A stretch of DNA of 37,123 nt from Bacteroidota bacterium. Lineage in GTDB: Bacteria > Bacteroidota > Ignavibacteria > UBA10030 > UBA8401. A model generated the notes under the pieces. The model was given only the letters and a program-made list of their open reading frames with translations, did no database searches and was not told where the DNA came from. The stretch lies in the NCBI GenBank assembly GCA_020052095.1, contig JAGVPT010000138.1, positions 1 through 37,123 of the forward strand, read 5' to 3'. This document shows positions 1 through 37,123 of this stretch, in pieces (position 1 is the stretch's first letter; every line of letters begins with the position of its first letter). The translations under genes were made by a program, and so were the position numbers.

Positions 1-221
1 ATTCAATTGTCCCCGATCACGAATTGTTGATATTGGTGCAACGTTTTCCCCACAGCGATTACATTTTCCAAATCGTGCATCGGAAATAATTACTTTTTAT
101 ACAGTCTGCGAGAAAGAAGAGAGTCGAGAAGTCTGGTCAAAATGAGACACTGCCCCGTCTCGAAGCAATGGAAATTCCTTCTTTTGAATCGTGGGCTCAT
201 TCGTCCCGGATACTTACAACA

Positions 222-250
222 AAGCCCGTCTCAGAATATCAAGACGGGTT
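222..250 (-). terminator. Hairpin, possible terminator after the small gene left of purE
   Basis: Read on the minus strand, AACCCGTCT and AGACGGGCTT form a nine-pair stem around a ten-base loop, followed by GCTTTGTTG. The T-rich tail is weak, so this may be a terminator for the leftward purE unit or only a stable 3' end. It lies about 30 bases past the stop of the small reading frame ending at 279. The remaining sequence from 1 to 221 shows nothing I can name. Confidence 0.45.
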
Positions 251-278
251 TATCGTTATACGCCGCAGCTCAAAATAT

Positions 279-461
279 TTAGTTCATCGCCAATGCTTCT
301 ACTTGAGTGCGGGAGTATGAGTGAAGCACTTTTCCCCGCGCATCGAGCAAGGTTATTCCGCCGTTATCTCCGGCAATGCAACGAACAAGGATGTTGTTGT
401 CCTTATCTCTCACCACCGATTGACCGTTCTCGCGTGCCACTCGATAGAAACACGATTTCAT
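279..461 (-). CDS. Small hypothetical protein, probably a frameshifted remnant
   Basis: A 60-residue reading frame downstream of purE; I do not recognise a family. Its composition is protein-like (RDKDNNILVRCIAGDNGG, then LLDARGKVLHSYSRTQ). Just upstream, in a different frame that is the same frame as purE, the DNA reads KWFHQVRKS, then KVWKFKDEVGGKWVNEIV, which joins smoothly to FYRVARENG of this frame if one frameshift near 455 is allowed. The upstream part has no start codon after the purE stop at 580. It may therefore be a decayed gene of about 90 codons, a sequencing error, or a short genuine protein using the ATG at 461. No good ribosome binding site is visible. Confidence 0.3.
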   Translation of the reverse strand: MKSCFYRVARENGQSVVRDKDNNILVRCIAGDNGGITLLDARGKVLHSYSRTQVEALAMN

Positions 462-579
462 TCACCCACTTGCCGCCGACCTCATCTTTGAACTTCCACA
501 CCTTTCGTATCAGATTAATTGAATTAGGTGGAACAGATTTTCTAACTTGGTGAAACCATTTCTCTGCGGAGACAATAGA

Positions 580-1077
580 TTATGTTTCTCGAGGATCATT
601 ATGGTCTAATACCGACTTGCTTTGCTGTTCGCGATAGACCTTGATCGCCTCCCGATACGCGGGATGTTTTCCGGAAAGAATCGCCGCCGCAAAGAGTGCG
701 GCATTGATCGCGCCGGCCTTTCCAATGGCAAGCGTTCCCACTGGAATTCCAGCAGGCATCTGCACCGTAGAGAGAAGCGAATCCATTCCGTGCAGCGCCT
801 TCGATTCCATCGGAACGCCAAGGACAGGCAGCAGCGTTTTGGCGGCGGTAACTCCCGCCAGATGCGCGGCCCCACCCGCTCCCGCAATAATAACTTCAAG
901 ACCTCGTTTTTCAGCCGATGCGACGTATTCAAGAAGCATATCGGGTGTGCGATGGGCAGAGAGAACGCGCGCCTCGTACGGAATCTTCAACTGATCGAGC
1001 GTTGCACCACAATGCTGCAGTGTCTCCCAATCCGATTTTGATCCCATAATGAGCCCGACTAACGATTGTGCCGCCAT
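580..1077 (-). CDS. purE: N5-carboxyaminoimidazole ribonucleotide mutase
   Basis: Class I PurE, which moves the carboxyl group of N5-CAIR to carbon 4 to give CAIR in de novo purine synthesis in the cytoplasm. The 165-residue length is normal for the family. Visible hallmarks are GSKSDW (residues 12-17), SAHRTP (40-45, holding the catalytic histidine, His42), the glycine-rich GAGGAAHLAG (66-75), and GMDSLLSTVQMPAGIPV (97-113). The ATG at 1077 follows GGAGAAAAG, a good ribosome binding site. No purK lies beside it in this window. The gene on its right encodes a T9SS cargo protein and ends 25 bases upstream, so co-transcription is possible but not functionally meaningful. Confidence 0.96.
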   Translation of the reverse strand: MAAQSLVGLIMGSKSDWETLQHCGATLDQLKIPYEARVLSAHRTPDMLLEYVASAEKRGLEVIIAGAGGAAHLAGVTAAKTLLPVLGVPMESKALHGMDSLLSTVQMPAGIPVGTLAIGKAGAINAALFAAAILSGKHPAYREAIKVYREQQSKSVLDHNDPRET

Positions 1078-1102
1078 CTTTTCTCCGTAATATATTTAGC
1101 AA

Positions 1103-1954
1103 CTATTTCATGAGCACAAGCTTTTTGGTTTCAATAAAACCGCCGGCTTGTAAACGGAAGAAGTATACTCCACTCGCAACATCGGCAGCGTTCCATGTTC
1201 TATTGTGAATTCCTGCAGGCAACGCTTCGTTCACCAACGTTGCTACTTCATCCCCGATACTATTGAATATTTTTAGCGACACTTGTTCTTTCTTTGGCAG
1301 AGAGAATTCTATCTGTGTACTCGGGTTGAACGGATTAGGATAGTTTTGCTTGAGTTCAAACCTTATGGGGAACAGGCCTTTTTCTTTTTCAACGCCGGTA
1401 ATCTGATTTGTCAAACTTACATCGTCGATATAAAGAAACGACCAGACCGAATTTGCCGCATCTGCCTGGAAAATGATTTGAACAGATTGTCCCGCTACGG
1501 CACTAAGATCGAAATAGATCGGAGTCCATGTTTCGAGCTGGTTGTAAAGGCATAAGTAGGTGTCATAAATTTTTTGCCCTGCTACGAATACTCGGATCTG
1601 CGCCCCGACCCATAATCCGGCGCACTCTGAAGTTGTAGCGTTGCGGTCCTGGACATAAAGTTTAAGATACAAAGGGGTCGTACTTGGCAAGATCACCGTT
1701 TGTGAAAGTGAACTTATTTCATAACTGTAACCTCCTATTCGGCCCATATATTGTTCCGAATAAGGAGTGACAGGAGGTGTAATATCCGTGGAAGCGAACA
1801 ACGCTCCCGTTCCGATCAGCGTAAAGCCCCCTTTGCTATACTCGGTCCAGCCATTATTGCGGCCTAAATCAAAATTGCCGTTAACGATCGCCTGAGCATG
1901 AAGTGCACTCACTATCAGAAAGGGAATAGTCAAATACACTCGTATCAATTTCAT
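1103..1954 (-). CDS. T9SS type A sorting domain protein with a carbohydrate-binding-like domain
   Basis: A secreted protein of 283 residues from the ATG at 1954, which is chosen because AAAGGAGC lies seven bases before it; an in-frame codon at 1984 has no such site. Residues 1-21 form a signal peptide (MKLIRVYLTIPFLIVSALHA). The middle part starts VNGNFDLGRNNGWTEY and has the look of a jelly-roll carbohydrate-binding module, ending in LYIDDVSL. The last 85 residues are a Por secretion C-terminal sorting domain: KQNYPNPFNPSTQIEFSLP, then GDEVATLVNE, then SGVYFFRL and KKLVLMK. Family knowledge says such proteins cross the outer membrane through the type IX system and are anchored or released. 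No catalytic residues are visible and the ligand is unknown. It follows the Asp-box protein by 29 bases and may share its transcript. Confidence 0.85.
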   Translation of the reverse strand: MKLIRVYLTIPFLIVSALHAQAIVNGNFDLGRNNGWTEYSKGGFTLIGTGALFASTDITPPVTPYSEQYMGRIGGYSYEISSLSQTVILPSTTPLYLKLYVQDRNATTSECAGLWVGAQIRVFVAGQKIYDTYLCLYNQLETWTPIYFDLSAVAGQSVQIIFQADAANSVWSFLYIDDVSLTNQITGVEKEKGLFPIRFELKQNYPNPFNPSTQIEFSLPKKEQVSLKIFNSIGDEVATLVNEALPAGIHNRTWNAADVASGVYFFRLQAGGFIETKKLVLMK

Positions 1955-1983
1955 TGTTATGCTCCTTTCAATTGTGATGGACA

Positions 1984-4605
1984 CTATTTTAATAGAAGCA
2001 TTTTTTTCGTTTCAACAAAACTTCCTGCTTGCCCGCTCGACAGAGTCGTCGCAGTCTGACGACCATCTTTCTGGTGGGCGTGCAGCGTGTAAAAATAGAT
2101 TCCGCTCGCATACGCCGAAGCGTTCCATTGCACCATGTGGCTTCCCGCATGCATCTCTTCATCTACCAGCGTCGCAACTTCCCTTCCCGCTCCATCAAAC
2201 ACTTTCAATGTCACAAATCGTAAATCGGCAATCGTAAATCGTACATCCGTTGTCGGGTTAAACGGGTTCGGATAATTCTGTTCGAGTGCAAAGCCTCTCA
2301 CTGCCGAACTCCGCGCATTATTAACAGATACGAACGACGTCAAATCGAATGAATAGGCCGACCGACCGTGCGTGAACGCAAGGAGTTTTCGAGTGGGTGA
2401 ATGTATCGCCAGATCATGAACCGGGACTTCCGGCATTTCGGTTCCTAGAGCATTCCAATTCTTGCCACCGTTGGAACTAACCATCACTCCAACGTCTGTT
2501 GCCACGTAGAGATTTCCTCTGTACACCGGGTCGACGATAATGTCGTTCAGGGGGATATTCGGTAAGTCTCCTCCGACGCTCGTCCACGTCTGTCCGAAGT
2601 TTGTCGTCTTGTTGAGATGCGAGGAAAGGATATCTTCGAGGTATCCAGACTGCGTCACGTACGCGACGTTTGCGGAATCGGGGTCAATCGTCACACGCGT
2701 CACCCATCGAACAGGCAGATTACCCGTTATATCATTCCACGTGGACCCACCGTTTGTTGTCACGGAGATCTTTCCATCGTCCGTTCCAACATACACAACA
2801 TTGGAATCTGTCACCGCGACGTCGATTGCTGTAATCGTTCCGATGCGGCCATTCGCTCCACGGGTCAGGTCTTCGCTGATTGCCGTCCAGTTCTGCATTC
2901 CGTTCTTGGTTCTATACATTCTGTGCGTTCCTGTATAGAGCGTCAACGTATTATTCTGATCCATCGCGATCGGAGTGCACCAATTTTTCCTGTCAGATGA
3001 GGAAATCCCGCTTGTGCCTCCGAAAAAACTCGCGCCTCCGTTTGTGGAATATCCCAGCCCCCCGTTCTGATATTCTGCATAGATGCGATTCGAATTATTC
3101 GGATCAACAAGAACGTAAAACCCGTCGCCACCGTAGATCGACGTCCAGTTTGAGTCCGACCCTGTGATCGTTCGCGGTGTTCCGTTGTCCTGTGTTCCTC
3201 CGAGGTAGTGTTGTGGATTCGAAAAATCGACTGTACCGGCGTAGAATTGCGAGATGGGAAGATGGAACGACTTTATCCACGATGAGCCGGTATTGGTCGA
3301 AAGAAATACGCCGCCGTCGTTCCCAACAACAATGTCCGCCGGCGTGTTCAGGTTAAAGAGAATTGCATGTTGGTCAACGTGCATCGTGGAGGTCACATCT
3401 GCCCAAGTTACTCCACCGTCGGTCGATTTGTACATTTCCGTCATCCCGGCGAACAGGATGTTTGGGTTCGTAGGATGAACGGCAACGAAATTGTTGTACC
3501 ACACCTGCCCTTCATTGCTGAAGGGAGTGCCAGCCGCAACTTGCGTCCAGCTATTTCCACTATCGGTCGATTTGTAGACACCGCGCACCCCTATGCCGTT
3601 CGATGCAAGCGCATATACAGTTGAAGTTTGAGATGGCGCGATAGCGAGGCTCACGCGGCCAAGATTGTCGTCGTTCGAAGGAAATCCATTCGTCGCTTGT
3701 GTCCAATTGTCGCCGCCGTCTGTCGAAATCCATAATCCGCTGTTCACTCCGCCGATGATACTGTATGTAAGAGGACGGTAGCGATTCCACAGTGCAGCAT
3801 AAATTCGATTTTGATTTGACGGATCAATCAATACTTCGCACGCCCCGGTTGTGTCATTCAAGAAGAGAACGCGCTGCCAGGTCGCACCACTGTCAACCGA
3901 GCGATAAACGCCCCGGTCTTGTGTTCTGCTCCGGTAGCGACCGAGCGTCGCGGCAAAAATTCTATTCGGAGATGTGGGATGAATCGCGAGTTTCCCGATC
4001 TGCCCGGTGTTGGTCAAACCGAGGTTTGTCCATGATTGCCCGCCATTCGTCGAACGCCAGATTCCGTTGCCCGGGTAAATTGCTATGCCGCCGGGATTGC
4101 CTTCGCCAGTTCCAACGTACACAATCTCCGGATTTGCCGGGCTAAGAATCAGTGACCCGATCGATGCCGATCCATTGAAGACATTTGTCCAGGTCACACC
4201 GCCGTCCATCGATTTCCAAACGCCGCCGGCAGCAGCCCCCGCATAAATAATTTTTGGATTTGTCGGATGGAGCGCAAGAGAAGTGATTCGTCCGCCGACG
4301 TTCGAGGGGCCGATGCTCTTCCACTGAGCAACGAGCGAACTGGTTTTGCTCAACGCCCGCTCTCGAAGGCTCTGACGCGCATTCTCATACAGAACCGGAT
4401 TCACATCATCGTACGGGTACACTCGTTGCAGCATGAACCAGTCATTGTCAACCGCATCGGCGTCATTTTCGGTTTGCATTCCCTCTCTGAAAAACTCGGA
4501 GCGAGCAGATAAATCTCCTCCTGATGAAACAACGGCTATGAAAAAGGAAGAACATACCAAAAGGAGGATGCCGAGGAGTACGAGAAGTTTTGAGGCTTTA
4601 TTCAT
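1984..4605 (-). CDS. Secreted Asp-box (BNR/sortilin-like) beta-propeller protein with T9SS sorting domain
   Basis: About 873 residues from the ATG at 4605, which starts directly at a hydrophobic export signal (KLLVLLGILLLVCSSFFIAVV); an in-frame ATG at 4650 overlaps the stop of the upstream remnant. At least eleven Asp-box motifs of the S-x-D/N-x-G-x-x-W type are spread through the protein, for example SMDGGVTW, STNGGQSW, SVDSGATW, STDGGDNW, TTNGGSTW and SSNGGKNW, indicating one or two sortilin/glycosidase-like propellers. Each follows HPTNP-like or DPSNPN-like turns. No sialidase catalytic triad is obvious, so binding rather than catalysis is more likely. The C-terminus is a T9SS sorting domain (LEQNYPNPFNPTTD to SFVETKKMLLLK), with a repeat-derived insertion (TIADLRF) and an extended loop (HQKDGRQTATTLSSGQ) before the last strand. 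Confidence 0.88.
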   Translation of the reverse strand: MNKASKLLVLLGILLLVCSSFFIAVVSSGGDLSARSEFFREGMQTENDADAVDNDWFMLQRVYPYDDVNPVLYENARQSLRERALSKTSSLVAQWKSIGPSNVGGRITSLALHPTNPKIIYAGAAAGGVWKSMDGGVTWTNVFNGSASIGSLILSPANPEIVYVGTGEGNPGGIAIYPGNGIWRSTNGGQSWTNLGLTNTGQIGKLAIHPTSPNRIFAATLGRYRSRTQDRGVYRSVDSGATWQRVLFLNDTTGACEVLIDPSNQNRIYAALWNRYRPLTYSIIGGVNSGLWISTDGGDNWTQATNGFPSNDDNLGRVSLAIAPSQTSTVYALASNGIGVRGVYKSTDSGNSWTQVAAGTPFSNEGQVWYNNFVAVHPTNPNILFAGMTEMYKSTDGGVTWADVTSTMHVDQHAILFNLNTPADIVVGNDGGVFLSTNTGSSWIKSFHLPISQFYAGTVDFSNPQHYLGGTQDNGTPRTITGSDSNWTSIYGGDGFYVLVDPNNSNRIYAEYQNGGLGYSTNGGASFFGGTSGISSSDRKNWCTPIAMDQNNTLTLYTGTHRMYRTKNGMQNWTAISEDLTRGANGRIGTITAIDVAVTDSNVVYVGTDDGKISVTTNGGSTWNDITGNLPVRWVTRVTIDPDSANVAYVTQSGYLEDILSSHLNKTTNFGQTWTSVGGDLPNIPLNDIIVDPVYRGNLYVATDVGVMVSSNGGKNWNALGTEMPEVPVHDLAIHSPTRKLLAFTHGRSAYSFDLTSFVSVNNARSSAVRGFALEQNYPNPFNPTTDVRFTIADLRFVTLKVFDGAGREVATLVDEEMHAGSHMVQWNASAYASGIYFYTLHAHQKDGRQTATTLSSGQAGSFVETKKMLLLK

Positions 4606-4646
4606 TTCAATTTTGCTGTCCTTAGATGAGCCGACAGAGCGGAACT

Positions 4647-5057
4647 TCATTTCATGAGTACCAATTTAATCACTTTCGGCATATTATCAACCTGCAGACG
4701 GAACAAATAAACACCTGTTCGCTAATAACCGGTCGCCTACAAGCGTGGCAATTTCTCGCCCGAGCAAATCACATACCGACAACCGTACAGAACTTTTCAC
4801 TTTTAACTTGAAACTGATAACTGTTGGCGCCCCGCAGTGGGTTCGTGATGTTCTCGAAGACATTTCGCGCACCCGTGCCATACTGAAGTGAGAGTATCTT
4901 GTTGTTTCTGTTATTCGACTGCACGATGTCGAACGAGTCGTTCATGAGAAGGGAGAGTGGATTGTATTCAACCTGCGTTCCGTAGGCATAGCCTTTATAG
5001 CAGGTATCGTGCATCCGTTTGCACTTCACAAACAAATGGCATGGGAAAAAATAGAAT
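4647..5057 (-). pseudogene. Decayed chimeric remnant ending in a T9SS sorting domain
   Basis: Three frames must be joined to read this. From about 5057 to 4815 one frame reads GYAYGTQVEYNPLSLLMNDSFDIVQ and GARNVFENITNPLR, which looks like a piece of an unrelated conserved protein (uncertain). From about 4830 to 4720 another frame reads ISFKLKVKSSVRLSVCDLLGREIATLV, the middle of a Por sorting domain. From about 4722 a third frame reads RTGVYLFRLQVDN, then KVIKLVLMK and a stop at 4647, the end of such a domain. About a dozen residues expected between LV and the GVYLF strand are missing. The stop overlaps an ATG that is in frame with the next gene. I saw nothing else in 5058-5165. Confidence 0.7.
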
Positions 5058-5165
5058 TAGCGAGGAGAAAAAGCGTCGACCGACGTTCAAGTGTTGTTAG
5101 ACTACAGTGACAGTTTCATTCTTTAAGATTTCTTTTTTGATTTCCAGTGGGCGTCGAAATCTCCT

Positions 5166-5921
5166 TCAACCGTCGGAGAAAACTTCTCGGCTCATTTTGA
5201 ACCACGGAAACTGTGGCCTTTGAAGCAACTTTGCCAAAAAAGGAATCCTCTTTGCATTCAAATCGACGCCGCCGAGCCGGCGCATTTCATTATGGCTATG
5301 ATGAAAATAACAATTTGCCATATCCGGATAGCCAAGCAAATGATAGTACGCCCGTGAGCGTTCTCTGGCTTGCGGAATTTTATCATCCATATAAAATGGC
5401 GTATCGATGACATGAATCTCACCGCCGGGTTGGAGTAAATCCCTAAGTGTTTCCATTAATTCAGCAAGGTTTGAAAAATATTGGCATGAAGAGGCAAGTA
5501 CGATCGCATCGAAAGTCCTCCCCGACAATGCTCCTCCAAGAATGTCTCCATAGGCAAACCGGACACGTGGACTTCCGCTGAACGCTTCGTCCGCCAGGGT
5601 CAGCTCAGTCATGTTAAGATCGATTCCTGTTGCATGGAATCTTCCATTTTGCGATAGGGCATTGGTCATCCACCCGTTTCCGCAACCAACATCGAGAATA
5701 GACGTCTCAGGAGAAGAAAATCTGATATGCAAATATCCGTGAAGCCGCTGGTATGACCGTTTCCGTATTAACCACTCGGCCGCGTGTGGCGTTCCGGATG
5801 GCATATTGGGAAGCAACCGGATCTGATCAACAGACATTACCCGTTCTTCTTTACGACGAACGGCAAGGTAGAGATCTTCCTTCTCTTTATAGCCTTGCGG
5901 ATCAGTGAGGATTCGAAGCAT
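5166..5921 (-). CDS. Class I SAM-dependent methyltransferase
   Basis: About 251 residues from the ATG at 5921; an in-frame TTG at 5942 would add seven residues, and neither has a clear ribosome binding site. Motif I is LDVGCGNGWM (residues 76-85), followed by TGIDLNMTEL (98-107) for the ribose-binding acidic residue, FAYGDILG and FDAIVLASSCQYF for the later strands, and LLQPGGEIHVIDTP after the sixth helix. This is the Methyltransf_11/25 type fold with a helical N-terminal cap (RRKEERVMSVDQIRLLPNMPSGTPHAAEWLIRKRSYQRL). The substrate cannot be told from sequence. The C-terminal extension is rich in His, Arg and aromatic residues. It stands alone, with repeat DNA on its right. Confidence 0.85.
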   Translation of the reverse strand: MLRILTDPQGYKEKEDLYLAVRRKEERVMSVDQIRLLPNMPSGTPHAAEWLIRKRSYQRLHGYLHIRFSSPETSILDVGCGNGWMTNALSQNGRFHATGIDLNMTELTLADEAFSGSPRVRFAYGDILGGALSGRTFDAIVLASSCQYFSNLAELMETLRDLLQPGGEIHVIDTPFYMDDKIPQARERSRAYYHLLGYPDMANCYFHHSHNEMRRLGGVDLNAKRIPFLAKLLQRPQFPWFKMSREVFSDG

Positions 5922-5992
5922 AAAACGGAGTAGTTTGAACAATTAATTTCTTACCCTGGTAGAGACTCGGACGAAAAACCAGTATTTGCCAC

Positions 5993-6024
5993 TGCCAACC
6001 CAAAGGGTTCCCTTGGAAAGGCAT
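5993..6024. repeat. Short palindromic repeat
   Basis: The segment contains AACCC-AAA-GGGTT and overlaps CCAAAGGGTTCCCTTGG, a near-perfect palindrome bounded by TGCC and GGCA. It can form alternative hairpins and resembles REP-type intergenic repeats. It lies upstream of the methyltransferase and just left of a dispersed CACAAAG repeat. Confidence 0.5.
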
Positions 6025-6030
6025 CATTTT

Positions 6031-6118
6031 GTGAAAAGTTACTAAGGTACACAAAGAAAAATAATTTAATTTTGTTACCTTTTATCAAACTTCGTGACTT
6101 TGTGTCTCGTGGCACCGC
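6031..6118. repeat. CACAAAG-type dispersed inverted repeat, degenerate copy
   Basis: The left arm reads GTTACTAAGGTACACAAAG and the right arm CTTCGTGACTTTGTGTCTCGTGGCAC, flanking an AT-rich centre (AATTTAATTTTG). It shares the arm words with copies near 7720, 13241 and 36940, but has drifted furthest. No coding potential is evident. Confidence 0.5.
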
Positions 6119-6133
6119 TTTTCGACCGGACTT

Positions 6134-7690
6134 CTAGTCCTCTTTGACGCGGTATTTCTCCGAGTTAGGACGTAGCTCATCGTACATTTTCTTCAAAGCG
6201 TAGTATGCAATCTGACTTCCGCGGTAGGCACTCTCGCGATACAAACGCACCGCTTCGCTTTTGTTCCGGCCAACGCCAACACCCGTCTCATAACAATGCG
6301 CAAGCGCTACATGGGCGAGCAGCGATCCTTTGTGTGATGCTGAATCAAGCTCCGCAATCAGGATGCCATAATTTTCGATCCTCGTTTCGCCTATCACGCT
6401 TGTCGCAGCGAGACGAACCTGCGCTTCACGGCTTCCCAACAGTGCTGCCCGCATCCAGAGTTCGGCCGCCTTCTCCTTGTTCGCTTCAACCCATCGGCCC
6501 GAATAATAACAAATCCCGATTTCGATAAGCGATTGTACATGGTTTTGAGAAGATGCTTTTAGGAGCAACCGAAATGCTTCTTGCGGCGGCAACTGGGGAT
6601 CGAACCCGACTGAGACCAATCCTGCAGAGACGAATTCCGCGCTGGCATTTCCTTGAAGCGCGAGAGCATGGACCTGTTGGAGGAATTTTTTCTCCTGAAG
6701 CATGTTCCAGAGAAGCGCCGGGGCGCGAGGAAACTCAAGCCGGATTGCGCGGAGATATTCTGTCGCTGCGAGCATCAAATTCTTCTGTGCAATAATGCCT
6801 TTCTCGTAGAATCGTCCGAGCACAGCAAGCGCCTCCGGACTTCCAACATCGGCCGCATCCTCGATCATTCGCAGAAGAGTGGAATCGGCGACAAGATTAT
6901 CGGCACTGAGCTTCGCTAGTCCCAGTGCATTCTTCAATTCAGGGCTTCCGCTCCGGAGCATCTCCTTGAGAAATGCGAGCTCGTCCTCTTCGGACACTGT
7001 TTCATCGCTGAAATCGAGAAGCACTGCCTTCCATAACGGAACGGAGGACGCAAGCGATGAATCTTTCTTCGAGAGATGTTTTGGCGGAGTCTCCGCTGAA
7101 TCGGCATGTGCAACAACGCCGCGTTTTTCAAAGTCAACAAGCGCATCGCGGGCAGGAACATATCCGGCATCTGCCGATTTTTTTATCCAGCGAATTCCCT
7201 CGTCCAAGTTTTGAGGCACGACCAAATTGTCCGTGAGAATTGAGCCGTAGACATATTCCGCCTCAGGCATTTCTTGTTGAGCCGCAAACTGAAAATGTTC
7301 AAACGCTTTAAAGGGATTCCATGGAACGCCCCATCCGTTGTTTAAAAAAACGCCGATGTTGTAATGCGCGATCACATAATCTTGATCCGCAGCTTTTTGT
7401 ATCCAATATGCGCTTTTTACTGTGTCGACTCCGAAGCCCCTTCCGATCAGGTAACGAATACCGAGCTCGTGCTGCGCATTGACGTCGCCATTGTTCGCCT
7501 TCTGCATCAACATAAACTCTTCCCACAATTGATATGATTCGTCCGAGCGCCTGATAAGGTTGAGTGTGGGAGCCTTGTTTTCTTTGAAGACGGCGGCCTT
7601 CTTGGGTGCTTGTGCCCTCGATATCATGGGCAACGCCACGGAGGCGAGAAGAAGAAATGCAATAAAGAAAACTGGCCTAAATATCATCAT
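6134..7690 (-). CDS. Exported Sel1-like repeat protein
   Basis: 518 residues with a signal peptide (FIAFLLLASVALPMISRAQA, residues about 8-27) and then two arrays of Sel1/TPR-like helical repeats. The first array includes ELGIRYLIGRGFGVDTVKSAYWIQKAA, YNIGVFLNNGWGVPWNPFKAFEHF and EGIRWIKKSADAGYVPA. A second array follows residue 270, with LGRFYEKGIIAQKNLMLAATEY, EIGICYYSGRWVEANKEKAAELW and HCYETGVGVGRNKSEAVRLYRESA. The middle (residues about 195-260) is less regular and begins with a charged, Ser-rich linker. Family members scaffold protein complexes, often at the cell envelope; no enzyme domain is visible. It is isolated by repeat DNA on both sides, so a partner cannot be read from context. 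Confidence 0.85.
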   Translation of the reverse strand: MMIFRPVFFIAFLLLASVALPMISRAQAPKKAAVFKENKAPTLNLIRRSDESYQLWEEFMLMQKANNGDVNAQHELGIRYLIGRGFGVDTVKSAYWIQKAADQDYVIAHYNIGVFLNNGWGVPWNPFKAFEHFQFAAQQEMPEAEYVYGSILTDNLVVPQNLDEGIRWIKKSADAGYVPARDALVDFEKRGVVAHADSAETPPKHLSKKDSSLASSVPLWKAVLLDFSDETVSEEDELAFLKEMLRSGSPELKNALGLAKLSADNLVADSTLLRMIEDAADVGSPEALAVLGRFYEKGIIAQKNLMLAATEYLRAIRLEFPRAPALLWNMLQEKKFLQQVHALALQGNASAEFVSAGLVSVGFDPQLPPQEAFRLLLKASSQNHVQSLIEIGICYYSGRWVEANKEKAAELWMRAALLGSREAQVRLAATSVIGETRIENYGILIAELDSASHKGSLLAHVALAHCYETGVGVGRNKSEAVRLYRESAYRGSQIAYYALKKMYDELRPNSEKYRVKED

Positions 7691-7860
7691 AACTCACGTT
7701 ACGCAAAACGCAGGTATAATTGCCACAAAGTCACAAAGGTACAAAGGTACTAAGAAAACATTTGAATTTTTTTATTTGTCATCCTCATCGATATTATTAC
7801 AAATTCTTTGTGTCTTCGAGCCTTCGTGGCGTAGTTCTTATGCCGCGTGTAACATCAGAT
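7690..7860. repeat. CACAAAG-type dispersed inverted repeat with terminal inverted ends
   Basis: The outer ends are imperfect inverted repeats: ACTCACGTTACGC on the left and GCGTGTAACATCAG on the right. Inside, TGCCACAAAGTCACAAAGG (from 7721) is mirrored by CTTTGTGTCTTCGAGCCTTCGTGGC (ending 7830). The centre is AT-rich. It begins at the start codon of the Sel1-repeat gene, so it also forms that gene's upstream region. The remaining stretch to 7967 holds no gene that I can see. Confidence 0.6.
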
Positions 7861-7967
7861 CATAATTCGTAAATGTCAAAGTAGAAGGCAATGAAGGAGG
7901 AAGATGCAATATGAGTAGTTGGACTACTCTGAGGGGTATTCGTTTACTGACTCGCAGAAGAAAGTAT

Positions 7968-9137
7968 TTACGACGCCCGCAATGCGCTGATAATGTTTAA
8001 TCGTGAAGCTCTGACTGCCGGGAGGAATCCTCCAATCAATCCCATAAAAAGGGAGAACAGAAGAGTGGAGACGACGATCTCCGGGGTTAAATGGAATCCG
8101 AATGCAAGCTCTGTGAACGAGGAAAAGTTTGTCGTGGAGAAAGAAACAAATTCTAAGAAGGCAGCGATAACGAGTCCTATGCTTCCGCCGATAAGAGACA
8201 AAAACAATGCTTCGATCAAAAACGCGGCAAGAATGCTCCGGCGTTGAAATCCGAGTGCGCGCAGGGTGCCTATCTCGACGGTTCGGTTTGCCACTGCCGC
8301 ATACATTGTAATCATTGCACCAATCATTGCGCCGGCGCTGAAGATGATGGTGATAATTAATCCGAGAACACGAATGAAAATAGCCATTCCCTGCGATTGT
8401 TCCTCGTAGAATGTTTTTTCCCGTTTCGGTTCTAGATCATTCAATCGCTGATCGGCCTGGAGCCTGTTTTTGAATCCCTCGAAGTCATTTATACTTTTTA
8501 GTTTTACCGTCAGCGATGAATACACCGGCCGATTGAAGGCGAGCATCAACTGTTCTGCATCGGCCCAAACCTCGGAGGAGAATCCGCTCTTCCCGGCATC
8601 AAAAATGCCCACGATCATCCAATGACCTGTTCCAATCTGGAGCGTTTGCCCGACCCCCGCGCCTTCGAACTGCGAGGCGACGGTAGTACTCACTATTACT
8701 TCGGAAGAGCCTTGCTGAAACATGCGCCCTTCCACCATTTTTACTTGAGGGCGCATCGCGATCGAGCCGGAGGAGACACCACGCACGGGCACATTCGCCA
8801 TGCCTTTTGTACCCTTCTTGCTTAAATTCACAATGCTGACGACGTCCGCAGTCGCCATCGGTTTACCGTCTGTTCCTGCTGCCACTTCCGGAAAGGTGGA
8901 GATGTTGGAAACCGATTCGCGCCCGATCGCACTCACGAGTTCGCTCTGAGCCGATTTCCGGACGATGATAACATTGTCGTCAGACCCGGTCGAGACCAAA
9001 GTTTGCTTCACACCTTCTGCAAGCATCAATACGGCCGCGAAGACAAAAACAACAAGCGCAATACCTCCGATGGTCAGCGACATTGTCAGGCGGCGCGTCC
9101 AGAGATTTCGAAGATTGTAAGAAAGAGGAATTTTCAT
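7968..9137 (-). CDS. ABC transporter permease, MacB/FtsX family (second permease)
   Basis: 389 residues with the MacB-like layout: one N-terminal membrane helix (residues about 20-43, IGGIALVVFVFAAVLMLAEGV), a periplasmic MacB_PCD domain (about 45-250), and three C-terminal helices forming the FtsX domain (IFIRVLGLIITIIFSAGAMIGAMI, then FLIEALFLSLIGGSIGLVIAAF, then a final helix before the LNIISALRAS end). The motif VEIGTLRALGFQRRSILAAF is the cytoplasmic coupling region that contacts the ATPase. Together with the next permease and the ATPase it would form a heterodimeric mechanotransmission-type transporter (MacAB or LolCDE-like). It is the last gene of the adaptor-ATPase-permease-permease run. 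The exported substrate is unknown. Confidence 0.9.
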   Translation of the reverse strand: MKIPLSYNLRNLWTRRLTMSLTIGGIALVVFVFAAVLMLAEGVKQTLVSTGSDDNVIIVRKSAQSELVSAIGRESVSNISTFPEVAAGTDGKPMATADVVSIVNLSKKGTKGMANVPVRGVSSGSIAMRPQVKMVEGRMFQQGSSEVIVSTTVASQFEGAGVGQTLQIGTGHWMIVGIFDAGKSGFSSEVWADAEQLMLAFNRPVYSSLTVKLKSINDFEGFKNRLQADQRLNDLEPKREKTFYEEQSQGMAIFIRVLGLIITIIFSAGAMIGAMITMYAAVANRTVEIGTLRALGFQRRSILAAFLIEALFLSLIGGSIGLVIAAFLEFVSFSTTNFSSFTELAFGFHLTPEIVVSTLLFSLFMGLIGGFLPAVRASRLNIISALRAS

Positions 9138-9176
9138 AGCACGATGTAGTTACGTTATGTTAGGCAATGCGTTGAA

Positions 9177-10340
9177 TTATCCAATTTGCCGCAAGCCATC
9201 AACAATTTTTATCCGTGCTGCACGAACAGCGGGAAAGATCGCGGCGAGCACGCCGACGAGAAGTGAAAACGTCATCGCAAGCACAATGGTCGACAGATCA
9301 ACACTAAACACCGGGAACATCGTCGGGAAACTTGCTGCAACAGCAGCAGCCATAGGAAACGTGAAGGCGATTCCGAGGCAACCGCCGATGGCCGCGATGA
9401 TCAATGATTCTCCCGCCACCAATCCGATGATATGTCCCGATGTGAATCCCAGCGTCTTCAATACAGCGTACTCCCGGATGCGTTCGCGGGCCGACATGAT
9501 GATCGTATTGGCAAGCACGAGGAGAATAATCCCGATGATGACGTATGAAATGACTTCGAGCGACGTCAAAATTGCGCTCGACAGCGACACAAAGCTCTGC
9601 TGAAATGCTTTTTCGGTTTCCGTTTTTGTCTTCGCAGACGAATTGATGAACAGCGCATCCACATTTTCCGAAATAGCCGCCGCATCATTTGCATTAGCGA
9701 TCTTGATTGCATACCAGCCGACTTGTCCGGAACGGTACGGTGTCCTTTGTTTCAATTGCTCTTCGAGATACGACCACTGGAAAAACATCTGCGTTTCGTC
9801 CGCCGTTTTGTCTCTGCCTTGATAGACCCCGCGGATCACAAAATCCCAGCGGCCCGGGAATATGTCGCCTTCAATAGGAATGACATCACCTAACTTCCAC
9901 CCGTACTTCTCCATGATCTTCTTTCCGACAACACACGAGTTACGCTCCTTCTTGAATATCTCGAGCTGTTCGTACGGAACAACATATTCCGGGTATATTT
10001 CAAGAAAAGTTTCCGCATCGATGGCGAATCGCGGAAAGAAATTGTCAAACGAGTTGTCTTTGTAGACGCCCTGGAACCAATACGCATAAGAGACACTCGT
10101 AATACCCGGTATTTTTTCGATCTGATCCCGGTACGACAACGGCAAAGGATAGATAAACGAGACTGCGTGCCGCGTGATAAGCCGGCTCGTCGAGGACGCC
10201 TCAACGCCATAATACCAGGCCGTTACGATAGTGCGAAGAAATCCGAACGCAAAGACTGCGAACGCGAGGCCGAGAATCGTCAGGAATGTGCGGAGTTTAT
10301 GCCGCAGGAGATTTTTTGTTACGAGTTTCAAGACATGCAT
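9177..10340 (-). CDS. ABC transporter permease, MacB/FtsX family (first permease)
   Basis: 387 residues, the same architecture as its downstream partner. An N-terminal helix (TILGLAFAVFAFGFLRTIVTAWY, about 22-44) is followed by a periplasmic domain, then three helices: VISYVIIGIILLVLANTIIMSA, GESLIIAAIGGCLGIAFTF and IVLAMTFSLLVGVLAAIFPAV. The coupling motif is REYAVLKTLGFTSGHIIGLV. Sequence similarity with the other permease is confined to the membrane parts, as expected for a heterodimer. The gene lies 39 bases after the ATPase gene and 39 bases before the second permease, supporting one transcript. The periplasmic domain contains YWFQGVY and FFPRFAIDAETFLEIYPEY, typical MacB_PCD segments. 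Confidence 0.9.
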   Translation of the reverse strand: MHVLKLVTKNLLRHKLRTFLTILGLAFAVFAFGFLRTIVTAWYYGVEASSTSRLITRHAVSFIYPLPLSYRDQIEKIPGITSVSYAYWFQGVYKDNSFDNFFPRFAIDAETFLEIYPEYVVPYEQLEIFKKERNSCVVGKKIMEKYGWKLGDVIPIEGDIFPGRWDFVIRGVYQGRDKTADETQMFFQWSYLEEQLKQRTPYRSGQVGWYAIKIANANDAAAISENVDALFINSSAKTKTETEKAFQQSFVSLSSAILTSLEVISYVIIGIILLVLANTIIMSARERIREYAVLKTLGFTSGHIIGLVAGESLIIAAIGGCLGIAFTFPMAAAVAASFPTMFPVFSVDLSTIVLAMTFSLLVGVLAAIFPAVRAARIKIVDGLRQIG

Positions 10341-10379
10341 AAATCTTTTCTTCCAAATTGAAACACTTGGATGAAGGGA

Positions 10380-11060
10380 TCAGTTTTCCAGTAGGTCGCC
10401 CTTTTCAAGATGACGAACTTTGTGCGCTTTTTCCGCTGCGCGCGGGTCGTGCGTCACCATAACAATTGTCTTTTTGAATTCGGTGTTTAAGCGTTCCATT
10501 AGCAGCAGGATCTCGTCGGCAGACTTTTTGTCGAGGTCGCCCGTCGGTTCATCGGCAACAATGATGGTTGGATCGGTAACGATCGCGCGTGCGATTGCAA
10601 CACGTTGTTCCTGTCCACCGGAAAGTTGTTTCGGATAATGCTTCATGCGATCGCTAAGTCCGACCACGTTGAGCACCATTTCGACATGTTCCCGTTTCTC
10701 TTTTTTTGAAAGATGCGTAAGCAGGAGTGGCAGCTCGACATTTTCGTACGCTGTCAGCACGGGAAGCAGATTGTAGAATTGAAACACGAACCCGACGTGA
10801 CGCGATCGCCACTTTGCAAGCGCAGATTCCCGCAGCGTCGAGATATCTGTTCCCGCGATGACGATCGAACCGCTGTTCGGCCGGTCGATGCCGGCGATGA
10901 GGTTCAGCAAGGTGGTTTTTCCCGATCCGGACGGGCCCATCAATGCGAGAAACTCTCCTTCGGGAACATCGATGGTGATATTCTGCAGCACGGGAATTTC
11001 CAGTTTGTCACGTTTGTAAATCTTGGTGACGTTGTGTACTTGAACAATTGCTTCGGCCAT
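10380..11060 (-). CDS. ABC transporter ATP-binding protein, LolD/MacB type
   Basis: 226 residues, the usual length for LolD-like ATPases. Walker A is GPSGSGKTT (42-50), the Q-loop lies in [10 protein letters not shown] (91-100), the signature is [14 protein letters not shown] (146-159), Walker B with the D-loop is [12 protein letters not shown] (166-177), and the switch histidine is in VTHD (202-205). The signature has E where Q is usual (LSGGQ-E-QR), a minor variation. It should energise the two MacB/FtsX permeases encoded immediately downstream, with the HlyD-type adaptor encoded upstream bridging the envelope. Gaps of 39-53 bases and a shared direction support an operon. Confidence 0.94.
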
Positions 11061-11113
11061 AATTATTTACATCGCAGATTGAGTGGTGGTGTTGGGAATT
11101 TATCGTGAAACGA

Positions 11114-12355
11114 TCATTTTGCAAGTGCGACCTTTGAACCGGACGAAAGTCTCTCCGACGGACGAAGTACTACCTTGTCGCCGACGGAGAGTCCCTGTTG
11201 TACTTCAACGCTGCTCCCGATGAGGTCGCCCGTGACGATGGAGACTTCGGTAACCCTTTCGCCTCGAAGGATGAAGACTACCTTTTTTCCGTTTCGTGAT
11301 GTCACGGCAGAGAGGGGCACAGAAATCTTGGGGGTTACGTTTTCGGCGTCCTTTTCAAGTTCCTTGCTCAGGAAGATTATTTTGGCGCTCATCTCGGGAA
11401 GAACACGGTCGTCGCGGTTTTCGAATCGCACTTTTGTCAATACGGTTGCTTTAGCGCGGTCCGCAGTCGGAACTATCTTATGGACAAATCCCCGATAGCG
11501 TTTCTCGGCGATTGCGTCAAGCGTAATTTCACACGGCTGGTTAACCGTGATCTTTTCGATGTTCGATTCCGAAACATCGGCCTCGACTTCCAGCGAAGAC
11601 ATATCGGCAAGTGTGACGAGCGCACCGCGCGAACCGGCAGCCGCGCCAAAAGGCGTGATCACTTCGCCGACATCGGCACTTTTCGTCAACACTGTACCGT
11701 CAAATGGTGCGCGGATAATCGTATTCTCCACCTGCACCTCGGCGGAACGAACACCGGCTTCTGCAAAAGTCACCGAGGCTTTGCTCGATGTTACCTGTGC
11801 AACTGCACGTTTGTATCGCGCATTTGCAACGTCAAACTCGGCCTTCGATACAAGACCCTGATCGGAAAGGGTTTTCTGGCGTCTAAAATTCGATTTCGCA
11901 TCGTCAAGCTCGGCTTGTGATTGGTCCAATACTGCCTTGGCCACAACGAGACCTGCTTTCGCCTGCCCGAGAGCAGCTTGAACGTCGCTGTCCTCGATCC
12001 TACCGAGGATGCTTCCCTTCGTCACACGGTCTCCCTCTATTACGGCGAGGTACTCGAGCCGACCGGTCCCTTTTGATGCGACCGCCGCTTTACGCTGCGC
12101 CACTACATAACCGTTCGCCGTAAGCACCGTGTTTGCCTGTGATGGATATGTAATCGATGCTGTCGCTGTCTCAACTTGTTCCGTCGAGGACACGCCTCCG
12201 CCAAAAACAAAGAAGGCGGCGAGAATGATCAACACACCTCCAAGAGACGAATAAAGAATGAGGTTCCGTTTCGGTGTGCCGGAGCCGTTCGACTCAGGGG
12301 CATTCCGATTGATACGAAGCGATGAGAGATCCGCTTTTTGTGTTTCAGATGACAT
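11114..12355 (-). CDS. Periplasmic adaptor (HlyD/RND membrane fusion) subunit of the ABC exporter
   Basis: About 413 residues from the ATG at 12355, chosen because a single membrane anchor (about residues 31-52, LILYSSLGGVLIILAAFFVF) then follows a short cytoplasmic tail; in-frame ATGs at 12394 and 12415 are alternatives and none has a strong ribosome binding site. The order is anchor, first half of the barrel-sandwich (lipoyl) domain (VLTANGYVVAQRKAAVASKGTGRLEYLAVIEGDRVTKG), coiled-coil hairpin (AALGQAKAGLVVAKAVLDQSQAELDDAKSNFRRQKTL onwards), second lipoyl half (TIIRAPFDGTVLTK), beta-barrel and membrane-proximal domain. MacA-type adaptors link the inner-membrane transporter to a TolC-like channel; no such channel is encoded in this window. 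Confidence 0.92.
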   Translation of the reverse strand: MSSETQKADLSSLRINRNAPESNGSGTPKRNLILYSSLGGVLIILAAFFVFGGGVSSTEQVETATASITYPSQANTVLTANGYVVAQRKAAVASKGTGRLEYLAVIEGDRVTKGSILGRIEDSDVQAALGQAKAGLVVAKAVLDQSQAELDDAKSNFRRQKTLSDQGLVSKAEFDVANARYKRAVAQVTSSKASVTFAEAGVRSAEVQVENTIIRAPFDGTVLTKSADVGEVITPFGAAAGSRGALVTLADMSSLEVEADVSESNIEKITVNQPCEITLDAIAEKRYRGFVHKIVPTADRAKATVLTKVRFENRDDRVLPEMSAKIIFLSKELEKDAENVTPKISVPLSAVTSRNGKKVVFILRGERVTEVSIVTGDLIGSSVEVQQGLSVGDKVVLRPSERLSSGSKVALAK

Positions 12356-12467
12356 TTTTCGATTTGTGTGCTTTGGATTGACTCTAAAACGCATTTCCGG
12401 GAGGAAATGTTTCAAGACCGCGGCTTAAATATGCGAAAATTTGGAAACAGAAACAACGGAACTAGGG

Positions 12468-12498
12468 GCTATCCGATTGCTCTAAGCAATCGGATAGC
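12468..12498. repeat. Perfect 14-bp hairpin
   Basis: GCTATCCGATTGCT, a three-base loop CTA, then its exact complement. There is no T tract on either strand, so a rho-independent terminator is unlikely. It lies between the acetyltransferase stop and the adaptor start, within an otherwise featureless 110-base gap, and may be a REP-like repeat or an RNA-stabilising stem. Confidence 0.65.
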
Positions 12499-12540
12499 TC
12501 GTTATGGTGATGCCACGACTGGTAATGGCATCCCTTGGCT

Positions 12541-13077
12541 TTACTTTTCTGCCAACGTATCCAGCGCCTTTCCGGTCACGCGAAAGACGGTCCAGTCATC
12601 CAACGGAATGGCACCGAGTCCTTCGTAGAATGCGATCGACGATTCATTCCAATCCAGTACCGCCCATTCTAATCGGCCGCAATTTCTTTTCTTTGCAATT
12701 TTCGCTAAGTGAACGAGGAGAGCTTTGCCGATCCCCTTTCCGCGCAATTCAGGAAAAACGTAAAGGTCCTCAAGATAAATTCCGGGACGCGCAAGAAACG
12801 TCGAATAGTTGTGGAAGAAGAGCGCAAAGCCGGCAGGTTGAGTATCATAGTACGCAATAACCACTTCCGCATATTTTTTCTTCCCAAACAACGTTACGCG
12901 AAGAAGTTCTTCCGTTGCAACACAGTCCTGCGACAAGTGTTCGTATTCCGCCAGCCCTTTGATAAGGGTAAGAATTAACGGGACGTCTTTCTCGGTCGCG
13001 CTTTCTATTCGAATAGATCGTGCCAATGAGCGAGTAATTCCTCGATAGCGTGTTATTTCATTGCGGGCATACCCCAT
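12541..13077 (-). CDS. GNAT-family N-acetyltransferase
   Basis: The GNAT domain starts at SIRIESATEKDVPLILTLIKGLAEYE and runs to the end. Visible motifs are the beta4 strand YLEDLYVFPELRGKGIGKALL (acetyl-CoA pyrophosphate loop R/Q-x-x-G-x-G/A as RGKGIG), then NCGRLEWAVLDWNESSIAFYEGLGAIPLDDW for motif B. The layout matches diamine/thialysine-type acetyltransferases (SAT/SSAT-like), so a small amine substrate is plausible but unproven. The start is uncertain: the frame is open much further upstream and encodes a DinB-like C-terminus, while no ATG lies immediately before the GNAT domain. The ATG at 13077 is used here provisionally. Confidence 0.85.
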   Translation of the reverse strand: MGYARNEITRYRGITRSLARSIRIESATEKDVPLILTLIKGLAEYEHLSQDCVATEELLRVTLFGKKKYAEVVIAYYDTQPAGFALFFHNYSTFLARPGIYLEDLYVFPELRGKGIGKALLVHLAKIAKKRNCGRLEWAVLDWNESSIAFYEGLGAIPLDDWTVFRVTGKALDTLAEK

Positions 13078-13209
13078 CGCGCTCACTCTTCGCGCGACGG
13101 TCCAGACACCTGGAACATTTAGCCCTGCCCGGCGCGTCAGTACGGTCATCTGCCCACGGTGGTGGGTTTGGTGGCGGGCCAAAGAGGCAAGGATTTCTTT
13201 ATGAAGTCT
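13078..13209 (-). pseudogene. Remnant of a DinB-family protein C-terminus, in frame with the GNAT gene
   Basis: Read in the same frame as the acetyltransferase, this stretch gives LHKEILASLARHQTHHRGQM, then TVLTRRAGLNVPGV. The HxTHHRGQ histidine motif followed by L-R-x-x-G-x-x-VPG is the metal-binding C-terminal helix of DinB-family (bacillithiol-transferase-like) proteins. Only this end is present: the upstream sequence is stopped by TAA near 13233 and is replaced by the dispersed repeat. I infer that a dinB-like gene lay upstream and was truncated by deletion or repeat insertion, leaving its tail fused to the next gene. Confidence 0.6.
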
Positions 13210-13312
13210 TTGTGACGTAGAGCCTTTGTGTAATTACATTTGCCACAAAGGCACGAAGGCACAAAGATAAGAAATCTTAGTGACTTTGAGCCTTCGTGGC
13301 AAAGCTTTTGTG
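13204..13312. repeat. CACAAAG-type dispersed inverted repeat
   Basis: TGCCACAAAGGCACGAAGGC (from 13241) and ACAAAG are mirrored by CTTTGAGCCTTCGTGGCA (ending 13301), around the central palindrome AAGATAAGAAATCTT. A further degenerate arm (AAGTCTTTGTGACGTAGAGCC) extends toward the DinB remnant. This is the best-preserved copy in the window. Confidence 0.65.
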
Positions 13313-13332
13313 TTTTGTCTGCGGTGGGCAGA

Positions 13333-14043
13333 CTATTCCTTAAGAATGTTCAGCAACCGTTCCGCCACAAAACGATTGCCTTCGTCGTTAAGATGCACTC
13401 TATCGTACGTCAGAATCCCTCTCTCCACATTGTTCGGATTATGCAATCTCAGGTATTGAGTGAAGGCGTCACGAAGATCGCACAGTGTGCTCCCGGTTTC
13501 TCGCGCAACCTGGCGGCTGATGCGAGAGTACTCATCCAGCATTGCATCATGCGGGTTTGTGCTGTCGCGCTTCTCTCCGATGACGCTCGGCGTACAAAGA
13601 ATGACACGCGCTCCCGTGTTCTGAACCGCGGCAATGATTTCTTTCAAACCGGCCTCAAATTCTTCTTTCGGCGTCCCTTTCAAATTCGGAAGGGAGTAAT
13701 GCCACACGTCGTTGACCCCAATATAGATGACAACCACTGTCGGCTTCTTGTCGAGCACGTCGTGTTGAAGTCGTTTCTGCAGATCGGTTACTTTGTTGCC
13801 GCTGATGCCAGCGCCAATCACGTCGGCGTTGATCTCGCCACGAAGTGCGCGGAGGCTGTCTTGAATAATCGTCACATATCCTTTCGGTTCAACGCCTAGC
13901 TGAGTAATGGAGTCCCCGAAAAATATGATCCGGTTTTCCTTCTGCAGAAAGTGTGCGCTGACAGCACAACCGATAATGAGTGCCACGGCGAGAAAAATGG
14001 AACGGTAGAATATAATGCTGGTAACGCGAACGATTGTTCTCAT
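13333..14043 (-). CDS. SGNH/GDSL-family hydrolase (lipase/esterase type)
   Basis: 236 residues with an N-terminal membrane or signal segment (about 10-30, IFYRSIFLAVALIIGCAVSA; the Cys26 context suggests a possible lipoprotein, but the lipobox is imperfect). Block I is FFGDSITQLG with nucleophile Ser45; block II is AGISGNKV (Gly82); block III is IGVND (Asn111); block V is YDRVHLN with Asp214 and His217. All four catalytic elements are therefore in place. Such enzymes hydrolyse esters in lipids or acetylated polysaccharides outside the cytoplasm. A second SGNH hydrolase lies six bases upstream, so the pair are probably co-expressed, perhaps acting on the same acetylated glycan. Confidence 0.9.
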   Translation of the reverse strand: MRTIVRVTSIIFYRSIFLAVALIIGCAVSAHFLQKENRIIFFGDSITQLGVEPKGYVTIIQDSLRALRGEINADVIGAGISGNKVTDLQKRLQHDVLDKKPTVVVIYIGVNDVWHYSLPNLKGTPKEEFEAGLKEIIAAVQNTGARVILCTPSVIGEKRDSTNPHDAMLDEYSRISRQVARETGSTLCDLRDAFTQYLRLHNPNNVERGILTYDRVHLNDEGNRFVAERLLNILKE

Positions 14044-14049
14044 AGAATC

Positions 14050-14730
14050 CTAGATTCCATGCTTTTTTAGAATTTTTTCAAGCTCATCGCGCCACAGCGC
14101 GTATCCTTTTGCGGTTAGATGAACGCCGTCGGTTGTCAACTCTTCAAGTAAGAGATGATCTTTCGACATTACTGCGTTGAGATTCACGAATTCAATGCCC
14201 TTGAGTCGGGCAAGGTCTGCCAGCATCGAGTCGAGTTTCTCAACTGCCAGGTTCTTCTCCGCAAATCTTTTCCATTTTGTCGAAACAAAAAGGGTCGATT
14301 GAATGATGGGAACGATCTTATGCGCCTGAAGCCCTTCTATAATCTTCTTATAGTTTTCATAAATCTTTTCGACCGGCGCATCTTGATAAATGTCATTAAT
14401 ACCCCCCATGATGCAACAAAGCTGCGGGTGAAGTTTGTAGATATACTCCATGCGCTGCAGAATTCCGGACGTGTTATCGGACCCGATTCCCCGATTTACG
14501 ATCTTTGTTCTGCCCATCAATTCGTTCCAGTTCACACCGAACGTAATCGAATTTCCGAGCATCACCACATCTGCTTTTTCCGTCTTGTATATATCATAGA
14601 GCTCCGTCTGAACCGTGTAGTTGCGGTTTTGTTTGTACAACACATCGGCACTCGTCTGAGAACAGGTGCGCCCCCAATTCAGGAATTCAAGAAAACATGT
14701 CACGCTTATGATCAGAATACTTCTCTTCAT
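14050..14730 (-). CDS. SGNH/GDSL-family hydrolase with GNS variant of block I
   Basis: 226 residues from the ATG at 14730, preceded by GGTGGAGGCGCC; eight in-frame codons upstream are rejected on that basis. A signal peptide covers about residues 1-24. Block I reads MLGNSITFG, with Asn where Asp is usual and nucleophile Ser61. Block II is NRGIGSDNT (81-86), block III GGINDI (109-114), and the dyad D201-x-x-H204 lies in TTDGVHLTAKGY. The layout is that of PAF-acetylhydrolase-like or sialate O-acetylesterase-like SGNH members, which commonly have G-N/D-S. The substrate is unknown. It lies just before the other SGNH gene and is separated from aguA by a MITE-like element. Confidence 0.9.
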   Translation of the reverse strand: MKRSILIISVTCFLEFLNWGRTCSQTSADVLYKQNRNYTVQTELYDIYKTEKADVVMLGNSITFGVNWNELMGRTKIVNRGIGSDNTSGILQRMEYIYKLHPQLCCIMGGINDIYQDAPVEKIYENYKKIIEGLQAHKIVPIIQSTLFVSTKWKRFAEKNLAVEKLDSMLADLARLKGIEFVNLNAVMSKDHLLLEELTTDGVHLTAKGYALWRDELEKILKKHGI

Positions 14731-14774
14731 GGCGCCTCCACCGTTAATTCTCACCTCTTACTTCATACTTGAGA

Positions 14775-14895
14775 CATCTGAAAAATTGTTGAGATAGTCA
14801 TGATGAGCGAAGTCGAACCATGATTTCGCTTTGAATTTCACACTTCGACTACGCTCACTGTAACTTTTGTCGGCTTAAAGACAATTTTTCAGATG
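14775..14895. mobile_element. MITE-like element with perfect 15-bp terminal inverted repeats
   Basis: Ends CATCTGAAAAATTGT (14775-14789) and ACAATTTTTCAGATG (14881-14895) are exact inverted repeats. Inside, GAGCGAAGTCGAA is mirrored by TTCGACTACGCTC. The 121-bp element has no coding capacity. Direct target duplications are not obvious. It occupies most of the gap between aguA and the SGNH hydrolases. Confidence 0.6.
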
Positions 14896-14957
14896 CCTTT
14901 ACTTCTTACTTCTTACCTCTTCCTTCTCACCTCTTATCTCTTCCATCCTATCTCTTC
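14896..14957. repeat. Low-complexity CTTCTTACCTCTT word repeat
   Basis: Variants of CTTACTT, CTTACCTCTT, CTCACCTCTT and ATCTCTT follow one another. The tract starts one base after the MITE-like element and reaches into the aguA stop codon at 14948, so the final residues of AguA may be repeat-derived. Confidence 0.6.
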
Positions 14958-15997
14958 ACCAGGGGCTCCTGTTGACTTATGCAATGCAGCGTTCCAAGCC
15001 CCCACACGAGGTCAACACAGTCAATGCCGGTCACAATGCGGTCCTGAAACTCGCGTTGGAGGATTTCTATCGCGATAGCGTCGTTTTTATCTCGAAATGT
15101 CGGCACCAGCACAAGGTTGTTCGCGATGAGAAAGTTTGCGTAGCTCGCGGGGACGCGCTGGTCCTTGAACACGATCGGGTCCGGCATTGGAAGTTCGACA
15201 ATTCGGAAAGGTCTTCCCTTCACATCGGTCATCTCTTTAAGCACCGAAAGATTGTTCAGCAGAATGGCGTAATTTTCATCGCGGGGATTTGTTTCCACTG
15301 CGGCGACAATTGTGTTCGGATTAACAAATCGTGCTGTGTCGTCGATGTGTCCGTCTGTGTCGTCGCCGACAATGCCGTCGTCGAGCCATAATATTTTTGT
15401 CACGTTGTAATAATCAGCGAGAAATTCTTCTATCTCTTCCTGTGTGAGGGCAGGATTTCTATTCTCGTTCAACAAACAAGATTTGCTCGTCAGCAAACAT
15501 CCTTCTCCATTGACGTCAATCGATCCCCCTTCCATGACAATACCGGGGTAAAAAACGGGTAAGCCCTGCATTTCCGCAATGAGCGTCGGAACGCCATCAT
15601 CCAAATCGTACGGGGGATATTTTCCTCCCCACGCGTTGTATCCCCAATCGATAATCGCGAGCGGGTTTGTTGATTCAGAATTTACGACAAAGGCGGGTCC
15701 ATAATCCCGGCACCATGTGTCGTTAGTTGGGATCTTATTAAGGGTGAACCGTGAACGATCGATCTTGGCGCTTGTCAGCCGGGTCAGAACATCATCGTGC
15801 ATAGCAGCGTCAGCGACGTTGATATTCACCTGCTGGTACGGGGTGATTGCCTTAACGATCTTGGTAAAAACATCGGGGATTGGCTCGAACCTACCAGGCC
15901 ATGTCTCTTTGTTGTGGGGCCATGAGAGCCAAGTTGCCGCCTGTGGCTCCCACTCTGCGGGAAAGCGGTATCCGAGTTGCTTTGGAGTCTTATTCAA
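14948..15997 (-). CDS. aguA: Agmatine deiminase
   Basis: Converts agmatine to N-carbamoylputrescine and ammonia, the first step of putrescine synthesis by the agmatine route, in the cytoplasm. From the TTG at 15997 the protein is 349 residues, normal for the family, and begins NKTPKQLGYRFPAEWEPQ. Guanidino-group enzyme features are NDTWCRDYGPAFVV (92-105), YNAWGGKYPP (120-129), EGGSIDVNGEG (156-166), DGIVGDDTDGHIDD (207-220; His217) and the catalytic cysteine in GLGTLHCISQQEP (Cys339). The frame is open further upstream, but that part overlaps aguB; the TTG overlapping the aguB TGA suggests translational coupling. The peptidyl-arginine deiminase family is the only serious alternative, and pairing with aguB argues for agmatine. 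Confidence 0.93.
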   Translation of the reverse strand: MNKTPKQLGYRFPAEWEPQAATWLSWPHNKETWPGRFEPIPDVFTKIVKAITPYQQVNINVADAAMHDDVLTRLTSAKIDRSRFTLNKIPTNDTWCRDYGPAFVVNSESTNPLAIIDWGYNAWGGKYPPYDLDDGVPTLIAEMQGLPVFYPGIVMEGGSIDVNGEGCLLTSKSCLLNENRNPALTQEEIEEFLADYYNVTKILWLDDGIVGDDTDGHIDDTARFVNPNTIVAAVETNPRDENYAILLNNLSVLKEMTDVKGRPFRIVELPMPDPIVFKDQRVPASYANFLIANNLVLVPTFRDKNDAIAIEILQREFQDRIVTGIDCVDLVWGLGTLHCISQQEPLVKR

Positions 15998-16872
15998 TGA
16001 TCGTCCAGTAGTCGATTCGAAAGCCCTCCGTACGCATCTATCCGCCGGTCGCGTAAAAACGGCCAATGCGTTCGCGTGGTATTCGAGCGGTTTAAATCGA
16101 TCTCCACAACGCTCGTCTCTTCTTTATCGTGCGACGATTGAAAGAGGACTTCCCCCAATGTGTTCGCGACAAATGAAGCTCCCCAGAATTTGAGGTTTCC
16201 TTCTTTGCCGACTCGATTGACAGAGACAACCGGAATTCCATTTGCGATTGCGTGCGAGCGTTGAATTGTTTGCCACGCCTGAAATTGATTCTCGCGGGCT
16301 TTCGCCTCCTCATCTTCGGCCCACCCTATCGCGGTAGGATAAAAAAGTATTTCCGCACCTGAGAGCGCCGTGAGCCGGGCCGCCTCGGGATACCATTGAT
16401 CCCAGCAAATCAGCACACCGATATTTCCAAACTTCGTCTTCCATGTTTTGAATCCGAGATCTCCGGGTGTGAAATAGAATTTCTCATAGAATGACGGGTC
16501 GTCGGGGATGTGCATTTTGCGGTACTTGCCGAGAAAACTTCCATCTGCATCGATGATCGCTGCAGAATTATGATACACCCCTTCGGCGCGCTTTTCAAAC
16601 AGAGGCGCAATGATCACAACGCCAAGCTCCTTCGCGAGCGATTGGAATTGCTTTGTAGAGTCGCCTGGAATTGGTTCGGCCAACCTAAAGGCGGCGTATT
16701 CTTCTTTGATGCAAAAATAGAGTGAGCGGAACAATTCCTGCAAACAAATTATGTTCGCACCTTTGACAGCGGCGTCGTGTATGCCCCGGAGAGCCTTCTT
16801 CATATTCTCTGCCGGATTCTCCGAGCAGCTCATCTGCACAAGTCCGACGTTAACGATCTTTCGTTCTACCAT
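15994..16872 (-). CDS. aguB: N-carbamoylputrescine amidase
   Basis: A nitrilase-superfamily hydrolase of 292 residues that splits N-carbamoylputrescine into putrescine, CO2 and ammonia. The catalytic triad is visible: Glu46 in CLQELF, Lys119 in GKYRKMHIPDD and Cys156 in VLICWDQWYPEAAR. The KMHIPDDPSFYEKFYFTPGD run is typical of the AguB subfamily, which includes the plant enzymes. It precedes aguA with a four-base overlap, giving a complete two-enzyme route from agmatine to putrescine. The arginine decarboxylase that would supply agmatine is not in this window. A GAAGGCGAAG stretch before the ATG is a modest ribosome binding site. Confidence 0.94.
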   Translation of the reverse strand: MVERKIVNVGLVQMSCSENPAENMKKALRGIHDAAVKGANIICLQELFRSLYFCIKEEYAAFRLAEPIPGDSTKQFQSLAKELGVVIIAPLFEKRAEGVYHNSAAIIDADGSFLGKYRKMHIPDDPSFYEKFYFTPGDLGFKTWKTKFGNIGVLICWDQWYPEAARLTALSGAEILFYPTAIGWAEDEEAKARENQFQAWQTIQRSHAIANGIPVVSVNRVGKEGNLKFWGASFVANTLGEVLFQSSHDKEETSVVEIDLNRSNTTRTHWPFLRDRRIDAYGGLSNRLLDDH

Positions 16873-16995
16873 AATTTTTTCTTCGCCTTCTTTTCCCTGG
16901 GGGATGGAGTTTGTGTGAAACGTCTATCGATGTGTCATCCCTGTGCCAATCCAAGTGGTTCCGCCGGAAGATCCTCTCACCGAGAGTGGACAAGG

Positions 16996-18234
16996 CTATT
17001 GCACAATCTTCTCAAAACATACCGTCGCATTCGTTCCGCCGAATCCAAAGCCGTTCGAAAGTGCATAGCGAATATCTTTCTTACGTGCGGTATTTGCTAC
17101 GTAATCCAGATCGCACTCGGGGTCGGCATTTTCCAGATTGATTGTCGGCGGAAGAATTCCGTCGCGAAGCGCGAGAATCGTAAACGCTGCCTCCGCCGCA
17201 CCCGCCGCACCGAGGAGGTGTCCTATCATTGATTTCGTAGAGCTCATCGCGAGCTTCTTTGCGTGCGCTCCGAAGACTTTTTTTACAGCTTTCGTCTCCG
17301 CTACGTCGCCAAGTCCGGTAGAAGTTCCATGCGCATTGATGTAATCGATCTGCTCCGGTTTCAATCCGGCATATTCGACGGCGAGTTTCATTGAGCGTTG
17401 AGCGCCTTCCCCCTCATCGGGCGGGGCGGTAATATGAAACGCGTCCGCGGTCATCCCGCAGCTCAACATCCGCGCGTACATATGTGCGCCGCGCTGGCGC
17501 GCATGTTCTTCTTCCTCAAGAATCAGAACGCTTGCCCCCTCGCTTAGCACAAAACCGTCGCGGTCTTTGTCAAATGGACGGGACGCACGCTGTGGTTCGT
17601 CATTTCGCTTTGACATTGCTCTCGCAGAACAGAATCCGGCAAATGCAACTTCCGTGACGGACGCTTCTGCTCCGCCGACAAGCATCACGTCGGCTTCACC
17701 GCGTCTGATAATATGAAAGCCGTCGGCAATTGCGTGATTGCCCGTTGCACACGCTGAAACAACGGCGTAGTTCGGTCCTTTCGCTCCCGTGCGAATTGCG
17801 AGATACCCGGACGCCATGTTGATGATAGCGCCTGGAATAAAAAACGGCGTAACGTAGCGCGGTCCATCTTTCGCAACGCTGATTGCCGTTTCGCTGATAC
17901 TGATAAGACCTCCGATGCCCGAGCCGATGATCACGCCCACGCGTTCAGCATTCGCCGGGGAAATTTCGAGATGGGAATCTTTCAGCGCATCGAGAGCCGC
18001 ACCAACGGCGTAATGGTTGAAGAGGTCGAATCGCCGGGCCTCCTTCGGTTCAAAATATTTGGTTACATCAAACCCTTTGACCTCTCCTGCAATTCGCGTA
18101 GGATATTTTTCTACAGAGAACCGCGTCACCAGACCAATGCCCGATTCGCCAGCAATACAACGCCTCCACGACTCTTCGGTCGACAAGCCGATAGGCGTGA
18201 TCAACCCAATACCTGTAACAACTACGTTTCTCAT
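16996..18234 (-). CDS. fabF: Beta-ketoacyl-[acyl-carrier-protein] synthase II
   Basis: Elongating condensing enzyme of type II fatty acid synthesis. From the ATG at 18234 (preceded by AAAGGCGGCCAGGC) it is 412 residues and begins RNVVVTGIGLITPIGL, the normal start of FabF; 48 open codons upstream do not look like protein. Catalytic residues are Cys162 in VVSACATGNHAIADG, His302 in NAHGTSTGLGD, Lys334 in SSTKSMIGHL and His339 in the same stretch, with GFGFGGTNA (395-403) near the end. No acpP, fabD or fabG gene is next to it, unlike the usual fab cluster, so it may be a second condensing enzyme or simply be dispersed. Paired hairpins lie in its upstream region. Confidence 0.95.
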   Translation of the reverse strand: MRNVVVTGIGLITPIGLSTEESWRRCIAGESGIGLVTRFSVEKYPTRIAGEVKGFDVTKYFEPKEARRFDLFNHYAVGAALDALKDSHLEISPANAERVGVIIGSGIGGLISISETAISVAKDGPRYVTPFFIPGAIINMASGYLAIRTGAKGPNYAVVSACATGNHAIADGFHIIRRGEADVMLVGGAEASVTEVAFAGFCSARAMSKRNDEPQRASRPFDKDRDGFVLSEGASVLILEEEEHARQRGAHMYARMLSCGMTADAFHITAPPDEGEGAQRSMKLAVEYAGLKPEQIDYINAHGTSTGLGDVAETKAVKKVFGAHAKKLAMSSTKSMIGHLLGAAGAAEAAFTILALRDGILPPTINLENADPECDLDYVANTARKKDIRYALSNGFGFGGTNATVCFEKIVQ

Positions 18235-18365
18235 GCCTGGCCGCCTTTCAATCGTGGTATATGAAAACGATTTTGGTGAGAAAGATAGCGGTTTTTTAGA
18301 AGGGAAACAAGGTGAGGAAACAGAGAACCATACAAGGTAATTACTATATTGCCTCCGAAATGAAA

Positions 18366-18397
18366 AGGTGTCCGACACTTCTTAAGTGCCGGACACC
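18366..18397 (-). terminator. Hairpin with modest T tail downstream of the T9SS amidase gene
   Basis: AGGTGTCCG and CACTT pair with AAGTG and CGGACACCT around a two-base loop, with one mismatch: a 14-pair stem. On the minus strand it is followed by TTTTCATTTC. It may end transcription of the amidase gene before fabF, or be a member of a GTGTCCGACAC-type repeat family. Confidence 0.5.
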
Positions 18398-18406
18398 TGA
18401 TCGCAC

Positions 18407-18440
18407 ACCTTCCAAAGATTCAAAAAACTTTTGGAAGGTT
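18407..18440. repeat. ACCTTCCAAA hairpin
   Basis: ACCTTCCAAAG pairs with CTTTTGGAAGGT around an A-rich loop. It stands ten bases from the GTGTCCGACAC hairpin, forming a tandem pair between the T9SS amidase and fabF. Related AACCTT/AAGGTT sequence recurs near 23070 and 23145. Confidence 0.5.
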
Positions 18441-18496
18441 ATGGTACCTGAAATATAATGGAACAGTTTCGCGACCGTTCCTACAAAAAGATCATC

Positions 18497-21313
18497 TTAC
18501 TTCGTAATCAACATCTTCCGTGTTTCATTCACGCCCGGCGCAAGCAATTGATAGAAATACATGCCGCTCGAAAGATGCGACGCGTCCAACCGTTGCGTGT
18601 AAACGCCTTCTGCTTGCTCTGCGTTGACAAGCGTTACAACTTCACGACCGAGCAGATCAAACACCTTCAAGCTAACTTTCCCCGGCTGAGTTACACGATA
18701 CGCAATTGTGGTTGTTGGATTGAATGGATTCGGATAATTCTGAGAAAGTCCGAATTGTACAGGTGAAACTGAAACAGATTGTTTCCCTGGTTGGCCAAAT
18801 CTGCCCTTGCCGTACGCCTCAAGCGCGTCTTGAGCAATTGAGAGTTCCATTGGTGTTGATAGTTCTGCTTTGCTTAAAACTTCATTAAGAATCGCAGACG
18901 CGACGTTAGGGTTGTTCTCGTTATACAATGCAATGTAGAAATTATTGAGTTTTGCTTTGGTTGCAAGCCGAGTGTTCGGATTATCAACTGCAAGACTATT
19001 ATTTGTCTGTTTTGCCAACTCAGCATTGCCTTGTTTAAGATACAAATAAGAGAGAAGCAGCTTATGTTCCTTCGCGGCTGACTTGGGAAGTGAAGTGAAA
19101 AATTTTGTTATTTCGTCCGCTGTTACATCATCATAGCTGTTATAGAGTTCGACGTACGCAGCTTGGTCGCTTGGATGTTTTGCGATGTACGATATGAAAA
19201 AGTCTTTTGCTTCCTTATACTTCTTCTTCATCCGTAACTCAATTCCATCAAAGAGCGATTCGTTTGGATTTGATTGCACAATGCCTTGACGCGTTGAAGA
19301 TTGCATCGATTGTGTTGGGCCATTGCTAGAGGCCGGGGGCGGGGGCGGATTCCAAGGATCATTTGTGCGCCAATTATTGTAGTCGACAGAGCATCCAGGA
19401 CCAAGATCGAACATCGAAGAGGTAGGAGTTCCTCCCCAATAAGTGAATTCGGCAAACAACGTACCCCCGGATGTAAAGGAGACATTATAGTAGGCATTAC
19501 TGTAGATACTGTTTCCCACATAATATAACCATAAAGGGGGACCGGGGGGAGAAGGGCAGATCGTGGGATAGCTCTGTTGATACACCATTACGCCATACAA
19601 ACAATTCATGATTCTGTTGTTTTTCCAGTTATTTGATGTATTCATAAACTGTGGCGACGAGCCCCAGATTGCTCCGATACCCCAGTTGTAACCAGATATC
19701 TGATTTTGCCACAGATTACCTGACGAACCACTCTGACAAATAATACCACCTCCTGACTGGTAGTTGATAGAACCGGGTGTTTTTGAAATAATATTCTGGT
19801 TACAAGTGAAAGGTGCAATAATAAGATTGATACCGTGGTCGCGGGGATTTGTGATTGTATTGTTCAGAATAGAACCGCTTGCGTTGTAAGCGTAGATGCC
19901 ATTGATCGTATTTTCTATCGTCGAGTTTTGGATGGTGATGTTCTGAGCATTGTCGAGGATCCTAATCTCCGTGCCGTATTGCATGTCCACATAATTGAGA
20001 CTCGAACCATTTGCTCCAGAACCACTAATCACGATTGAGCCCCAACTACCGGGAGAAATGCTACTATTGTTGAAGGAGCGAATCATTATTGAATTATCAA
20101 TCGTTCCATTTGCAATGAGCAGTCCATAGGAGTTTATGCTTACGCCACTTTTCATTAATACAACTGTTCCAGGATTAATTGTAAGAGAGGCACCAGCATT
20201 CACTGTCACAGTTCCATCAACTTGCACGATGCCAGACCAAGAAGTTGGAGAAGTAATAGTCGCAGGACCAACAATCTTTATTCGATCTGTTGTACTTTCG
20301 CCATAACCATTATATGCGCCGACATAATACTCAGCTGGAAGAGAATTCGCGGCGTTGGGGTTTGTGAAAGTTCGTACTGCCCCATCTACCGATGTAAGAA
20401 GCGAACCATTCTTGTAAATATGGAAGTACCAGATCCATATACCTTGCGGCTCAGTCCAACTCAGGACAACGTCCTGACCGGAAATGGTCGCGACGTAATC
20501 ACCGGGCACGGGTGGCGAACCAGGAGGACCAACACCGACAACAATATTTTTGAAATTTTTAATGCCAGTTGCCATTCCTTCTACTGCTTTAATTTGATAC
20601 CCGCCATTTTGCAGCCAAGCCCATGTTGTTGAATATGATGCAAACTCAGTTTCAAGAAGTGCTACCGCACGAGGCAGATTGAAGCTGTTTTTTATATGTG
20701 TATCATTTAAAATCACAAGTCCGCTTCTGCCAACAACACCTGTTGTACTTTCATAAGCTTTCTTCGCATCTATAAAAACCGTTTTGGTAGAAGTTAAATA
20801 TTCGTCAACCAAACTTTTCCCAAACTTGAAATCATTGCTGCTTTGACTCACAGAATGATTCCAATCAGTAGCATCATATATATGTGCACTTGTGCCAAAG
20901 GCGGAACTGTTGGTCGAAGAATTACAATGTATGCTAAAGAAAAAATCAACACCATCTTTTGTTCCATCACCATTTTTAGGTAATGTAACCCAATATGCGT
21001 CGTTTATTTCACCTTTTGCCATTTTTGCACGATTCTCGGGAGAGACATAAACATCAGTTTTTCGTGTCATGTATGTTCTTAAGTTGGGAGTAATATTGTA
21101 TAATGTGAGATAATCTCTCAAATCATTGCCAAGTTTTAGTGTAATATCCTTTTCGTTGGGATACCCTGCACCATCTGTACCTAACGCACCCGGATCACCA
21201 CCTTGACCACTTCCACCATGGCCAGGATCAATCAAGATACTATATTGTGTTTGACCGAATGTAGCTATTGAAAGAAGAGAAATAAAAGTAAATATTTGAA
21301 TTAGTGTTTTCAT
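18497..21313 (-). CDS. T9SS-exported N-acetylmuramoyl-L-alanine amidase with beta-helix and helical-repeat domains
   Basis: 938 residues in several parts. Residues 1-21 are a signal peptide. Residues about 23-230 are a zinc Amidase_3 domain: DPGHGG (29-34, zinc ligand His32), YPNEKDITLKLG (Glu54), FFFSIHCNSS (His129) and LLETEF (catalytic Glu221 or Glu223). A fibronectin-III-like module follows (about 270-350), then a right-handed beta-helix (about 360-640, with repeats such as NITIQNSTIENTINGIYAYNASGS). A Pro-rich linker (NPPPPP) leads to a TPR-like helical part (about 710-850), and a Por sorting domain ends the protein (LSQNYPNPFNPTTTIAY to ETRKMLITK). It probably cleaves peptidoglycan stem peptides at the cell surface or in other cells' walls. 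Its start overlaps the stop of the upstream propeller gene by one base, so the two are coupled. Confidence 0.88.
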   Translation of the reverse strand: MKTLIQIFTFISLLSIATFGQTQYSILIDPGHGGSGQGGDPGALGTDGAGYPNEKDITLKLGNDLRDYLTLYNITPNLRTYMTRKTDVYVSPENRAKMAKGEINDAYWVTLPKNGDGTKDGVDFFFSIHCNSSTNSSAFGTSAHIYDATDWNHSVSQSSNDFKFGKSLVDEYLTSTKTVFIDAKKAYESTTGVVGRSGLVILNDTHIKNSFNLPRAVALLETEFASYSTTWAWLQNGGYQIKAVEGMATGIKNFKNIVVGVGPPGSPPVPGDYVATISGQDVVLSWTEPQGIWIWYFHIYKNGSLLTSVDGAVRTFTNPNAANSLPAEYYVGAYNGYGESTTDRIKIVGPATITSPTSWSGIVQVDGTVTVNAGASLTINPGTVVLMKSGVSINSYGLLIANGTIDNSIMIRSFNNSSISPGSWGSIVISGSGANGSSLNYVDMQYGTEIRILDNAQNITIQNSTIENTINGIYAYNASGSILNNTITNPRDHGINLIIAPFTCNQNIISKTPGSINYQSGGGIICQSGSSGNLWQNQISGYNWGIGAIWGSSPQFMNTSNNWKNNRIMNCLYGVMVYQQSYPTICPSPPGPPLWLYYVGNSIYSNAYYNVSFTSGGTLFAEFTYWGGTPTSSMFDLGPGCSVDYNNWRTNDPWNPPPPPASSNGPTQSMQSSTRQGIVQSNPNESLFDGIELRMKKKYKEAKDFFISYIAKHPSDQAAYVELYNSYDDVTADEITKFFTSLPKSAAKEHKLLLSYLYLKQGNAELAKQTNNSLAVDNPNTRLATKAKLNNFYIALYNENNPNVASAILNEVLSKAELSTPMELSIAQDALEAYGKGRFGQPGKQSVSVSPVQFGLSQNYPNPFNPTTTIAYRVTQPGKVSLKVFDLLGREVVTLVNAEQAEGVYTQRLDASHLSSGMYFYQLLAPGVNETRKMLITK

Positions 21314-22380
21314 TATTCTGCGCTCCTTACAATAGTTTTATTCCAAAGATTTCCTTGTTGAGAATTGCGAAATAACAATTCACTACTATTTAGCCAGATA
21401 GGAAAGTCCTTGTTTAACCCTGGAATATCTATTTTTTCAATCTTAGCTCCATCAACACTTATCAAAAACAATTCTATGCCGATATTTTCTTCTGTAATAT
21501 CTTTATCAACGAAAACTTGAGCAAGGATTGTTTTGCTATCAGGCGACCATGCTGTCTTTCCAAAATACTTTCTGGCGTTCGGTATTTTCCCTAACCGTGA
21601 GACAGGAACAACAACTGATTCATCTTTAAGTACATTTACTATACGAAGATTTTCTTCCCTGTCAGAATCCATCACGTACTTTCCATCAGACGACCATTTT
21701 ACGTGTGCTCCTCCCATATGAATAGCACTTTCAAGTTTTCGCAACCCCGTGCCATCAGAATTTACTACCCAAAGATAATTCGTCCAGTCACCAATACTAC
21801 CTTCTACTCTGCTGAAAGCAATTTGTGATGAGTTTGACGACCATCTTGGCCAACCGCCATTTCCAATTACACGCTCTTCTTGTGTAATTACATTTCTCAC
21901 CATTATTACACCATCATTAATCGTTTCACCTTCCTTTGATAGTCGCGCCGATTTGTGGAAGGTAATTTCATTCCCATCTCGCGAAATAGTCGCAAACGAA
22001 CTAAGATAAATAGGATCTAATGTCTGATATCTGAATTCTTGAAGCGTGTTAACATCTTTTACTATAAATTCACCTCCAGCTTGAAAACATAATCGTTCAC
22101 CAGCTTGAGAATGGCTAAAATGGTCAACTAAGTTACCGTCATATATTTTTGTTTGCTTTCCGTTCTTATCGGTAAAAAACAAAGTTGCTTTATTATCAAG
22201 TGTTGTTTTCTCAATTATTTTTTCTCCTGGTAAAACCTGAACAATCTCTGCTGTGCTTTCTCCCATGACTTCGAATCGTTGGTTCTTATGCAGCATGCGT
22301 TTACTAATCTCTTGCCCGGTAACGATGCTGCTTGCCAGTAAAAAAAATACTGTCAATCTCAAAAATAATTTAGTTTTCAT
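21313..22380 (-). CDS. Exported PD40/TolB-like beta-propeller protein
   Basis: 355 residues with a signal peptide (about 1-22, LFLRLTVFFLLASSIVTG). Propeller blades of the PD40/WD40-like type are seen in ATISRDGNEITFHKS, GWPRWSSNSSQIAFSRVEG, VKWSSDGKYVMDSDRE and TAWSPDSKTILAQVFVDKD, with SDGT-like turns. No enzyme motif or outer-membrane anchor is evident. A role in binding or in assisting export of the partner amidase encoded one base downstream is an inference from the coupling. Its last 84 residues are duplicated in a decayed gene just upstream. Confidence 0.8.
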   Translation of the reverse strand: MKTKLFLRLTVFFLLASSIVTGQEISKRMLHKNQRFEVMGESTAEIVQVLPGEKIIEKTTLDNKATLFFTDKNGKQTKIYDGNLVDHFSHSQAGERLCFQAGGEFIVKDVNTLQEFRYQTLDPIYLSSFATISRDGNEITFHKSARLSKEGETINDGVIMVRNVITQEERVIGNGGWPRWSSNSSQIAFSRVEGSIGDWTNYLWVVNSDGTGLRKLESAIHMGGAHVKWSSDGKYVMDSDREENLRIVNVLKDESVVVPVSRLGKIPNARKYFGKTAWSPDSKTILAQVFVDKDITEENIGIELFLISVDGAKIEKIDIPGLNKDFPIWLNSSELLFRNSQQGNLWNKTIVRSAE

Positions 22381-22446
22381 ATAGCCTCCATAAAATTAGT
22401 GGTTGAAATAAAAAAGAGGATGTTATTCTTTCAATATCCTTTTGAA

Positions 22447-22816
22447 TTAGTGTTCTAATTGCTCGATGCTCCTTACAATAGCTTTGTTCCAAACATTCCC
22501 GCGTAGAGTATTGCGAAACAGCAGTTCGTGTTCATTCAACCATACAGGAAATACATTGTTTAACCCGGGAATATCAATTTTTCCGATTTTAGTTCCATCG
22601 GCGCTTATCAAAAACAATTCTATGCCGATATTTTCTTGTGTAATATCCTTATCAACGAAAACTTGAGCAAGGATTGTTTTGCTATCAGGCGACCATGCGG
22701 TTTTTCCAAAGCACTTTGCCTTCATAAGGTCCGTTGGCAAGCCGCCACTGAAAAGATAGTGAGGGCTGTTGGAGTAATAGCGCCAAGAAGAAGAATTGAA
22801 ATAGTTTCGTGCCCAT
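22447..22816 (-). pseudogene. Chimeric decayed gene: foreign signal peptide joined out of frame to a duplicated propeller C-terminus
   Basis: Two frames overlap. From the ATG at 22816, with AGGAAATAAAA before it, one frame gives a clear signal peptide (MGTKLFQFFFLALLLQQ) and then SFQWRLANGPYEGKV, like the mature start of secreted Asp-box proteins, and stops at 22685. From about 22725 another frame gives CFGKTAWSPDSKTILAQ and continues to NVWNKAIVRSIEQLEH, stopping at 22447. This second part is nearly the same as the last 84 residues of the neighbouring propeller protein, also at DNA level. A partial tandem duplication plus a deletion joined two unrelated genes out of frame. A short product from a start at 22725 or 22740 cannot be excluded. 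Confidence 0.7.
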
Positions 22817-22836
22817 TTTTATTTCCTAAACACAAC

Positions 22837-22901
22837 AAAAAAAATCCCAGCCCTCCACATACGCCCGTTGCGGCGTGCGTGCGAGAACTGGGATTTTTTT
22901 T
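22837..22901. terminator. Strong symmetrical terminator
   Basis: AAAAAAAATCCCAG (22837-22850) and CTGGGATTTTTTTT (22888-22901) are exact inverted repeats, with a GC-rich inner segment that can add a smaller ACGCC/GGCGT stem. Runs of T follow on both strands, so it can act in either direction. It ends the thr operon transcript and insulates the decayed gene. The rest of 22902-23240 holds only small hairpins. Confidence 0.8.
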
Positions 22902-23135
22902 ACTCACTCGCCATTGCTTGCCCCAGAAGCCTAGCGACTGTTGTAACTAAAATTGTTCTTTTGTTGAGGGAAGTATAACTAAGGGGGGAGTAAAAGTCAA
23001 GCTATTTCTTTGTTATTCGCGTTGGCTTGCGAGAAAGTGCCAAATAAACCGGAAAAGGAATTCAAAAACTTTCAGAAGGTTTTAATCGAGGATGATACCC
23101 ACCATAGTTTACGGATGGAAGTCAAGTGAAATTTT

Positions 23136-23205
23136 TTGACAATAACCTTACGAAGGTTTCCGGCCGAAAAGACGGTCGTCAGACTGCGATCGTCAGATTC
23201 TGACG
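23136..23205. repeat. Cluster of small palindromes downstream of thrB
   Basis: CGTCAGATTCTGACG (23191-23205) is a 7-bp inverted repeat around one base; an overlapping GTCGTCAGACTGCGATCGTCAGA contains a direct repeat of CGTCAGA. AACCTTACGAAGGTT (about 23145-23159) is a second hairpin. They may serve as 3' stabilising stems for thrB mRNA. No gene is visible here. Confidence 0.5.
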
Positions 23206-23240
23206 GATTTTGTCGAATGGACTCTCTCGAGCGGGTGATT

Positions 23241-24158
23241 TCATCTCTCCACAACTCGTGCGCCGTCGTTTTCCACCGTCATGACTTCGTACGTCGAAGA
23301 ATTTCCGTTTGCCAGAAATGCTTTTACCATCGCTTCGCCAATTTTCCTCTCACCCTTTGTGGCGAATGAAAAAACCGTCGGCCCGGCTCCGCTTATGTTG
23401 AAGGACAATGCACCTGCGTCAAGTGCTGCTTTCCTCACATCGTTATAACCCGGAATCAACGCGGCCCGATACGGCTCGTGAAGCCGGTCGATTGTCGTAT
23501 AGCGAAGCGCTTCAACGTCGCCGGCAATGAAAGCAGCCACGAGCGACGCGACGTTTTCAATATTGGTAACGGCATCCTTTAGAGAAATTTCTTGGGGAAG
23601 GATCTTGCGGGCCTGCTTGGTGAGCACTTGAAACTGTGGACTGCACGCGACTACGGAGAGCCGGGTTGTGATTTTGATGCTGCGACAATGGAGTTTTCCG
23701 TTGTCGAAGCAATTGACTGTCAATCCGCCCATCAACGCCGCAGATACATTGTCGGGATGGCCTTCGAGTGAAACTGCGATGTCGAGCATCTCTTCACGCG
23801 ACAGTTTTGTCTGCAGCAGAGCGTTCGCGAGAAATACGCCGCCGGCTATCGCCGCACCGCTTCCACCAAGCCCTCCGTATGCAGGAATTTCATTTTTGAT
23901 TTGAAGATGAATCCCCTGTAGGGACTGCCTATACGCAGTCCCCCCGCGTTTCGCCACCGCCATCATTCCTTGATAGACAAGATTTGTTTCATCCGTCGCA
24001 ATATGTTCCTTGCCGTATCCTTCGACTGAAATTTGTAGGGACTGCGCATCTGCGGTTCTCTGGGTCGCGGAAATATACAAATATCGATTCAAGGCAAGTC
24101 CTAGCGTATCAAATCCAGGGCCGATATTCGATGTTGATGAAGGAATTTTTACTTTCAT
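23241..24158 (-). CDS. thrB: Homoserine kinase
   Basis: A GHMP-family kinase of 305 residues that phosphorylates homoserine to O-phosphohomoserine for threonine synthase. The start MKVKIPSSTSNIGPGFDTLGLAL and the end FNISGAGPTVFSF are typical. The phosphate-binding loop reads PAYGGLGGSGA (92-102), with glycines in place of the more usual Ser residues (PxxxGLGSSAA), still compatible with the family. SLEGHPDNVSAALMGGL follows. Two in-frame copies of a palindromic repeat add TAxxxQSLQ-like stretches at residues about 35-42 and 74-81. It is the last gene of the lysC-thrC-thrB unit under the Thr leader, and is separated from thrC by the four-helix-bundle cassette. Confidence 0.94.
   Translation of the reverse strand: MKVKIPSSTSNIGPGFDTLGLALNRYLYISATQRTADAQSLQISVEGYGKEHIATDETNLVYQGMMAVAKRGGTAYRQSLQGIHLQIKNEIPAYGGLGGSGAAIAGGVFLANALLQTKLSREEMLDIAVSLEGHPDNVSAALMGGLTVNCFDNGKLHCRSIKITTRLSVVACSPQFQVLTKQARKILPQEISLKDAVTNIENVASLVAAFIAGDVEALRYTTIDRLHEPYRAALIPGYNDVRKAALDAGALSFNISGAGPTVFSFATKGERKIGEAMVKAFLANGNSSTYEVMTVENDGARVVER
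23921..23942. repeat. Palindromic repeat inside thrB, copy 1
   Basis: GGGACTGC-CTATAC-GCAGTCCC is an 8-bp perfect inverted repeat within the coding sequence; with flanking TGTA it encodes TAYRQSLQ in frame (residues about 74-81). Confidence 0.7.
24035..24064. repeat. Palindromic repeat inside thrB, copy 2
   Basis: TGTAGGGACTGC is shared exactly with copy 1, then GCATCTGCGGTTCTC forms a degraded second arm. It encodes TADAQSLQ in the same frame as copy 1 (residues about 35-42), on the N-terminal side of a beta strand. Confidence 0.6.
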
Positions 24159-24161
24159 CGT

Positions 24162-24766
24162 TTCACCGCAATGGCGTAGCTGTCATTAGGCAACAGGCAT
24201 TAGGCAATAGGCAATAGGCATTATGCAATAGGCATTATGCAATAGGCAATAGGCATTAGGCATTAGGCATTAGGCAATAGAAAATCTGATGCATTATTTA
24301 ATTTTTGATATGAGCGATGTAAGCATCTTGCTAATTTCTGTAATCTCTTTGAAGATGTTCTCCGTATCTGATTGTGCCAAATATTTTAATCTGTCGCATA
24401 TGTTGATTTGTGTTTCTATCTCCATGAGTGAGCCTCGACTTATCGAAAGGAATTGCCTGTAATTTCCGGTCGATTGCCTTCCGTATCCTTCGGCAATATT
24501 GGAGGGAATCGAAACCGACGCTCTTCGTAACTGAGATGTCAATCCAAACTGTTCACTCGCAGGAAGTTTTTGGGTAATCCTATAGATCCTCACCGCTAAA
24601 TCCATACTCCTCTGCCATACTATCAAATCCTTGAAGCTCCTAATTGTGTTCTTTGCAGACTCCATTTTGCCCCCCTTTTTCTAATTGATTAAGCCTATTC
24701 CCTACTACCACCTACTGCCTAATGCCTGTTGCCTATTGCCTAACGCCTTTGCGTCATTGCGGTGAA
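24162..24766 (-). mobile_element. Four-helix-bundle cassette with terminal inverted repeats, between thrC and thrB
   Basis: Ends TTCACCGCAATG (24162-24173) and CATTGCGGTGAA (24755-24766) are exact 12-bp inverted repeats; the next bases are R-CG on both sides. Inside them is a second inverted pair: GGCAACAGGCATTAGGCA (24189-24206) and its exact complement at 24716-24733, each within runs of GGCAATA/GGCATTA heptads (about a dozen on the left, four or five on the right). The single gene inside encodes a four-helix-bundle protein. The right end touches the thrC stop codon and the left end lies three bases before the thrB start. No transposase is present, so it would be non-autonomous or mobilised as RNA. 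Target duplications are not obvious. Confidence 0.7.
24294..24665 (-). CDS. Four-helix-bundle protein (S23/Avd-like)
   Basis: 123 residues, the normal length of the family first seen in 23S rRNA intervening sequences and related to Avd of diversity-generating retroelements. The characteristic parts are FKDLIVWQRSMDLAVRIYRIT (10-30), LPASEQFGLTSQLRRASVSIPSNIAEGYGR (about 34-63), then YRQFLSISRGSLMEIETQINI and a last helix with ISKMLTSLISKIK. Family members form basic pentameric barrels that bind nucleic acid; their function outside retroelements is unknown. There is no reverse transcriptase or variable repeat here. It lies alone in a cassette with inverted repeats and runs in the operon direction. 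The AAA-GGGGGGCAAA stretch before the ATG could serve as ribosome binding site. Confidence 0.92.
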   Translation of the reverse strand: MESAKNTIRSFKDLIVWQRSMDLAVRIYRITQKLPASEQFGLTSQLRRASVSIPSNIAEGYGRQSTGNYRQFLSISRGSLMEIETQINICDRLKYLAQSDTENIFKEITEISKMLTSLISKIK

Positions 24767-26053
24767 TTACAAAAATCTCTTCACTTCCTCGATCGTTGCT
24801 TCAATATCGACCGGCGGGTTCGCAAGCTCTCCATGTTTCTCGATATGATAATCAACAATGGCTTGCGGGTCTTTCAAAATATTTCCCGTGAGAATCCCGA
24901 CGACGGTTTCCTTCGGCTTCACGATTCCGTTCTCGATCAGTTTTTTTAATCCCGCGACCGTCGCACACGATGCAGGCTCGGCGCCGATACCTGCTCCGTC
25001 GACATGCGCTTTCGCTTCAAGGATCTCATTGTCTGTCACGCTTTCGACTATCCCGTTTGTCCATTGGAGCGATCGAATTGCTTTAGTGTAATTCGCCGGG
25101 TTCCCGATTTTTATGGCTGTGGCGATGGTATGTGCTTTCTGTGGCCGCAGTTCTTTGAATCCATCTTTGAATGCTCTATAGAATGGACTTGCTCCTTCTG
25201 CCTGGATGACGGCAAAACGCGGCATTTTCTCGATAAGTCCAAGCTCGGACGCTTCATGCAGCGCCTTGCCAAATGCGCTCGTGTTGCCGAGGTTCCCGCC
25301 CGGAAAAACAAACCAATCCGGTACTTTCCACCCAAGTTGCTGCAATGTTTCCCACACGATGGTCTTCTGCCCTTCAAGCCGGAACGGATTGATCGAGTTA
25401 AGCGGATACGCTTGAAGCTTTTCCTGTGCTTCGAAAATCAATCGCATGCAGTCATCAAAATCTCCGTTGACAATCAGCGTCTTTGCTCCGTAGGCGAGCG
25501 CTTGAGATATCTTACCGACAGCAACGCTCCCTTTCGGAATCAGAACCAATCCTGTCATCTCCGCTTCCGACGCATAAGCCGCAAGAGAGGCAGAGGTGTT
25601 TCCTGTCGAAGCACAGACGACCGCTTTTTGACGAAGCCTCTTTGCTTGGGTAACAGCGACGGTCATGCCCCGGTCTTTGAAGGAGCCCGTCGGATTCTCT
25701 CCCTCGTGCTTAAGGTAGAAATGACGAAGCCCGAGCCAGGAAGAAATCTTTTTGCTCTGATGTAATCGCGTATTGCCTTCCTGCTTGAAAACGATTTCTT
25801 TTTCCTTCACAGACGGCAGGACGAGTTCACCAAAGTGCCACACGCCACCGGAGGGCTGGTTATGAATGGTTGCCCGTTTGCCGTTAAAATATTTTTTTGA
25901 CAACCGAAATTTCTTTTTTAACTCGTGCACGTCGTGTGCCACATCAAGCAGATGTCCGCACATGCACGTGAACCTGACGTCGGTCAATGCATATTCTTTT
26001 CCGCACGAAATACATTTGAGAATTGAAAGTTGCATACTCTCAGTCGATTGCAT
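24767..26053 (-). CDS. thrC: Threonine synthase
   Basis: A PLP enzyme converting O-phosphohomoserine to threonine. It has 428 residues, with an N-terminal zinc-ribbon-like segment (CISCGKEY, then CMCG, residues 14-33), as in the class II/archaeal-plant type rather than the E. coli type. PLP lysine is Lys126 in NPTGSFKDRGM; STGNTSASLAAYA binds the cofactor phosphate side, and FPGGNLGNTSAFGKAL matches the second glycine loop. Its stop codon is followed at once by the inverted-repeat cassette. A gap of 225 bases with a MITE-like element separates it from lysC, yet direction and pathway argue for one operon. AAGGAATCAC precedes the ATG. Confidence 0.95.
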   Translation of the reverse strand: MQSTESMQLSILKCISCGKEYALTDVRFTCMCGHLLDVAHDVHELKKKFRLSKKYFNGKRATIHNQPSGGVWHFGELVLPSVKEKEIVFKQEGNTRLHQSKKISSWLGLRHFYLKHEGENPTGSFKDRGMTVAVTQAKRLRQKAVVCASTGNTSASLAAYASEAEMTGLVLIPKGSVAVGKISQALAYGAKTLIVNGDFDDCMRLIFEAQEKLQAYPLNSINPFRLEGQKTIVWETLQQLGWKVPDWFVFPGGNLGNTSAFGKALHEASELGLIEKMPRFAVIQAEGASPFYRAFKDGFKELRPQKAHTIATAIKIGNPANYTKAIRSLQWTNGIVESVTDNEILEAKAHVDGAGIGAEPASCATVAGLKKLIENGIVKPKETVVGILTGNILKDPQAIVDYHIEKHGELANPPVDIEATIEEVKRFL

Positions 26054-26070
26054 CTTTATAGTGATTCCTT

Positions 26071-26196
26071 AGAACCTATCTCAAAAATGCGATGCCGTTC
26101 GCCCTTCGACACTCCCGACTTCGTCGGTCGAAGACTCCCCACGGGTCTACCGACCCGTCGGGACGGATTGATTAGCATGTTTTTGAGATAGCTTAT
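26071..26196. mobile_element. MITE-like element between lysC and thrC
   Basis: CTATCTCAAAAATGC (26076-26090) is mirrored by GCATGTTTTTGAGATAG (26175-26191), with two extra bases. The centre holds two hairpins: CTTCGAC with GTCGAAG, and ACGGGTC with GACCCGT. It has no coding capacity. To its right in 26197-26278, GGCGCC with CCTTGG repeats (about 26254-26270) form a further short palindrome before the lysC stop. Confidence 0.55.
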
Positions 26197-26278
26197 GGCC
26201 AACTTCTCCCTACTCCATCGCCAAAATGTTCAGGAAATAGCCAAACGGAAGACCCTTGGCGCCTTGGCGGTCAAGCTC

Positions 26279-27673
26279 TCAAGTCAAATGAAACGCATCG
26301 TGAATTGCCTGCACCGCTTTCCGCACTTCAGATTGCTCGACAACGAGCGAAATATTCAGCTCCGACGATCCCTGTGCAATCGCGACGATGTTGACATCCG
26401 CGTTTGCGATAGCCGTAAAGGTCTTCCCGGCGATTCCGCGCTTTCCCTTCATTCCTTCCCCCACAACTGCAACAATGGAGACATTCTCTTGAACGGCGAT
26501 GTCGTCGACAATTTTCTTTGCGAGGTCAGCGTCAAACTCGCTGCGAAGTTCCTTCACTGCTTTACCGCAATCCTTCTGCGGCACGATAACGCAGACGTTG
26601 TGCTCCGACGACGCTTGAGAAATCATCATCACGTTCACTCTAACGCGTGCAAGAGCCGAGAAGATCCGGGCGGAAATTCCGGGTACACCCACCATTCCGT
26701 TTCCTTCAATCGCAATCAGGCTGAGATTGTCGATCGATGTAATATTTTTCACAACGCGATCCGTTGTGTTCGTCGATTGTGAGATCAATGTGCCGGGATG
26801 GGGAGGATTGAATGTATTCTTGATTCTGATCGGAATATTTTTTTCGATCGCGGGCATCATCGTCTTCGGGTGAATGATTTTTGCTCCAAAGTACGACATT
26901 TCGGCCGCCTCGCGATACGAAATCTCTGAAAGCACTTTCGCGCCGGTCACGTAGCGCGGGTCCGCCGTCATCACACCGTCAACATCGGTCCAGATCCAGA
27001 TTTCTTGGCTATTCATGGCCGCGCCGACGATCGATCCGGTGTAATCCGAGCCGCTGCGGCCCAGTGTCGTCGTCAAACCGTCTTCAGTGCTCCCGATGAA
27101 TCCGGTAATTACCGGCACAATCTCCTTTCCGATCAGCGGTAGCAGTGCGCTTTTAACTTTTTCATCCGTCACGGAGAAGTCGACCGCTGCTTCCCCAAAA
27201 TGGCTATCCGTTCGAATGATCGTCCTCGCATCCACAAATTCCGCGTTCACCCCGTTGTCCTTCAATATTGCGGCAAGTTGAAGGCAGGAGAGAATTTCTC
27301 CGAACGAAGCGATCGCATCAATAGAGCGCACACTCAACTCTTTCAACAGACTTACGCCGCGATACAAGTTCGCAAGTTCGTCGATCAGCGCCGATTGGCG
27401 TTGAATCAATTCCCTGTGCCGCACCGCGTCTTTAAGCAGCGTGTTCGCGACGTTCAAATGTTTTTCTTTGAGTGCCTCGACATTTTTTTTCACGCGCTCG
27501 GTTTCACGCTGGAGCGCAAGCTGCGCCGTCTCCAACAAGGTATTTGTCACTCCTGCCATCGCCGATGCGACCACAATCGGACGCTGAGGCAGATAGGTGC
27601 GGACGATTGATGCTACTTCCTGCAACCGTTGAATATCGCCGACGGATGTACCGCCGAATTTCATTGTTATCAT
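26279..27673 (-). CDS. lysC: Aspartate kinase
   Basis: First enzyme of the aspartate family pathway (lysine, threonine, methionine). 464 residues: an amino-acid kinase domain starting KFGGTSVGD (5-13), with ITGFIGSTEDGLTTTLGRSGSDYTGS for the substrate and ATP loops and WTDVDGVMTADPR. Two C-terminal ACT domains begin near IEGNGMVGVPGISARIFSAL and VAVVGEGMKGKRGIAGKTFTAI, so feedback inhibition by threonine and/or lysine is likely. It is a single-function kinase: no homoserine dehydrogenase domain is fused and none is encoded in the window. ATGs at 27673 and 27664 are both possible. It stands right after the Thr-leader attenuator, which should control it together with thrC and thrB. Confidence 0.95.
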   Translation of the reverse strand: MITMKFGGTSVGDIQRLQEVASIVRTYLPQRPIVVASAMAGVTNTLLETAQLALQRETERVKKNVEALKEKHLNVANTLLKDAVRHRELIQRQSALIDELANLYRGVSLLKELSVRSIDAIASFGEILSCLQLAAILKDNGVNAEFVDARTIIRTDSHFGEAAVDFSVTDEKVKSALLPLIGKEIVPVITGFIGSTEDGLTTTLGRSGSDYTGSIVGAAMNSQEIWIWTDVDGVMTADPRYVTGAKVLSEISYREAAEMSYFGAKIIHPKTMMPAIEKNIPIRIKNTFNPPHPGTLISQSTNTTDRVVKNITSIDNLSLIAIEGNGMVGVPGISARIFSALARVRVNVMMISQASSEHNVCVIVPQKDCGKAVKELRSEFDADLAKKIVDDIAVQENVSIVAVVGEGMKGKRGIAGKTFTAIANADVNIVAIAQGSSELNISLVVEQSEVRKAVQAIHDAFHLT

Positions 27674-27690
27674 AATCCTTGCATCCTAAA

Positions 27691-27723
27691 AATAAAAAAA
27701 GCCCCGAGTGTTCTTCGAGGCTT
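27691..27723 (-). terminator. Attenuator terminator of the thr operon
   Basis: On the minus strand AGCCTCGA (27722-27715) pairs with TCGGGGCT (27707-27700) around a seven-base loop and is followed at once by TTTTTTT and further T-rich sequence. It stands 27 bases before the lysC start and 20 bases after the leader peptide stop, the position expected for an intrinsic attenuator. Confidence 0.85.
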
Positions 27724-27766
27724 CGTGAGGTGGATCAAAAATTTATACACACGAAGGCGCTCGAAG
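27713..27766 (-). promoter_or_regulatory. Antiterminator of the thr attenuator
   Basis: CTTCGAG (27766-27760) and CTTCGTG (27756-27750), within the second half of the leader peptide codons, are exactly complementary to CTCGAAG (27719-27713) and CACGAAG (27727-27721). The latter segment contains the left arm of the terminator, so the two structures exclude each other. A ribosome held at the Thr codons leaves the first arm free (read-through); one reaching the stop codon covers it (termination). Confidence 0.8.
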
Positions 27767-27814
27767 GTCGGGCGTCGATAAGGTCGTGGTCGTTATGGTT
27801 GTTGTCGTTTTCAT
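27743..27814 (-). CDS. thrL: thr operon leader peptide
   Basis: A 23-codon frame reading [12 protein letters not shown] and then [11 protein letters not shown], with nine threonine codons and one isoleucine codon among the first fourteen. This is the pattern of the enterobacterial thr leader (MKRISTTITTTI-like). Its ATG overlaps the leuB stop codon as ATGA, so ribosomes finishing leuB can reinitiate here; no separate ribosome binding site is visible. The Thr run lies just before the antiterminator arm. I infer that scarcity of charged tRNA-Thr (and perhaps tRNA-Ile) stalls the ribosome and lets transcription enter lysC-thrC-thrB. It would not be recognised by normal gene finders because of its length. 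Confidence 0.88.
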
Positions 27815-28884
27815 TGCCGAAGAATTATTGAGCATATCTGTTCTGCCATCTCTTTTGTGCCGACACGTATTGTGTTCGCTGTTGCAATATCGGGAGTTCG
27901 ATAACCATTATCAAGAACTTTTTGAATTGCAGACTCGACGTCTTCAGCTTCTTTCTGAAGATTGAAAGAGAATCGCAACATCATTGCAACAGATGCGATG
28001 GTCGCGATCGGATTTGCCTTATTCTGTCCTGCGATGTCGGGCGCGCTTCCATGCACCGGTTCGTAGAGTGCCACTTTTCCCCCCAGGCTCGCAGAAGCCA
28101 ACATGCCGATGGAGCCGGTCAACATTGCCGCTTCATCGCTCAAAATGTCTCCGAACATGTTCTCCGTAACGATCACGTCAAATTGTTTCGGATTTCGAAT
28201 GAGCTGCATAGCGCAATTGTCAACGTACATATGTGAGAGTTCAACTTCGCGATACTTCTGTCCAACAGCCGTCACAGTTATCCGCCAAAGCTGCGAAGTC
28301 TCGAGAATGTTCGCCTTGTCGACAGAACATACCTTCTTCTTCCTTTTCATCGCTATTTCAAAAGCAGACTCGGCAATACGTTTGATTTCTGATTCGGAGT
28401 ACGTAAGAGTATTTGTCGCAATAGCTTCGCCATTTTTCGATTCGACGCCGCGAGGCGTCCCGAAATATATTCCACCAGTCAGCTCTCGCACGACCACGAT
28501 ATCGACTCCTTCAACGACCTCCCGCTTTAATGTCGATGCATCCAGAAGTGCAGAGTAGATCTTCGCGGGACGAATATTAGCGTATAGTCCGAGATTTTTC
28601 CGGAGGCCGAGGAGCGCCTGTTCAGGCTTCAAGTGCGGCGGATTATTGTCCCACTTCGGTCCCCCAACAGCACCCAACAACACCGCATCGCTTGCACGGC
28701 AACTATCGAGTGTCTCTTCCGGAAGCGGAACACCGACCGCATCCAACGCCGCCCCACCTGCCAACGCATGCTTGAAAGTAAATTGATGATGATACTTCTT
28801 GGCCACCGCATCTAAGACTTTGAGCGCTCGACCAACAACTTCTTGTCCGATACCATCTCCCGAAATTACAGTAATAGTGTACAT
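27811..28884 (-). CDS. leuB: 3-isopropylmalate dehydrogenase
   Basis: Oxidative decarboxylation of 3-isopropylmalate to 2-oxoisocaproate precursor in leucine synthesis. 357 residues with the decarboxylating dehydrogenase hallmarks: [11 protein letters not shown] (7-17), [11 protein letters not shown] (70-80), [22 protein letters not shown] with Tyr, [13 protein letters not shown], and the metal site [63 protein letters not shown] binds NAD. LeuD lies two genes upstream with proC in between. The stop codon overlaps the thr leader start, so transcription through leuB runs into the attenuator. Confidence 0.96.
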
Positions 28885-28983
28885 CTTTGTTACGATTGGC
28901 CAGTGAATGTTTGAATGTCGAATACTTGACGCGTTAAGTTAAGGAAATACGAACGAAACAAATTGGGGAGGTTTGCGCTAATC

Positions 28984-29032
28984 CGTCATTCCATCATTCC
29001 ATTATTCCATTATTCCATCATTCCATTACAGC
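28984..29032. repeat. TTCCATCATTCCATTA word repeat
   Basis: CATTCCA, TCATTCCA and TTATTCCA units of seven to eight bases repeat six to seven times between leuB and proC. No secondary-structure arm is present. The rest of the 154-base gap holds no gene or leader peptide that I can see. Confidence 0.7.
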
Positions 29033-29038
29033 TTTGAA

Positions 29039-29926
29039 TCACTTATTAATCGTTTCACTCAACTCTTTGGATTTCAACGTTGCCGTCGCGACGGCATTGA
29101 TGAGCATCGAACGAAGTCCGTGCGACTCAAGTTCGTGCACGGCGTTGATCGCTGTTCCCCCCGGCGTTGTTACCTGGTCGCGCAGTATGGCCGGATGTAG
29201 ATTTGATTCCTTGACAAGTTTCGCAGAGCCGAGCACTGTTTGAATAGCGAGTTTCGTTGAAACATCGCGCGGCAATCCCATCTTCACACCGCCATCGATA
29301 AGAGCTTCGATGACCATATAAATGTATGCAGGGCCGCTTCCACTTAATCCCGTCACTGCATCGAGCTGGTGCTCATCCACTACAACTACTTCGCCGACTG
29401 CTTCAAAGATGGATATCGCGATTCGTTGATGCTCTTCATTGCAGAAGCGACCGAAGGAAACTGCCGTTGCCCCCTCATCGACGGTGGATGCGATGTTCGG
29501 CATCGCGCGCACGATTGGATTATTTTTTCCGATGCGATGCTGCATCGACTCGATCGTCACTCCGGCGGCGATCGAAATCAAGAGTTGATCTTCCCGGAGC
29601 GCTGTTTTGATTTCGTCGAGCACTTTTCCGATCGTGTATGGCTTCACGCATAACATCACAATGTCCGCAAATTGCGCCGCCTCTGCATTGTCGAGCGTGT
29701 GGTTGATTTTCCATTTTGAGCTGAACATCTCCAGCTTAGCTGAGTGGGTTCCGCTCGCGATGATTTTGTTTTGCGGTGCCAGTTTTGCGTTCAGAATCCC
29801 GCGCAGGAGAGATGTTCCCATGTTTCCCGCGCCGATAATCGCGATGGCCCGGTTGAGGCTGATTTTCTCGCCGCGAGTTGATGCTTCTTCGTTCGTAACG
29901 AATGGGTGTTCTTTTTTCTGCTCCAT
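29039..29926 (-). CDS. proC: Pyrroline-5-carboxylate reductase
   Basis: Last step of proline synthesis, NAD(P)H reduction of pyrroline-5-carboxylate. 295 residues, about 25 longer than usual because of a polar N-terminus (EQKKEHPFVTNEEASTRGEK). The Rossmann motif is AIIGAGNMGTSLLRG (29-43). MPNIASTVDEGATAVSFG and the C-terminal dimerisation and active-site helix LSGSGPAYIYMVIEALIDGG are typical, as is DQVTTPGGTAINAVHELESHGL. The ATG at 29926 follows GAAGGAG located within the leuD 3' end, and only three bases separate the leuD stop from this start. Its insertion between leuD and leuB is unusual for function but common as a mixed amino-acid operon. Confidence 0.95.
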   Translation of the reverse strand: MEQKKEHPFVTNEEASTRGEKISLNRAIAIIGAGNMGTSLLRGILNAKLAPQNKIIASGTHSAKLEMFSSKWKINHTLDNAEAAQFADIVMLCVKPYTIGKVLDEIKTALREDQLLISIAAGVTIESMQHRIGKNNPIVRAMPNIASTVDEGATAVSFGRFCNEEHQRIAISIFEAVGEVVVVDEHQLDAVTGLSGSGPAYIYMVIEALIDGGVKMGLPRDVSTKLAIQTVLGSAKLVKESNLHPAILRDQVTTPGGTAINAVHELESHGLRSMLINAVATATLKSKELSETINK

Positions 29927-29929
29927 TTT

Positions 29930-30493
29930 TTACTCCTTCAACATTCCAGTCTTCCGTGCATAGGAAAAAATCCCGCCGGCGCGAAGGATTTCTTCGATCT
30001 CACCGAGCGGATTCAACTGATACACCGTTTGCCGGGTGTTATTTGTAAGAATGCCTTTTGTGGTATCGAGCGACACCTCGTCGCCCGTTTTGATTTCCTG
30101 GTAGAGATGTTTGCCGGTCTCGAATGGCGCGAGGAATCCTCCATCGATTGCATTCCTGTAGAAAATCCGCGCGAACGATTCTGCGACAACCGCCTCAATG
30201 CCTGCGATATTCAATGCGATAGGCGCATGTTCACGCGACGATCCGCATCCAAAATTCTTTCCCGCTACAACGATTTTGTAGTGAGATTGCCATTCGGCTT
30301 CCTTTATGAACCGAATATTCCCCGCTGGAAGGCCCGATCCTTCGGGCGGAACGCCGGACAACGCAAATTTGCCGTAATTCTTTTTTTCCTCCGGGTCGTC
30401 GAGCTTGTACACCAAATGTACGGCGGGGATGATCTGGTCAGTGTCGATGTCGTTACCTAAGACAAAAACTTTTCCTGTGATGTTTTTTTCCAT
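29930..30493 (-). CDS. leuD: 3-isopropylmalate dehydratase, small subunit
   Basis: Swivel-domain subunit of isopropylmalate isomerase, which works with the iron-sulfur LeuC subunit. 187 residues. Substrate-loop and domain signatures are GNDIDTDQIIPAVHL (13-27), GKNFGCGSSREHAPIAL and AVVAESFARIFYRNAIDGGFL. LeuD of this shorter, thermophile/archaeal-like type recognises only one substrate family, usually isopropylmalate, though homocitrate or citramalate use cannot be excluded. LeuC is not adjacent and is not in the window, which is unusual. It starts the leuD-proC-leuB-thrL run, so the promoter of this block should lie in the 60 bases after tag or further upstream. Confidence 0.93.
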   Translation of the reverse strand: MEKNITGKVFVLGNDIDTDQIIPAVHLVYKLDDPEEKKNYGKFALSGVPPEGSGLPAGNIRFIKEAEWQSHYKIVVAGKNFGCGSSREHAPIALNIAGIEAVVAESFARIFYRNAIDGGFLAPFETGKHLYQEIKTGDEVSLDTTKGILTNNTRQTVYQLNPLGEIEEILRAGGIFSYARKTGMLKE

Positions 30494-30553
30494 ATCTAAT
30501 GCGAAATTAATAGATGTAAGTGAATGGATCCTTTCGCCAAAAAAAATAGGCTG

Positions 30554-31114
30554 TCAAATTCGGCGTTTACGAAAACAGTCTTGTATGTGGTCGTCAACCA
30601 TGCCGACCGCCTGCATGAACGCATAACAAATTGTAGAGCCAACGAATCTGAACCCGCGCCTTTTTAGATCTTCACTCATTGCGTCTGATTCCTGAGTCGT
30701 GGCAGGAATATCCTTCAGACTTCTCGGGGACCTGCGTATCGGCTTCCCTCCGACAAACCGCCAGATATACGAATCAAAGTTTCCAAACTCCTTTTGTATC
30801 TCCAAGAAAGATTTGGCATTACTGATTGACGCTGCGATCTTGAGTTTGTTGCGGACAATTCCTTCATTCGCGAGAAGCTGTTTGATTTTTTTCTGATCAT
30901 AGCCCGCTATTTTCTTCGCTTGGAAGTTGTCATATGCATTTCTGTAATTTTCACGTTTCCGTAAAATCGTAATCCAGCTTAATCCTGCCTGCGCTCCTTC
31001 AAGTGTCAGCATTTCGAACAGTTTCCTGTCGTCATGAACCGGTATCCCCCACTCCTTGTCGTGATACTCTATATAAAGCGGGTCTGTTCCGCTCCAGGCG
31101 CAGCGTACTTTCAT
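30554..31114 (-). CDS. tag: DNA-3-methyladenine glycosylase I
   Basis: Base-excision repair enzyme removing 3-methyladenine. 186 residues. The zinc snap that ties the two ends is complete: Cys5 and His18 in [23 protein letters not shown], and His176 and Cys180 in [34 protein letters not shown] and [23 protein letters not shown] are the family signatures for the base pocket. The gene begins with a four-base overlap with ridA and should be co-translated with it. Confidence 0.96.
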
Positions 31115-31512
31115 TTTCTCTTTTTCTTTTGAATGATCGCGTCGGCCTCGATTTCGACGAGCATTTCCGGTGCAATAAGCCGCTCTACTTCAACCATGCT
31201 CGTGACCGGCCGAATGTTCTTAAAAAATTCGCCGTGTGCCTTGCCGATCTTTTCCCAATCGCCGATGTTCACGACGAACATTCGTGTTCGGACTACATCC
31301 TTCAATGTTCCACCGGCTTTCTTCAGCGCAGATTCGATGTTCTTGATCGTCTGAATTGTTTGGGCATACGAGTCACCGATTCCTACGATCTTTCCCTCAG
31401 AATTGGTCGCAGTTGTTCCCGCGACAAAAACCTGATCGCCGATTCGTACTGCACGCGAATAGCCAACTATTTCTTCCCATGGAGATCCGCTCGGAATGTT
31501 TTTCCGTGTCAT
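31111..31512 (-). CDS. RidA-family protein
   Basis: 133 residues of the YjgF/YER057c/UK114 family. [27 protein letters not shown] at the start and [23 protein letters not shown], then [21 protein letters not shown] at the end carry the fold; Arg in VVRTRMFV is the carboxylate-binding arginine of active RidA enzymes. RidA hydrolyses reactive enamines and imines made by PLP enzymes, but the Gly-Tyr-Ser start here resembles the Rid7/other subgroup, so catalytic type is uncertain. It overlaps tag by four bases and follows the amidase gene by six bases, suggesting a three-gene transcript. Confidence 0.9.
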
Positions 31513-31518
31513 GGCTGT

Positions 31519-33192
31519 CTATTCCTCGAGCCGTGGGTGTTTCAAATGAAACTCTGTCGCGTCTTGATACTGCTTGGCAACGGCAAGCAGTGTTGCTTCA
31601 TCAAACAATTTTCCAAGGAACGTGATGCTCGTCGGCGTTCCTTCCTTCGAAAACCCATTCGGTACAACAACGCACGGATTCCCTGTGAGGTTTGTCAGCA
31701 ACGAATTGTCTCCATCGAACGGCGGCGCGACGATCACGTCCACCTGGCTCATCAGCTTCCCCATTTCCTGAATCGCAAGGTATCGTACGCGATTTGCCTG
31801 GATGTATTCAACCGCCGGAATAAATCGCGACTCGCGAAACGAGTTCGGCCATGCATTCTTAATCTGCCGAACGAGCAGATCATCTTTTCCGCTTCGCGTG
31901 AGGTCGTCGAACGCAGCGCCCGCTTCCGCGCTCAAGATTATTGAGAGATCACTGATCGGCAGCTTGGGTAACGAGATGGAAATTAATTTTGCGCCGAGGC
32001 GGTTAAGAACTGCGAACGATGAATCGTTGTTCGCCTTGTTCGTCTTCACACTGTCGAAATCGTCTTTCAAATAACCAACTTTCAGCCCGCTCAAATCTAT
32101 TTTTGGATTGTAATTGAACGGCATATCGTGGAGCGTCTGGTCTTTACCGTCCGGACCGTAAATGGCATTAAACACTAGCGCACAGTCTTCCACCGTTCGG
32201 CAAATCGGGCCGATCTTGTCCATGGACCATGCGAGCGCCATCGCACCGGTTCTGCTCACGCGCCCATATGTGGGACGTAATCCTGTTGTGCCGCATCTCG
32301 TCGAAGGCGATACGATCGAGCCCCATGTTTCTGTCCCGATAGAGAATGCAACCAATCCCGCCGATGTCGCGGAGGCCGATCCCGCGGAAGATCCGCTCGA
32401 GCCCTGCTTGTAATTCCAAGGGTTGCGCGTTCTCCCGCCGAACCAAACGTCCCCCCATGCGAGTTCGCCCACGGCGAGCTTTGCAATCAAAACTGCCCCG
32501 GCTTCTCTCAGCTTCTTTACGACCGTCGCATCTTCGTCAATCACTTGGTCCTTGAAGGGAACCGAGCCCCACGTTGTCTTGTACCGTTTCGCCGAGAGTA
32601 GATCTTTCACGCCGCACGGGATTCCGTGAAGCGGTCCTCGATATTTTCCCGCGGCGATCTCGGCGTCGGCAGCTTTGGCTTGTTTCATCGCCAGATCTTC
32701 CGTAATGGTGATAACACATTCGAGCTTCGGTCCGTACTTCTTCAACCGATTCAAATACATCGTCGTCAATTGTTCCGATGTTACTTTCTGGGACTTCACC
32801 AACTCGGCGAGTTGGCCGACTGAATAGAAGGCAAGGTCTTCGAAATTTGCTGGAACGGTAACTTTCCCAGGTTTGCTCATGACGAACGGCTTTCGCGCCA
32901 TTTCAAATTTCATTCCCACTGGGATAGGATTCAACGTGATTGCCGGGGGAATGCTGTTGGGCAGCGCGACTTTTCGGATGTTCTGGTAGTTTGTCAAATG
33001 ATCTTTTAGCCCGTCGATCATCGAGTCGCGTTTGGCATCCGAAAAATTCAAGCCGATCAACTTTTCAGCGCTGGCAACGATCTCACGAGTTAATGCCGGC
33101 GCCGTTGTCTGATCGGCGACGAACGCCCCGAGAAGAAAAAACAGCGCGCAAATCAATGCAACTGATAGATGCTTTTTGAACCTGCCAGACAT
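31519..33192 (-). CDS. Exported amidase-signature-family hydrolase
   Basis: 557 residues with a signal peptide or anchor (about 9-26, LSVALICALFFLLGAFVA). The Ser-cisSer-Lys triad is visible: Lys196 in GIPCGVKDLLS, the cis-serine in KQGSSGSSAGSA (about Ser266), and the nucleophile Ser292 in GTETWGSIVSP. The usual GG before the nucleophile is WG here. GTTGLRPTYGRVSRTGAMALAWSMDKIGPICRTVEDCA is typical for the family. Substrates in this family range from amides to Glu-tRNA; an exported copy without GatB/GatC neighbours is unlikely to be GatA. It probably hydrolyses an extracytoplasmic amide. It heads a tight cluster with ridA and tag. Confidence 0.9.
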   Translation of the reverse strand: MSGRFKKHLSVALICALFFLLGAFVADQTTAPALTREIVASAEKLIGLNFSDAKRDSMIDGLKDHLTNYQNIRKVALPNSIPPAITLNPIPVGMKFEMARKPFVMSKPGKVTVPANFEDLAFYSVGQLAELVKSQKVTSEQLTTMYLNRLKKYGPKLECVITITEDLAMKQAKAADAEIAAGKYRGPLHGIPCGVKDLLSAKRYKTTWGSVPFKDQVIDEDATVVKKLREAGAVLIAKLAVGELAWGDVWFGGRTRNPWNYKQGSSGSSAGSASATSAGLVAFSIGTETWGSIVSPSTRCGTTGLRPTYGRVSRTGAMALAWSMDKIGPICRTVEDCALVFNAIYGPDGKDQTLHDMPFNYNPKIDLSGLKVGYLKDDFDSVKTNKANNDSSFAVLNRLGAKLISISLPKLPISDLSIILSAEAGAAFDDLTRSGKDDLLVRQIKNAWPNSFRESRFIPAVEYIQANRVRYLAIQEMGKLMSQVDVIVAPPFDGDNSLLTNLTGNPCVVVPNGFSKEGTPTSITFLGKLFDEATLLAVAKQYQDATEFHLKHPRLEE

Positions 33193-33261
33193 CGTTGGAC
33201 CCTTTCTTATAACTGTTGTAAGAATACCACCAGCACGTTTTCCCTCCGCCGGATGCTTTGA

Positions 33262-33349
33262 AGGATGAAGTAAGAATTAGGAAAGCAAAAGAACTGATGC
33301 ATGTAGTCGGGCTTCTGCATTCATAATTCCTAATTGTACTTTCATCCTC
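33262..33349. repeat. Imperfect inverted repeat after the YbhB-like gene
   Basis: GGATGAAGTAAGAATTAGGAA on the left and TTCCTAATTGTACTTTCATCC on the right (about 33327-33348) pair with a few mismatches around a 45-base loop. The right arm includes the stop codon of the YbhB-like gene. It may be a 3' end structure or another word-repeat derivative (AATTAGGAAT). Confidence 0.5.
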
Positions 33350-33806
33350 TCCTCTTGTATTTTCCCATTAGCTGCCCTTCGCCAAGAACATGCCCTTCCA
33401 TCGCCTTCAATAATTGCGGTTTTGCGGCACCGCTTTCGAGCGCGAGCATTGTATCCAGCGCGTAAATCTTGAAGAAGTAACGATGCGTCCCGCTGGGCGG
33501 ACAGGGGCCGCCGTACCCAAGTTCGCGAGAATCATTCATCCCCTGGCGCGCGCCATTGCTGAGTGTTGATCGCTGCGGGATGTTTTCGGATAGTTCCTTC
33601 AGATTACCGGGAAGATTGAAGAGGACCCAGTGAACCCACGTGCCGCGCGGCGCGTCAGGATCGTCGGAGATTAGCGCAAGACTTTTTGCTCCGTTAGGAA
33701 TTCCGGCCAACGCTAACGGCGGGGAGATGTTCTCGCCGTTGCATGTGTATTTTCCCGGGATCATCTCTCCTTCCTTGAAAGCTGTACTTGTGATCGTAAT
33801 TTCCAT
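33342..33806 (-). CDS. YbhB/YbcL-family (PEBP-like) protein
   Basis: 154 residues from the ATG at 33806, chosen because the strongest ribosome binding site of the region, AAAGGAGG, lies seven bases before it. The 40 codons upstream contain a hydrophobic stretch, but their starts lack such a site. The phosphatidylethanolamine-binding fold is indicated by [32 protein letters not shown] (the DPDxP anion site), [13 protein letters not shown] and [13 protein letters not shown] (H-R-Y near the ligand pocket). Bacterial members are related to Raf kinase inhibitor protein; their ligand is not known. It stands alone between ppc and the amidase cluster. Confidence 0.93.
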
Positions 33807-33964
33807 TGTTGTTCCTCCTTTCGCTGATTTCATGTCGCGATGAAGACTTTGTGCGGAGAAAAATAGAACGTACGTGAAACACAAAACAGAGATTGTCATG
33901 TTACATTCACGCGTTTCCAGTGCCATTTTAAATTAATATTCTTGTGCTTGCTTGACAGCCAGTC

Positions 33965-33992
33965 ATGCTTCGACGCGGCCGCGTCGAAGCAT
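33965..33992. repeat. Perfect 28-bp palindrome
   Basis: ATGCTTCGACGCGG and its exact complement meet with no loop, with GCGGCCGC at the centre. It is upstream of the YbhB-like gene and downstream of ppc. It could be a dimeric-protein operator, a cruciform-forming REP unit or a recombination site. The rest of 33807-34111 shows no gene. Confidence 0.7.
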
Positions 33993-34111
33993 CACACGGG
34001 AAATTGAAACACAAGATTTCTGTTTCGAAAAGGCGCCAGTTTCTCACGGCATAATATCTCTCTGTTTGAAGAAAGAATCAACCCGCTACGAGCCACACTG
34101 CGGATGCTTCA

Positions 34112-36907
34112 TTAACCGGTGTTCCGCAACCCTGCGGCAATCCCGTTAATGCTGAGAAATACTGCCTGTTCAAGATCGGCCCGTTCCGACCCGGACAAGT
34201 TTTTTGTGCGAAGCCGGCGCAAGAGTTCGACCTGGATGTAGCTTAAAGGGTCGACGTATGGATTCCGCAACTGGATCGAGCGCTGCAGCATTCCATTGTT
34301 ATCAAGTATTTCTTTTTGATCTGTCACGAGCAAAATCATCTCGCGTGTCTGGTCAAAACGAGATTTCAGTTGGTAGAAAATTTCTCTTCCGGTTTTTCCA
34401 GGTTCAACCAACGATGCATACTCCTTCGCGATTGCAAAATCCGCCTTGGCAAGGATCATCTGCATCTTGTCGATAAGCGATCGGAATGTGGGCCATCGGA
34501 GATACATATTGCGCAACGATTTCAATCGATTCAGATGAAGAGTTGGCGCGTCACCATTCAGGAATTTCTTTAGTCCTTCGCCTGCCCCCAACCATCCAGG
34601 AAGAACGTGGCGGCTCTGCATCCATCCGAATGTCCATGGAATAGCGCGGAGATCCTCAATGCGTTTCGTCTCGACACGTCTTGCAGGCCGCGATCCGATC
34701 TGCATTTTTGTGATCTCTTCGATTGGAGTAGCTTGAGCGAAGTATTGAATAAGTTCTTTCTGTCCATACACTGTGCAGCGGTAGGCGGAGTAACTATGCT
34801 CTGCGATTTCATCCATCGCATCGAACCACTCTTTGCGATTCCTGTCGAGTTCCGGATCAAATTGTGATTTCGGAATATTTGCAGTTAGCATCGCGGACGT
34901 CGTCAACTCAAGCGAGCGTTGCGCAATGGCCGGATGTGCATACTTAAGCGAAATGACTTCGCCTTGTTCCGTGATCTTAATCCTCGCGTTAAGCGAATGC
35001 GCCGGCTGCGAAAGGATCGCTTCGTACTCCGGTCCGCCGCCCCGACCTACCGTCCCGCCCCGTCCATGAAAGAACATCCAATTTATATTCGCCGTTTGCG
35101 ATACTTTTGTAACCTGGCGTTGTGCTTTATAGAGCGCCCAATGCGAGGCGACAATGCCGCCTTCCTTGGCGCTGTCGGAGTATCCGATCATGATTTCTTG
35201 ACGGCGTCCCCTGCTCTCGAGATGAAGCTTGTAAGCGTTATTTTGGTACAGCCGTTCCATCACCGACGGCGCTGCGCTGAGGTCTTTTATCGTTTCAAAG
35301 AGTGGAACGATATCGAAGGCGCTTATTGTTTGCCGGTCGCTTGCCGAAAACAAACCCGTGCACTTCATCAAATACAGTACCTCCAGCATATCAGCGGCTG
35401 AATTCGTCATACTAATAACGTACGAACGAATCGCATGTTCGTCAATTTCCGTTTGAGCCCGCTTTATTTTTCTGAATGTTGCCAACACTTCTGCGCTCGT
35501 CGCGGAGAGTCTCGATTCGTCAAACGATGGCACTCCTGGCTTGAGAATCTCCCCGGTTAGCAACCCTTCGCGTGCTTCAGCGTCAAGATCCGAGTACGGC
35601 ATTCCACGTTGCGCGAACAACTCCGAAATCGTCATGCAATGGACTGCATGGTGTTGCCGGATGTCAACCGTCGCAAGATGAAAACCGAACGTCTCGACGT
35701 TGCGAATTAGGTCCCGCAACAATCCCCCCGCCTGCAATTCCCCTTGGTGCCCACGCAGACTCTCGTCAAGAAGAGAGAGATCGTGGAGCAACTCGGACGG
35801 CGACTGGTACATCAGGTGCGCATTGGAAGCATTCTCGTCAATGTAATCGATCCTGTATTTCAATCTCCGATAGATGTACGCCAGCTTTAATCGATAGACT
35901 TCATTGTCATTTCGAACCTGGGCAGGCTCTCCCAACATCTCCCGATCGTGATGAATCGATTGAATCAATTCATCGCTCGCCCCGGCGATTTTCATCGACT
36001 CGCTATGTTCTACAAAAAGTTCGTCCACCGCATGAAGATGAAGCTCAAGAATTGTCTTCGATTGACGCTGCAGTGTCTTCCATGTAATGTCGGCCGTGAC
36101 AAGCGGATTCCCATCCCGGTCGCCGCCGATCCACGACCCGAACCGAATGAACGAAGGGATCGTTGAACTCCATTCTGGATATACGGTCATGATTGAGTGT
36201 TCCAATTCGCGGTAGAACTTCGGAATTGTTGTGTAGAGCACGTTCCGAAAGTAATACAATCCGTTGTAGACCTCATCGAGAACAGAAATATTATATGAAC
36301 GCGTCTCCTCGGTCTGCCACAGGCTCGTAATGTGACGTTTGATTTCAATCTCCAGCTCTTTCTCTTCTCTCGGTGTACAGCTATCGCCGTCAATTTGCTC
36401 CAGTAGTTTCCATATGCGTGAATGTTTTTCCAGCACTGTCCGCCGGACGGCTTCCGTCGGATGCGCCGTAAAAACGGGAATGACCGCAAGCCGGGAAAGA
36501 AGTTCCGCAATTTCGTTTTCTGAGACACTCAATTTTTTCAGCTTCTCGAATGTTTGACGGAGTGATCCAGGATATCCTGAGCGCGGATGGGCACGCAGGT
36601 ATTTTTTCCGCCTCTGAACACGGTGGTGCTGTTCGGCAGTGTTCACGAGTTGAAAGTACGCCGCAAAAGCCCTGACGATTTTCGACATGTCGGAGGGATT
36701 CATCCTCTGAATGACTTTCTGCAGATTCCGTCGGTCGGATGAATGCAATCGATCACGCAGTTGCTTCGACGCAAGGCGGATCTGTTCCTCCAAATCGAAG
36801 ATCCTGCTTCCTTCCTGTTCCTGGATCACTTGACCAAGGAGGTTGCCGAGCATTCGAATGTTCTTTCGAAGCGGTTTATCCTGTCCTGTTTTATGCCTAT
36901 CAGACAT
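34112..36907 (-). CDS. ppc: Phosphoenolpyruvate carboxylase
   Basis: Carboxylates PEP to oxaloacetate, refilling the citric acid cycle and feeding aspartate-family synthesis. 931 residues, standard for the bacterial type. Signatures in order are VFTAHPTEAVRRT (145-157, catalytic His149), SWIGGDRDGNPLVT (about 267-280), the second active-site block GYSDSAKEGGIVASHWALYKAQ (about 580-600), FFHGRGGTVGRGGGP (about 618-632) with the mobile glycine loop, and EVISLKYAHPAIAQRSLE. The end is INGIAAGLRNTG, the invariant tail that reaches the active site and the inhibitor pocket. It is a single-gene unit; its 5' region holds a dispersed repeat. Confidence 0.97.
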   Translation of the reverse strand: MSDRHKTGQDKPLRKNIRMLGNLLGQVIQEQEGSRIFDLEEQIRLASKQLRDRLHSSDRRNLQKVIQRMNPSDMSKIVRAFAAYFQLVNTAEQHHRVQRRKKYLRAHPRSGYPGSLRQTFEKLKKLSVSENEIAELLSRLAVIPVFTAHPTEAVRRTVLEKHSRIWKLLEQIDGDSCTPREEKELEIEIKRHITSLWQTEETRSYNISVLDEVYNGLYYFRNVLYTTIPKFYRELEHSIMTVYPEWSSTIPSFIRFGSWIGGDRDGNPLVTADITWKTLQRQSKTILELHLHAVDELFVEHSESMKIAGASDELIQSIHHDREMLGEPAQVRNDNEVYRLKLAYIYRRLKYRIDYIDENASNAHLMYQSPSELLHDLSLLDESLRGHQGELQAGGLLRDLIRNVETFGFHLATVDIRQHHAVHCMTISELFAQRGMPYSDLDAEAREGLLTGEILKPGVPSFDESRLSATSAEVLATFRKIKRAQTEIDEHAIRSYVISMTNSAADMLEVLYLMKCTGLFSASDRQTISAFDIVPLFETIKDLSAAPSVMERLYQNNAYKLHLESRGRRQEIMIGYSDSAKEGGIVASHWALYKAQRQVTKVSQTANINWMFFHGRGGTVGRGGGPEYEAILSQPAHSLNARIKITEQGEVISLKYAHPAIAQRSLELTTSAMLTANIPKSQFDPELDRNRKEWFDAMDEIAEHSYSAYRCTVYGQKELIQYFAQATPIEEITKMQIGSRPARRVETKRIEDLRAIPWTFGWMQSRHVLPGWLGAGEGLKKFLNGDAPTLHLNRLKSLRNMYLRWPTFRSLIDKMQMILAKADFAIAKEYASLVEPGKTGREIFYQLKSRFDQTREMILLVTDQKEILDNNGMLQRSIQLRNPYVDPLSYIQVELLRRLRTKNLSGSERADLEQAVFLSINGIAAGLRNTG

Positions 36908-36913
36908 TTTTTG

Positions 36914-36975
36914 TTAACTCATGTTACGCACAGAATGAAAACTTTGCCACGAAGACTCAAAGACTCCATAGAGGT
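36914..36975. repeat. CACAAAG-type dispersed repeat, partial copy upstream of ppc
   Basis: AACTCATGTTACGCA followed by GCCACGAAGACTCAAAGAC matches the left end and left arm of the copy at 7690. No right half is visible here. The sequence from 36976 to the window end (37123) shows no further gene or recognisable element. Confidence 0.5.
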
Positions 36976-37123
36976 ACCTTTACCGAGTGAGGTGTTGAAT
37001 AAGATGTCTTGCATTTCTTGGTGCCCTAGAGACGTGGTCGAGAACCCCCTGTTTCTGTGAAGATTATTCGACTGTCGTTGCTCAACATCTTAGTTAAACA
37101 CAAAACGTCTATAAGTCATCCTC

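Follow-up and report, generated by a model that had tools for sequence, protein, structure and literature searches.

How does a gene of the family known from 23S rRNA intervening sequences (IVSs) come to lie between the protein-coding genes thrC and thrB, and not within an rRNA gene? The gene sits in the window, as we call the whole 37,123-nucleotide stretch of DNA analyzed here, and a preliminary description had assigned it to a mobile, IVS-like element acting in an mRNA operon. That description had also recorded a 605-bp unit with exact 12-bp terminal inverted repeats, an inner exact 18-bp inverted repeat built of heptads, and gaps of 0 and 3 bases to the flanking genes, all of which we confirmed (Table 1). 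The terminal repeat (TTCACCGCAATG/CATTGCGGTGAA) is exact over 12 bp and can be extended to 15 bp at 93% (24162-24176 / 24752-24766); three bases remain at thrB and none at thrC. Further in, heptad arrays of inverted GGCATTA/GGCAATA words flank the gene. Their best pairing covers 38 nt with 89% complementarity, and an exact 18-mer, AGGCAACAGGCATTAGGC, is common to both strands (24188-24205 on the plus strand and 24717-24734 on the minus strand). The transcript strand of 605 nt folds at -194.1 kcal/mol, compared with -150.2 +/- 8.4 kcal/mol for 20 shuffles (z -5.25). An Rfam search of the window returned no match. The purine tract AAAAGGGGGG, by its sequence, is likely a Shine-Dalgarno element, and tracts like it precede several other start codons of the family.

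Table 1. Features of the insert between thrC and thrB and of its neighbors (window positions)
Feature	Positions	Strand	Remarks
Whole insert	24162..24766	-	Spans thrC stop to thrB start, 605 bp
Outer terminal repeat, thrC side, TTCACCGCAATG	24755..24766	-	Exact 12 bp; octad-type word CACCGCAATGACGCAAAG
Outer terminal repeat, thrB side	24162..24173	+	Inverted match of thrC-side repeat
5' heptad arm	24711..24748	-	AGGCGTTAGGCAATAGGCAACAGGCATTAGGCAGTAGG in transcription sense
Purine tract AAAAGGGGGG	24670..24679	-	Immediately 5' of IVP start codon
IVP gene, 123-aa four-helix-bundle protein	24294..24665	-	PF05635, TIGR02436 and PDB 2gsc homology
3' heptad arm, ~14 heptads	24184..24280	-	Inverted complement of 5' arm
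thrB (GHMP kinase), downstream in operon	23241..24158	-	Profile match
thrC (threonine synthase, PALP family), upstream in operon	24767..26053	-	Profile match

The family assignment was correct as well. The encoded protein (IVP) matches PF05635 (23S_rRNA_IVP) with 145.3 bits against a cut-off of 33.8 (E 8.9e-43) and TIGR02436 with 141.3 bits against a cut-off of 24, and it is homologous to XCC0516 (E 6.8e-30; PDB 2gsc, an entry with five chains of identical sequence). Thirteen matches to PF05635 occur in the genome. For the protein scan a single protein served as query, a mixed protein alignment being too diverse. Profile searches found no nuclease or transposase domain in IVP. A defense system was dropped as a candidate because PADLOC gave no defense match. 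IVP also matches phrog_3206 (Avd) and reaches 32.8 bits with the bAvd profile PF22296, below the cut-off of 40; a diversity-generating retroelement was nevertheless dropped, since there is no reverse transcriptase near the gene and the sole RVT_1 match of the genome lies on another contig (C36). The mean net charge of the IVP domains of the clade is not positive, so RNA binding through charge alone is not suggested. With dN/dS values of 0.04-0.31 in 12 pairs of relatives, IVP proteins are under purifying selection.

The surroundings of IVP genes were surveyed in two samples, one of 100 loci from the window's own genome and its order, the other of 90 loci from named records of at least a dozen phyla, as judged by record title. 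Complementarity of the flanks in inverted orientation exceeded that of dinucleotide shuffles (60 each) at 111 of the 190 loci (52/100 and 59/90), compared with 19 of 190 in direct orientation (6/100 and 13/90); about 40% of the copies had no significant inverted repeat in this shuffle test. When cross-locus pairs were the reference, 39 of 100 loci in the order sample and 50 of 90 in the cross-phylum sample lay above the 99th percentile in inverted orientation, and six in each sample did so in direct orientation. Direct repeats, considered as the alternative, were near background and were discarded. Across 373 kb of the own genome, flank inverted repeats scored at least 28 in six of seven testable IVP genes versus 5 of 163 other genes (Fisher 1e-7), and two of these five are immediate neighbors of IVP genes.

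The arms have a favored period of 7 and its multiples, or of 8 or 9 in some subfamilies. Their word varies between loci, yet the two arms of one locus match: many copies have an array of their own on the upstream side and, on the downstream side, the inverted complement of that array, with words of the CAGTAAT, GGTCCAA, GTGAGAC, TTGAAAA, GAATTAG and other types. The 5' arm is purine-rich in most cases, and the heptads have a common AG core (4.19 bits versus a null maximum of 3.65). The preliminary description had proposed a search for inverted repeats around other copies, and about half have them, each with its own word; common ends of the TTCACCGCAATG or GGCATTA type, which it had also envisaged, are absent. 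GGCATTA arrays flank only the window's copy among the 13 in the genome, and they also occur elsewhere in the genome without an IVP gene. A conventional transposon with shared ends was dropped because no other IVP copy is flanked by GGCATTA arrays. We noted in passing that the period apparently tracks the subfamily, being 8-9 in the EEMKVWQDAR type, 8 in the VYQKAL type and 7 in most others; this is an impression from loci L005, L087, L090, L096, L100, L104, L106, and L117 versus L103, L123, and L128.

Arm words and protein sequences are related. We compared loci of different genomes whose outer flanks are unrelated, counting proteins as similar at a similarity of at least 0.6. Common arm words occurred in 30% of similar-protein pairs, against ~4% under permutation (0/5000), and in no such pair when the orientation was reversed; the match was replicated in the cross-phylum set (p 0.002). 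Complementarity was higher within a locus (27.1) than between loci of similar proteins (19.7; p 6e-9), and the arms are hence both subfamily-like and locus-specific. An overall Mantel rank test gave a weak correlation between the similarity of proteins and that of arms (0.07; permutation maximum 0.083); the effect is confined to closely related proteins, for which the permutation test was done. Inside orthologous groups, pairing within a locus did not always exceed pairing across loci, and concerted evolution of the arms was mixed, being stronger at ftsA-ftsZ. In three orthologous pairs (L048/L052, L057/L093, and L241/L245), little or nothing has changed in the 3' arm and at the start of the leader that follows, while the coding flanks differ by ~12-15% and the 5' arm drifts. 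A constant 3' arm beside a drifting 5' arm is not predicted by selection for pairing alone.

Comparison of single sites among relatives supplied the empty sites that the preliminary description had called for. No IVP gene lies at the thrC-thrB junction in any of the 16 relatives in which this junction is readable. Between ftsA and ftsZ, a cassette is present in 6 genomes and absent from 14; in one genome of the same genus (G001, FtsZ 94% identical), the spacer is gene-free and holds, by eye, complementary heptad-like arms. At three sites, between flanking genes that are 81-90% identical, the IVP gene and both arms have been exchanged as a block for another IVP type. These comparisons indicate that cassettes are gained, lost, and exchanged at single sites. 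No target-site duplication was seen by eye at the compared junctions, where the empty sites are not very close, and no clean recent transposition was found among them. Orientation is strongly biased, with 151 of 158 cassettes whose two neighbors agree lying in the sense direction. Native genes of the own genome also mostly agree in strand (173 of 189 triples), so the relevant comparison is the even split of a randomly oriented insert. Sense orientation in operons and purifying selection would both suit an ordinary, vertically inherited operon gene, regulatory or toxin-antitoxin-like, with hairpins that serve as terminators or mRNA stabilizers. We regard this as barely plausible because sites may be empty or have whole blocks exchanged, because presence is patchy, because there is no partner gene or PADLOC match, and because the arms are long period-7 arrays.

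A second class of hairpin is found at the same junction. The outer word CACCGCAATGACGCAAAG has 19 sites with at most 2 mismatches in the own genome, versus 1 for the backward control. In the thrC-thrB spacer of one relative (G015), a gene-free hairpin carries the window's outer word TTCACCGCAATGACGCAAAG in opposite orientation, and that of another (G012) holds a GxxExxY gene (PF13366) between arms of that octad type, CACCGCAGAGACGC...GCGCCTTTGCGGTG. Of 30 GxxExxY loci (L173-L202), drawn from the own genome and 25 relatives, 23 have inverted octad arms; since all of these loci use one vocabulary, a cross-locus null is uninformative, and shuffles were used instead. GxxExxY genes form a second class of cargo, arranged on the same plan. 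Their arms were seen to draw on a common set of words (CACAGAG, GCAAAGACG, and CGCAGATT). The outer 12-bp repeat is probably foreign to the IVP element and uses the octad words found around GxxExxY genes and in gene-free hairpins; the IVP unit proper is then probably the inner 24184-24748, and the window probably holds an IVP heptad cassette inside an octad hairpin that predates it, the outer repeats being what is left of that hairpin. Elsewhere in the window, a gene-free octad hairpin in the GxxExxY-arm vocabulary (GCCACAAAGGCACGAAGGCACAAAGA / TCTTAGTGACTTTGAGCCTTCGTGGC) lies at 13242-13302 between two co-directional genes, and a spacer without a gene at 14755-14947 has CTTACTTC heptad tracts and more inverted repeats.

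Gene-free hairpins bear on two further explanations. The first treats the genes as passengers: replication slippage and template switching would make heptad and octad hairpins in the spacers of operons, and small genes, selfish or host, such as IVP and GxxExxY, would be captured by recombination between arrays, the protein having no action on the repeats. In this vein, the gene-free thrC-thrB gaps of 8 of 15 relatives fold better than nearly all shuffles, with sequences that all differ; two unrelated cargo families have the same architecture; and according to a statement cited in PMC4679880, heptamers are the most frequent simple repeats of many genomes. It is nonetheless improbable, because arm words go with the protein subfamily even where sites are unrelated or phyla differ, and because inverted arms enclose IVP genes far more often than other genes. 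The main rival is mobility at the DNA level, where the arrays are ends for transposition or recombination, read as DNA or as single-stranded hairpins (cf. REP/RAYT or MITE) by IVP or by an enzyme that is of the host or acts in trans. RNA pairing would be incidental, and sense orientation would stem from selection against transcript disruption. The protein-arm match and the whole-block exchanges suit a relation of transposase and end, and hairpins that lack a gene but use the same words are frequent, like non-autonomous derivatives (13 of 138 spacers of the sampled genome). We rate this explanation as rather unlikely: IVP has neither a nuclease nor a transposase domain, a target-site duplication was not seen, locus-private ends are unlike those of real transposases, and known relatives reside in rRNA with documented RNA processing (PMC4990558).

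We favor the view that the insert represents a widespread group of mobile IVS-like cassettes whose arms probably pair in mRNA and are likely read by IVP. Such a cassette consists of an IVP gene in the loop of an inverted 7-9-nt tandem array, placed in an operon spacer in sense and flush with its neighbors. In the polycistronic mRNA, pairing of the arms would place the IVP message in a loop, much as the terminal stem does with the interior of a 23S rRNA IVS; the arm duplex might be an RNase III substrate, in which case the flanking and IVP messages would become separate RNAs. The IVP ring probably recognizes its own arm repeats through the AG core every 7 nt, and such recognition would couple the protein to its arms and promote the spread both of whole cassettes and of derivatives that lack the gene. 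We infer pairing, RNase III cutting, and arm recognition from the anatomy, the sense orientation, and the precedent of rRNA IVSs; the manner of transfer is inferred, too. The original idea that a mobile, IVS-like element acts in an mRNA is largely supported by the insert anatomy, the empty sites, the inverted repeats around other copies, and the swaps, with its shared ends corrected to a private word at each locus. More tentatively, IVP might represent a new kind of mobile element with self-made, hypervariable arrays as ends, the protein helping to copy, extend, or match the arms. If so, the AG core would be read at a fixed 7-nt spacing (8-9 nt in some subfamilies), a private word per locus would persist alongside complementarity, the gene-free heptad and octad hairpins of bacterial operons would be footprints, and GxxExxY would be a convergent second cargo.

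To our knowledge, IVP/four-helix-bundle genes are widespread in bacteria and have been without an assigned function since 1993. Heptamer repeats between genes have likewise been reported time and again, with no cause given. Finding the two together, with protein-matched arms and in at least a dozen phyla, offers a testable explanation for both. It suggests that operon spacers are colonized by a mobile class that possibly reshapes mRNA processing, and the IVP genes of cas operons and of rRNA genes may have come there through that same invasion. This class of operon-invading hairpin cassettes is widespread and apparently undescribed; among the open-access literature searched, we found no paper joining IVP genes, heptamer pairs, and cas-locus and rRNA insertions.

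How do these cassettes compare with known systems? Like the insert, the 23S rRNA IVSs of Coxiella and Leptospira hold an S23p/IVP ORF within the loop of terminal inverted repeats, and that of Coxiella has tandem GACAGAT heptamers of strain-variable copy number and a 28-bp terminal stem (PMC4990558). Those IVSs sit in rRNA, whereas the thrC-thrB insert sits in a protein-coding operon and belongs to a class with locus-specific heptad arms and swapped cassettes; and the Coxiella ORF is reported to be decaying and probably not expressed (PMC4990558), whereas the insert ORF has a strong Shine-Dalgarno-like tract and low dN/dS in relatives. The bAvd protein of diversity-generating retroelements is a distant homolog of IVP, but no reverse transcriptase adjoins the window's gene. 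The same gene also occurs within other transcription units, namely 16S/23S insertions of CPR bacteria (PMC11270868) and cas loci, where passages of PMC3936711 note its co-occurrence with Cas4/Cas6 nuclease genes and make no mention of flanking inverted heptad arrays. In cyanobacterial plasmids (L283, L286, and L292), we found IVP genes in sense within CRISPR operons (cas6-IVP-cas4 and cas10-IVP-cmr3 family), with strong inverted heptad arms at two of the three loci (L283 and L286), and these sites appear to be operons into which cassettes have inserted. Tandem 7-mers in intergenic DNA, as in the cassette arms, have been published as GGGAATC in Xanthomonas, with 70-75 inverted heptamer pairs in two genomes, and GGGGAYT in Nostoc (PMC4692102), and as TAACTGA in Beggiatoaceae (PMC4679880). 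Those reports describe one dominant word per genome and no link to IVP, whereas the cassette arms have a private word at each locus.
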